Part shown: piece after piece, positions 1 to 64,000 of the stretch | Layout: every line of letters starts with the position of its first letter | Numbering within the stretch: the first letter of the stretch is position 1 | Source: Actinomortierella ambigua | Lineage: Eukaryota; Mortierellomycota; Mortierellomycetes; Mortierellales; Mortierellaceae | Length of the DNA stretch: 64,000 bases | Direction of reading: 5' to 3' | Assembly: GCA_016098155.1 (NCBI GenBank) | Contig: JAAAJB010000044.1 | Coordinates: 38,547-102,546, forward strand | The notes under the pieces: model-generated | What the model saw: the letters and a program-made list of their open reading frames with translations, nothing else | Database searches by the model: none | Told to the model about the DNA's origin: nothing | Made by a program: the position numbers and the translations under genes

Positions 1-3000
1 CAATACACAAGCACGATGGCCCAAAGGGGATATGTACAAGACATTTTTTTGCTGCATGTTCACATAATCCTCTTACAAAAACATGGACGTGTATTTGCAA
101 GGAAATATTTGGGTCCCAGAGGGGACACAACACACTCCAAGAAGCAAACAAAAACAACTCTCATCAACAAAGATGTGTAGACTTTTGTACAGCAGCGCAA
201 GTAAAACTCTCTTCTGCTGTAAACAAAGGGGAGAGGAGGTGTACACATTGGGCGTGTCTACAAAGAGTACATTGGTGTCTACAAAGATACATCCAGCTGT
301 CTACAATGGTACATCCAGGTGCTCTACAATATGCTTATGCAGGCTCTTGGAATGGGGATCGGCCATCCGCCTTGTTTGTGATGAGCTCATTGTGTGTATA
401 TTGTACGTAAACTACACCCTCCTACACTCACATACATACACATACACACAACCTACACATGTGTACACACATACACACACGTACTCACACACACCTTTTG
501 GAGGTCAGCCACCTGGTCACTCATGCTTGTGATTGTTGACACTCCAGCAAAAGCAGGAACCATGTGCCATGTGGGATCATCACCCCTTACTCTATCCACC
601 ATGCATGCCTTGCTGTCCTCTCACGTTGTCCTTCCATTCCGCACCTCCGCCTCCGTCTCTACCCAACCCCAACGGGTACTCTCTCATAAGTATGTTGCAC
701 GAGCCTGTCAGCCGTTCCCCCCTTTGCTCCAAAGTCAATTTTTCTCTCTGTTCAATTGCAAAAAGCTTTTACCTGTTGTGCCCTAAGCGACAACACCACC
801 CAGCAATCAAACCTTCTTCGACACGCTACACATTGTAGACTTTTTTTTTTTTTTTTAGTTGGGTTAGGTTGGGTTGGGGGTCGACTCTATCCAACCTAGC
901 CCTCCCCTCTCTCTCTTTCTCTTCTTCATCAATTACTCTACTTATCCACGGTGGTTTAGCTTTTTTCCCCTTCCACCCTTCCGTGCAGCAGAGGGCCTCG
1001 TGGCTGGCCTCGAAAAGGAGGCGGGAACCCTATCCGCGCGGAGCTCTCAAGTGTTGTTATCCGGATATTAGCTGCTGTTACAGTTGTTACTGTGCGAGAC
1101 CCTGTTTTTTTTTTCTGTATTGTGCGTACCCTTTCTTTTTTCGTGTTTTTGGCCTTCCGGTTCAAAACTGCAGGTACCCCAATACTGTAGTCCCTGTTTA
1201 GCATGTGTCTTCCACTTCTCCGACAATGGTTGATTTCTAAGGAAGCGCAGTTCACAGGACTACAAGAGGACATACAGTACTTCCATAACGTGTTCTAAAG
1301 TTAAGAGAAAGGGAAGGGCCCTTTTTCTTCATGGTCAGCAGGGCTGTGCCTTCCAAGGGATGACATGGTATACCTTGGCATTACCTTGCTACCTGTACGT
1401 ACTATCAAAACGAAACAAATCCATCGGGCAACATACACACACACTCAAGTAACACATTTACACCATACACACGCAATAGCATCAACAACAACGACATCTT
1501 CGTCATCAGTTTGTCAACGACAACAAAAAAAGAAATACCATCGGGCTTCAATGCCAGATCGAGAGGAGGGCTGAAGTATGTGTTCCTCTGCACCAATTAT
1601 TTTTTGAAGGACAGAGAGAGAGAGTTCCCCATCCTGGCAATACCAAAAATAAAAAATCGGCTTTTCGCGCAAATACGCGTTGCGCAGGAAGGACCCAAAA
1701 AAAAAAAAAAAAAAAAAACACGTTCTCATCTCATGCCTTTCGTCATCTGTACTCCTCTCCGGGTGTCAAGAATGTTGTGACCATTGCACACTAGCTTGGC
1801 GTTACCATACCACCCTTCTGCAAATACCCTTTTTTTTTTGGCGTGTGTTACCGGCCACAAGGTCATGGGCTCTACGCGGTGCTACATAATCTCAGACACA
1901 CTCTCTCTTTCTCTCTCTCTCTTTCATCGTATTCCGCAGATTATTTTCTCCTCCTCGCCCCCATCTCCACATACATATATATCATCTCTTTATTGTTTTG
2001 AATGTTGCGTGTGTTTTGTGAGTCCGCCTCGATCGTTTGCTTTCAAATACTATCAGGTTCCATTCGTTCCCTCGTAAGCAACACAACACAACACAAAGAC
2101 ACAAATACCTTGCTGAACACGAAACACATGTATTCATTTGCATGGGAGGAGAAGAAGGAGGGCGCGAGGAGTGGGGTGATTCGCCCAGCGCAGTGGTCTG
2201 ACTTTCTAAGCTTTACATGTTGAGTCACGCGCGAAACCACTTCGTTTTTTTTTCGTTCTGTCAATGTTGTGTTTGTAAAGATCAGGGTGGAGGTAAGGCT
2301 GAGCAAAGGTGAAGAAAGGGACCTAGGCGATGGCTTGTCCAAGCGTTCCCAGGCTATCGACTTTTTTTTTTTTTTTTTTTTTTAATTGTCGTGTGCGCGA
2401 TCCCTCCACTGCAGCGAGAGAAGAAAGGAGAGGGCAAAGCGCATCGTGCATCAATGTTTTCTTTTTTTTCCCTTCTTCTTCCCACTCTCTCTTTCTCATT
2501 CTCTCTTCACGTCTGCCTCGTGTCGACAGTCCAAGCCCGGAAATCCCATGTCTCCTGTGCATATTTTATTCATGTCAAATAGCACAAAGTGGTCCAAACG
2601 TCTGGTCCCGCTCCTTTTGTGATGGGTGTCAAACTGCTCAGCATTAAAATAGTTATGTAAGAAGTGTGCTTTGTTTGTTCCCACTGTTTGTGTGTTGAAG
2701 ACTTGTGATGTTGCTGTTGTGAAGTTCAATACCGGTGCGCCGAGAAATGTGAAAAAGAAGTCAAGCAACACACACGATATCAACAAGATCATCAACAATA
2801 TGAATGTCAATGGAAGGCTGCGGGAAGGTCATTGACCTGCTTGTATTTGTTCTTCGTTTGTCGAAGAACGAAGAGGGAGAGAGAGAGAGTGGGGAGGGGG
2901 AGAGGAGGGAAAAAACTCCGAAGAGGGAACACAAAACGAGTCATTCCACCTGGCCATGGGAAGAACAAAAAGGCAATATAGCCAAAGGTGGTCAAGAGTT

Positions 3001-4627
3001 TTTGTTGTTGATATCTAGCGCGTGCATTGCATGGCGGTGTGTGCTTGTGTAGTGTGCTGATGTGCATTCTTCCAATGTCGACGTCCTAGCACGAGCTACT
3101 TTCTGTACTCCATAGGACATTGATATATGCGTACAGCCTAAAAAAAATGGCCGCCAAGGGCACCAATGGTCTTGGTGCCAAGGGGGTTAAAAAAAAGAAG
3201 GGCAACAGCGATACAGATAGCAACAACGAAAAGAGAACACCGTTGCACAGGAAAAAGGGCGACTTTCTTAAGGCTTCCTCCATCTCCCCTCCCCTTGTTT
3301 CTATCACGGTCAGGGACAATGGTAAGTTCCTCCTTCCCCCTCTCCCCCCCTTACCAGTGCTTTTTTTTCGTATGCCTGTCTGCCTGTCTATCTCTGTCTT
3401 TGTCTCTGCCTCTTCCTCTGTTTTTCTCTTTCGCGTCTCCTGAAATGGGTGTCCAGCCTGGAGAACCAGGGGAGGTGGGAGGTGCACATGCAGAAGTGAA
3501 GCCAGATAGACGGGGGGGAAGGCTCGATGATGGGGCGAGAAGGTTCTTCCACCACCCACGAGTAGCCTTTTGCCCATTCCACCGCAACTGTTTCTTTTGT
3601 CTGTCGTTCGTGCTAGGTGCGTCGTCGGTAGAAGGTGTTGTTCTGTTATTCCCCTCTCCTCCCTCTCTCTCTCTCCTCTCCTCCAACCCCCCGGTTCCTC
3701 GTTCTCTCTTCCTTCCTCCCCTTTTCTGCTTCTGATCCAGTTGGAAATGCTTGCGCACCCACGCCTCAGACGTTGAACAGGTACATGTACAGAAAGGGAA
3801 ACGTTACCGCGTCCATTTGCTGGTGCAAGTTGCGACCAAGGGAGCATGCCGGGGTGTTCCTTTATTGTTCACCCTGACGGACTAGGATTCGGCCGAGAGC
3901 ATGTAGTGTGTGCATAGTTGGTGTTCCACCCGTTGCAGCCCTTTTTTTTATTGTTCTCTCTCTTTTTTTTCCGTTTCTCCTATGCTCTCTTTTTTAACCT
4001 GTTCTTTCTCTTACACACACTTGCACATTTTCTGCTTTTTATTCTCTTTCGTTGGCACGAATCCAATCCAAACCACCTACTCGCCTTCTTTCTTCTTTTT
4101 AATTGCTCTTTGCATCCCCCTTCTGCTTGTTCACTTGTGGGTCTATCTCGTGCACCCAAACGCTGTGATATCCAAAGAAAAAGAAGCGACCCAAGCAAAG
4201 CGCGTCGGAGCGAACAACATTAGTCTTCAGCACGGTGTATGTTTCTTCTTGTCATTGACACACTAGCCATTTCCTTTTTTTTGCCCTTGTGCTCTTTTCG
4301 AGTATCACGTTTCTCAACCACATCGCCAACCCACCTACCACCTACGTACTAGTACGCACCTACCTTTCCTATCATTCTAGATTGGCGTCGCCCTCCTCCA
4401 TTCGCCTATACGCAACACAACACACACAACACGCCCCTTCTCCGACTCGCTACTCAATCTCCTCTCCCTTGACTCCACAACATCCATTACTGACACGCAA
4501 CGAAACGGTTGTTTTTAATTATCCTCGCCCCGTCCTCTCTCCTCCTTCTTTCTTTCTCTCTCTCTGTGTGTGCGTGTGTGTTCTCTCTCTCTTTATTTGT
4601 CATCGCTGACAGCAGCCAGAGTGAGCC
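1..4627. other. Long spacer without a supportable gene
   Basis: I see no convincing coding sequence on either strand. Reading frames here are made of translated CT, CA, GA and homopolymer tracts. Visible landmarks are a CA-rich microsatellite near 420-490, several poly-T or poly-A runs (about 840, 1700, 2360), and an E2F-like plus MluI-box pair near 1662-1680. The last few hundred bases are pyrimidine-rich and are probably the promoter and leader of the gene starting at 4628. Short exons of a gene crossing the left edge cannot be excluded. Confidence 0.6.
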
Positions 4628-5600
4628 ATGACCAAAACGCAAAAGACACTTGAGAACAAGACAGGGATCAGCATCCAGGCAAGTCCCGACAAGGTCTGGG
4701 AGGTTCTGGTCGATCTGGAGCACTATGAAGACTGGAACCCCCTCTTTGTGAAAGCCCGTGGAACCCTTGCCGGTAAGTCTTTTTTTTTTTCCCACAGCCA
4801 CATCCATGCGCTCACTCTTCTACTTTAACTTTTGTTTGATTCCAGTTTATCCTTGATGAAATGGAAAGACAAGAAAAAAAAAGAAGCATCCTTCCCCCCT
4901 CTCTCTCTCGTTTCTCTAGTTTTTCTTTTCTCTATGGTTAAATTTCTCTAACGCTAAAGTTTTCTCTCTGCTCTTTCTACCGTGAACGGGGCGCGTGCGC
5001 CATTTTTTTTTTTCGTCTGGTTGTTACTGTTCTTCTTCCCTGTCCAACTAGAGGGTGAGATACTCCAGATCAAGACGAGGCTCCCTGTCCGGATGTTCTG
5101 CGGCGCTCCAATGAGTACGTTTTTAATCTTTTTGTGTTTTGTGTCTATGTTGTGTTGTGTATGTCTGCATACAGGGAGGTGGTTGTCGTGTTTCAACTGT
5201 CGCCTTCCAGACAAAAAAGAAAAATGAACGGACAAACCCTCGATTACTACACCATGCTCCCCGTTTTCTTTTGTCAACGTTAGCTGAACGCCCTTTGATA
5301 AATTAACGAAACCACATTTTTTTTTTAAAAAAAAACCACTGAATGTTACTTTCCTTTAGCAAGGAACTGGACGTCCAGGGTCACCAAGGTGCTACCCAAC
5401 AACTCGCTCGAGTGGTTCACACCAGCCCTTATGAACGGTTTCTTGGATGTAAGTGGTGTTGAATCTTGCATTGGGTCAGTCTTTTTGTATGTGCTGTCTT
5501 CTGTCCCCTTGTTCGGTGTGGGGCCAGGTTTTTTCTTCCCTCCTCTCCCCCTCCTTCTCCTTCTCCCCTCCCCTCCCCTCCCCTTTCCCTTGCCTTCTGT

Positions 5601-5644
<44 letters not shown>

Positions 5645-6875
5645 GCCTCCTTTCACATACGTTCTTTGTTTTTTTTTTTCCAAACACACACCAACCATTC
5701 GGGGTTTGTTATTTTTCCGTCTCTAAACTCTTTGTTCTTTTTCTTTTGGGATTTTGTCATGGATTTGACTCTGTTTTGTTCAGGGCACCCACTTCTTCCA
5801 ATTGACAGCATCGTCCGATGGTCAAACAACCGAATTCGTACAGGGCGAGCGGTACGAAGGGTGGGGGACGGGCTTCTTCGCCGGGTTTGGCACGCTTGAG
5901 GATGCCCGTCTAGGCTTTGCCGTCATGAACCGCGCCCTCAAGCTCGAGGTCCTTCGTCGTCTGTCCGAGGGCGAGCTTGTCGCGACCGACGATGGAACGA
6001 CGACCGTCGTGGCTTTGAGCACTCATGGTGATATGAAGGAAAAGGGAGGGGAGGATGTCCACAACACCAACACCACTGCCACAACAACAACAATATCCTC
6101 AGCAGCAGTAGACGAAAAGGGCGGAGCAAACAAAGGATCCAAGGGAGCGGCAGTAACAAGATCAGCTGCTGCAGAGGAAGAAGAAGAAGAAGAGGAAGAC
6201 GACGACGACGACGCGGAGGAGACAATAGAAGTCGTAGGCGTACGCGGAAGAACAACAGCAGCAGCAAAGAGTGGCGATGACGAAGAAGACGAAGACGACG
6301 AAGAAGAAGACGAGGATACGGACGACGACGACGACGCGGAGAACAACACCAGCCAACGTGAGGCTGCAGTCCAAGGCCTCGACATTAGCGACCGTCATGC
6401 AGTCGATGCAGCAAGAGCGACTGCAGCAACAACCTCGTCACCTCTGACGACATCGACAGAGTCATCATCACCACCGGCGCAAGGGCACGGCAAGCGTCGT
6501 AGTCTTGTGGAGCGTATATCCATGTTTTCGGTCCAATCGGCCTCGAGCCCAGCGTCGGTGCACAACAACTCGGGCCTGCGTAGCAGCACGGCTGAGGAGG
6601 ACGAGGACGAGATTGACCCCTCGCGGACCAGCACCAGCAGGCCTCGCCTTCACACCCAAGAGGCTGGAGAGGAGGAAGGGGAACAACAACATGACCGTCT
6701 CTTTGACCGTCCTCCGCCCCAGCTCCAGCTGCAGTTCCAACCCCGTTCGTCCCTTAGTCATGATGGAGGAGGAGCGGGTGGCGCGGAGGAGGCCAAGTTG
6801 AGCAAGGCGGATTCGAAGCCGTTCCAGCTTGGTCTGGATTTGAGCCTGGGAAGTGGGCTCGACTTTACATTCTAA
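4628..6875 (+). CDS. SRPBCC (START/polyketide-cyclase fold) protein with acidic C-terminal tail
   Basis: Four exons (4628-4772, 5052-5114, 5360-5448, 5784-6875) with GT-AG introns join to a 462-residue protein. The first ~165 residues read as an SRPBCC lipid or hydrophobic-ligand-binding fold. It opens with a segment of the type I-Q-A-S-P-D-K-V-W and a W-N-P-L-F turn. Later come R-N-W-T-S-R, L-E-W-F, then G-T-H-F-F and T-E-F-V-Q-G-E-R-Y-E-G, all typical spacings for this family. The rest (about residues 175-462) is low complexity: Glu/Asp runs, Thr/Ala stretches and a short basic patch (GKRRS), probably disordered. No signal peptide or membrane segment is seen, so a cytosolic or nuclear location is likely. 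The ligand cannot be predicted. The fold call is firm, the function unknown. The next gene, on the same strand, starts 410 bp downstream. Confidence 0.85.
5604..5641. repeat. (CT)n microsatellite in SRPBCC gene intron 3
   Basis: An almost uninterrupted CT dinucleotide run lies within the third intron, just downstream of a pyrimidine-rich stretch. Confidence 0.95.
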
Positions 6876-7285
6876 TAGATAATTTAGATATTCCCTTACT
6901 TTGCTTGTTTTTTTTTGGACGCTTTTGCACCTGTCGTAATGGTATAGCTTTGTGTATGTGTATGTGATATGTGCGTGTTTCGATCTAATTGTGTAGGATG
7001 TGTGGGGATTGGTTGGTTTGCTCCATGCACGCAGGGCCGGGGTCAGCTGGTCCGTTTGGATCTCTTATTGAAAGGGTGTGTGTGTGGCAAAACTCTTTTC
7101 TTCTGCTTCTCTCTTTGTTCATTCCACTCATTCATTCTATTCATTTGCCCACACACACACATCATCTGTTCTCTCCATCACCCAAAGTTGCACTGCCTCT
7201 CCTTGTCATTCTCCCTTTTATTCCACTTCACTTCACCCCTAGAGACCGCGGAGGATAAAATATATCCGTCTTGACGTAGAACAAT
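6876..7285. other. Spacer between SRPBCC and nuclease genes
   Basis: Holds the 3' flank of the SRPBCC gene and a CT/CA-rich leader of the nuclease gene. No gene is seen. Confidence 0.6.
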
Positions 7286-9096
7286 ATGCGAGTCTCTCTG
7301 GCCGTTCTTGCTTCTGCCCTAACCCTGCAAGTTGCGCAGGGCTATGGTATCCTCGGTATGCACCCGTATCCATATTCTACTCTGTTGTCCACTTTACTGC
7401 TTTTTTTTCTACCCTCTTCTCTTCTGACTGACTGACTGACTGACTGACTGGCTGACTAACCGACTCACTCACTGACTGACATCGCCATAATATGACACCA
7501 ATTCAAATGACATGTCCATAACAATATAATAGGCCACACATTCACAGGCCAGATCGCCCAGTTGCTGCTGACGCACGAGACGGCGCGGCAGATCAAGGAC
7601 ATCCTGTCGCCGTACTACGATGGTCTGCTGTCCAAGGCTGCGCCGTGGCCCGACACGATCAAGATGCGGCCGCAGTACCGCTGGGCGACTGTGCTCCATT
7701 ACGTCAACACCCCCGGCGACAATCCGCCGGACGATTGTCGCTTCGAGTACTCGTCAAACCGTCGTGATGTCGTCAATGGCATCTTCAACATGACCGCGAC
7801 TCTCCTCCACTACCAGGCCAACCCGCCCAAGTCGTCTCGCTCACCACCACCACCGCGTTCAATAGAACTAGAGCGGCAGTATGACGATGATGCATGGTTC
7901 CTTGCTGGTAGTGGACTATCTAATAGAGACATCAACAACAACAATGATGATGACGACCAAGACGACGACTCTGACAAAGTCGATCGCTCGATCCGGGAGG
8001 ACGCTCTCCGCTTCTTTGTCCACTTTATGGGCGATCTCCACCAGCCACTGCACACTGCCGGCAAGGCTCGAGGAGGCAATGATGCCCCTGCCCGTTGGCG
8101 CCGTGCCAAGACCAATCTGCACAGGATCTGGGACGGTCAACTCATCATGGTAAAAAAAAAAAAAAAAAAAAGCAAAAATGTGGTTTTCTCTCCCATTCCC
8201 CTCCTTCCTTTTCTCCCTTTTTTTGGCCTCCTGGATGCTGGGCACAGACTCTTTTCTGGAGAAAGAGGGGGGTGGGAGTGAACGTTGTGTCAGTCTAATA
8301 ACTCGCGGGCTCAAACAACTACTTTCGTTCCCCCAATTATGATCTATAGAAGGACATCAAGGACAACTTTGACAACGATCCAAAGGCCTACCTCGACAGC
8401 ATCATGGAGCTCACCACGACCTTTTGGGCCCCCTCCGCCAATTGGTCGACCTGCGATCCCGACGTCATCGCCAACGAACTCGTCGACAACCCATGGGCCA
8501 CCGCCCTCCAGCCATCATCCCCATCCTCCTCTTCCTCTACCAATCACCACAAACATACCGTCCTCCACCACCTCTGTCCAAAAGCCTGGGCCCGCGAGAT
8601 GAACGCCCTCGCCTGCGAATACGCCTGGGAGGGCTACCACCAGGGCCGCAACCCATCCGAGGACCAGGACATGTCCGAGGGTCACTACTTTGACCGCGCC
8701 ACCGATCGCGACCACGGCTACCTCGTCCGCCGCCTCCTCGCCATGAGCGGCGTCCGCATGGCCGCCATCCTCAACGCCATCTTTGATCCCGAACGCCCTT
8801 CGGAGGACGATCTCGTTCATTTGGCGGCCTCGCGCCCCTGGAGATCTTCTTCATCATCGTCGTTGTCGTCCATGGAGAGTCGGTTCAGACACTTGCGTCG
8901 CCCACTGTCTGGCTACTATCAGACCGTCCAGTGGCTCCGCGACTGGATCCAACAGGCTGAGCAGGACGGAGAGGGTGACCACCATGCTGGCTGCTCAGAC
9001 TATGATGACGACTATGCAGTCGACTCGATGGACCATGTGGAGGAAGGACAACAGGCCGGCCGTGCTCCACAGCGTCCGTTTGTTCTCCAATTGTAA
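7286..9096 (+). CDS. Secreted S1/P1-type zinc nuclease
   Basis: Three exons (7286-7355, 7533-8149, 8350-9096) give 477 residues. Residues 1-19 form a signal peptide (M-R-V-S-L-A-V-L). The mature N-terminus then reads Y-G-I-L-G-H, with His at position 6 as in S1/P1 nucleases. Further family zinc-site motifs follow in order: W-P-D (about 62-64), W-A-T-V-L-H-Y (74-80), H-F-M-G-D-L-H-Q-P-L-H, and N-L-H-R-I-W-D. Members use three zinc ions to cleave single-stranded DNA/RNA and act as 3'-nucleotidases, usually secreted for nutrient scavenging. Two oddities: the first mature residue, normally Trp, is Tyr, and an Asn/Asp-rich loop is inserted just before the H-F-M-G-D motif. The C-terminus is Asp/His/Gln-rich. 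Intron 1 contains a GACT tetranucleotide repeat. Family assignment is secure; substrate preference is inferred. Confidence 0.92.
7424..7480. repeat. (GACT)n tetranucleotide repeat in nuclease intron 1
   Basis: Tandem TGAC/GACT units, pure at first and then degenerate, lie inside the first intron of the S1/P1 nuclease gene. Confidence 0.9.
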
Positions 9097-9329
9097 AAAA
9101 GATGCGAGAGGAAGAGAAGACACTAGACCATATACGTGTTTGTTCGAATATTATATAGTTTTTTACCAGCTACGACAAGTAAAGGAAGAAAAAAAAAAAG
9201 GATCCTTCGGATGGATAGGGTGCAAAGGGAAAAAGCACTCTTCTTTTTTTTCTATTCTTTTTTTCTTTTTTCTTTTTCTTTTTTTGCTCGTAAAACTAGG
9301 AGAGAGACGAGAGAGAAAGAAAACCTCAC

Positions 9330-12300
9330 TTAATCATCGGCTTCATCGGCTCTGCTCTGCTTGGCCTCGGCTTGCTCCCGCAGCTTCTTTGTGAGTTCTT
9401 GAACTGACTCTTCGCTTTCGTCGTCTGCCAATTCGTCTACTTCTTCCTCTTCTTCTTCTTGTTCGACTTCCATCTCCTCCTCCTCTTCTTCCTCCATGTC
9501 TTCCGGCCTCACCCCTTCGTCGTCTTCTTCCTCCTCGTCCTCAAAGGATCGAGGCGTCTCATCTTCCTCTCCTTCTACCGAGTAGCCCAACAGGCGCGTC
9601 ATTTCTCGCTTCATTTGCGACAATGCTCTAGCGTCGCCCTCTTCGTCCGGCAGCTGATCCACTTCTTCTTCGTCTTCACCTTCCTCCTCCTCCTCTTCTT
9701 CTTCTCCTCTTCCTTCCTCCTCTTCCACAACCTCATCATTGATCTCCGAAGGCGCCACCGACCCCGTCGTACAGCTCTCCGTCTCGCCCGCTGACCCGAC
9801 CGCGGCCGCCATCTCCTCCGCGGCAAGCGTCGCCGCCGCATGTTCCAGAGCCTCCTCCTCAGCCTGACGTCGCGTCCGCTGTTGCTCCTCCATCGCCCGT
9901 CGTTCCCGGGCCTCCTTCTCCTTGGCCAATCCGGCCCGTCGCAAGTCGTCCACCACGCCCTCCAACGTTCGTTTCCGGCCTTGCTGTGCTTGTGCCAACC
10001 ACGTCGTTGGAGATCCTCGTCCTTGTCGTCGTGGTCGTCGTCGTCGCTGCTGCTGCTGCTGTTGTTGTTGCTGCTGCTGGGCCGTGATATCATCGTCATC
10101 GTCATCGTTATCATCATCACCATCCTCGTTATTGTCATCTCCCATATCACCGCTACCACTACCACCGGTGTTGCTACGGCCAGCGGCAGCAGCAGCAGCG
10201 GCGGCGGCAGCAGCAGCCGCGCCGCGCGACTTTGTCTGTGCATAGCGGACATACTTGCGCTCGACCTTACGGATATTCCGGAACAGGAACAGCCGCGTGT
10301 ACCGGATCGCCATCATCTTGCTCTCCTTGTACTTGGCTGCCTGTCGGTCGCGGATCGTCTTGACCGACGGCAGATGGCTATAGCGGACCGATGGCGTCGT
10401 GGTCGTATGGTGATGATGATGATGATGATGGTGATGGTGGTGGTGGTGCGGGGACCCTCCTCCTATTGCCCTTCCATTGAGATCCTCATGACCTGCTGCT
10501 GATGTTGGTCGTGGCCCGCGTCCAATGGTGCTGCTATTGGCCTTGCGTTGCCGCTGCCGCCCTCCTCCTTGTTGTGCCTTTTTGCCTTCGCCATGTCCCT
10601 TGCGGCCAGCATGTCCGGCGCCATGGGACCCATTGGGAACAAGGCTACTGTTGTTGTTCGAGTGATGGTTGCCGTTATTGTAATGGTGATGTAAAAGGTG
10701 GCTTCCATAGTGTCCATTCGCACTGTTGCCGTTATGACTGCCACTCAGTGGGGATCCATTGGGATCAAGGCCCTCGTTCGACAGCTCCTTGAGCCGGGCT
10801 CCTTGGCTGCGTGCACCAATGTAGCCGCGACAGTTGGCGGAGCCGCAGCGACACTGCTGCAAGTGAGCGCCGCTGAACGAGGAAAAGTTGTAGTCGTAGG
10901 TGATCTCGCTCAAGGCCGGAATGTCCTGCGACGCAAAGATGCCAATGCTCATCTCGCCGTTCAGGAACCATTTCTCGATCTGGCTGTTGGGTGAGCAGCT
11001 ATAGATATTGTTATTTTAAGGAAAAATAGAGGTCAGTGAGGAAAAACAACAACAACAGCAGCAGTCTTAAAATGATACGGCAATCCGCTTCATACCTGTG
11101 GTTGACAAAACGAGCATTGGTGCCCTTGAGACAGGCATCGACGACTTCTCCCTTCTCATACTCCAAAAAGTAAAAATTTTTGTTGTTCTTGTACATGCCC
11201 TCCATCCGCTCCAGACACAGCTTTTGCGAAATCACCTCGCCTCGGTACTCAATCACAAGACTGCCTCGCTTAATCGGTTTCGTTGTGCGGATGCCAAACC
11301 CACGTTCCTCCGTCTATGTGGTTAACAAACAACAGTTGAATATCAGTTTCTTGATTACTCCTTCATTCTGCATACCATAAAATACAATACAAAAACAAAG
11401 CTGGAGGACTTACCCAAATGACCTCGAGATGATCCTCGTTAGGGTTCTTCTTCTGGAAGCGCTGGTTCGAGCACTGGTCGCCACAGGGGCAGTGGGCCGA
11501 CACACACTCGTAAAACATGACGCGGTTATAACAGTCTTCGCCACATCCAACCACACCGGCCTCTGGTGGCGGGCGTTTGCAATGACACACCATCGGGCTA
11601 GTCTCCACGCGCCTCTTGCGTTCCACAAACACGTCTATACATCAACAAAAAAAGAATGGGTGATGCGTGAAAGACAAGAAGAATGTGTGTTTCATTAGCA
11701 ATCACGAAGCCCACACTTGAAAAAAAAACACTTGGATACCAAACAAATAAAAAAAAAACTTACTGCTCCGAATCTTGACAAACGGATCCGGTTGTTTGCG
11801 CTGCGCCAAGGCTCCCAGCTTCCACGCCTGCATGATATCGAACGGGAGCACAAAGTCGCGCCGTGCATTCACCAGCGTCTCGCCAAAGTTAATCGGCAGC
11901 TCAAAAAATGGTCGCTTCCGCTCTTGCCCTTCCTGCTGCTTCCGTGCCGCCATCATCAGCCACTTGGACGATGCCGAGCCTCCCGATCCGCCACCTCCAA
12001 GCGATGGTGATGATGATGATGCTGCTGCCGTCGTCGTCGTTGTCGTCGTGATGACCGCCGACACGGCCAAAGAAGAAGGAGACGAAGACGTGGAAGGCGA
12101 CGAAGACGGCGACGACGACGACGGCATGGGTGACGCGATGCCCGTGATCCGACGCAATGGTGCATTCGTCTTCAGATCCGCCGAGTACAATCCAGACTTT
12201 AAATACGTCTTGCGCACAAGTTTGATCGTTGTCGCCGAAGCCTTTGTGCCAACGCCTGCTGCTTTTGCTGCCCCGGACAGTTCTATCCGCTTTCGGCCTT

Positions 12301-15300
12301 CCTCCGTCTCCACGGCCCCAAGCCCGCGCTTCCGTGGTACCAACGATGACGATGATGTTGATGATGACGAAGCGGCCTCCGAGCCTGCATTCTTCGCCGG
12401 TCGTCCTACCCGTTTCACCACCACCACTTTGGGCGGTCGCCCCAGGCGCTTCGCTGCACTGCCGCTGCTACCGTGGCTACTGCTTCTACTGCCATGACCA
12501 CCAGACGAACGCCCAGGTGGGCGACCAGGACGTCGAGGCGTCGACGACGTCGTCGCATCCGACATCACCGACTCGTCGTCTCCACCACCACCAGTAGCAT
12601 CCGACGCTGGTTTTTTCCGGCCATGCAATGGCGGTCGTCCGCGCGGTCGTCCACTACTGATCATAGCTGATGCTGATGCTGCTGCTGCTGCCGTTGTTGT
12701 CAACGCCGTTGATCCAGAGTCTGCTCCCGCCGCCACCAACATCCCGCCACCGCCACCACCACCAACGACGACTTTGCTCCGCTTCCGCTTCATGTCATAC
12801 TCGGACGGATCAAATCGGTGCGGGGGTGCCTTGGTCGCCTGCCGCTTCGTGTTGGGCTCGACAATGTTGGCCCGCGAGATCTGGCTCGGGCTCTCCGATC
12901 GTCGTCGCTTCTTGTGCCCATCCGCTGCAGCAGCAGCAGCATCAGCATTCGCCAATCCACCGTCGTCATGACCATACAAGGACGAGGACGAGGACGAGGA
13001 CGAAGAGGAGGATGATCCACCACCACCACCCATCCGGCTACTCTCACCTTGTTGCTGCTGTAGCTGCAGCTTCTGTGCGGCAGCAGCCCGTCGTGCCGTC
13101 GTCGTCTTCGTCGTTGCTGTTGTCGTTGCTGATGTTGTTGGGGCAGTGCGTTTCGCAAACGGCATCGAGTCCAGTATGCGTTTCATCTTCCTCGTCTGTT
13201 CGGGCGTCATCTTTGTCTTGGCCGCCTGCTGCACCATATTGATCAGGGTCGACTCTTGCAAATCCGCCGGGATCTGTAGTTTCTTGGGCACGGGCGTGCC
13301 TCGCTCCACACATTCAATGATCGCCTTGGTGATCTTCAGCTCCTTGCTCCGGACCGAGGGCCGTTCCACCGTCCCCGTCCGATCACACGGGATCCCGGCC
13401 TTCGTACACCGCGCACACACCTTTTGGTTGTCGCACCGCCGGTGCTGCTGTCGACAGTACAGGCATGACGTCGGTCCCAGGAAATATCCCGGTGGTCGCC
13501 CCGGTCGTCGCTTGATCGGCTTCCCATCGGGTCCGAGCGCCGGCGCCGGCGCTTGCGGCACGTACGCGGGGATGTGGCCGCGGATCGTCGCCAGAATCGC
13601 CTCGGATCGTTTCTGAAACAGGAGCTCTTCTATATATATTGTTTTTTGAAAAGTCATGAAGCAACAAATAAAGTCAGAATATAGAGTGTTCCATCTAATC
13701 GGCCTAAAAAAGCGAATTATACAAAAAAACCTACCGATGGCCTTGATCTGATCGTCCTTCGCTGAGCTAGCAGCAGCAAGGGTCTTCTTCAACTCTGACA
13801 CCGAGATGGTCTGGACCACGCCCTGGGCATTCCTCACAGACATCTCTGGCATCTCCTCGCCATTCTCAGCCGCTTCAATCAACGATGCAATATCCATTGT
13901 TGTTGATTTTGTTGCCATCGTCGTTGCTGTCAACGCTGCAGAAACAGTGCCTGCTTTGGTCACATGGCTACTGCTGCTCGTCGTGGCAGTGTTGGCAGTG
14001 TTGGCAGTGTTGGCAGTGCCAGCAGTGGTGGCAATGGCAGTCTTTGGGGCATCGACCGTACCCTTAGCACTGTTACTACCACCATCCTCACTGCTGCTGC
14101 TGGTGGTGGCGATGATACTAAGCCCATTGGTCACCCCGTCTTCTTCCCCTCCTTCCATGCTCGCCACCTTCTTCTCCTTCCCTTTGCCCTTCTCAATCCT
14201 CTCCACTACATTCGTCGTCGTTGCTGCTGCTGCTGCTGCTGCTGCCGCCGCTGCCGCCGCCGCTACTTCAGCAGTCACGTCATTGGCACTAGCACTGGCA
14301 CTGGCACCATCAGCACCAGCACCGACACTACCGACGGTCGTAGTCGATCCCAGCGACAACTTGACTGCCGTCCCATTCACGACCGCCCACGATCTTGGCT
14401 CGGGTTTCTTGGGCGGTGGGCGTGGCGGCTTGGTCTGCACGGCATGGCCCCGCTCGTCCAGCAGCACTTTGCGTCGTCGACCCGACCGTAGCGCAGCCTT
14501 GATCAGTACCCGCTCACTGCTGCCCTCCACCTGGACGATCTCTTCTATCGACGCTGCCGCTGCTGCCTCTGCTGCCGCTGCTGCCGCTGCCTCTGCTGCT
14601 GCCTCTGCTGCCGCTACTGCCGATGGATCCTCATTTTCTGTTGCAGTTGTTGTGGTGGTTGATGACGCTGCTGTTACTTCGCCGGCTTCTGTTGAGGCTT
14701 CGTGCGACCCGGAGAGGCTATCCGTGGCTTGCGCTGATGTCTCTGTCGTCGAATGGGCTATCATTTTTCCCACAGATAACAAATAGACGGTGGATAGGCA
14801 GGGAGAAAGGAGAAGGTAAAAACAAAAACAAAAAAAAATAGAAAGGTGAGCACGTCGTGAAAGCCTTTTTTCGGAATAGGGGTAGAGGTAGGGGTAAGGG
14901 AAAGGGTAGACCCCAAGGGAGGAAAAAAAAGTTACCTTGAGTATGATCGGTGGTGTTTATCGTCTCTAGCACCATGGAGTGGTGATCATCCACCATTGCA
15001 GACACGTCGTTTGGATCAATCACCACCAAACCCACCACGGTCGGTGTAGCCGCATGCGTGCTCGAGATTGTCGCCTCCTCCTCCTCTTCGGAGCGATCAT
15101 TGCTGCTGCTGGTGATCGCAAGTTGGTGATCAGCGCTCAGCATCTCAACATCAGTGTCGTTGCTGATGGCAAAGTTACTGTCATCCTGCATGTCGTTGCT
15201 AACTGCCATATGACTGGTCTTAGTGGTGGAAGCCATCGCCATGGTTGTTGTTGTCGTCGTCATCGTTCTGATGGCAGCACTGCTTGACGCGGAATTGTTC

Positions 15301-15524
15301 TTCTTCTTCTTCTTCTTGTCCGACTTTTCTGCATTGTCCGCGTCCGCGTTTGCCTCTCCCTCCTGGGCGACCGAGCTTGAGCTGTTGCTGGTGGTAGCAG
15401 CATCCTTCTTGGCGAGGATCTGCATCTTGATTTGCAGCGACTCTTCCTCGTTTGGATGCGATCTGATCATCCGCATTGTTGCCAGCATCTCCTCTTCTTC
15501 CTTGCGCAACGCTGCTTCTGCCAT
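9330..15524 (-). CDS. Ash1-like SET-domain histone methyltransferase with AT-hooks and a Zn(II)2Cys6 cluster
   Basis: Six exons (15524-14936, 14757-13735, 13629-11764, 11634-11414, 11313-11096, 10998-9330) join in phase to 1,861 residues. Order of parts: a Ser/Ala/Thr-rich N-terminus; an AT-hook (R-R-P-G-R-P-P-G, about 578-585); a Cys6 cluster with spacing C-x2-C-x6-C-x5-C-x2-C-x6-C at residues 593-619; four more R-G-R-P/G-R-P hooks; an AWS domain (starting C-H-C at 1176, ending N-Q-R-F-Q); a SET domain (G-F-G-I-R, N-H-S-C at 1304-1307, Y-D-Y-N-F at 1340-1344); and a post-[11 protein letters not shown] (1355-1362). A poly-His/Gln/Asp/Glu tail follows. AWS-SET-postSET of this type is the H3K36 methyltransferase class (Ash1/NSD/Set2), and the T-Y-D-Y-N-F-x-S-F form is most like Ash1. 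It should act in the nucleus on chromatin. The start used is the first ATG of the open frame. That frame stays open upstream without an ATG, so an earlier 5' exon is possible. Confidence 0.88.
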
Positions 15525-18218
15525 TGCTTCTTGCGTTACAGGCACTGCAGCGGCTCGCTTTGCAGCGGCTCCTTTGGCACTTTGTAAATGTTGTTTTGTG
15601 TATATTGAGTATTGGATGATAAGGCAATGGAAATTAACAAATTAGCTTTCTTTTTTTTTTTTGTTTCTCCGTTCATAAAGGGTCATTCCCCACACTATCC
15701 ATCCCGCAACAGGGTTGCAGTGTAAAAGGAGCTATGTGGTAATGATAGGAATGTAAAAGAAAAAAAGGGCCCTGTAAAAGCCTTCTTCGGTCTTTTTCTG
15801 TCCCACTCTGCTGGGTTCAAGACCTGTTCGGAAAAAAAAGACGCGTTTTTTTCCTCTCTCTTTCTTCCTCCTCCTCTCATTCCCAAACAAAAAGAACCCT
15901 TGAGTGCATATAAAAAAAATTGGCACAGGTCGCACAAAAGTTGAATACCACCACAACGGTGATGGACTGATAACGGGCAGTGTGATTCTATCACCCATGA
16001 AAAAAAAACAGGAGACAAAAGAGTGGGAAGGCCAAGAAAGAAAGAAAACAAGGTCTGGTACTTTGACACAGAAATAAACAAGAGAAAAAAAAAGAACCAC
16101 ATCTCATTGTCCGATTCCATCCAGGACAGTCGCCATGCATAGTTCCGCCACGCCAGGTCAAGACCTATTCGGGGCTCGACAATGAATGAAGAGTTGCGGA
16201 TCTAATTCCTCGCGGCTGGAATGGGTGCGGACAAAACTGTGAAGGGGTGGGTGGCAAGAATAAAAAAAAAACAAAGGGACGAGGTCGTTTTTTTTTTTTT
16301 TTTTTGTTGAGCATGTGCCTTGTTTTTACGAGCTTACCTTCTCTTTGGCGGCATGTTCTTTTTGGAATGTCACCCACGCGCCTTATAGACGGGTTAAAGG
16401 TGCAAACGAACAATGATGTCGAGTGGGGTTGCAGGTAGGGGGTTTTGGAGTAGAGGTGCGAAGGGGTGGGAATCAGGGCTGCTTGGGATGTCACAATGGC
16501 GAGACGATGATCTTTCAAAGTATTTAGATGTGTTGTTCAATGAAAAAGAAAAAAAAACACACACACCAGTGAGATGGCGACTTTTTTTTGAATTCCCACT
16601 CCAGAGAAATCTAAAAAAGAGAGGTTTTTGGCAGGAAAGACTTCGAGTCGGGGCGGAGCAAGAAAATAGAAAGACTAAAAAAGTCGCGCGCCAGGCCTGG
16701 TCGTGTGGGAGGTTTTTTTCTCCGTTTGAACGGGGACGGACTGACGGCCTCTGAGCAGCAGGAGAAATAAAATATATACAACAAGGGAATGGGAACAATC
16801 AAAAGAGTAGAATAGGGTAGAATAGGGTAGATGGAGAGAAGAGCCAACAACGCGTCAGTCGCCAATGCCAAGATGAAAGAATGTGTGTCAAGTGTGATTG
16901 AGGTACAAGAGACAATGAAAAAAAAAAGGGAGGAGAGAAGAATACAAAAAAGTGGGTTGCGATATTTTTCTTGTGTTGTTGTGGGCCTAGCGACGACTAT
17001 TACGACAACAATAATAGCAGCAACAACAGCAGCAACAACAACAACAACAACAGGGGTGAATACACAGGAAGGATGGGATTGTTAAGAAAAGGAGGAGGGG
17101 GGTGTGAGGAAGGGGATGAGTGAGCGAGAGAGAGAAAGAGAGATAGAGAGAGACAAGAGGGGTGGGATTGGGGTCTTTGCGAGTGAGCATGCGACCAATG
17201 GCTTGCTTGCTCTTCTTTCTTTTCCTCTGCTGTAAACAAAGAAAAGGACCCAGAAAAACCTCCTCCCCAACTCTCGCCCTCCCCACCTCCGCCAACCTCG
17301 CTCGGCGACAACGCCAGCCACGGCCATAGAGTTGTTGGCCCCACCACCAGCTTTCCCTTGCCCTTGCCCTTGCGGAGGAAATGATGGCATGGAGTGCGTG
17401 CACCACGAGATATCGAGGTAGCTCTGCGACCTGCTGTCGTGGGTCCTGGACCCCTCCCCAAAGATACATAGACAAGCATACGGGACTCCAAGATGGATAG
17501 ACTGCTATACTACTACCAAGCCAGACATACTCCAAGTGGGGTTGGACCAACACAGACAAGGCGGGCGGGGGAAGAGAAGGGGGTGGGGGGGATAAAGAGC
17601 ATCCAACGAAGGTGAGTGTGGTCCATACGACATGACGTGGACGGGAAGGAATAGGCTGCAAAAAAGGCGTCTTGCAGGACAAGACAGTGGAACCCTTGTT
17701 CATAGCGACTGTGAAGGGCTCCGCCACGGACTTTTTCTTTTCATGTTTCATGCAACAGACAGCATCCCCCCACCCCACCCACCCACCCACCAGCACCTGA
17801 AGAACATTCCCGTCCCGCGCCATACATAAAATGGCGCTTCTCTCGGACAAGGTGAATTTGTGACAGAGTTTGTTCCGCATCCCTGAATCCCAATGCACAT
17901 AGATGTACTCTTCCCCACTCACTCTTCCAAAGCGGTGGTGAAAAAAAAAAATTATAAGGAAAAAAAATTTTAATGGTACAGCTGCAACCAAAAAAGTGGG
18001 GTAAATGAAAGGTATGAACAAGTTCCACCCGTGTATGACAGGAATGGAAGAAGAAGAAGAAACATATACAAGTGTGTCTGCGCAAGAAGACAAGTTTGTG
18101 TGTGTGTGTGTGTGTGTGTGTGAAGAGATAGAGAGAGAGAGAGAGAGAAAGAGCAAAAAAAAAAATAACAAGGTATAACTGCCAAAGCATCAAGCGCTGA
18201 CATTTCTCTTTCTTCTGT
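15525..18218. other. 2.7 kb spacer between SET gene start and kinase gene end
   Basis: Probably holds the SET-gene promoter and the kinase 3' UTR. The long minus-strand frame between 16987 and 18171 is translated CT/GT/homopolymer sequence and is not supported as a gene. A GT run and a GA run sit near 18096-18150. Confidence 0.55.
18096..18150. repeat. (GT)n followed by (GA)n microsatellite
   Basis: About 27 bases of GT repeat, then a GA-rich run, just downstream (in gene orientation) of the kinase stop codon. It is probably transcribed in the 3' UTR. Confidence 0.9.
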
Positions 18219-21200
18219 TCAGAATCGCATCGATCCCATACCAAAAAAGGCCGATGCACTCATTCCGCCTCCGACGCCTCCACCACTCGAGAAACGCGCA
18301 ACATCGCTATTGCTGTCCTCGAGCGTCGTGCCTTGGCACCATGCGCTGTCCATCACCTGGTCAATCCGCCACCGCTGTTCCGGTTTAGCATGGAACATCT
18401 TACGCAGCAGATCCCGTGCCTCGCGACTACTCTCCGTCGGGTCGTCATAATGCCCGTTCAGGATCTGATACTGCAGTCGTGGCTCGTACTCGTCCTGGAA
18501 CGGCAACCGGCCCGTCAACAGCGCATACAGCACCACCCCCAACGACCACACGTCCGACGACGCCGTCTTTAGTGGGACACAGCTCCGAAGTTGCTCTGGC
18601 GAACAGTATGCCAACGATCCTCCTACCATCTGTTCTTCGTCCTCCACTGCCTCATCGCATTCATCCTCCTGACCCTCCCCGGCGGCATCCTCCATCACCA
18701 CATCCAACCCCGTCAGGCTCTGGCTCCGCTCTTGTCTCGAGCCAAGCAGGCCATGCTGGGTGGTCGCCGACGATGATGACATCGACAGGGATGACGACGA
18801 CGAAGACGACAACATCAACTCGGACGCCTGTGACTGCGACGACGACGACTCGGACGACCTGCACGAGCCATGGCTGCTGCTGCTGTTGCTCGGCGACGAC
18901 GATGACGCGTTGCCAAACGTCGGCGACAGCGGCGAGTCGAAAAAGTAATTGGCCGCCTCCTCGTTCTGACACTCGGCCAGTCCGAAATCGCACACCTTCC
19001 ACGTCCCATCCTCGTGCTGCAGCACATTCTCCAGCTTGATATCCCGGTGCACAATCTGCTTCTCCACATGCATATACCGCACCGCCGCCGCAATCTGGTT
19101 AAAGATCTTTCGGGCTTCCTCCTCTGGCAAGCCCGTCGTCGTGCTGGTGGTGGGTGCTGACAACGAACCCCACGCCGAACTTGCCGCCGTTGCCGCAGTC
19201 TTCTTGCCCGCCGTCCTTTTCGCCAAATAGTCCAAGAGACTACCTCCCGTGCACAGCTCGCAAAACACAAACGTCGCACACGGTAGCTTCTCCACCGCCA
19301 CAAACGGCACCACATTCGGATGCGACAGCCGGCTCCAGATTGCAACCTCTTTCCTCAGCATGCGATGAATCCGCCCGTTGATCGCCTTGCCACCGTCCGT
19401 TCGCGCCTTGACCACTTTGACCGCCACCCGCGCCACCAGGCCATCCACCTGCGTCGCAAACGCCTCCCGTACCACCGAGAATCCGCCGTGGCCAATCACT
19501 TTGCCCATGATAAAGTCTCCCACGGCCTCTCCCTCATCATCGGCATTCACCAGCGCCGGCGTCGTCACATCCACCAGATTCGACAAAAATGCCACTGCGG
19601 GCGAATACGGCAGCGAACTGTACGAAGACGATGTGACCATCGGTGTCGTTGGTGACACCGTCGGTACCGGGTTCGACTGTGGGCCAAAAGATGATGAAGA
19701 CGACAGCGTCGATCCCGTCGGACACGCGGGGAAGTAGCTGCCGCTGCCGCCTCCACTTGCCATTGCAGTCATCGTCATGTTTCCTCCTGTGCCTCCTCCT
19801 CCCCCACCATTCAGGAGCGGTCGCAAGCCACCAGACGACAGCGTCCGCGACCGATGTAGTCGATTGATCGGGAATGACGGCGTCTGCTCCGGTGCCCGCC
19901 ACGACAGTGACAACTGGTCCAGCGAGTTTACCAGTGCTGGATTCGCCGTTCGCGGCGACGTGGGCGACAGTGACGGCAACAGCACATTCTGCTGGTACTG
20001 CAGCGACGACGACGACGACGACGACGACGATATTGGGGGTGCCGGTGGAAGCGACGAGTTTTTCAACGTCGACCACGGTGATGACGACGAAAAGGCCGAC
20101 GCCATGGGCCTGGTCACGTTCAGGTGATCATACTGTTGCTGCTGCTGTTGCTGTTGTTGTCTTTCTTTCTCCTGGCCCTGGCCCTGACCCTGGCATTCCC
20201 TCTCCCCTTTCTCCTTTTGCTGGAGCAACGACATGCTGAGGTGGCCCTCGGGGCGCGACTGTGGACCCGAAAAATCATTCAATTTGCTGCCACAGTTCAA
20301 CCCAGTGGTGGCAGTAGAGGCAGTAGTAGTAGCAGTAGTAGTCGTGGTAGTAGGTACATCGGCAGCACTAGCGGTAGAGGGTGTCTCTCTTGCCTTGAAT
20401 GCTTCGCTGATACTGCCGTTGCTACCAGCAGTACTGGTGGTATTGGTATTGGTGTGGGTATGGGTATGGGTATGAGTGGAGGGGATACTGTGGGTGCTAG
20501 CGTTGGTGGTGCCAGTGTTGTTGCCAGAGAAGGGACGTCGGAGACACTCTGAGGAGGTGTCGATCGTGATGCTAGGGTGAAGGTGTTGTGAGAGATGCGC
20601 TGTGCCTCTGTTGACCCGCAACGAAGGCGTGGGAGTGAGGGAGGGTGAAGGTGCAGATGCGGTGGCGGTGGTGGTCATGTTCATCGCTGTGCCAACGACT
20701 CCCTCCGATGATGCGCCTCGTGCCACCGCGTGAGTCGTCTGCGCGCCCCCCAAACAAGATAGCGAATCATCGTTACCAACAGAGTCGTTTGTACCACTGG
20801 CGCTAAGGGTGGTCACAGGCGATTTTCTCCTATCTTCCGACATTGCGTGGCTCTCTTGTTGTTGTTGTTGTTGCTGCTGCTGCTGTTCTTGTTGATGTTG
20901 ATGATGTTGTTGCTGTTGTTGCACATGTTGGTGCTGCTGCAGACCTTGTTTGAGAGACTGCTGGTGCTGCTGCTGTTGTTGTTGGCCTGATTCCCGAGTA
21001 ACCCGTCTTGTAGCATTGCTAGTTGGTGTGGTCGTACTGGGAGGTGGGGAAGGAGGAAGAAGGTGAAGGGGCTCAGGAGTTGTTACTGTGATGGCTGCTG
21101 CTGCTGCTGCTGCTGCTGCTACTACCGTAGTTGCATGTGCTCCTCCTCGCTGTCCATTCTCATTTCGCTGCAGAGCGCCCCTTTCTTGCGCAGGCCGACC

Positions 21201-22049
21201 TTTCTCCACCAGTTGTTTCTCCACGATTGGCTCTGCATCTTCTTCTTTGACGTCGTTTTTGGTGCTGTTTGCATGAGTCTCACCCACCCTGCTCTTCTTT
21301 TTCTTCATCCTATCCTCCTGCTCCTCCACCACCTCCTCCTCCTCCTCTTCCACCACCACCACCTCCTCGTCCTCATTTTCTTCCTCCACCTCCTGTTGCC
21401 CCTTCCGTATAGCATGTATGCCTTGAAAGCTGCGACGGTGCGGGGGCATTGACGTCAGGAAAGAGCGGGGCTTGGGCGACGAGGAGCCCAGCATAAACGC
21501 GCTCTCGTCCGACATGTAGGCCGGAGCATGCTGCGAAGGGTGCAGAGGATGGCCCGGGTACGTCTGGAGGGAGTGCCGTTGCTGCTGGCGCTGCTGGCGC
21601 TGGTACTGCCGGTGGTTCTCCTCCAATCGCACTTTCTGCTGCTGGCGCCCAAAGCTATCGATCCCATCACCGCCTCCATCACTACCACGATGATCATATT
21701 GAGCCTCTTCGTCATCGGAGGCAAAGAGGGCTTCCTCTACAGGGCTATCTTCGAGATAATCATCAAACAGATTGAGCGGTCGTCGACCACCTGAACCGAG
21801 AAGCGTAGAAGCTCTATCGCTGTCGAGACAGCCGCCGTGGGAGTGGGAGCGCTTGACCAGCGGGGGTCTCTGATGTTGATGTTGATGGTGGTGGGGGTGG
21901 TGGTGAGGGTGATGGTGTAGCGGCTGTTGCCTCTGGAGGTGAAAGGATGGCCCCGAGTGCAAGTCGCGGCTACTAGTGTTACTGCCGGTGGTGGTGTTGT
22001 TGTTGGAACGAGAAGTTGGAATAGGTTGAGGTGACGAGTGAGTATTCAT
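18219..22049 (-). CDS. Large Ser/Thr protein kinase (CAMK-like) with activation-loop insertion
   Basis: One uninterrupted exon encodes 1,276 residues, starting M-N-T-H-S-S. Residues 1 to about 840 are low complexity: Gln/His runs, Thr/Ala/Ser runs and an acidic block. The kinase domain occupies roughly 845-1235. It shows a Gly-loop I-G-H-G-G-F-S-V-V, A-V-K-V-V, H-R-D-I-K-L-E-N (about 1000), D-F-G-L-A (about 1021), S-P-E in place of A-P-E (about 1151), and D-V-W-S-L-G-V-V-L-Y. All catalytic residues appear intact. Between DFG and SPE there are about 130 residues, mostly Ser-rich and acidic, where family members have 20-30. A second, shorter Ala/Thr/Ser insertion lies before the helix containing E-E-A-R-K-I-F. 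The layout resembles CAMK-group fungal kinases, but I cannot name the subfamily. Ends F-G-M-G-S-M-R-F. Confidence 0.88.
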   Translation of the reverse strand: MNTHSSPQPIPTSRSNNNTTTGSNTSSRDLHSGPSFHLQRQQPLHHHPHHHPHHHQHQHQRPPLVKRSHSHGGCLDSDRASTLLGSGGRRPLNLFDDYLEDSPVEEALFASDDEEAQYDHRGSDGGGDGIDSFGRQQQKVRLEENHRQYQRQQRQQQRHSLQTYPGHPLHPSQHAPAYMSDESAFMLGSSSPKPRSFLTSMPPHRRSFQGIHAIRKGQQEVEEENEDEEVVVVEEEEEEVVEEQEDRMKKKKSRVGETHANSTKNDVKEEDAEPIVEKQLVEKGRPAQERGALQRNENGQRGGAHATTVVAAAAAAAAAITVTTPEPLHLLPPSPPPSTTTPTSNATRRVTRESGQQQQQQHQQSLKQGLQQHQHVQQQQQHHQHQQEQQQQQQQQQQESHAMSEDRRKSPVTTLSASGTNDSVGNDDSLSCLGGAQTTHAVARGASSEGVVGTAMNMTTTATASAPSPSLTPTPSLRVNRGTAHLSQHLHPSITIDTSSECLRRPFSGNNTGTTNASTHSIPSTHTHTHTHTNTNTTSTAGSNGSISEAFKARETPSTASAADVPTTTTTTATTTASTATTGLNCGSKLNDFSGPQSRPEGHLSMSLLQQKEKGERECQGQGQGQEKERQQQQQQQQQYDHLNVTRPMASAFSSSSPWSTLKNSSLPPAPPISSSSSSSSSLQYQQNVLLPSLSPTSPRTANPALVNSLDQLSLSWRAPEQTPSFPINRLHRSRTLSSGGLRPLLNGGGGGGTGGNMTMTAMASGGGSGSYFPACPTGSTLSSSSSFGPQSNPVPTVSPTTPMVTSSSYSSLPYSPAVAFLSNLVDVTTPALVNADDEGEAVGDFIMGKVIGHGGFSVVREAFATQVDGLVARVAVKVVKARTDGGKAINGRIHRMLRKEVAIWSRLSHPNVVPFVAVEKLPCATFVFCELCTGGSLLDYLAKRTAGKKTAATAASSAWGSLSAPTTSTTTGLPEEEARKIFNQIAAAVRYMHVEKQIVHRDIKLENVLQHEDGTWKVCDFGLAECQNEEAANYFFDSPLSPTFGNASSSSPSNSSSSHGSCRSSESSSSQSQASELMLSSSSSSSLSMSSSSATTQHGLLGSRQERSQSLTGLDVVMEDAAGEGQEDECDEAVEDEEQMVGGSLAYCSPEQLRSCVPLKTASSDVWSLGVVLYALLTGRLPFQDEYEPRLQYQILNGHYDDPTESSREARDLLRKMFHAKPEQRWRIDQVMDSAWCQGTTLEDSNSDVARFSSGGGVGGGMSASAFFGMGSMRF
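20857..20990 (-). repeat. CAG/CAA tract encoding poly-Gln in the kinase
   Basis: Mixed CAG/CAA (read on the - strand) with interspersed His codons encodes a Gln/His-rich stretch in the N-terminal half of the kinase. Confidence 0.9.
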
Positions 22050-23151
22050 TCAGGACAAATACAAAAATACACGGTTTTTTTGGAAAGAGTGAATGGAGAG
22101 GTAGAGAAATGGGGAATGACAAAAAAAAAAAGAACCGGAGAATGAGTGTAAGAGAGAGAGAGAGACAAAGAAAAAAAAAGAAAGAAAGAAAAAGAAAGAG
22201 AGAGAGAGAGAGCAAGAGAGATATAGAGGTATAGAGGCAGAGGGAAGACAATTTGACACACCCACCCTCCAACCCACGGAAAAAAAGAATAAAGGAGGAA
22301 AAAGTGTACCACTGATTTGATAAGGCCGAAACTTTTGCTTATCAGCTGTGGCACATGCCACTGTGTTGTGCCATACAATCCCCCACCCACCCCCTTCCCT
22401 GTCGTTCGCTCTCTCCCATCGCCCCCTCATCTCTGCCTTTTGTTTTTTTTCTTTCCCGTTCACAGATCGCTGCTCGTGTCTCTACTGCCTCGTGCATCGC
22501 ATGGCTGTGGTGGGTAGGTGGTGGGCATTCCCAACATACAGAGGTGAGGAGCACATGAGGGCCCATTAATAAAAGTCGCCACTTTTTAAGTCTAACTGAC
22601 ATCAGCAGCTCTCTTCATTATTTTTTTTGATGGTGCCTAAACCTTGTTTGCATAGACAGCTCCGGGTCCATCCATCACATCACAAGGCGTTCCTGCTGGG
22701 AGTACTGGCAAGCATACCTCACATGCCACTCCAGCCAATGGCGGCTCGCTTCCCCTTCATGCATTGCAGCATCTGTTGGTAGACTACGAAGGTTTTTTGG
22801 TGTAACCTCGCTTTCCCGTCTCTCTCTCTCTCACTCACTCTCTTCCCACCTGCTGTCCTACGACGCTCGCTCCATCCGCCCTCGAGGGAAGAGCCGCTTG
22901 CCCCTTTTGGCCCTTGGCTGACCAAAACTGGCAAGAAATCTCGGGTCAAACGCAGGGCAAGTGAGACTTGATAACAACAGGGTTTACACAACACAACACA
23001 ACAAGTGGGAGGACTTTTTTTTTTGTCATTTCGACTCTCAGAAAACCAAATTGATGAGGGGGGTGGGTTTTTTTTGGGTGCGTATGTATATGTACAGAGA
23101 GAAAGAGAGTGAAAGAAAGAGAGGGTACAAAGTGATATGATACGTCTGTGC

Positions 23152-23180
<29 letters not shown>
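22050..23180. other. Spacer between kinase start and Dp gene end
   Basis: GA-rich leader of the kinase (22130-22260), then mixed low-complexity sequence and a long poly-T directly 3' of the Dp stop codon. No gene is seen. Confidence 0.6.
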
Positions 23181-23182
<2 letters not shown>

Positions 23183-26100
23183 AGCCGTCCAAAGACGACG
23201 ACAGCTCAAAGCCAGAGACGGCAGACGTATAGCCGCTGTCGCGAGGCACGACAATCTGGCGCTCAAAGCCCTTGCGCACCCAGACTGTCTCGGACCGCAG
23301 ACTTTCATCCTCGTCCTCGACATCCTCGTCCTCATCTTCCTCCTCATCCTCATCCACGCCTGCTGACCGCTGACGGCCTGTCAGACCATGGTGTTGGTGG
23401 AGAAGGTGGTGGTGATGGTGGTGGGCCGCCTGTAGGGCTTCTTCGCTGTCACCACTGACGCTGCTATTGTTGTGGCTGCTGCTGCCGTTCATCTGGGCCT
23501 GGCTCGTCGCATACTGTACATTGTCCATCAACTCCTTGGGCAGCATCCGTCGCAGATTCTGGTGTGTAATCTCATTCAGACCCATCTCGCCCAACACTTC
23601 AGTGTCTGAAATCACATTCAGGTCCTCCTGTGTTGGGATCTGGATCTGCACCATCGTCGTTTCCTCGGCTCCACACTGGCGCTTGTTGCCCTTACCCCTA
23701 ATAGAACCCAGTTTTGTTTTTGATAGAAAAAATAACGAGCGGTGTTTTTTAAAGTTAGCAGCGTGATATAGTTGGGGAAGCAAGGGTCCAAAGTGGATGA
23801 CAAGAAAGAGAGACAGAGAGGAAAGAGACAGAGATACTTACGATTTGCGTGTACGCTGTTCTTCACGAACACGGCGAATAACACCAATGCTCGCTTCAGA
23901 GTCGGAGCTCTGGCATGCATACAGCGGCATCTTCATCACAAACATGGGGAGCTGGATGCGCTGTTCCTCCTCACTCTCCTCCGCGGCGCGTCGCTGATAG
24001 TGATGGGCATGTTGGAACTGCTCGTGCTGTACGAAATCATGCTGCTGCTGCTGCTGATGGTGATGATGGTGGTGATGATGATGCTGTTGCTGCTGCTGCT
24101 GAAGCTGCTGTTGTTGCTGTTGCTGCTGCTGTTGTTGCTCAGCCAGTTGCTTCTTCGCCAAACGCTTCTCCTGTCGACGCTGCTCACGCGCCTGTTCGCG
24201 CTTCTCGTGTCGCTCCTTCCTCTCGCGCCGGCGGGCTCGGCGAGCCTCCTTAGACTCCTTGGAATCATCCTCATTCTCCTCTTCATGATCCACATCACCC
24301 TCCATGCCTTCATCGCCGCCACCGCCTTGGAGGACTCCATCCATCTTGGCCTGGGCGTCATCCTCTCCATCAATAGCCATATCCGTTGCCCGTGGCGACC
24401 TCCGATGATGCCTATGATGCCGATGCCTACGCCGCCGATCGGACGAAATCCGCACCTCTTCTTCCTCATCCTGCGGCACGTCCGACTCGGCTTGCGAGAG
24501 CTCTTCCAGGACTCGGCTTGCTATCCGGTCTGGGCGAAGAATTACCACCGCCTCCTCTTCCTTCATCTCGGCCCCTCCTCCTCGTCGCTTCGCCTCGCGT
24601 TCTTCGCGACGACGCCGCTTCTCTTCATGTCGACGACGCCGCTCTTCCTTGGCCTCGATATCCCGGGCCTCACGTGCCTTATTACGCTCCACGAGGTTTA
24701 CCAGTTGAACATGCTATGGATAACGAGTGCAGAAGAAAAAAAAAAGAAGAATTAGAGATTAGGCATGGACCAGAGTCTGCAAATCATGGATACACATCCG
24801 GCGAGAGGTGGGGCCATACTCGAGTGATCTGATCTTGGAGTTGGGCGCGAAGGATGGTGTTGCTCAATGTCAGAGCTGCCGTCTCTTTCTATTATTATTA
24901 ATAATATTCCAAAAAGGGGGAGAGAGAGAGAGAGAGTTTAAATAAAGAGTACACGGTAATGATGACGATCACAATCCCGTTAAGGTGGTGAGGGGAGTCA
25001 CATACTTCAAGACGTTCAAGCTCCATGTCATCGACTCCTGGTTCCTCGCTTTCAATATCCGGCTCTTCCACGGCAGAGGGGCTACGTCCCTGTGCACACC
25101 GTGTCACATCATGGACCACCGTGGACTCGCCAATGCCGATCCATTGAATCTCCTTCTTCTCCATCTCGTTCTTGTCCATCTTGATAATACCCATCGCTTC
25201 AAGGACGTTCAACGCATCATAGACTCGACGACGGATATTCTAGAAAACAAAAGGGAGGGTAATACAAGAGAAGGTCGGTAAAGCGAGCTATTTTACGCCA
25301 GGTTGAAAAATGAATAAGCATAGTAGCATGGAGGAGGAGAGGAGGAGGGAGAGAAAAATTAGCCACTATTGACAATCTCATACCTCTTGTGAACCTTCTT
25401 GTGCAGTAGTCGGCTGAGCGTCCTCACTGTCGCCTCCCTGTCCCGCAAGCTCGTTCACAAGCTATTGCGTGAAACGTGGTACAAAAGGGGAGAGCGTTAA
25501 TGATCCAGAGGGAAGGACCAAGTCAAAACAATCGAGAACTGATCAGATGGATAGGGTACCTTGATGTAAGTGGTGGTGTTCTTTTCACGCACGTATTCGC
25601 AAACACGCTGCGAATAGTGACGCAGGCCTCGCCCCGCTTGGCCATGGACGACGGTATGGTTACCAGGATGCTCATCAGGCCTATAAAGTTTTATGGGATG
25701 GATACAACAATATGTTGACATTAGGAGGAATGCTCACAAATACAGACGGGAAAAAAAAAGCGAGTAGACAAGAGGTATGGGAAGGAGAGGGAATAGGGGG
25801 AAGCATATTTTTTTTTTGGACCTTGTGTAAATTGGTAAAATAATATACAGCGCATAAAAAATTCAAGGGGCTTTTGTGATACATACTGATCATACAGGTC
25901 ATCCAGTGTAGTCCGCACAGACGGTCGTGGCCCTCGCTTCTGGGAGGGGCTAGACTTTGCCTTGACTGCTCGAGCCGGCTTGTCGTCGCTGTTGGTCAGA
26001 CTCGGTTTGCGACTGTTTGTCCCATTCGAGACTGGACTCTGCAGGAACTGGCCCGCCGTTGACGAGGAGGTCATGTTGTCATCCCCATCCTCCCCTCCTA

Positions 26101-27475
26101 CTCCCGACGGGGTCGACTTTGTCTTGTCGTACTTCCGCTTGGACGACGACGACGAAGATGCCGTCGACGCTGTCCGACCATGTTGCTTGGGTCGAGACTT
26201 TTTGCCAGACTCTCCCGCGCCTTCCCCAGCACCTCCAATAGCGTCACCTGCCAGTGGGCCTAGCTTATCCGTATCGTCTTCCTCGTCATCGTCACGGTTC
26301 ACATATCGACGACCATACCGCTCATTCTCCTCACGTTCACGCTCACGAGCATCGTCTTGCTCGGAACATTGCTCCATGTCCTCCTCATATGTACCATATC
26401 GCCGAGGCAAGGGCTGCGAGTGTTGCGGATACTGTGCATGGCGATGATGGTGGTATGGGTGTGGTTGCTGTGACTGTAGTAGTTGTGGTTGCTGGTGAGG
26501 ATGATATGGGGGACCATGCGTACCTGCTGAGGGCAACGGTGGCTGAGCAATGGCCTGATAGTGAAACCCTGCAAGGTGTTTAGCAGGAGGATACGCTGAT
26601 CGTGGATAGGCCGCCGTTGCCGATGGAGGATACCCCTGTGGTGACATGGTAAAGTCTATTGGCGATTCAGTCAGAAAGGTCGAACGAGCCACATCGCTCA
26701 CATAGTGCGGCGTAGAGCGCGGCGTCGTCGGAGAGATTCTGCTGCTGCTCTCAGTGCTGATTGTGCTCAACGAGTAGCTCGAGCCACTCGCGTACGACAG
26801 TGGTGGACAATCCCTGGACTCGACCACGGCAGATGAGAGCGGATGGTGCTCTTGGAAACCATGCATCTGCTGACGGGCCAGTGGCTCGGGCCAGTGCGTC
26901 TGGATCTTTGGTGGTGGATAGGCTCTTGGCACTTTACCGCTCGAAGCAATGGAATCAGCAGCACCATTGGATGAGGTGCGCTGGTGGTGAAACCTCTCAA
27001 ATGGAGGTGCATGCTGTAATGGCGGTGGTTGCTGCTGCTGTTGGTGAGAGGTTTGTTGTTGACTAACAGTCGGGCGAGAGGCAAAGGATTGTGATGGATG
27101 CTGATTCTCTGCAAAGGAGCAGGCAGCAGAAGGATATTCGCCATGCCACTCGGTGGATCTTGACCGACGCACAGAAGGCACGGTGCTTGGAGCCATCCGT
27201 GGGGATCCATCGCGCTTGAAGGGTGTCGCATGCGGATCTGAAATCGCCGCGTTTTTGGTAGAGACTTGGGTTGGTGGAAGATCGTGGCCATGGTGCGGAA
27301 CAGCAGTAGCAACATGATGTGGGGGATATGATTCGTGGAGCTGTTGGCCAGGTGGGTGTGCTGATGCCGGACTGGGATGATGGGGATGGGTATTTATAGG
27401 CGAATAGATTCCTGCGTGTGGTTGTTGCGGCGGTGGCTGTGCGATACGGCCATAGTGCTTCTGCTGCTGCTGTTG

Positions 27476-27506
<31 letters not shown>

Positions 27507-28599
27507 TGTGCCGGCGAAAGAGTGGGTGACGCTGGAGAAGGGGGATAGGTATACTGGGGGGTGTTGGGGTATGGGTGCTGTGCAGGAGAAGGGTGGGGTG
27601 GGTGCTGGTGTTGCTGAAAGGCGTGCTGTTGTGACGATGGTTGAGAGCGCTGTTGTTGCTGATGATAGGCAGAGTGCTTGTGAGGCAGATCGTGTTGTTG
27701 CTGTGTGGCAGGAGTGGCAGCAGGAACAGTCGAGACTGAAGGGAAAGGGCCTGGATGGTCATGCAGCTGTTGCTGCTGCTGCTGCTGGAGGTGTGAATAG
27801 TGCTGCTGCTGTGTGTGTGAGGAGGGGATGTTGGTCTGAGCTTGGAGTGACGACGGCGGCGGGAAACCGTGCGTGTCTAGTCCAGTCCCAGCTGCGCTTG
27901 TAACAGAGCCTGAGGAAGAGGAGGAAGGGGCTGAGCCAGGTTGGTCATGGTGTTGTTGTTGTTGTTGTTGTTGCTGTGGCTGCAGTGAAGCATGGAGCGA
28001 AGATCGCCGACTAGGACGAAGACTACTAGTCAAGACATAATTACGCTCGGCGCTACTGGCCATGGTGGGAAGAGGCTGTTGTGGGGGATAAGGTGGCGGG
28101 AATAAGTTGTGATGGGGGTATGCAGTCGAGTGGGAAGGCGGAAGATGCAATGGCTGTTGCCGAGGACAGGAGTATTCGGGCAAGGAGCTGCCCGTATCCG
28201 ACGGACGAGGCGAGTAGTGGGGCCGAGCAGAATAATGGTACGCTGAAAGAAGGAGAGAAGTGAGCGAGTAAGAGAGAGAGGGAGAGGGAAGAGAGAGAAG
28301 AGAGAGAGACAGAGAGAGAGAGAGAGAGTGGTAGAGTGAGAGAGAGAGGGGGGGTCAGGAAAGGGTAGGGGGGTGGGAGCAGAATAAATGGAATGAATGC
28401 AGATTAGTTAGGTTGATGTTAGAGACACAAGAAAAGAAAGAGGGAAGGGGAGGAAGGGAGGGAGGAGGAGGGGGGGGGCAGGGAAAACGACACGACGGGA
28501 GAAGCGGGAGGAATATCTCACAGGTGGTGGAAAGGAAGGAGCGAGTTTGTTGGAGGCATAGGATATGTCGTGTATGAGTGTTGTGGTATGGATGGAAGG

Positions 28600-28642
<43 letters not shown>

Positions 28643-29494
28643 GAGAGAGTGGAGGGAGTGTGCAGAGAGAGTGGAGTGAGAGAAGGAGAGAGGGGAGAGA
28701 GAGACAAGGGGAATTGCCCAATGCCCAGGTCGGTTGAAGCCAATGAATGAGAGGTGAAGAATGAAATAAAAAAGGGAGTGGAGGAGGGAGGAGTGAGTGT
28801 GGGCCAGTGTCGAGAAGTTGGAAAGTCAGAAGGGGGGAAGGAGAGTCAAAGTGGGTAAATGAGAACAAGAATTGCCCATTGTCCTCATGGACATTTGTGC
28901 GAGGAAGAGGACGGAGAAAAAAAAACAAAGAAAACATCCCGTTCCTCTCGCCTCGTGCCCCTTCTCTCTCCCTCTCTCCCTCTGTCTCTCGCTATGCTTC
29001 ATCCCAATGGGTAGGTATGGATGGTGGCCTCTTTACTTTTTTTTTTGTCTCGTCTCCTCGCATACTCCCATCCTTGTACCCTTTCAGTTCACTTGTCCTC
29101 TCTTTTTTTCGCTTAGGCAATGATTGATACAAGAAAGGATGGGATTGGGAGTACGAGAAGAGGGTTTAGGGGAATAATACAAAAACAGCGTGCTAGGCTG
29201 GAAAGAAGTGGAAGGTAGTTGGGGAGAGGAGAGCAACAGCTTTAGAGGGGGAGGGAGGAAGAGTGTCTGTCTGTCTGTGGTGTGTTGAATGGAAAGGGAG
29301 AGAGAGAGAGGAGAGAGAGAGGGAGAGAGAGAAGAGTCCAAGGTTTGGGGTCTCCAGCAGGTCCCTCTCCCTTCCCCCTCTCTAGTTTAGCAGTTCAGAC
29401 ATTCATGACTTTTTTGCCATTTACCTTGTGGAGCAGCAAGCGCGGTCGATGAGCTCGAGGTGGACTTGAGATCAGTCCGCTTATGACGGGACAT
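23181..29494 (-). CDS. Giant Dp-type transcription factor (E2F dimerisation partner)
   Basis: Eight exons (29494-29425, 28242-25887, 25680-25560, 25461-25384, 25239-25006, 24888-24820, 24713-23842, 23697-23181) join in phase to 1,438 residues. Typical animal Dp proteins have about 400. Residues 1-800 are Gln/Pro/His/Ser-rich and probably disordered. The winged-helix DNA-binding domain (about 824-920) shows G-R-G-L-R-H-Y-S-Q-R-V-C, then T-T-T-Y-I-K-L-V-N-E-L, then N-I-R-R-R-V-Y-D-A-L-N-V-L and I-Q-W-I-G. These are hallmark Dp motifs, as is the R-R-R-V-Y-D recognition helix. A coiled-coil-like dimerisation segment follows (about 954-1010, E-T-A-A-L-T-L-S-N), broken by a Glu/Arg/Gln/His-rich insertion before the Dp C-terminal part (L-P-M-F-V-M-K-M-P). 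It should pair with an E2F protein at cell-cycle promoters. Exon 1 (M-S-R-H-K-R) is separated by a 1.2 kb purine-rich intron and is the least certain part. Confidence 0.88.
28243..29424. repeat. Homopurine (GA-rich) intron 1 of the Dp gene
   Basis: On the + strand the proposed 1.18 kb first intron is dominated by GA, GGA and AGAG tracts, including near-perfect (GA)n around 28307-28328 and 28606-28638. The transcribed RNA is therefore polypyrimidine-rich. Confidence 0.8.
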
Positions 29495-31090
29495 AGAGGA
29501 GGAGGAGGAAAGTGGGGAGGGGGGGGGAGGGAGTAGAGAAAGTAAGGAAGAGGGAAGGAAGGAGGAAGAGTGTCGAGTATGGAGAGCGAGAGTGTGTGTA
29601 GTGGTGGTGGTGGTGGTGGTAGCTTGTAGCAGAGAAGAAGAGATGCCTAGAGCCTGTGCGCTAGGTGCAAGTCGACTGAGCAAGGGCCAGAGACAGAGGT
29701 AGAGACAAGGTCAGAGACAAAAGACAGAGACAGGGACAGTGACAGAGACAGAGACAGAGATAGACGGGCAACAAGTCGAGCCAGAGAGTCGATGTCTGTG
29801 TCGAGCTGCCATCCAGCCGGAGAGGGAGGATGAAAGAAGACAGAGAACAAGAAGAGGAAGAAGCAGGGAGGTGCGGAAATGGAGAGGGTGAGTGATGAGG
29901 ATGCAAGTGGATAGGAAAGTGAAGAAGCTGTGCGAGAGAGAGAGAGAGTGTGTGTGTGTGGGTAAGTGTGTAAAGGGTGGGTGGAGAAAAGGAAGAGAAG
30001 GAGGAGGAGGAGGAGAAGGAGGAAAGGGAGCGACAAGAAAAAAAAAGAAGAGGGGACAAAAGGGAGAATGGTCAATGGTGGATGCCGTATGGTCTGTCCA
30101 GTCGAGGATGCTGGCTGGCTTGCAGGTAGAGCAGAGCAGAGCAGAGCAGAGTAGGGGGGGCAGTGCCCAGTGCAACAGGGGAATGTAAACCCAAAAATCC
30201 TCTCCCCCAGCAACAATAATCCTCTGTGAGGAAGAGAGCAGACCAGACTAGACCAGCAGACAAGACAAGGCGAGACAAGAAGAAAAAAAAAAGGCCCTTT
30301 TCTCCGATGACGACGGATTGGGGGAATAATGTGGATGGATGCCGGGTGGGTGGATGGGTATGTAGACAATGTTGGGTAGGATGGGTGGGATGGGATTTTG
30401 GGTTATAGGACTTGGGATACAAGAGATACAACAATGGCAAGAAGAGGGTGTGGGAAGTGGGCGACCCAATAGACACTCAATCTTTGTGTTTTTCTCTTTC
30501 TTGAGTACAAAAAAAAAAGATCCGTCTGTTTCCTCAACGACTTTTTTTTTTGCCAACGTCGACGACGTGTGGAGAGAGGGAGAAGGATGTGATGGGAAGC
30601 AGAAAGTGGGTGTGGGGGGGACAGTGGAGAGAAGCAGGACAAGAAGGATGTTTGAAGAAGAGAAAAAAGAGAGGAGGAGAGAGGGGAAGGAAGGGAAGAG
30701 GAAGAGGAGGAAGGAAAGGAAATCAGCAACAAAAACAACAACAATGCTGACCATGGGACAACGCATGCTCCCCCCCCTCCCTCCTTCCCTACAACCCCCC
30801 CCTCCCTTTCAGACATACAAAGTATACCTGGGCGGAGTGAGCCAAATGGGGGGCAATGGGAGACCACACCCCAACCCACAGTTCTATTGTGCAAGCCCAA
30901 AAAAAAATAAGAAGGAAAGAAAAAAATGTGCCGTGCGTTCTCTCACAGCCATCCATCCATCCATGCATCCACCGATGCTGTGTCGCTGGTAGCACACACA
31001 TACGTACACGTACACATCGTACATGCCCCGAAAAAGAAAAAAACAGCGCACTGCCTACACTTACTTGTCGTTGTTGTTGCTGTCGTTGTT

Positions 31091-31148
31091 GTTGATGATA
31101 ATGATGATGATGGTGATGATGACGATGATGATGATGATGATGATGATG
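31091..31148. repeat. (GAT)n trinucleotide repeat
   Basis: Near-continuous GATGAT units with a few substitutions, in a noncoding spacer. Confidence 0.92.
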
Positions 31149-31912
31149 CCGTTGTGCTATGAGGATAGGGACTAACCCATCATCATCACCATCATCATCA
31201 CTACCACCACAGCAAATCCTTTCCTCCCCTCTTTCTGATCCTCTCTTTCTTTCTCTTGCCTCAACGGTCCTTCATTCCAACATATTCTTTCTTTTCTTTT
31301 CTTTTCTTTTTTGCCGGGAAAGGATAAAGAGGAGGGGCGAGGACTAGGAGAGAAAACAGGAGTGGGGAAAGGAGGAAGAGAAGGGGTGGAAAGAGGGGGG
31401 GAGAGAGTGGGCGAGACGAGGGGTACATGACCAAAAGGAAAGCAAGAGATATGGGCACCCACCATCCGAGTTCATGGTACCTCACCTTTTTTTCGATTGG
31501 TGCATTTAGGTCTGGAGCAACGCGTCTCTTCGCGCGTTGCGCGCGTTTTTTTACTCTTTCTGTCTTTTCTTCTCTCTTTCTGGGCTAGGAAGAGAGAGGA
31601 GGAGGAGGGAGGGAGAGTTGAGCGAGTGAGTCCAGGGACCTTCATTTTTTGAACCCCACCCACTCACTTCACCAACACATGTGCAGTAATAATTCAACAA
31701 ACAATATTCTGACTGAGATTGGCCTAGGCGATCACTCTCTCTCTTTCTCTTTTCCCTTTCTCTCTCTCTCCCTCTCTCCTTTTCCCCCGCACTCTGCACA
31801 CACACACACAGACACAGTCTAACTGACCCCGGGTTATTCTTCTTTCCTTCCTTCCCTTTCTTTCTTTCCTTCCTTTCATATCTTTCCTTCACCCCAGTTC
31901 CTCAATTCATTT

Positions 31913-31938
31913 TCATTCATTCATTCATTCATTCATTC
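31913..31938. repeat. (ATTC)n tetranucleotide repeat
   Basis: Short run of ATTC units, about 170 bp upstream of the proposed PFK-2/FBPase-2 start. Confidence 0.92.
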
Positions 31939-32104
31939 CTCTCCCCTGCCACAGACTTGTCCTTCCTGACCTCTGCTGCCTCGCAACTTCTCCCTCCCTT
32001 CTTTCCCGCAACCGGCTTACTTTCCCACCCTTTTTTGGCCTCCCTCTCCCCCCCTCCCCGAACAACAAACACTCGCACGCTCATATATAACATAGTAGTA
32101 CAGC

Positions 32105-36599
<4,495 letters not shown>

Positions 36600-37055
36600 A
36601 GTGGCATACACATACGCACACACACTGTTTTTTTTTTCCATCATCCACATCTCTCCCTCCTCTTTCCCCCCTTCATTTTCATTTTTATTGTTTTTCTGTG
36701 GACGGATGGATAAAGTCGGATGGAGTAAAAAGGTGGAAGGTTGAGGGGAGGGGAAGACTGAGCCTTTTTTTTTTCCGTCATGCAGTTTCATGTTCGTTTC
36801 TCCATACAAGTAGTATACCTGTCATTGTAGACTTGTACCCATAATTTTTGCATTTCCAAGAGTTCTTGACACGCAACTGATGATGTTTGAAATGCAAAAA
36901 TATCTTCTAATTTGTGTTTATATAAAAAAAAATCCAAATAACAAACAAAAAGTGGGAGGAACGGGGAAATGATATGGCCCCCCAGGCACACTCCCTCTCT
37001 CGCCCCAAAGACCCTACTCAAACTGAGGGACTATTTTTTCTCTCCCCCCTTTCTT
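36600..37055. other. Convergent 3' spacer between PFK-2/FBPase-2 and Pescadillo
   Basis: Presumed 3' UTRs of the two convergent genes, with poly-T and poly-A runs. Nothing else is seen. Confidence 0.6.
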
Positions 37056-39338
37056 TTACTTCTTCTTGGCAGCGGCCTTCTTCTGCTTGTCGAGGGCGAC
37101 CTTGCGCTCGGTCAGCTTCTGGACCTCGGCGGCCTTCTTGTCCTTGCCGTACTGGATCTTCTTGTACAGCTTTTGCTGCTTGTTGGTCATCATGATCTTG
37201 GCCAGCTCCTTGGCCTCGGCCTCCTCAATCTCGGCCGCCGTACGCTTCTTGCCAGCTGTGGGTGCGCCGGCAACGGGACCAGTAGCAGCAGCAGCCTTCT
37301 TGGCCTTCTTGGTCTTCTTGGCCTCTTGAGCTTCGAATTCGGTGAATGTCAGACCCTTGGCCTCGGCCTCCAGCTCACGCTGATGAGTGTCCTTGTGTTC
37401 GACCTGCTCCTCTTCCTCCTCGTCCTCATCCTCGTCCTCCTCTTCGTCCTCATCGTCCTCATCCTCATCTTCATCCTCGTCCTCGTCCTCCTCCTCGCCT
37501 TCCTCGCGGTCAACGCCCTCCAAGCCCTCCATGGTGCCCTCAAACTTTGCGTCGTCGGGGACGTAGTCGCCATCCTTGGCCTCGACGAAGGGCGACAAGT
37601 GCGGGGGCAGGGTCTTTCCGACGGCATAGGGGTCAGCGGTCAAGAGCTTGCCAGCATTGACGGAATCATAGACCCACTGGGGCTGAACGTAATGACGGCT
37701 GAGGAAGCGATGGCCCTGGGTGGGCTTATCGGAGATTTGATGGGTGATCCGGTCATCGTTCTCGCCAAAGGGCGAGCCCTCGCCCAGGACGGGGTCCCAA
37801 CCGACGTTTCCGCCAAAGGCACGCAGGGCAAACTCGAGCGAGTAGCGGGGCACCTCGCGCGAGAGGTAGATGTAGGTGTGGGCAAAGAGCGATTGGAATT
37901 GGCTCAGTTGTTGCGATGCCCGCTGGATGTCGGAGAAGGTGACCGTCGACATGTCGGCAGCAGCGTCGCCCGAGGGTAATTGTGCTGGGAACTCGTCCAA
38001 GGCAGTCTCTGTGTTGTCGCTGTTTTTCTCCATGTCGTCCTCGTCCATCGCTGTGCTGTTGTTGTCATCTCCTTCCTTTTCTTGGATACGAGCAATCTTG
38101 GCCGACAATTGTTTGATCCGACGCTCTGATTCCCGCTTCTGGCGCTGCTCCTCCTCCGTCAACGTTGCTGTTGCTGCTGCTTCTGTTGATGATGATGTTG
38201 TGTCGGCGGCGATCTTGGCCGAGGAAGTGGCAGACTCGATGATCAATGCGTTCATGCCGGCACCGCCTTCGTCCAGCTTGAGATCCATCTTGGGCGGATA
38301 GACGAGGTTGATGTCTGTGTACAGCTTAAAGTTGACAAAGCCCAACAGCGTCTGGTAAAACTCGAGGAACGTCAGCATCACACGGAAATCGACATCCGTG
38401 GGGACCTAATCATTCCAATGAGGAGAAGAAGAAGAAGAAAGGGAAAAAAGACACATGGGTGAATAAAAAAAATATTTGCAAGTATCAAAAGCACGTTGAA
38501 GACATGAACACTGATGTAGAACAAGCTGACTGTAAAACAACAAAGAAAAAGGAGGAGAGAAAAGGCAAGACTTACATCCTGAGAAAACTGGTATGGGACC
38601 AACCAAGTAATCGTCTGGCCCTTAATCTCGGCCTGGTAGTAAATACCCTTGATGGACAAAAACACCTTTCGCAACGAGCGCGTATGGAGCACGTAGTGCT
38701 GGAACTCGGCCGCCAACCGCTGGCAGTTCTCGACGGCCTCCTTCTTGACCTTGTCGGTCTTGGGCATCGTCGCAAACAAAAAGATCATGCAGAGGGCATC
38801 GTCCAGATCACGCAACGCATCCGTAAAGGACGGGTACCGCTCCTTCACCAGATGATCCAACGTGTACACGGGCTTGCCATGCTCCGCCAGCGACTTGGCC
38901 GTGCTGTACTGCTGCTTGCCCATGAACTTGGCCAGCTTCTTGGCAAACGTCTTGTACTCGCGGAACTTTTGCAGCACGGGCTCGTGCATCAGGTACTGGA
39001 TATCCTTGGCATAGTAGAACGTTGCTGGGGCAGTCGAGCCCTTGTTGGCCTTCTTCTTGTTCTTGGGCTCTCGAGGGTAGATACCCTTCAGAATACAGAG
39101 ACGACTGTTGAACGTGAAGAAACATGGAATAAAAAGGATACTGGTTTTAGAGGAGGCAAGGAGGGAGGATAGGTCTGCAATACACAACAGTAAAAGGCGT
39201 ATGATTGTTTTGTTTTTGATAGAGTTGGCTCCCATACCGAAAGTCTGCAAGGGTAACCTGGAGCTTCTTCAGCGCCTGGTTACGGGTGATGTAGTTGATG
39301 GCTGCTCCGGCCTTTCCCTTCTTCTGCAATTTACCCAT
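37056..39338 (-). CDS. Pescadillo homologue (ribosome biogenesis, BRCT protein)
   Basis: Three exons (39338-39238, 39104-38576, 38405-37056) give 659 residues, in the normal range for the family. The N-terminus reads [13 protein letters not shown], with N-Y-I-T-R-N-Q-A and [12 protein letters not shown], the Pescadillo signature. Then come [12 protein letters not shown] and [14 protein letters not shown] domain lies at about 380-475 ([18 protein letters not shown]). It is followed by an acidic Glu/Asp block and a Lys-rich tail ending A-A-A-K-K-K. In yeast the protein (Nop7) joins Erb1 and Ytm1 in the nucleolus to mature 27S rRNA and the 60S subunit, and this role is expected here. Family assignment is secure. 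Confidence 0.95.
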
Positions 39339-39613
39339 GGTTAATGAAATGGAAGTGAGGAGAGGATGGCAAGGCGGAAAGAATGAATGTAAAAAAAAAT
39401 ATTCTTTTTTGGGCAGTGTGTCTCCCCCTTTGCCAGTCAAATTTTTTGAAGAGCCATCTCAGTGTTTGTTTACCAGACTTTTCTTTATGCAGCCAGAAAC
39501 AGTCACTTAGAGGTATTGTGAATTTATCTCTATTCCAAAAACATTCACTCTTCTAGACGCATCCTATATCCTATTTTCTTCTCCCTATTACCCTTCTTCC
39601 TTCCTCTTCCTCT

Positions 39614-42299
39614 TTACAGCTTTGACTTGCCATCATAGTTGGCAATAGCTCGTCGCTTGTTATACTGGTGTCGGATGGTCTCCATCAATGGCTTGGCTTG
39701 CTTGCCATCAGCGGTTCGGTCGGCGCGGTCGTCCATGTTGACATAGACGCGCTCTCCTTCACCGACATACAGCTGTCGAGGCCGCCAAATCTTTTGTGAA
39801 CTGTCATGCAGACCCTCACGCCAGTGAGCCAACCAACCAGCAACACGTGGGATCGCAAACAGGACTGGGAAGAAATCTGTCGGGAACCCCATGGCCTTGT
39901 AGATCAGACCTGAGAAGAAATCAACATTCGGGTACAGTCGACGCTTGATAAAATAATCATCCTTCAACGACGCCTCCTCCAATGCCACCGCCACGTCAAT
40001 CAGCTCCTCGCGGCCGCAGATCTCAAACACCTAAAACGTCGTCCGAGAGTAGACAAGAAAGAAAGAAAAAAAAACGGAAGATCGGTTAACAAGTGTCTAA
40101 AGGAGGAGAGAAGTGAGAAGGGGACGACCATGTCATTTTTCCTTTTTTTTTTTTTTTTTTTTTTTGGCCCCTTACCTCGTAGGCAACCTTCTTGATGATC
40201 TTGCTCCGTGGGTCGTATGACTTGTAAATACGGTGTCCAAAGCCAAACAACTTGGTCTCCTTAGCCTTGACGCGCTCGATAAAATCGGGCACCCGATCCA
40301 CCGTCCCAATCTCCTCCAGCATCTTGATCACTGCTGCATTCGCACCGCCATGAAGGTTGCCGTATAACGAGGCCGCTGCCGATGACACGGCACTATAAGG
40401 ATCGACAAGCGAACTCGAGACGTGTCTATAGTTATGATGGTAGTTAGAGTAAAGTATAAAGCAGAAAGAGGATGGTCAGCAGGAAATGGGATAAAATATG
40501 ATAAATGGGTAGAATAGGCTGGGAGAGTGGAGGAACGAAGAAAGTATGTATATATGTATGTATGTATGCCAAAAAGAAGAATCACCATACCTCATGGCAG
40601 CTGTACTGCAGTTGATTTCGTGGTCAGCCTACGAGTCATAAATCATACAGAGGACAAGGAGAGACACGGACCAGAGATTAGGTGAAATGTTGGGAGCATT
40701 TACCAACAACAACAAAAATTCAGGGCGTGAACAAATGAATGGAGAGTCCGTGGGCAGGGGAAATTCTGATCCCCTCCCCTCGGATACTGCTGTCCTTCTC
40801 TTTCATGCAGCAAGGCAAATAAACATCAACTCACATGAAGGATGAAGAGGATATCCAAAGCCTTGGTCAGCTTTGGGTGGGGGACATAGTTTGACTCGGT
40901 GAGACGGTCCATCATCTGAAGGAAGTTGCCCGCATAGCCAAGGTTCTCAACTGGATGGTTGAATCTGCGTCCAATACGGTGGCGATAGGACATTCTATTT
41001 TGTTGAGTGTTGCCATTATGGAGAAGACAAGGTGTTGGTTATCTCAAGGAAGGCTCATAGAGTATATCAAATTCGGAAAGTGAAGGGAAGGAGGGGGTCA
41101 GGTCGCGCGGGGGATGAAGGGAATGTGTTACACCAAAATTGATGGGGGAGGAGGGCTATCTGCGTAACAACTTACGCTGCGATGGTGGGAGCTTTGCCCA
41201 ACAGACGGAAGATTTGTTTGTTCATGATACGGTCGTCGCGCGTGTACAAGTCAGAGCCGACAAGGGCCGGGTTGGCCTCGGGATGGAATGTCGACAGTGC
41301 GGCAATCCCTCTAAAAGTTGTACGTTTTGGATGTAAGGCAATAGACGTCGAGGAACAAAAACAATATCGTGAGAAAAAAAAAGAGAGACCAGACATCCGA
41401 ATATTAGCCACCCCTCTTTCTTTCTCCTTTAGAAAGATAGCTTACGAGACAAACATGCCCATGGGGTGAGCATCATAGTTGAATGACTTCATCAGCTGGC
41501 TGGCATTGGTGTGCACAAAGGTGTGGTGCAGCACTTCGTGCTCAAACTGGTCAAACTGGAGCTATTTCAACAAAAGCATGCGAACAAAAAAAAACGGGTT
41601 ACCACATGGTTTTCATCACCAACAAAAAGAGAGGGAGGGGGGGTTGGCCAAGCACGTTTGTGTTAGATTTATAATACGGGCATCACACCCTTTCTCTCTC
41701 TCCCTCTGTCATCCCATGTGAAGAGTGCTTGTGTTCCTGCGCAATTTGTACTTTGCAGGATGGAGTCAAACAATAAAGATATGAAGTGGGAATGGCCCAA
41801 CATACCTTGTTAGGCAACTCGCCATAGATGAGAAGGTAGGCAACCTCGAGGAAAGACGACTTTTCAGCCAGCTCCTCAATAGGGTAGCCTCGGTAGCGCA
41901 GGATGCCATTGTCGCCATCGATGTAGCTGATGCTCGATCGGCACACAGCCGTGTTCTAAGTCAGCGGAAGAGTTTCAGTTCAGTTGATCAGTCCATCAGT
42001 CAGTCAGTCCATCAGACAGACAGAGATATCAAGCACACCAGGACTCGCTGCATATATGGGTCAAACCACCTGAATGCCATCCTTACCTGGTATGAGGGAT
42101 CGTACACGCGAATACCACGTGTAGACTCGTCTTCGTCACGGCCCTCGGAATTGTCGGTCTTCATGGCCTTGAAGGCCGTGGCCGGGACCGAGTTGTTCGT
42201 GATCGGGATGTTGAAAACCTTACCCGTGCGGTTGTCGATGACGGTCAAGCTGTTGCGGTTCACATCAACAGCGGCGGCGGAGGGGTTGATAGCGACCAT
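39614..42299 (-). CDS. Citrate synthase with C-terminal peroxisomal signal SKL
   Basis: Eight exons (42299-42087, 41955-41806, 41561-41446, 41310-41176, 40994-40835, 40628-40591, 40425-40176, 40030-39614) give 492 residues. It condenses acetyl-CoA and oxaloacetate to citrate. The three catalytic residues are visible: His296 in L-H-G-G-A-N, His335 in G-F-G-H-R-I-Y and Asp391 in N-V-D-F-F-S-G. The sequence style ([26 protein letters not shown]) is that of bacterial GltA and plant peroxisomal citrate synthases, not of the mitochondrial Cit1 type. The last residues are K-S-K-L, a strong PTS1, and no mitochondrial presequence is visible. A role in the glyoxylate cycle or acetyl-CoA export from beta-oxidation is inferred. 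Exon 6 is only 38 nt. Confidence 0.94.
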
Positions 42300-43436
42300 T
42301 GTTGAGGAGCTACTAGAGTGATTTGGATGCGTGGGGGGGCAAGGTTGGAGCTGAAAGCGAGGAGAGTGGAGAGAGGGGTGGTGTATGGTGGTAGTGGAGG
42401 ATGGTTGTAGACAAGAAGGAAAGAAAGAAAGAAGAAAGTTTCGGAGAAGGAAAAGAGATGTGGAGAAGAAATGAAGAAAAAAAAAGAGAGAGAGGAGGAG
42501 GGATAGAGCGAATAAATAAAAAAGCCGGGGTAAAGGATTCGATCTCGGTGAGTTTTTTTGTCCACCACACTTGATAAGTGAAGAGAGCAACAAACGGGTG
42601 CGGCTGGTGCACGCTCTTCCTCTTTTGGGCAATCCTCCGTTTAATGGTTTGTTACAACACAACCCGAGAAAAATGTATGTATACAAAGTCTCCAATCGCA
42701 CCACCCTTACATTGTCCACTACGTACAATAGCAGTAAGGGGAGGGACACAAAGAGAGCCAGCCAGCTTCTAAAGAATTTTTTTTTATTTCTTTCAGAGGG
42801 GTTGTCCACTCGGCCGCCAACATCATTGGATGGAGGGTCATGGTAATCGACCGGTGCTGTCTTTAGATCATTGCTGCTGCTTGCAACCACCAGCTAGAGC
42901 AGCACACAACATACGTAAGGGGAGAAGGAGAGACTGCGCCTAATGCAGTGTCTTCTGCATACAGTATCATACTCACACTTTGCTTCTTCCCACCCTCTTT
43001 GTGAACAAACCTTTTTTTATATATATATCCCTCATCATCTTCTTCTTCAAGGTATCTCCACCCGGGGAACCCGGAGAACAATGGATTGTGCCGTTTTGCA
43101 GGAGATCACAATCAACATGAGCACTATGGTTTTGACCGGTCACGCGTGGGAAGAGCAGCAGTGTCACTTTTGCATTTTCAACATGGAACTCGCAACCACG
43201 CGACGATCATCGTGTTCAATCCATGGTACGTTTATATCTCTGGAATGAATGAATGGCTGACTGAATCAGTAGGCGATCGAGTTACGGACCGCCGTCCGTG
43301 GTTTGGGGGCAGGGGGGGGTATTTTGTTTCAAAGAAACTATGTACAGATGAGGATGATGAGGGTGATCATGTTGATATGCTGTTGTTGGTGATGAGGATG
43401 ATGATGAGGATCATGCTGTTGTTGTGCATACTGGTA
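42300..43436. other. Spacer between citrate synthase and the helical membrane protein gene
   Basis: Contains the citrate synthase leader (purine-rich on +) and a poly-A/T run near 42775. An exon-like + segment at about 43054-43227 is bounded by possible AG and GTACGT sites, but I could not link it to other exons. No complete gene is supported. Confidence 0.5.
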
Positions 43437-45224
43437 CTACTCGCGTTTCTCCTTCTTGACCCAGTCGACCATGGCATTGTTGGCCCAGACTACCATGTCG
43501 TCCAAGACACGCCCAAGGTACGTCTTGGCGGCCTCGAATTGTGGCGCCATCTCTTGGAGAGCCTGCTGCACCTTCACTCCCAACTCGCCAGTCATGCTCA
43601 ATAGGATGCGGCCCAGTTCGGTCGCCATGCGTGAGAGCACGTCGGAGATTTCGCCAACAACCTTCCACAGCGGAGCCAATACTGACGTGATCCAAGGTGC
43701 TACCTGTCGGAGAATGTGCATTGTCGCCACCGCTGTCTGTATGGTCATAGCCACGATTCTGGCCAAAACAGGCTGCATAAACATCTGCCAAGCCTGCACA
43801 ACAGGCGTCCAGATCGTTCTATTCAGCATGGCGAGGAACGGGCCTGCATTGGTGGCCATCCATTGAGTGAGGCTGACAATCATCCACCAGCAGGGACGGA
43901 CGACTGCCAGTACCCTGAGCACCACCCATTCGACAATGGGGCGCATAAACTCGATCGCACTCTGCAGATCCTTGTATGCATTCGGAATCATCTCGACAAA
44001 GAAGTAGGATATCGCCCTGCCGGCCAACGTCAGGGCTTGGGCGATGAACTGATACAGGAATGTAAAGACCCGTGTGAGCACCTCTTCGAGCAACAGTAGC
44101 CAATTGACTTGCTCGATGCGATGAAGGGCTTTGGCTACCTCTGTTTGCACCTTGGCCGACAGTACTCGCAGGCCCGCCAACAGTGTCGGGTGCGATCGGA
44201 GGATAACAATGGCGCTGATGACGGCGTCCCATGAGGGCCTCAGGAGCGACGAGTAAATCCAGAGCCCAGACTTTTGGATTGTCGCCCACAGTTGACAGGC
44301 GGCGATCGACCCTAGCCGAGCAAGGTGAAGACCAAGAGGACGCAGGGCTTTGCTCCACAGCCACTGGGCAGTCCGACCGATCAAGTGCAACAGGTCCAGG
44401 GCGTCTTTGGCAAGCTCTTGTAGATAAATGTTTGCCGTATGCAAAAAGGTCTGACCGACGACGGCAAGGCGACTGGCAAGAGACGCCAAAGGAAGATACA
44501 CTAATTCCAGGGCGACCCATGTCATCGTCAGTATGACTGGGTCTGCCCACCGGGCTGTAAAAGCTGCCAAGGAGTGGTAGTGCTTGACGGTGATCTCCTG
44601 AACGACCGTGCAGGCATGTACAACAGCAGGGACAACGACCTGCTCAAACTTTGGACGACACCACTCGACCACAAACGACTGCCAAACAGAGTTGGTGGCG
44701 TCCTTCACTGGGAGAACAACATGGCGGTAGACGAGGTCGGGGCCATTCTCTACAGCAAAGACGGCTGCCTTTTCAGCCGCAAGAGCAATGTGGCTACTCG
44801 ACTGCTCGATGAACCAAAGAGAGTGGAAGACAAGCCAGCGGAAGAAGGACCATACCACCTTGGCGCAAAGGTAGACAAGCGCAAAGGGCATGAAGGGGAT
44901 CCATCGAGCGGAAAATCGTGGTGGCCAAGGCTGGTGATCGTTTTCCGAGACAGCGCCCGGTGTCGAAGACGGCGAGCCTGCTTGGTCGTCCTTGTTGATA
45001 TCGTTGGCGGTGGTGCTTTTGGTGACAGGTGTGGTGGCAGTTTCCAGCAGCTTTTGCTTGGCTCGCCATGCTGGATAGTCGCGTGCCACATAGCCTACGA
45101 GAGCCAACAACGCGCAAGATATCCACCATATCCACCGTCGATCTTGGTCGACGCCGTCGTTGCTGCTGTTGTGGTGTATGAAATGGTGCGAATGATGGGA
45201 ATCGACGTGTTCTGGAGTGTCCAT
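43437..45224 (-). CDS. Unknown 595-residue helical membrane-associated protein
   Basis: Single exon starting M-D-T-P-E-H-V. A His-rich head precedes one clear hydrophobic segment (about residues 33-48, W-W-I-S-C-A-L-L-A-L-V-G-Y-V) and a linker. A second hydrophobic block follows (about 105-135, M-P-F-A-L-V-Y-L). Residues ~140-580 are almost entirely predicted helix, with regularly spaced Trp, Leu, Val and Ala and few charges. They look like serial amphipathic or re-entrant helices without obvious loops, and the end is basic (K-K-E-K-R-E). No catalytic motif, signal peptide or known domain is recognised. Possible homes are the ER, lipid-droplet or mitochondrial membrane. It is divergently arranged with the gene at 45359, sharing a 134 bp promoter region with a (GA)n tract. 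The coding call rests on length, composition and normal codon use; the function is unknown. Confidence 0.75.
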   Translation of the reverse strand: MDTPEHVDSHHSHHFIHHNSSNDGVDQDRRWIWWISCALLALVGYVARDYPAWRAKQKLLETATTPVTKSTTANDINKDDQAGSPSSTPGAVSENDHQPWPPRFSARWIPFMPFALVYLCAKVVWSFFRWLVFHSLWFIEQSSSHIALAAEKAAVFAVENGPDLVYRHVVLPVKDATNSVWQSFVVEWCRPKFEQVVVPAVVHACTVVQEITVKHYHSLAAFTARWADPVILTMTWVALELVYLPLASLASRLAVVGQTFLHTANIYLQELAKDALDLLHLIGRTAQWLWSKALRPLGLHLARLGSIAACQLWATIQKSGLWIYSSLLRPSWDAVISAIVILRSHPTLLAGLRVLSAKVQTEVAKALHRIEQVNWLLLLEEVLTRVFTFLYQFIAQALTLAGRAISYFFVEMIPNAYKDLQSAIEFMRPIVEWVVLRVLAVVRPCWWMIVSLTQWMATNAGPFLAMLNRTIWTPVVQAWQMFMQPVLARIVAMTIQTAVATMHILRQVAPWITSVLAPLWKVVGEISDVLSRMATELGRILLSMTGELGVKVQQALQEMAPQFEAAKTYLGRVLDDMVVWANNAMVDWVKKEKRE

Positions 45225-45271
45225 TGAATGAGAGATGAATGTATGTGTTGGCAAAAGAGAGACAGAGAGTA

Positions 45272-45280
<9 letters not shown>

Positions 45281-45336
<56 letters not shown>
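45281..45336. repeat. (GA)n microsatellite in a divergent promoter
   Basis: A nearly pure GA dinucleotide run of about 56 bases occupies most of the 134 bp gap between two divergent start codons. Confidence 0.95.
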
Positions 45337-45341
<5 letters not shown>

Positions 45342-45358
45342 TGTACTGTGCCAAGTCC

Positions 45359-46006
45359 ATGCAAGCCCTAGAAAGTCAATTTTCTCTTTGCCAAGACCCT
45401 GTGAAAATTGGAGGAAATATACCATTTTGTCACTCCAACGTGGAAGTGCACATGTGGCCCGTTCAGATCTACCAGACGCATGCACATGCCGTGCTAGCCA
45501 TTCCTCAAACTCATATACTCCCCGGCTCACTCGAGGCACTGCTGATCGAGCCTCGACATTCACTCTCTCTGACATGGGCCATCCTCAACCATGCCGACAC
45601 CGAGGCAGTCAGCCGCATTACATTCAGGTGCGCTGTGCGGCCTTTGCTCAAGAACGCTGGTAGTGATGACGCAGTACCAGCCATTCAGTCTTTCCGATAC
45701 ACACAAACAGACACCAGTCTGATCGTCGTCCTGAACAAGGAGGTCCCGCTTGAATGGCAGGCCATCGAGTTGGAAGTCAGTGAGGAGGGTGACGGTACAA
45801 AGGCAGCTTGCACCGCGGAAACAAGAGTCTTCTCCTTCGTTACAGAGTCGAATCTGGCAACAACACAGTCTCGTCTCCGAGAGGCGACGCCTTGGATGGC
45901 CAGCGATGTTCGAGTCGGCAAGGTTGCTGCCAAGCGAGTACCCGCGACCAACAACATTAGCATTGTTGCAGAGGCTGTTCCAGCGCGTGGGCATCCATCC
46001 GCATGA
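45359..46006 (+). CDS. Unknown 215-residue protein
   Basis: Single exon starting M-Q-A-L-E-S-Q-F. An in-frame extension upstream would only translate the GA repeat, so this first ATG after the repeat is preferred. The composition is mixed and natural-looking, with alternating hydrophobic residues suggesting beta-rich structure (V-E-V-H-M-W, I-T-F-R-C-A-V, S-L-I-V-V-L-N, A-I-E-L-E-V). There is no signal peptide, membrane segment or recognised motif. It diverges from the membrane-associated protein at 45224, which hints at co-expression. I cannot assign a family. A minus-strand frame overlaps it but has poorer composition. Confidence 0.6.
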   Translation: MQALESQFSLCQDPVKIGGNIPFCHSNVEVHMWPVQIYQTHAHAVLAIPQTHILPGSLEALLIEPRHSLSLTWAILNHADTEAVSRITFRCAVRPLLKNAGSDDAVPAIQSFRYTQTDTSLIVVLNKEVPLEWQAIELEVSEEGDGTKAACTAETRVFSFVTESNLATTQSRLREATPWMASDVRVGKVAAKRVPATNNISIVAEAVPARGHPSA

Positions 46007-46562
46007 GTGTGTCGTTCTGTTTGAAAGGTCGAATAAACGTGATAACGGGCGCGTGTGCAGGCACTTTTGTCGCCCATGGACATGTAGTGGATGAGGTGTT
46101 CTAGTGTCTGAAGGGAGAATAGTCTGCATCGACCACAGTGCGTAGTATGACAGGGGATGTCTGTGCATTTGTGTCCGAGCCTTTTCTTGCCGACGGGAAG
46201 TGTAACATGCTCTCCAATCAAGAGGCAGCAAGGTTCACGATCATCCAGCGGCAGTCGCTTTTGTTCTTGGGGCGTACATTCACCCCTTCTCCACATCCCC
46301 TCCCCTCCTCCATCCTTGCATAACTTCTTTCTGCCTCTTCTTCTGCCTCTCCTTCCTCCTCTCCTTCTCCTCTTCTTCTGCCTCTTCTTCTTCGGCCCTA
46401 CTCTTTTCTTTCTCCTCTCTTCAGCCCCATCCTTCTACCCTCTTTCTCTTTCGCTCTCTCTCGCCCTCTCTTTTTTGCGGCACCGTGCAAGAGACTAACC
46501 GGCCTGTCTATTACACCTTCTGTCCACTTTCGAACCACTCCCTACACTCGCTAAAGTAAACA
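46007..46562. other. Leader region of acyl-CoA oxidase gene
   Basis: The 3' flank of the unknown gene, then a strongly CT-rich stretch (46290-46490) leading into the acyl-CoA oxidase start. No gene is seen. Confidence 0.6.
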
Positions 46563-49170
46563 ATGTCGTCCAGCATCGACCAGCAGCATGTCGACATCAT
46601 GGCCGAACGTGCCAAATGCACATTCGACCCTGCTGTGCTGACCCCGCTCTTCTATGGAGGAGAGGAAAATTTGAAGCGCCTCAAAGCCGTCGAAGCGATG
46701 GTTGACAGCGACCCCGTCTTTAATCGTGAGGACCAATACTTTCTCGGCCGAACCGAGGTGAGTGGGTCGATGAACACAAGTGCAGCTATTTCTCACACAC
46801 ACACTGTCGCGTAAAGTAGAGCTCCTTCATCCATTTCTAACAACGTTTCGTGCGCGAATGGGTGCCCCGGATGCATTCGTAAATAGCGCTTTAAACGTGC
46901 TCTGCCCATGGTCAAGCGCTATGTCGAGCTCCGCAACCAGCACGGCCTGACTCCAGATGAGAGCGCCCATTTCAGAAAGTACATTGACGACTACATCCCT
47001 GTCAATCTGCAGGAGTCGATGTTCCTGCCCGTGCTCCAAGCACAGGCAAGCGATGAACAGCTTCAGCAGTGGTTGCCCCCCGCCCAAGCCTTCCGCCACA
47101 TTGGCTGCTACGCCCAAACCGAGCTCGGTCACGGCTCCAACCTCAACAATCTAGAGACCACGGCCACGTTCGATGTCGAGCGCGACCAGTGGATCATCCA
47201 CTCGCCTACCCAGTCCTCGGCCAAGTTTTGGATCGGCTCCCTCGGCAAGATCGCCACCCACGCCATTGTCCAAGCAAAGCTCATCATCTTTGGCAAGGAC
47301 TATGGCGCCCACCCTTTCCTAGTCCCCGTCCGCTCCCTCCGCGACCATACCTTGCTGCCCGGTATCATGATCAAGGACCAAGGTCCCAAGCAGGGCGCCG
47401 TCTCCATGGACAACGGTTATGCCCGCTTTGACAACGTTCGCATCCCTCGTGAGAATGTAAGGATACGACGACGACGACGACAAAAAAGTTTTTACAGAAA
47501 CGGATTGCAAAGATGTTCATCGATCGTACAGGTCTTGACAACTGACAACATTCTTTGCTCCCCGTATAGATGCTCATGAGGTTCTCCAAGGTGTCTCGTG
47601 ACGGAACCTTTTCGAAGCCTCCCCATCCAAAGTTGGCATATGGTGGCATGACCACAGTTCGAACAGCTCTAATCAGTGCTTCTGCCATGGCCATGGCTCG
47701 GGGTAAGGAACATGTCTCCACCCCTCCTTCTTCCAGCTGGATGTCACTTAAGCTTCTCGCGAAAACACGCGGCTTCGCTATGTAGCAGCTCCATACCCAT
47801 CTCTCACCATTGACAATCACTTCAATAGGCGCTACTATTGCAACGAGATATTGCGCTGTCCGTCGCCAAGGCACCGTTCAACCCGCCACGGGTCTGGAGA
47901 CCCAGGTCTTGGATTACCCATCTGTGCAATCCCGCGTTCTCCCTCTGATCTCGCACGCGTTCGCGACCATCTTCTCGGCCGACTGGATGACCGAGTTGTA
48001 TGCCCAGTACAACTCCAATGCCTCCACGGGTGACATTTCACTGCTCAAGGACGTGCATGTCTACTCCTCTGGGTTAAAGTCGTACTGCACAAAACTTGGT
48101 GCAGATGGTATTGAGGAAGCACGCCGGGCTTTAGGAGGACATGGATATTCGCTCTTCAGTGGCATGATTGACTTTCACCGCCAGTTCCTAGCCGCTGTAA
48201 CCTATGAGGGTGAGAATGCACTCTTGACTGTAAGTAGCCGTTTTTTTTTTTTTTTTTTTTTTTTTCGTCTTTGCTTGGGGCACCATCCCTCGCGACCGTC
48301 GTCAGAAAGAGACTGACTTTTTTTTTTTTATCTTCTCACATCGATCGCTCGCAACGAAAACAAAACACATCAAAATAGCAACAAGTGTCGCGCTACCTGC
48401 TCAAGCTCTACAAGGACCTGCTTCGTGACTCCAAAACCCACCTTTCAGCGCCATCCCGCTACATTGCACAAGTGACCTCCTCCTATAGTGAGTTTGTGTC
48501 CCAGCGCTGCCAGGCCCAGACCCTGCAGGATCTGTACCAGCCCGAGGTGATCATCCGCGCGTTCCAACACCGTGCTGCCCGACTGATCCACGAGCTTGCC
48601 GAAGCCGAGAAACGCACCAGTAATGGTGCTGGTGTTGGTGGCTGGTCCGACTTGAATCTCGAGTGCATGCGCCTGTCCAAGGCGCACGTCCAGCTCATCA
48701 TGGTTGAAAACTTTCACACGGGTCTAGAGAGGCACTATAACAACAACAACAACAACAGCAGCAGCAGCAACAAGGAGAAGGAGCTGGCCCTCCTGGCCGC
48801 GGTTCGTTCCCTCTTCTACTTGCACGTCTTTTGGACGATGGAGACCGAGTTGGCCGAGTTTCTCGAGGACGGCTACTTGTCGTCCCAGCAGGCGGCGTGG
48901 GTCCGTCAGGCGTACAAGGACAGCCTGGCCAGAGTCCGACCAAACGCCGTGGGCTTTTCGGATGCGTTTGGGTTCTCAGACACGTTTTTGAACTCGGCTC
49001 TTGGATCGTACGATGGACGTGCGTATGCGCGCTTGGCGGCGATGACGGAGCTGGAGCCGCTGAACAAGGACCTGACGGACGAGAAGGGGGTCATCTGGGG
49101 TTATGAGGAGTATCTGAAGCCGATCATCACGGGACAAGTCGGACCATTCAGGGTCAAGTCAAAGTTGTGA
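46563..49170 (+). CDS. Peroxisomal acyl-CoA oxidase
   Basis: Five exons (46563-46757, 46887-47456, 47570-47702, 47829-48229, 48379-49170) give 696 residues, the usual size for this family. It carries out the first step of peroxisomal beta-oxidation, converting acyl-CoA to 2-enoyl-CoA with transfer of electrons to O2 to make H2O2. Visible family features: the FAD/substrate segment G-C-Y-A-Q-T-E-L-G-H-G-S-N, then A-K-F-W-I-G-S-L-G-K, and A-R-R-A-L-G-G-H-G-Y-S near the active site. An acyl-CoA oxidase C-terminal helical domain follows. The last three residues are S-K-L, a PTS1. An Asn/Ser run near residue 550 is a lineage-type insertion. It probably supplies acetyl-CoA to the SKL-ended citrate synthase encoded 4.3 kb to the left. 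Confidence 0.95.
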
Positions 49171-49184
49171 AATAGAGAAAGCGA

Positions 49185-49190
49185 AATAAA
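49185..49190 (+). terminator. AATAAA poly(A) signal of acyl-CoA oxidase gene
   Basis: Canonical AATAAA hexamer 15 bp after the stop codon. Confidence 0.6.
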
Positions 49191-49284
49191 GGGCTTGTTT
49201 CAAACCAGGCCTATGCACGAGGAATGTCATGGTCTCCCAAACAAATCAAGAATTCATTCTGTTGTCTACATTTCTTTGCATCTC

Positions 49285-50366
49285 ATGGCTGTAGTTCCAT
49301 TGGATGTCATCGCTCTCATCATTGACAATGTCGAGGACACAGGCACTCTCTTCTCGCTCCTCACCGTTTCCAAATGGGTCTTTCGATACGCGTGTAGTGT
49401 CCTCTACAGAGACCCTTTCGCCCACCACACGGCACTGAGAGACAAGGTCTCTCTTCTTCAGTTGCTCTTGACCCTCTCACCAGCGACAGACATTGAAACG
49501 AATAATATCCGCAGTGTATTCAAAGTGCCACTGAAGTACGCAACAGAAGCCGAGGCTCTGCCAACAACGATGCTCGACTATCTCTCCTTCCTCCAATGCG
49601 TGCATTGGAAGAAAAACGCTGGAGCTCCTCCTAGCCAATCTCCAGAATGCTGCGTTTCAGGACGGGCTATCCTGGAAAGCCTCGCATCAGAAGCGCGGTG
49701 ACTTGGAGCTTGTGCGGCCACCAGCTGGGCCAAATACATGAGATCGAGATCGAACCATGCACGCTTGAGCAGTTTATTGCCCTGGACCGCCCCCAGCTCG
49801 CCCAACTGAGAGTTTTTACCATTGCGACATGCTACCACCAACCTTTCAGACAGTTACCCGAGCACGTCTTCTCTTCTGTGGTGCGCCTCTTTCTGGCCCT
49901 CCCCCTCTTCATGCAACACCACCACCCACCACTACCACAACTACTACCACCAATAGGACGCGACAGCTGCCGATCAATGTGTTGTCTATCTTGACGGATC
50001 CCATGCAAGATGTCTTTCCTAAGCTGCGACTTTTGCGACTAGAAGGGCGCTACAGGCTCCGACAGGAAGATTTACAGGCACTGCTGGGACGCGTCCTGCC
50101 AAGGGCTCACTAGGTTGTTCTTGAAAGCCGTGAATCCATACAAGCGCAAGCAGGTAGTGGCGATGGCACGAGTCCACCCGTCGCTGAACCATGTCACGCT
50201 TCAAGGTATGCAGCCGACCGACTCCGGATACCATGCCTTGTGTCTCGTCCTACTACATTATTGGGATGGGTTCGTCGCTGAGAATTCGTTGAATATACAA
50301 TGTATAGCTACGTTGGAGAAATCACGCTTTCCGACGAAGCACTACATTCTTCAAAAGGGTGTATAG
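49285..50366 (+). pseudogene. Degraded F-box-like protein gene
   Basis: The first frame (M-A-V-V-P-L-D-V-I-A-L-I-I-D-N-V) resembles an F-box helix pair followed by L-L-T-V-S-K-W-V-F-R-Y-A, as in fungal F-box/LRR proteins. It stops at 49701. Leucine-rich, protein-like text continues in other frames: L-E-L-L-L-A-N-L-Q-N near 49625-49660, I-E-I-E-P-C-T-L-E-Q-F near 49745, F-P-K-L-R-L-L-R-L-E-G-R near 50010-50045, and H-P-S-L-N-H-V-T-L near 50170. I see no good introns to join the first shifts, so frameshifting indels are the simplest reading. A short unrecognised intron or two could rescue part of it. Confidence 0.55.
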
Positions 50367-51311
50367 TTAAGCGTCTGAATGTTGGGTATATATGTGTGGT
50401 TCATACGTGAGGTGAACTTCGGAATACATTAAAAAAAAATAAAGAAGCTGTGACGGAGTGAAGCTACTCAGATAGTCCGAATATGAGCATGTTTGGCGTT
50501 GGTCGTTTGACATAAGGGCACACAAAACATGTGCAAAGCTGACGTTTTTGAGCCCATCTTTGGGGTCGAGATCTTGGTGGCGAGAGGCAGGCGGGATCTA
50601 CCACTGTCTTTTATGGCACGTGGGCGATAGGTGAGAGGGCGAGCTCAAGATGCATGCCCAACTTGACACTTGTACGGACCTCTGTGCCGAGTAGCTGAAG
50701 CAGCAGAAGAGACTCTTTGACTTGAAACTCAGCCTCTGGAAGGGTACAAGCTCTCGTGAGTCTTATCTTTTGGGTCGTGGCTTGATTCTCCGCCAGTTTC
50801 CCCGCAACCAGAGTGGTTCAACCGTCTCAGTCATTTAGTCTTCTACTACGAAGGAGTGAAACGGGCAAGATCGAAAAAGGAAACAGGCGCAAGGTTTTGT
50901 GCGGAGTAACCGCACTGCTATAGGGGGGAACAGGAACGAGAAACAAAAACAACAAAGAAAAAAAATCAAGGCTCCCTCCTTCCAAGACAATAAATACCCT
51001 CCAGTCCTCTGCTTTTCGCCCTTTCTCCTACCCTTTTTCTTCCCATCTGCCAATCCCCCCTTCCGTTGGGTGAATCTGTGCAACCACTAGCTCGTTACTT
51101 TCCACTTGAACGGAATCCCAAGGCTCTTCTAGCACCTGTTCGATCGTTGGATTGCAAGCTGACCACAATCTCCTACACCTTCAGCTAGTATTTTTTTTTA
51201 TATTTTCCCTAAAAGTTTGTCAGATACCCCCTCCCTACTGCCTTCAGTTGTATTTTTTTTTCTACCCTTCAGATACCCTTTTCTTCTCACACCTTCCTCT
51301 CCTGCAAGGAC
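50367..51311. other. Spacer upstream of the permease gene
   Basis: No gene is seen. The last 250 bases are pyrimidine-rich and are probably the permease leader. Confidence 0.6.
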
Positions 51312-53530
51312 ATGAGCGCACCAACCACTGTTGCTCCGGGCCCTGTCCCAGCTCCCGCCTACGAGATCCATGCCGAGGCGACCGAGAAAGAGGCGGCGAC
51401 CAGCAGCTCGTCGACCATCCACGACCGCTTCAAGGCTGATGACGAGGCCGAGATGGATCTGTCGCATACCACCGGCCGCTTCCCTTCGTGGCACGACTTG
51501 AAGCACGATCTCTTCTCTCGTGACGGTTGGCTCGGTGACTATGACTATGGCTTCCTGTGCATGCCCACCATTCCTTGCCTGACTCGCAAAACCGACCGTC
51601 AACCCCCCTTCTTTGGCTTGAAGACCAAGCTGCCAATTCTCCTGGCCATTGTCATGGGTAGCGTGCTCTTTTCTCTCTTTGGATCGACATACATTACTGC
51701 CTGAAGAAGGGAAAAAATAATAGCTAGGAAACTAACCGACAACTGGTTTTTTTTTTCTTTCTTTGCGACTTTACATGACGATAGGCTTCCAGCATGCTCT
51801 TGCAATGATTGCTGGTGTTGTGACACCGGTGCTGATCATGTCTGGTGCCGGAACGGGCAATATGAACCTTGATCCCGAGACCCGCTCCTACATGTTGTCA
51901 GCGTCTCTTATTTCGTCCGGTATTTTGTCCATTGTGCAAATCACTCGGTTCCGACTCTTTGGCACCCGGTACTACCTTGGCGCTGGCTTGCTCTCTGTTG
52001 TAGGCACAAGCTTCAACTTTGTGCCCGTTCTTCAGGTAATTCTCCCCTTCTTCTTTCCAGTCACGTTTCATGTGATGGATGGTAGAGAGAGCGTATAGGC
52101 ACCCTCAAAGTTGCCAGACGTTGCTTGGTTTTTTCCAAGGACAAAACAAAACAAACAAAAAATGTGCTCACACGAACCCCCCCCCTCTCTTTTTAAACTT
52201 TTAAAACATTTAGGCTATGGTGACTCGGATGTATCTCACTGGTGAATGTCCCTCCCACATGGAGGGTAACACGGTCGTCCAGGATCCATGCCCGCAAGCC
52301 TGGGGTGCCTTCCTCGGCACCTGCATGGCATGCTCGGTGATCGAGATCGCACTGTCGTTCCTTCCCCCTCGTGTGATGAAGAAGCTGTTCCCCCCTGTTG
52401 TCACGGGCGTCACGGTCTTTTTGATTGGTGCCAAGCTCATTGGTGCAGGTCTTCTCTCGTGGGGTGGTGGAAGCGGCCCTTGTTCCGCCATGCCCAAGGA
52501 GGGATTCTTCTCCGTCTGTCCCAACGTTGGGGCCCCCAATGCTGCTCCTTGGGGCTCGCCTCAATGGATTGGTCTCGGATTCCTTGTGTTTATGACCATC
52601 ATGTTTGTTGAGTTCTTTGGCTCGCCATTCATGCGCAACGCCCAAGTGGTTATCGGCCTGGTGGTTGGTTTGGTCGTCTCGGCCGCGGCCGGCTACACTG
52701 ATTCGTCCAGCCTGGATGCTGCCCCAACAGTGACGTTCCTGTGGGTCAAGAACTTTAGCACATTCCCACTCTCCATCTACGCACCGGCGATTATCCCATT
52801 ATTGATCACGTACGTGCTCACGATGGTCGAGGCCATCGGCGATCTCACAGCCTCGTGCGAGGTGTCGCGCGTAGCCGTAGAAGGGCGCGAGTTTGAGTCG
52901 CGTGTCCAGGGCGGCGTTCTGGCGGATGGTCTGGCCGGTTTCCTGTCGGCGGTGATGACCAACTCTCCCATGTCGCTCTTTGCACAGAACAACGGCATCA
53001 TTGCCTTGACCAGGTGTGCGAACCAATCGGCTGGATACATGTGCTGTGCCTTCTTGATCCTCATGGGCATCTTTGCCAAGTTTGGCGCTCTTTTCCTCCT
53101 CATCCCCGAGGCTGCCCTCGGCGGTATGACCACCTTCCTCTTCGCTAACGTCGCCTCGAGCGGCATCCGCATCCTCGCCTACCTCAAGTGGTCCAGACGT
53201 GATCGTTTCATTGTCTCGAGCGCCATCTCCCTTGGCCTCGGTGTTTCCCTGATCCCAGGTGCTTTGAGTCACTTTATCACGTATACGGGCTCTTCGCCCG
53301 TCATCTCGAGCTTGGTCGACTCGGCCAACATCATTCTCTCGACGGGCTTCTGCCTCGGCACCTTGATTGCCATGGCCCTGAACCTGTTGTTGCCCAGCGA
53401 TATCCCTGAGGTAGAGGAGCAAAAGGCTGCCGAGGGCGTTCGCCAAGCCGACAGTAAGATGGCCGCCAAGGTCGCGGCGGAGATGGAGGAAGCTGAGAAA
53501 GGCGACAAGGCTGATCTCAAGCACTTGTAG
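51312..53530 (+). CDS. Purine/nucleobase permease (NAT/NCS2 family)
   Basis: Three exons (51312-51657, 51785-52035, 52214-53530) give 637 residues. A cytosolic N-terminal tail precedes multiple hydrophobic segments (A-I-V-M-G-F-Q-H-A-L-A-M-I-A-G opens the core). The Q-H pair in the first core helix and the signature Q-N-N-G-I-I-A-L-T-R match nucleobase-ascorbate transporters such as fungal UapA/UapC. These import xanthine, uric acid or related bases with H+ across the plasma membrane. The tail is charged (E-E-Q-K-A-A-E ... D-L-K-H-L), as in fungal members with trafficking signals. Transport family is secure; the exact base is not readable from sequence. Confidence 0.93.
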
Positions 53531-54076
53531 AGGTTTTTTTTTTTTATCAAATAGAGTATCGTCATATGTTTCATTATTATCATATTTTTTTAATTGCAAG
53601 CATGGATGACGCAAGGTTGAGGGTATTTCAAACAAGGTTGTGTGTTAGGCCACACAAGTTCTTCCTGGAGAACAAGCTTACCTTAAGCCAAAAGTAGACT
53701 GGATCAATGTGTGAGGTCTAAGAAACATGTCTGTGCCACCGAGACAATGGCTCCAATAATGGAAGGTGAATTGGCCAAATGGACGTGTCTATGACACAAC
53801 AAAGCAGAGCAAGCCTCACGATGACCACACCCCAGACCCCATCAAGGAGGCCCCCCTCTCAGAGCTGTCCGTCCCTTACATGGTGTCACCACCCTTACAC
53901 GCACCCGACAACGCGATACAGATTTCTATTTAAGCACTAGTCCTGTGCGCAAGAGACTCTATTTTCTTTTGACCAACTTCCCCTCCTTGAAATCTTCATT
54001 CAATTTTCACACTCCCCTCAACCCCCCCTCATCAAGTTTTTTCCTTCCCACTTCGCGGCTCTCTTTCCCCTTCAAC
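53531..54076. other. Spacer and promoter of the small membrane protein gene
   Basis: No gene is seen. A TATTTAA box at 53927-53933 lies about 145 bp upstream of the next ATG, with a CT-rich leader between them. Confidence 0.55.
53927..53933 (+). promoter_or_regulatory. TATA-like element
   Basis: TATTTAA, with pyrimidine-rich sequence between it and the ATG at 54077. Confidence 0.4.
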
Positions 54077-54461
54077 ATGTGTGGTACTATCGGTATGACT
54101 GCCAATGGCCTATAGCCAGTTATTGTCCCATCCCTCTTGATAACTCCTGTAGACGTTGTTCAACTCCTCTAGTGCTTTGAAAAGTGAACCAGCGAAAGTG
54201 CGATATGTACTTTGCTAACATTTCTCTCTTCCTCCTTAATTGTCATGCTCCTCATTAGAACTGGTGGCATGGGACGGTCTCATCGTTGTGGGCATCATTT
54301 TGCTCGTCCTGTACATTCTCTCCCTCGTTGACATCATCCACATCCAGACCGCAGGACTCAAGCACCTGTTCCTTGTCTTCCTCATCATCTTTCTCATTGC
54401 ATGGATTTTCATGAGATGCTGCTATGGACGTCGCCGCCGTCGTGGTGGTGTCGTGGTTTAA
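54077..54461 (+). CDS. Small two-helix membrane protein (72 residues)
   Basis: Exon 1 (54077-54092) codes only M-C-G-T-I plus one base. Exon 2 (54259-54461) completes it, with a GTATGA donor and an ATTAG acceptor. The protein has two hydrophobic segments (about 13-31, I-V-V-G-I-I-L-L-V-L-Y-I-L, and 42-57, L-F-L-V-F-L-I-I-F-L-I-A-W-I-F). It ends in R-C-C-Y-G-R-R-R-R-R-G-G-V-V-V. The basic tail after the last helix suggests a cytosolic C-terminus, and the membrane-proximal Cys pair could be acylated. Small proteolipid-like proteins of this size exist in fungi, but I cannot equate it with one of them. A TATA-like box, CT-rich leader and clean splice sites support it as a real gene. Confidence 0.65.
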
Positions 54462-55435
54462 ACAATGAAACGCAGGAGTGCCGACGGCATTCACAGCGTC
54501 CCTCGCAGTGGCTCAACACGCGCTCTCTACATGGAGCAAAACACTCCATACTCCCCACCCTTTTCTATCCTGTAGTTCATAATATCCAATGATAAACAAT
54601 GTAATTGTCGCGTTTGCATCGTGTGACCTTGCGTAGGTGGAATGGATATCGATACTATGACGTTTCTCGCCCGTCCCTCTGCAAGGCAGCGGGTACAAAT
54701 ACCTCATCTGATCCCGACAAAACAAAGGTCATGGAGTAATCATTGTGTTCACACGAACTAGGTTTTGAGGTGGTCACTAAAAATGGCATTTGTTGGTCAT
54801 GGTTCGATAATGATTTTCATTATTGTAGTCTACCGGTTTTCAAATTTTGGGGAGGTGCTAACGTTCTACATAGAGTCAACAGTCATCTCTATTAGGGGTC
54901 CATGAGCGTGGTCGGTTGCCTTCGATATCAGGGGACAGAGATAGAGAGAAATAAATAAAGAGAGGTAAAGAGAGAGAGAAAAGCGTAGAAAGGAAAGAAC
55001 AGAGGATTGGGGAGGGGTACTAGCCGGCTGGCTGCATACTTGATAAGGGGGTGGATGCAGTAGTGCCTTATTTCTTCCCGCTAGAAAGTGCCCATCGCCG
55101 TTGTGCCCCTCTGAAGTCCTCTTTCCCACTCCCCAAGTACACTACTCCACCCTTACGACGTTGTTTTTGCCACACCCCTCGGCTGTTTTTTTTGTGCACA
55201 GAAGAAGTCGTTATGCAGGTCTTGGGAAATGGTCTGACTATATGCTTGGTGGCTGGTCTCACTGGACCCCTTTAAAAAGGATCTTTTTTTTTGGCTCCCC
55301 AAACCCGTTTCTCTCACTTTCACTCCTAAACCTTCACGGTTTCAAAGCCCCCTCCTCCCTTTGCCAGCCCCCTTCTTTCGCCTCCTCTAGAAAGCCTCTC
55401 ATTTTTTATTTCTTGGGAACTTATTTACATATACC
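54462..55435. other. Spacer upstream of trehalase gene
   Basis: No gene is seen. A TTTAAAAAG element near 55271 and a CT-rich stretch precede the trehalase ATG and are plausible core-promoter features. Confidence 0.55.
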
Positions 55436-58031
55436 ATGCGGCTTTCACTTCTTAGCCTTGCTCTGCTAGCGACAGGGGCACTAGCTAAGGATGATCCCTC
55501 GACCTTGCCAAAGGTCTGGCCCCGCTGCGACTCCCCCATATATTGCTACGGCGACTTGCTCAAGGCTGTCCAGCTGAGTGAGATCTTCCCTGACAGCAAG
55601 ACCTTTGTAGACATGCCGACCAAAGTACCGCGAGACAAGGTGCTCGAGGCCTGGTCAAAGTTACAGGCAGCTCATCCTGGCGGTGATGCTATCTCCAAGG
55701 CGGACCTAAAGACATTCGTCAATGATCATTTCCACCCAGCAGGCACTGAAGTCGTCCCAGGCGAACTACCAGACTTTGTCCAGGAACCCACCTTCCTCAA
55801 CGATATCAAGGACCCCATTATGCGAGGCTTTGCTCAGCACCTCAACGCCTTTTGGCCCAACCTGACCAAACGAGTCGACCTCTCGACCATCTGTTCCGAC
55901 TGTGAGACGACCCTGATTGTCCCCAAGCACGATTTCATCGTCCCTGGAGGCCGTTTCCGTGAATTCTATTACTGGTAAGCCTTCTCCCAGCCTCCTCTTT
56001 CTCCTCTCTCCATAACGCGGTTTGTTTATGTTTGGCTGTACCTCTTGGTGAAGAGGGCTGCGTGCATTAGCGTAGATTTAGTAGTCACTTCTGTTGCTAA
56101 CACAGGGAGAGGGCTTTTTTGATGATCGTCTATCCTTTATAGGGACACCTACTTTACCTTTCAAGGGATGCTCTTGAGTGGACTGTACAATACATCGCGA
56201 AACATGCTGGAGGACTTCTTCGAGCAAGTACGGACCCTGGGCTTTATCCGTAAGTACTGCCATGCTTATCTGCTGCCCCGTGGGAATGAGGGAAATGGCT
56301 ACTGCTCTTAGTCGGGAATCGATTTTAGTACCCGAAAGAACATGCCACAGCTGCTTGTGCCACGTAGTGACGCTAGCAGGAGTACCAACACTATGACCCC
56401 TATTTCTCCTTCTTTGTCTTTAGCCAACGGTGCTCGTGTGTACTATAAAAACCGCTCACAACCTCCGTTCCTAGTTCAGGTAGCGAGCGACACAATTTCA
56501 ATGTGGTCCATGACTTCTCCCCTCCGTTCTTGGACCTAATGCTCCCATACCTCCCCCCCTTTATCATATCTTCCGATAGATGGTCAAGTCATACATTGAA
56601 TTTACAAAGGACGAATCGATCCTGAAGGATGGCCTGGCGTTGATGGACCGCGAATGGAACTTCTTCCATGCCAACACGACCATCAAGGTAAAGGATCCAA
56701 AGAGCAGCAAGACGTACATCGTCAACCGCTACGATGTCATCAACGACCAGCCACGACCCGAGGGTTACTACCCAGACTATCATACCGTCGAACCATCCGG
56801 TCTGAGCCCCAAGGGCAAGGCGCAGCTCTATGCCGAACTTGCCTCGGGCGCCGAGTCGGGTCTCGACTACACGGCGCGTTGGCTGAACCAGCGCGACCAC
56901 CTCAACAAGTCGGACCCGGCGAGCATCCTCCGCTCTCTGGCCGTCGAGAGCTACATTCCTGTCGACCTTAACGCACTCCTCTACATGAATGAGCGCCAGC
57001 TCGCCGAATGGCACAGCGCTAGTGGCAACCACGACATGGCTGAGCACTATGACCGAGCCGCGGACGCGCGCCACGAGGCCATTCTTGCGTTGCTGTGGAA
57101 CGCCGACCTGGCCGAGTTTCGCGACTTTAATCTGACCTCGCGCGCACATTCAGAGGTCTGGTGCGTGACCAACTATTGGCCCTTCTGGGCCCGGATCTAC
57201 CCAGAGCAAGTCTTGGACAAACCCAAAGAGTGGATCCCACGCCTTTTCAAGCCCATTCGCCACTTGCTTGATCGTTACCCGGGTGCGATCCCGACAACCG
57301 AACTCGACACTTCGTTACAATGGGATTTCCCCAATGCCTGGCCTCCGCTGACCCATGCGCTCGCGCAAGCAGTTCTCACTGTCTACGATGATTTCGTCCT
57401 AAGCAAGAAGAAGCCCGGAAAAGAACATCATCAAGATTCTCGGGAAAAGAGATCGGACGAGGACATCTCCCACTCAGAGCGGATCCAACGCCGTCGCAAC
57501 GACCGCCGCCATCTCCAATCCATCCGTCATTCGCGCATCTACCGGCGCGACACGTCTGATCAGGATCACGATCCCAGCACCGAGGAAGAAGATGCCGTCC
57601 CTGAAGCAGCAGCAGTAGCCTCGCATTCCTCGGCCATTGGCATCACACGCCCCACCAACATCCGATCCCCCAAGGTTAGCAACGACCCGTACGGCCTGTA
57701 CACGATGACACGGGACATTGCGTCGCACTACATGGCGTCGGCGGCATGTGGCTGGTACACGACAGGCGGGTCTGTGAATGGGCTGTTGAGCAGGCTGCCC
57801 AACGTGACGGATACGGGCCACATGTTTGAAAAATTCGACGCGACCGTGTTGGGCGCAGGCGGGCATGGCGGCGAGTACGAGGTCCAGGCTGGGTTTGGAT
57901 GGACGAATGGCGTGGCGATGTGGCTCCTGTTTCAGTTTGGCGACGAGCTGGCCTGGCCTGAGAATTGCCCACAGGTCGCTGCAAGTGGAGGACAGCATCA
58001 GCAGGAGAAGAGACGGCTTTTCTGGCGATGA
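55436..58031 (+). CDS. Secreted trehalase (GH37)
   Basis: Four exons (55436-55974, 56143-56249, 56424-56479, 56580-58031) give 717 residues. It hydrolyses trehalose to two glucose. Residues 1-17 are a signal peptide (M-R-L-S-L-L-S-L-A-L-L). Trehalase signature 1, P-G-G-R-F-R-E-F-Y-Y-W-D-T-Y-F, starts at about 170 and is split by intron 1. Signature 2, Q-W-D-F-P-N-A-W-P-P, is at about 481-490. The catalytic-Asp motif G-A-E-S-G-L-D-Y-T-A-R-W (Asp about 330) and the Gly-rich G-A-G-G-H-G-G-E-Y-E-V-Q are also present. An insertion of some 80 residues (about 515-595), Arg/His then Asp/Glu-rich, separates signature 2 from the last catalytic block. No Ca-binding or cAMP-kinase N-terminal domain of neutral trehalases is present, so an extracellular or vacuolar acid-type role is inferred. 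Confidence 0.94.
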
Positions 58032-58912
58032 AGGTTTTGATACGGATGCCCTCTTCCCCTCGCCTCCCCCCCCCATCCTCATCCTTCTACCCACTTACCC
58101 CCTCTCCTTCCCCATCTCGTATTGTCCTAATCCAGATATGTACGAAATTAAAGATATGGGTCGCCTCTTCGTCCCTCACACTCTCTCCATCGTGACCGCA
58201 TATCAAATGAGTGCTACATGTTGTGCATGACAAGAGTAGATATATGTCTTGAATATCAGAAATAGATATCTGGCGTCACTGGAGAGGGACATTGTCCTCA
58301 TGCACACTCTCCCGGCAAAAAGATAAAAAGTAACGGACGACGCCTCTTCCTATTACCTTCACAAGACAGCGCCCTATCAAGCTCCATCAATTCGCGTCAT
58401 GCTCAACTCATTGGTGAGACGCAGGATATCCCTCTCGTCCCAGTTCAGCCCAGGATATTTCTCCGCGCTCGGGCGGTTTGCCATGGGAAAAAGTAGACGT
58501 GAGGTAGCCGTTGGATTGGGCGGCCTGTCCTATGTCACATTTGTTTGGTGTAACCCAGACATGTCCCTCATCCGCAACTGTTTTTTTATGGTTTGGGCTG
58601 AGCTTAGATATTTGCATGGTCCCTCTCTCCTCTGTTTTTGCTCTTCAACTTACTCTTTCCTTACCTTTTTCCAGATCAAGCACTTGCTGAGAAGTGCTGG
58701 TGACATACCAGCACATACATGTCCGAGGATGATTTGTGGCAATGACAAGGGAGGGCGGGGCATTGACGGTTGATGGTGGGCGGGGTCCATCCTCCTAGAG
58801 AGCTGAAAGATAGTGGCCAGCTCGCGACGTGCGATACTGACTCTCCTAAATTACTGCTATTATTGGATTGCGATGCCGAATAACATGAAGGCTAGAGCCC
58901 TATTATTCGACA
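58032..58912. other. Spacer between trehalase and the palindrome
   Basis: A short open frame at 58399-58773 has no supporting features. A perfect 8-bp-stem hairpin lies at 58694-58714. No gene is supported. Confidence 0.5.
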
Positions 58913-58913
58913 T

Positions 58914-59267
58914 CGCTGGGGACTCTATCCGCTCGACCACCATCAAGCTCCGACGCGATTGTCGACATATATCCAGCGATTAGCATCCCCAAGTTCTACG
59001 AGGCCGAGCACCCCCCGTCCTGGAGCACGCTGAAGTCACTGTCCCTAACCATGCTGCTTGACATGGTAAGGGACAGTGACCAGCGTGCTCCAGGACGGGG
59101 GTGCTCGGTAGTCCATGCCTTCGGTGTGGTGGAAACCCTGCAAGTCGAAGACATCGTGGTCCTTGGGGAGCTCGGCCTCGTAGAACTTGGGGATGCTAAT
59201 CGCTGGATATATGTCGACAATCGCGTCGTAGAGCTTGATGGTGGTCGAGTGGATAGAGTCCCCAGCG
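58914..59267. repeat. Large imperfect palindrome built from a gene fragment
   Basis: Bases 58914-59054 match the reverse complement of 59062-59267, with the centre near 59058 (stem GTCCCT..ACCATG, loop of about 8). The right arm is about 66 bp longer. The left arm lacks the segment lying between two CCGAG repeats of the right arm, as expected from a microhomology deletion. It also carries a few 1-2 base indels. Confidence 0.9.
59050..59267 (-). pseudogene. Gene fragment in the right palindrome arm
   Basis: Read leftwards, the right arm keeps an open frame containing A-G-D-S-I-H-S-T-T-I-K-L-Y-D, then I-P-K-F-Y-E-A-E-L-P, then G-F-H-H-T-E-G-M-D-Y. This looks like genuine protein but I cannot name the family. 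It lacks a start codon and a complete domain here. The left arm reads the same opening from an ATG at about 58885 (M-K-A-R-A-L-L-F-D-I-A-G-D-S-I) but frameshifts and stops. Confidence 0.5.
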
Positions 59268-60045
59268 AGGGAAGAATAATGACAGCATAAAAGCTGGGAA
59301 TATCGAAGGAGAGAATAAAATGGAGTCTATAGATGTCTAGTCAACGAAATGTAATGTGTATTTTTCTATTGGATAAAAGGTAGACGAACGAAAATGTTAT
59401 GACAACGCGTATTGAGACTGAAGTAATGTACACTACAGTGCGGCGGATAAGGTAGGTGCACCCTTTAGCGTATCATGAGCGCCTACCACTCCTCGTGCAC
59501 AATGTGCCCCATGGTGATGCATGTCTCGGAAAGGCCCGCCTTGGATGCAGGCGAGAAAAAAAATCTAGCGTCGCGAATCAATGATCGAATACTGCTATGA
59601 GGGTAGAATGTTGGCAGCAAAGAGAGTTGCCTGATCTTTACAGTGTACCAATAGTATTCCACTCGACTCTGTGATGTTCCAGCCTAGTCCAGGCTCCATT
59701 TAGTCCATACTTTTTTTTCCCCACGCCCAAAAAAAAAAAAAAAAAAAAAATTGATTAGGGGTCGGAACATAATTCCAGTCCTATGGTTTCGCTAAACCCT
59801 ACGTCCAACGGTCGCATGCAGAGTTATGCACAAGCTAGTACATCTATGAATACTGCAGTCGTTTGTGGCCCAAACAACAACCACGGCGTGTTTTGTGCTC
59901 CTTTCGCCCATCTAATTTCGCGCCAGCCCATGGCTGAGAGGCAACCGTAGCTCATGCGGCTCGGGTTGAGCGCAGTTGATCCCATCATCTGTAGCTTCAC
60001 TTGTGACAACCATGCGAGTGCTAGGTACATTCGAAACAAAAAAAA
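59268..60045. other. Spacer between palindrome and the Cys-rich repeats
   Basis: No gene is seen. A poly-A run sits near 59730-59750. Confidence 0.6.
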
Positions 60046-60075
60046 GAATAGCTCTAGGTGTCCACTTCATGGCGG

Positions 60076-60083
60076 TATAAAAA
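60076..60083 (+). promoter_or_regulatory. TATA box of Cys-rich gene 1
   Basis: TATAAAAA, preceded by a CTTCATGG-GG motif conserved in the second copy. Confidence 0.65.
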
Positions 60084-60198
60084 GAGGATGTTTTCGCAAA
60101 ATCTCTAGCAACACTTCACCACACATACGCTCTATTCAAACAAGAAACACCTGCCTACAAACCCTCAAGTACCCTACACTCCATCCACCACTTTGTAG

Positions 60199-60306
60199 GT
60201 ATATCCTGATCGAGGTTTACCACGCGACTATGCTACCTACCAGTATTGATACACAAACTGATTCATTCTGCATCACCATATTATATAAAAAACAAAAACA
60301 AATTAG
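60199..60306 (+). other. Predicted 5'-leader intron of Cys-rich gene 1
   Basis: A GTATAT donor after TTTGTAG and an AATTAG acceptor lie 14 bp before the signal-peptide ATG. The length of 108 nt and both ends are identical in the second copy (61954-62061). It contains an in-frame upstream ATG at 60230. Confidence 0.5.
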
Positions 60307-60319
60307 GAAAAACATCGCC

Positions 60320-60631
60320 ATGTACGCCTCGATTCTCAAGCTCGCTTTGGTCGCCTCCATGGGTCTGGTAGCCTCGGCTGCATCTTTGCCCAAGGGTTTG
60401 ACCCCAATGTCTCCTGAGGGAGAATTCAGTGCCAAGGGCTGCTACCCCGATAGCTACAACGGAGAGTGCACTGATAGCGGCTATTGCTGGGCCGCCTGCG
60501 ATGCCAAGGGAAACTGGGCCTGGTTGATTTACAAGTCCAACAACAAGTATGCTGGATGTGGATCGAACAAGGATTGCTCTGACGGCCTTTCTAACGGATC
60601 AATGCTCAGGTGGAACTGCGGTGGCTGCTAG
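60320..60631 (+). CDS. Small secreted 8-Cys protein, copy 1
   Basis: 103 residues. Residues 1-20 form a signal peptide (M-Y-A-S-I-L-K-L-A-L-V-A-S-M-G), followed by a short Pro/Ser linker. The mature domain has eight cysteines spaced C-x8-C-x5-C-x3-C-x19-C-x5-C-x13-C-x2-C, starting G-C-Y-P and ending N-C-G-G-C, with a conserved G-N-W-A-W-L-I-Y core. Four disulphides are likely. Small secreted Cys-rich proteins act as effectors, antimicrobial proteins, lectins or wall proteins, but I recognise no known family. The start is chosen at the signal-peptide Met. A frame-continuous ATG 90 bases upstream (60230) would bury the signal peptide and lies inside a predicted leader intron. TATA box and AATAAA are both present. 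Confidence 0.88.
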   Translation: MYASILKLALVASMGLVASAASLPKGLTPMSPEGEFSAKGCYPDSYNGECTDSGYCWAACDAKGNWAWLIYKSNNKYAGCGSNKDCSDGLSNGSMLRWNCGGC

Positions 60632-60813
60632 GAAAAGCCATCGACAACAGGCTCTTTATTCGGCCCAAACCTTCTCCTTCTCCTACTGCAACACGACCAC
60701 AAACGCTTTGCGGCCGGAGCGGAGGTAGCTTCTCTCCACCTTCCTTTGGAGTCGTTCGGTGTCACCCTCGAGCACAAAGATTTTGATTTATCTCGCCCCC
60801 TTTCCCCGCCATC

Positions 60814-60819
60814 AATAAA
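60814..60819 (+). terminator. AATAAA poly(A) signal, Cys-rich gene 1
   Basis: Canonical hexamer about 180 bp after the stop, conserved in copy 2. Confidence 0.6.
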
Positions 60820-60870
60820 TATGCTTGATAAGAATGAAACCATTGCATTCATGTCGCGCTTCTCGATAGG

Positions 60871-61803
60871 ATAGGATGCAACAACTATATTGATCTTTAA
60901 TTTTTTTTGTGAAAAAGAGTATCAATGGGAGGCCTTTCACATTGTGGTTTCTGGCACTCTCCGATTTCGAGCCAACGAACTATAGAATTCAGTACGCTCA
61001 GTTGCACAACCCCTATCGACAAAGCTTCATAGGAATAATCACAACATGATGCCAAAAAAACAAGAATATGTTGCATCTATACAGTATGTATACCGTATGA
61101 ATGTCGTTGTCGGGTCAGCCCTTTGTAGCCATGGGTTCACCCTGTTGGGAATACAACTGGAGCATACATAAAATTTACCCGTTTTATTGTTCGCAATAGT
61201 TATTCCAGCAAAAACATATGGTCACAAGCGCGAATAAGAGTTGCTGCATTGCGATAAAACATCAAAACAGATATAAACGGCAAAAAGTTATCGGCTGACT
61301 CTTGCCATGCCCACGAGGTGTCTTAGAAATGTGTGTTGTATGTTTGTGAGCTCACACATGCACGCTCCATGTTTGTGTCCACCCGCCTACCTAATTTGAG
61401 TTGAGGAATCTCACCAGAGTTGCGGATCCTAGGGTCCCAGAGGCTTGTCTGGGTAGATCTTGTCGTATTTGTCGCCTGACCGACATGATTTATTGAGAAT
61501 ACATGCTCCTGCCGTTTCTTTTTTTTTTGGGTAAACCTGGATAGCTACCTATTGAGGTGGTTTGAGTTTAGTTTGAGGTGGAGAGGCCATGAAACCGACC
61601 TCGTAGACAAATCGCGTACACAAAAGTCGATATGCTCTTGCTTGAAAGCTGGCTTCGATCCATGCTACACACTTGACGAAACAAGTATCTTAATCGCGTA
61701 CCTTTTTGGGACTGCACGTGAGATACATAGAATCTACATGGTCTCACATAAATGTAAGATATCCTAAGCCCACAATGGTCAACGTTGTTCCTTGAAACGG
61801 TAC
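60871..61803. other. Unique spacer between the two tandem units
   Basis: About 0.93 kb, AT-richer than the flanks. No gene is supported; the short open frame near 61552-61767 has no distinguishing features. Confidence 0.6.
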
Positions 61804-61833
61804 GAATAACTCGATGTGTCCGCTTCATGGTGG

Positions 61834-61840
61834 TATAAAA
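61834..61840 (+). promoter_or_regulatory. TATA box of Cys-rich gene 2
   Basis: TATAAAA at the position equivalent to copy 1. Confidence 0.65.
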
Positions 61841-61953
61841 GAGGATGTTTTTTTTGCATCTAGCAACACTCCACCACCACACACGCTCTTCTAAAGCAAA
61901 AACACCTGCCTACAAGCACTCAAGCATCATACACTCCATCCACCACTTTGTAG

Positions 61954-62061
61954 GTATATCCTGCCCGAAGCTCACCACGCGATTATGCTACCCACCTGTA
62001 TTGACACACAAACTGGTTCACTCTGCATCACCATATTATATAAAAAACAAAAACAAATTAG
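61954..62061 (+). other. Predicted 5'-leader intron of Cys-rich gene 2
   Basis: Same donor, acceptor and 108 nt length as copy 1. It contains the in-frame upstream ATG at 61985. Confidence 0.5.
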
Positions 62062-62074
62062 GAAAAACATCGCC

Positions 62075-62383
62075 ATGTACGCCTCGATTCTCAAGCTCGC
62101 TTTGGTCGCCTCCATGGGTCTGGTAGCCTCAGCTGTATCTTTGCCCAAGAATTTGACCCCCATGTCCTCTGAAGGACACAATGTCAAGGGCTGCTACCCC
62201 AGTGACTACCAAGGATCGTGTACCGGTACCGGCTATTGCTGGGCCGCCTGCGATGCCGTGGGAAACTGGGCCTGGTTGATTTACAAGGGCGACAGAAAGT
62301 ATGCTGGATGTGGATTGGACAAGGATTGTTCTGACGGCCTTTCTAACGGATCAATGCTCAGATGGAACTGCGGTGGCTGCTAA
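62075..62383 (+). CDS. Small secreted 8-Cys protein, copy 2
   Basis: 102 residues. The signal peptide is nearly identical to copy 1 and the eight-Cys spacing is the same. Differences concentrate between the signal peptide and the third Cys (E-G-H-N-V-K-G-C, D-Y-Q-G-S-C-T-G-T-G-Y) and in the loop before the fifth Cys (K-G-D-R-K-Y), consistent with divergence of the exposed surface after duplication. The cysteines, G-N-W-A-W-L-I-Y and the C-terminal S-N-G-S-M-L-R-W-N-C-G-G-C are unchanged. The promoter and 3' region are duplicated too, so both genes are probably expressed. Function unknown. Confidence 0.88.
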   Translation: MYASILKLALVASMGLVASAVSLPKNLTPMSSEGHNVKGCYPSDYQGSCTGTGYCWAACDAVGNWAWLIYKGDRKYAGCGLDKDCSDGLSNGSMLRWNCGGC

Positions 62384-62568
62384 GAAAAGCCATCGACAAC
62401 AGGCTCTTTATTTCGGCCCAAACCTTCTCCTTCGCCTACTGCAACCATGGCCACAAATGCTTTGCGGCCGGAGCGGAGGTAGCTTCTCTCCACCTTCCTT
62501 TGGAGTCGTTCGGTGTCGCCCTCGAGCACAAAGATTTTGATTTATCTCGCCCCCCTTCCTTAGCTATC

Positions 62569-62574
62569 AATAAA
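62569..62574 (+). terminator. AATAAA poly(A) signal, Cys-rich gene 2
   Basis: Canonical hexamer at the position equivalent to copy 1. Confidence 0.6.
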
Positions 62575-62625
62575 TCAACTTTTTAAGAATGAAACTATTG
62601 CATCCATGTCGAAATTCTCGAGGCA

Positions 62626-63399
62626 GCTACCATGCTGCTCTTTATTTTTTTTCGTGAGGGAAGAGCTATCCTTGTACATCAATGACACTAATGTAAAATT
62701 TATTGAGGCCTAGTCGCCTGGTCTAATTTCAGTTTATTCTGGGCAATAGTAATGGAAATTTGTTTTTCTAAATATGATATTTGAGAAGATCCATGGGTCC
62801 GAAGAGTTTGTTCTGATACACCGCGAATCGGTGCATCTTCACGCCCAAGATACCGCAGGCAATGAGTTGAGTGTACGAGAGGAGATCCGGTTCGCGGGGG
62901 GTTCGCTTTTGGCCTGTCAGAAGAGAAAAGCTTGCCAAGCTCCTCCTCCGGCCAGCCAGTCTTGAGAGTGTGGTCACTCAGGAGGGAGCGCCAGGCCGAG
63001 CGAAGGGCGGGGCACCTCGACTAATAGTTGCCCATTGCCCAGGACGACAAGAGGGTCTTCAATCCCTGGTGTGGGCCGCGGACCGCGTTCCAGCACGCCG
63101 CTGACCCGGCTTGTGATTCAAAGTCACAGACAAAGGGGGCCGTCCCCTTCGGGGGGGGGGGTAAGGAATAGGAGGAGGACCACCAGGCGGAGGAGAACCA
63201 GGTGGAAAGCGGTACCATGCTTTGACAACAAAAGATACTTTTCGTACCATTGCAAGCGACTTACATCACCTTTTTCGTCTTCTTGGAATTAGGAGATCGT
63301 TTCTAGCCGTATCCCGAGCAACAACATGAAGGTGGTTCTTCATTGAATTGACCCCACTCCATTTTACCTGAACCCCATCGCTACCTCACAGCTCACACA

Positions 63400-63442
<43 letters not shown>

Positions 63443-63694
63443 TCTAGGAGTATCGTCTTCATCCGATGGTGCTTTGCGAAGACCCTCCTTAGCCTATAGT
63501 CGCCCTTCCTTCTCACAAGCTCTATATTCTTTTGGTAGTGTTTCTTCTGGGCAGCACGACGTCGAGACAGAAGACTAGAAAACTCGCTCTATCCACATCC
63601 TAGTGAGTATGAGGTAAGGTTTAAGCAGTTGGAGGCTGTTTCTCCGACGTCTTCCTAATTTTTTTTTTTGACGCTGGTGATATTTTATCTAGGG
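62626..63694. other. Spacer with degraded coding-like remnants
   Basis: On the - strand, protein-like but frame-broken text occurs at about 62770-63020 (e.g. W-R-S-L-L-S-D-H-T-L-K and C-G-I-L-G-V-K-M-H-R-F), suggesting an old gene remnant. A G-homopolymer sits at 63152-63162 and a CT microsatellite at 63403-63438. No intact gene. Confidence 0.45.
63403..63438. repeat. (CT)n microsatellite
   Basis: Pure CT dinucleotide run in a noncoding spacer. Confidence 0.95.
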
Positions 63695-64000
63695 TCAGGG
63701 TAATAAACTGCAGCCACCGCAGTTATGTCTACGGAAGCTTTTATCTCGAAGCCCATCAACGCATTTCGAGTCTGAGGTACATTTTATCCAGGCTCGCCTA
63801 GAGTCATTGGTAACCAGGTACGCCCAATGGCCAGTGACATCGCAGGTTGCCCAACAGTTGCCTGCACTGGAGCATTTCCCGGCGTAGTCGCCTTTATAAC
63901 AGGAGTCATCTGCAGGATCAAAAGGACCGTTCAAACCAGGAGGCGAATTATTGGGCAACGTTGCTCCGAGTGTGGCGAGACCCATGGAGGCGATCAAACA
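63695..64000 (-). CDS. Third 8-Cys secreted protein, inverted and partial at window edge
   Basis: The visible part ends at the stop at 63695. It begins within the signal peptide (I-A-S-M-G-L-A-T-L-G), whose start lies beyond base 64000. The mature part has the same cysteine pattern as the two tandem copies, with one extra residue in the long loop: C-x8-C-x5-C-x3-C-x20-C-x5-C-x13-C-x2-C, ending N-C-G-G-C plus a short S-L-L-P tail. Outside the cysteines it is strongly diverged (H-W-A-Y-L-V instead of N-W-A-W-L-I). Opposite orientation and divergence make it an older paralogue and show that this is a gene family, not a single recent duplication. Confidence 0.82.
   Translation of the reverse strand, partial: CLIASMGLATLGATLPNNSPPGLNGPFDPADDSCYKGDYAGKCSSAGNCWATCDVTGHWAYLVTNDSRRAWIKCTSDSKCVDGLRDKSFRRHNCGGCSLLP

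What the first reader, a model, noticed from the sequence alone, without database searches (positions are those of the whole stretch)
13385..13465. Zn(II)2Cys6 DNA-binding cluster inside an Ash1-like SET methyltransferase
Residues 593-619 of the spliced protein have exact fungal zinc-cluster spacing (C-x2-C-x6-C-x5-C-x2-C-x6-C), including the usual Arg after the second Cys and C-D after the third. It lies between an AT-hook and the AWS-SET-postSET module in one continuous exon, so it is not a gene-merge artefact at an intron. Zinc clusters normally belong to sequence-specific transcription factors. A fusion to an H3K36 methyltransferase would allow direct promoter targeting of a chromatin mark. 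I know of no described protein with this architecture.
Basis: partly seen in the sequence, partly recalled or inferred. Interest (0 to 1): 0.78.

Follow-up and report, generated by a model that had tools for sequence, protein, structure and literature searches.

The report
Histone methyltransferase with built-in DNA reader
In Mortierella-type soil fungi the Ash1 enzyme, which marks histones, carries a transcription-factor-type DNA-binding domain, and sister fungal groups carry a different one, so the enzyme may choose its own target genes.

Summary
Exact spacing is kept in 40 of 42 Mortierellomycota Ash1 proteins listed; the other two are models without the N-terminus. It is absent from 181 of 181 other listed proteins. 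The AT-hook/zinc-cluster block is about as conserved as AWS-SET while most of the N-terminus is not. Unexpectedly, sister lineages' Ash1 carry GATA-type fingers N-terminal to SET: 21 of 22 named Mucoromycotina by cysteine spacing, 10 of 10 Glomeromycotina by precomputed Pfam. Best explanation: Ash1 of Mucoromycota in the broad sense is a self-targeting H3K36 methyltransferase whose DNA reader was exchanged between lineages. DNA binding, targeting and substrate are inferred, not shown. Both AlphaFold models were poor (pLDDT 58); Foldseek found no match.

The parts
9330..16354 (-). Ash1 gene, seven-exon model: 16338-16354 (tentative), 14936-15579, 13735-14757, 11764-13629, 11414-11634, 11096-11313, 9330-10998; 1885 aa
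   Evidence: open frame, GT-AG introns; N-terminus resembles P0001 '[18 protein letters not shown]'
13385..13465 (-). Zn(II)2Cys6 cluster [27 protein letters not shown]
13487..13513 (-). AT-hook KRRPGRPPG, seven residues before the cluster
   Evidence: R-x-P-G-R-P and GY.LGP invariant in 32 of 32 aligned rows, rows chosen as cluster carriers; a GRP at this spacing before C..C in 40 of 42. The name AT-hook is recalled, not from a model hit
13355..13384 (-). conserved tail after the cluster, [10 protein letters not shown]
12392..12652 (-). four further AT-hook-like motifs ([32 protein letters not shown])
   Evidence: sequence; motif type recalled, no Pfam hit
12182..12205 (-). Ash1 pre-AWS motif YLKSGLYS, same exon as the zinc cluster
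   Evidence: similar motif in Endogone, Spinellus, Phycomyces and Spizellomyces Ash1
11894..11905 (-). FxLP motif 1 (FELP), candidate MRG15-binding site
   Evidence: motif role from PMC5963871 (passages)
11843..11854 (-). FxLP motif 2 (FVLP)
11414..11634 (-). exon with the AWS domain
   Evidence: Pfam PF17907 54.9 bits;
11096..11313 (-). exon with the first part of SET, up to ARFVNH
   Evidence: Pfam PF00856
10815..10998 (-). second part of SET, and post[16 protein letters not shown] at 10815-10853
   Evidence: Pfam PF00856; postSET read by eye
10230..10391 (-). conserved block after SET without a Pfam family

Best explanation
This is an Ash1-type H3K36 methyltransferase of an Actinomortierella-like fungus that carries a transcription-factor-type DNA reader. 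The AT-hook is proposed to lie in an A/T-rich minor groove while the adjoining Zn2Cys6 cluster reads a short GC-containing element (CGG-like, by recalled analogy with Gal4, Leu3 and Put3) in the major groove. This composite reader, helped by further AT-hooks, brings the AWS-SET-postSET module to chosen genes, where an MRG15/Eaf3-type partner bound to the FxLP motifs activates it and it methylates H3K36 independently of elongating RNA polymerase. Shown: architecture, conservation, lineage distribution among the proteins listed, presence of an MRG-domain gene. Inferred: DNA binding, sequence preference, targeting, activation by MRG15, substrate, and the direction of the exchange.
For: Zn_clus, AWS and SET in one spliced protein. 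Exact six-Cys spacing in 38 of 38 first-search hits and 40 of 42 Mortierellomycota Ash1, against 0 of 181 others. Block conservation 0.90 against 0.05-0.40 over residues 1-360 and 0.85-0.98 in AWS-SET, on 21 sequences. Between Cys2 and Cys3, where zinc-cluster factors contact DNA (recalled), R, H and R are invariant in 32 of 32 rows. The nine best of 16 PDB sequence matches are Zn2Cys6 DNA-binding domains. GATA-type fingers N-terminal to SET in sister lineages: 21 of 22 named Mucoromycotina by spacing, Pfam GATA at E<=1 in 26 of 28 Mucoromycotina/Glomeromycotina scanned. FxLP before AWS in 37 of 42 Mortierellomycota rows; MRG-domain gene in this genome; MRG15 binds FxLP and stimulates fly and human Ash1 (PMC5963871, passages). 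Tree: 13 of 13 Mortierellomycota rows in one clade, 100/99, next to GATA-bearing Ash1.
Against: No DNA-binding data. PDB sequence matches are weak (best E 0.0089), and six of the 16 are unrelated proteins (PfEMP1, TGF-beta receptor II). Both AlphaFold models are poor (mean pLDDT 58.0); Foldseek on the second found no match. Precomputed Pfam lists Zn_clus in only 2 of 38 homologues; 26 of 26 scanned match only at the relaxed E<=1. No fungal TF middle domain and no proven dimerisation element. Two Mortierellomycota models (P0150, P0164) lack the cluster; both lack the N-terminus. Neurospora ASH1 is active (PMC6251624) and the ascomycete Ash1 scanned here (P0059) has only AWS and SET, so such a reader is not needed for Ash1 function in general. 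P0145 (Syncephalastrum) has no GATA finger.
Confidence: 0.7

Rival explanations
1. The zinc cluster is a folded scaffold that binds a protein partner or the nucleosome surface rather than a DNA sequence; targeting comes from elsewhere.
For: No TF middle domain found; poor structural models leave the surface undetermined.
Against: Adjoining AT-hook, invariant basic residues between Cys2 and Cys3, and GATA-type fingers, another DNA reader, in sister lineages.
Confidence: 0.2
2. The domain binds DNA with little specificity and only raises general chromatin affinity together with the AT-hooks.
For: Several AT-hook-like motifs in the same protein; a single zinc cluster would contact only a few bases.
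Against: The spacing and basic loop are held about as strictly as the catalytic domain; simple charge would not need this.
Confidence: 0.25
3. Two neighbouring genes (a zinc-cluster factor and an Ash1 gene) were merged by prediction.
For: AWS-SET exons are separate from the zinc exon; some database models look merged with neighbours (MAGE in P0003, P0015, P0016; kinase in P0027). No RNA data were available.
Against: The zinc exon itself encodes the Ash1 pre-AWS motifs YLKSGLYS and FxLP. 35 of 38 first-search hits, from ten named genera, carry SET in the same model. P0006 is one continuous 1458-aa ORF, possibly from a transcript.
Confidence: 0.03
4. Zinc-cluster and GATA forms are independent gains, not an exchange.
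For: Glomeromycotina fingers have a C-x4-C first pair, 10 of 10; the deep nodes have moderate support.
Against: In the tree GATA-bearing Ash1 lie around the Mortierellomycota clade, with Endogone as its sister, 89/90.
Confidence: 0.4

Closest known systems
ASH1/ASH1L (KMT2H), animals and filamentous fungi
   Same: AWS-SET-postSET, pre-AWS block with FxLP; AT-hooks as in Drosophila ASH1 (PMC9692433)
   Different: no bromodomain, PHD or BAH found by Pfam; has a Zn2Cys6 cluster seen in none of the 181 listed proteins outside Mortierellomycota
Fungal Zn2Cys6 transcription factors (Pho7, Leu3, Put3, Gal4 type)
   Same: six-cysteine spacing, CR at Cys2, CD at Cys3, basic loop
   Different: no fungal TF middle domain; fused to a methyltransferase
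MLL/KMT2A (recalled)
   Same: AT-hooks followed by a zinc DNA-binding module far N-terminal of SET
   Different: MLL uses CXXC (unmethylated CpG), has no AWS, methylates H3K4
GATA-Ash1 of Mucoromycotina and Glomeromycotina (seen here)
   Same: Ash1 with TF-type fingers N-terminal of AWS-SET
   Different: GATA-type fingers instead of AT-hook plus Zn2Cys6

Membership tests
Ash1 H3K36 methyltransferases | AWS followed by SET and postSET | tested here: met
   AWS 54.9 bits, SET 74.5 bits; post[13 protein letters not shown] by eye
Ash1 H3K36 methyltransferases | FxLP motif N-terminal to AWS | tested here: met
   FELP and FVLP; role from PMC5963871 (passages)
Ash1 H3K36 methyltransferases | groups with named ASH1 proteins by sequence | tested here: met
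   best named hits are ash1l; tree, which held no Set2 rows, so Ash1 against Set2 was not tested by tree
Ash1 H3K36 methyltransferases | animal accessory domains bromo, PHD, BAH | tested here: not met
   also not found in the nine fungal Ash1 proteins scanned, so this is a feature of animal ASH1 only
Ash1 H3K36 methyltransferases | H3K36 methylation activity | not testable with these tools
   needs an enzyme assay
Zn2Cys6 domain (Pfam Zn_clus) | C-x2-C-x6-C-x5-12-C-x2-C-x6-8-C (spacing recalled) | tested here: met
Zn2Cys6 domain (Pfam Zn_clus) | score above curated cut-off | tested here: met
   24.2 against 21 bits in this protein; precomputed annotation lists it in 2 of 38 homologues only
Zn2Cys6 domain (Pfam Zn_clus) | binuclear zinc fold | tested here: inconclusive
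   models show short helices at each C-x2-C, but pLDDT 58 and no Foldseek match
Zn2Cys6 transcription factor | fungal TF middle/regulatory domain | tested here: not met
   no such family
Zn2Cys6 transcription factor | sequence-specific DNA binding | not testable with these tools
   needs SELEX or EMSA
MLL/KMT2A | CXXC domain | tested here: not met
   no CXXC family

The most novel reading that the evidence does not exclude
Ash1 of Mucoromycota in the broad sense is a histone methyltransferase that selects its own genomic sites through an exchangeable transcription-factor DNA reader: GATA-type fingers ancestrally, replaced in the stem of Mortierellomycota by an AT-hook plus Zn2Cys6 unit.
Probability: 0.45. 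Interest if true: 0.83.

Novelty: new variant of a known kind. Interest (0 to 1): 0.72.

Why it matters
[quoted passage not shown] A fungal survey describes ASH1-like proteins as lacking AT-hooks and the other motifs of Drosophila ASH1 (PMC9692433, passage); the terms GATA and Mortierell- do not occur in its main text. Here Ash1 across the Mortierellomycota sampled carries a candidate DNA reader on the enzyme itself, and sister lineages carry another. That allows a direct test: determine the motif, mutate the cluster and see whether the H3K36 mark moves. It would also be a natural case of domain exchange re-aiming a chromatin enzyme.

Tried and rejected
Gene-merge artefact: thought unlikely because the zinc exon carries Ash1's own pre-AWS motifs; RNA was not available. 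Chance motif: rejected. Paralogue or pseudogene: two AWS matches over the cut-off in the genome, this gene and one at C208 (exon-wise search); the frame is open. Other fused zinc cluster and SET genes in this genome: not searched for as such; comparing the two match lists, contig C190 has both, about 5 kb apart on opposite strands. Structural confirmation: two AlphaFold jobs gave pLDDT 58, and Foldseek and VIA on the second model gave nothing, so the fold rests on sequence. PRC2 context: VEFS-Box and preSET_CXC searches of the genome found nothing, but no control genome rang either, so absence is not shown. P0006 as a transcript: P0013 and P0037, from the same kind of source, end soon after VVSREST where the homologue P0041 continues, as if reading into an intron; that suggests an unspliced ORF caller and makes the continuous 1458-aa P0006 possibly cDNA. 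The contig could not be read, and intron loss is not excluded, so this is weak. Literature for a described fusion: searches listed no paper on it by title or start of abstract; two searches listed only 20 of 137 and 10 of 15. Of PMC9692433, PMC6251624, PMC5963871 and PMC5415576 I read passages only (32; 43; 63). A search for a Pho7 structure paper found one unrelated paper. Limits: the Zn region search favours carriers; two searches listed 120 of 169 and 120 of 199 hits and have length limits; independent zinc-cluster/SET fusions elsewhere would have been missed; Zoopagomycota were not looked at and Basidiomycota hardly.

Full report
Observation. The window lies in a 33.8-Mb unnamed assembly, fungal by its gene content. 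Splice sites read from the sequence give an open seven-exon model of 1885 residues; the 17-base first exon is tentative. Pfam finds Zn_clus (24.2 bits, cut-off 21), AWS (54.9) and SET (74.5), and no other family up to E 1, in the first 1395 of the 1667 residues counted from the ATG at 14764; the remaining 272 residues and the 214-residue upstream exon match nothing up to E 0.1. The statement that the cluster and AWS-SET-postSET lie in one exon is wrong. Exon 11764-13629 holds the AT-hooks, the cluster, YLKSGLYS and both FxLP motifs, and ends after [17 protein letters not shown] and postSET are in the three following exons.

Is it one gene? Probably yes, on indirect evidence. [12 protein letters not shown] motifs occur before AWS in Endogone, Spinellus, Phycomyces and Spizellomyces Ash1, and here the motif is in the same exon as the cluster. 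Of the 38 first-search hits, 35 carry SET in the same model by precomputed Pfam, from ten named genera; P0009, P0013 and P0037 do not. RNA was not available.

Conservation. A search with core residues 340-500 returned 38 proteins at E<=0.001: 34 with source names, all of Mortierellomycota genera (taxonomy recalled), and four unnamed. All 38 have the exact spacing; that search favours carriers. A search with the SET region, which does not, listed the best 120 of 169 hits, and a third, with the SET region of Spinellus P0040, the best 120 of 199. I assigned the 223 listed proteins to groups by source name and, for unnamed ones, by similarity. Mortierellomycota: 42, of which 40 have the cluster; the two without are P0164, which starts at AWS, and P0150, an unnamed 649-aa protein that starts at later AT-hooks. 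The other 181, which include some SETD2 and plant proteins, have none. On this protein plus 20 chosen full models the block scores 0.90 mean majority-residue frequency, against 0.05-0.40 over residues 1-360 and 0.85-0.98 in AWS-SET. In a 32-row alignment of carriers the six Cys, the R after Cys2, H and R in the loop, the D after Cys3 and the AT-hook R-x-P-G-R-P are invariant. Zn_clus matched 26 of 26 members scanned at E<=1, but precomputed annotation lists it in only 2 of 38, which may explain why it has gone unremarked.

What kind of zinc cluster. Of 16 PDB sequence matches up to E 1, the nine best are Zn2Cys6 DNA-binding domains: Pho7 and C27B12.11c (taken to be the same protein), Leu3 twice, Put3 twice, Ppr1, Cyp1 and Hap1; the best E is 0.0089. 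One more Cyp1 variant and six unrelated chains (PfEMP1, TGF-beta receptor II) follow. The nearest relative in the same genome is a zinc cluster in a 606-aa frame at C190, 38% identical over 39 residues. AlphaFold gave low-confidence models with a short helix at each C-x2-C; Foldseek found no match for the second. The fold is therefore supported by sequence only.

Sister lineages. Mucoromycotina Ash1 (Endogone, Mucorales, Umbelopsis) have GATA spacing N-terminal to SET in 24 of 25, or 21 of 22 if three unnamed proteins, which I placed partly by their GATA fingers, are left out. The exception is Syncephalastrum P0145; Cunninghamella P0140 has the spacing but no Pfam GATA match. Ten of ten Glomeromycotina carry Pfam GATA in the precomputed annotation; the usual spacing pattern found 0 of 10 because their first pair is C-x4-C, seen in 10 of 10. 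Four rescanned score 28.1-30.2 bits, cut-off 26.8. A Pfam scan of 28 of these 35 proteins gave GATA in 26 at E<=1. None of the 14 chytrid-type, 3 aphelid and 129 remaining proteins has either pattern before SET. In a 55-row tree of AWS-SET, the 13 Mortierellomycota rows form a clade (100/99); Endogone P0039 is its sister (89/90), and other GATA forms and Glomeromycotina lie around it (89/94), with one long-branched basidiomycete, P0206, among them. Mucoromycotina are not one clade there. The simplest reading is a GATA-bearing ancestor and replacement in Mortierellomycota; independent gains are not excluded.

How it probably works. Fly and human Ash1 are stimulated by MRG15 bound to FxLP near the SET domain (PMC5963871, passages). 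FxLP is present before AWS in 37 of 42 Mortierellomycota rows; three rows lack the SET region and two, P0025 and P0164, gave no match. The genome has an MRG-domain gene. I infer that the AT-hook/Zn2Cys6 unit chooses sites, MRG15 switches the enzyme on, and H3K36 methylation follows. The sequence read, the direction of regulation and the substrate are unknown. In Neurospora, ASH1-dependent H3K36 methylation is linked to repression (PMC6251624, title and passages).

Standing against known kinds. It is an Ash1 by domains and sequence. It contains a Zn2Cys6 domain but is not a Zn2Cys6 transcription factor in the usual sense. It resembles MLL in layout only (recalled). Searches listed no paper describing the fusion, judged by titles and starts of abstracts, and the fungal SET survey describes ASH1-like proteins as lacking AT-hooks and other motifs (PMC9692433, passages). 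The library lacks most subscription papers and preprints, so an earlier description cannot be excluded.

Noticed in passing
P0039, P0040, P0124-P0146 and Glomeromycotina such as P0147, P0151-P0153, P0155, P0156: Ash1 with GATA-type fingers N-terminal to AWS-SET (all but P0145 by spacing among the first group); the Glomeromycotina finger has a C-x4-C first pair.
   Followed up: partly
window 10230-10391 (-): Strongly conserved block after SET ([15 protein letters not shown]...[21 protein letters not shown]) with no Pfam family.
   Followed up: no
window 12860-12910 (-): Conserved basic/Ser motif [17 protein letters not shown], possibly a nuclear localisation signal.
   Followed up: no
P0003, P0015, P0016, P0027: Public Ash1 models that also hold a MAGE domain or a kinase, likely neighbour merges; in the window a kinase gene (18222-22049, -) lies upstream on the same strand, so the kinase case hints at conserved gene order.
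   Followed up: partly
window 7511-9093 (+): S1/P1 nuclease gene convergent with the Ash1 gene.
   Followed up: no
window 33586-36596 (+): 6-phosphofructo-2-kinase and histidine-phosphatase domains, probably one bifunctional gene.
   Followed up: no
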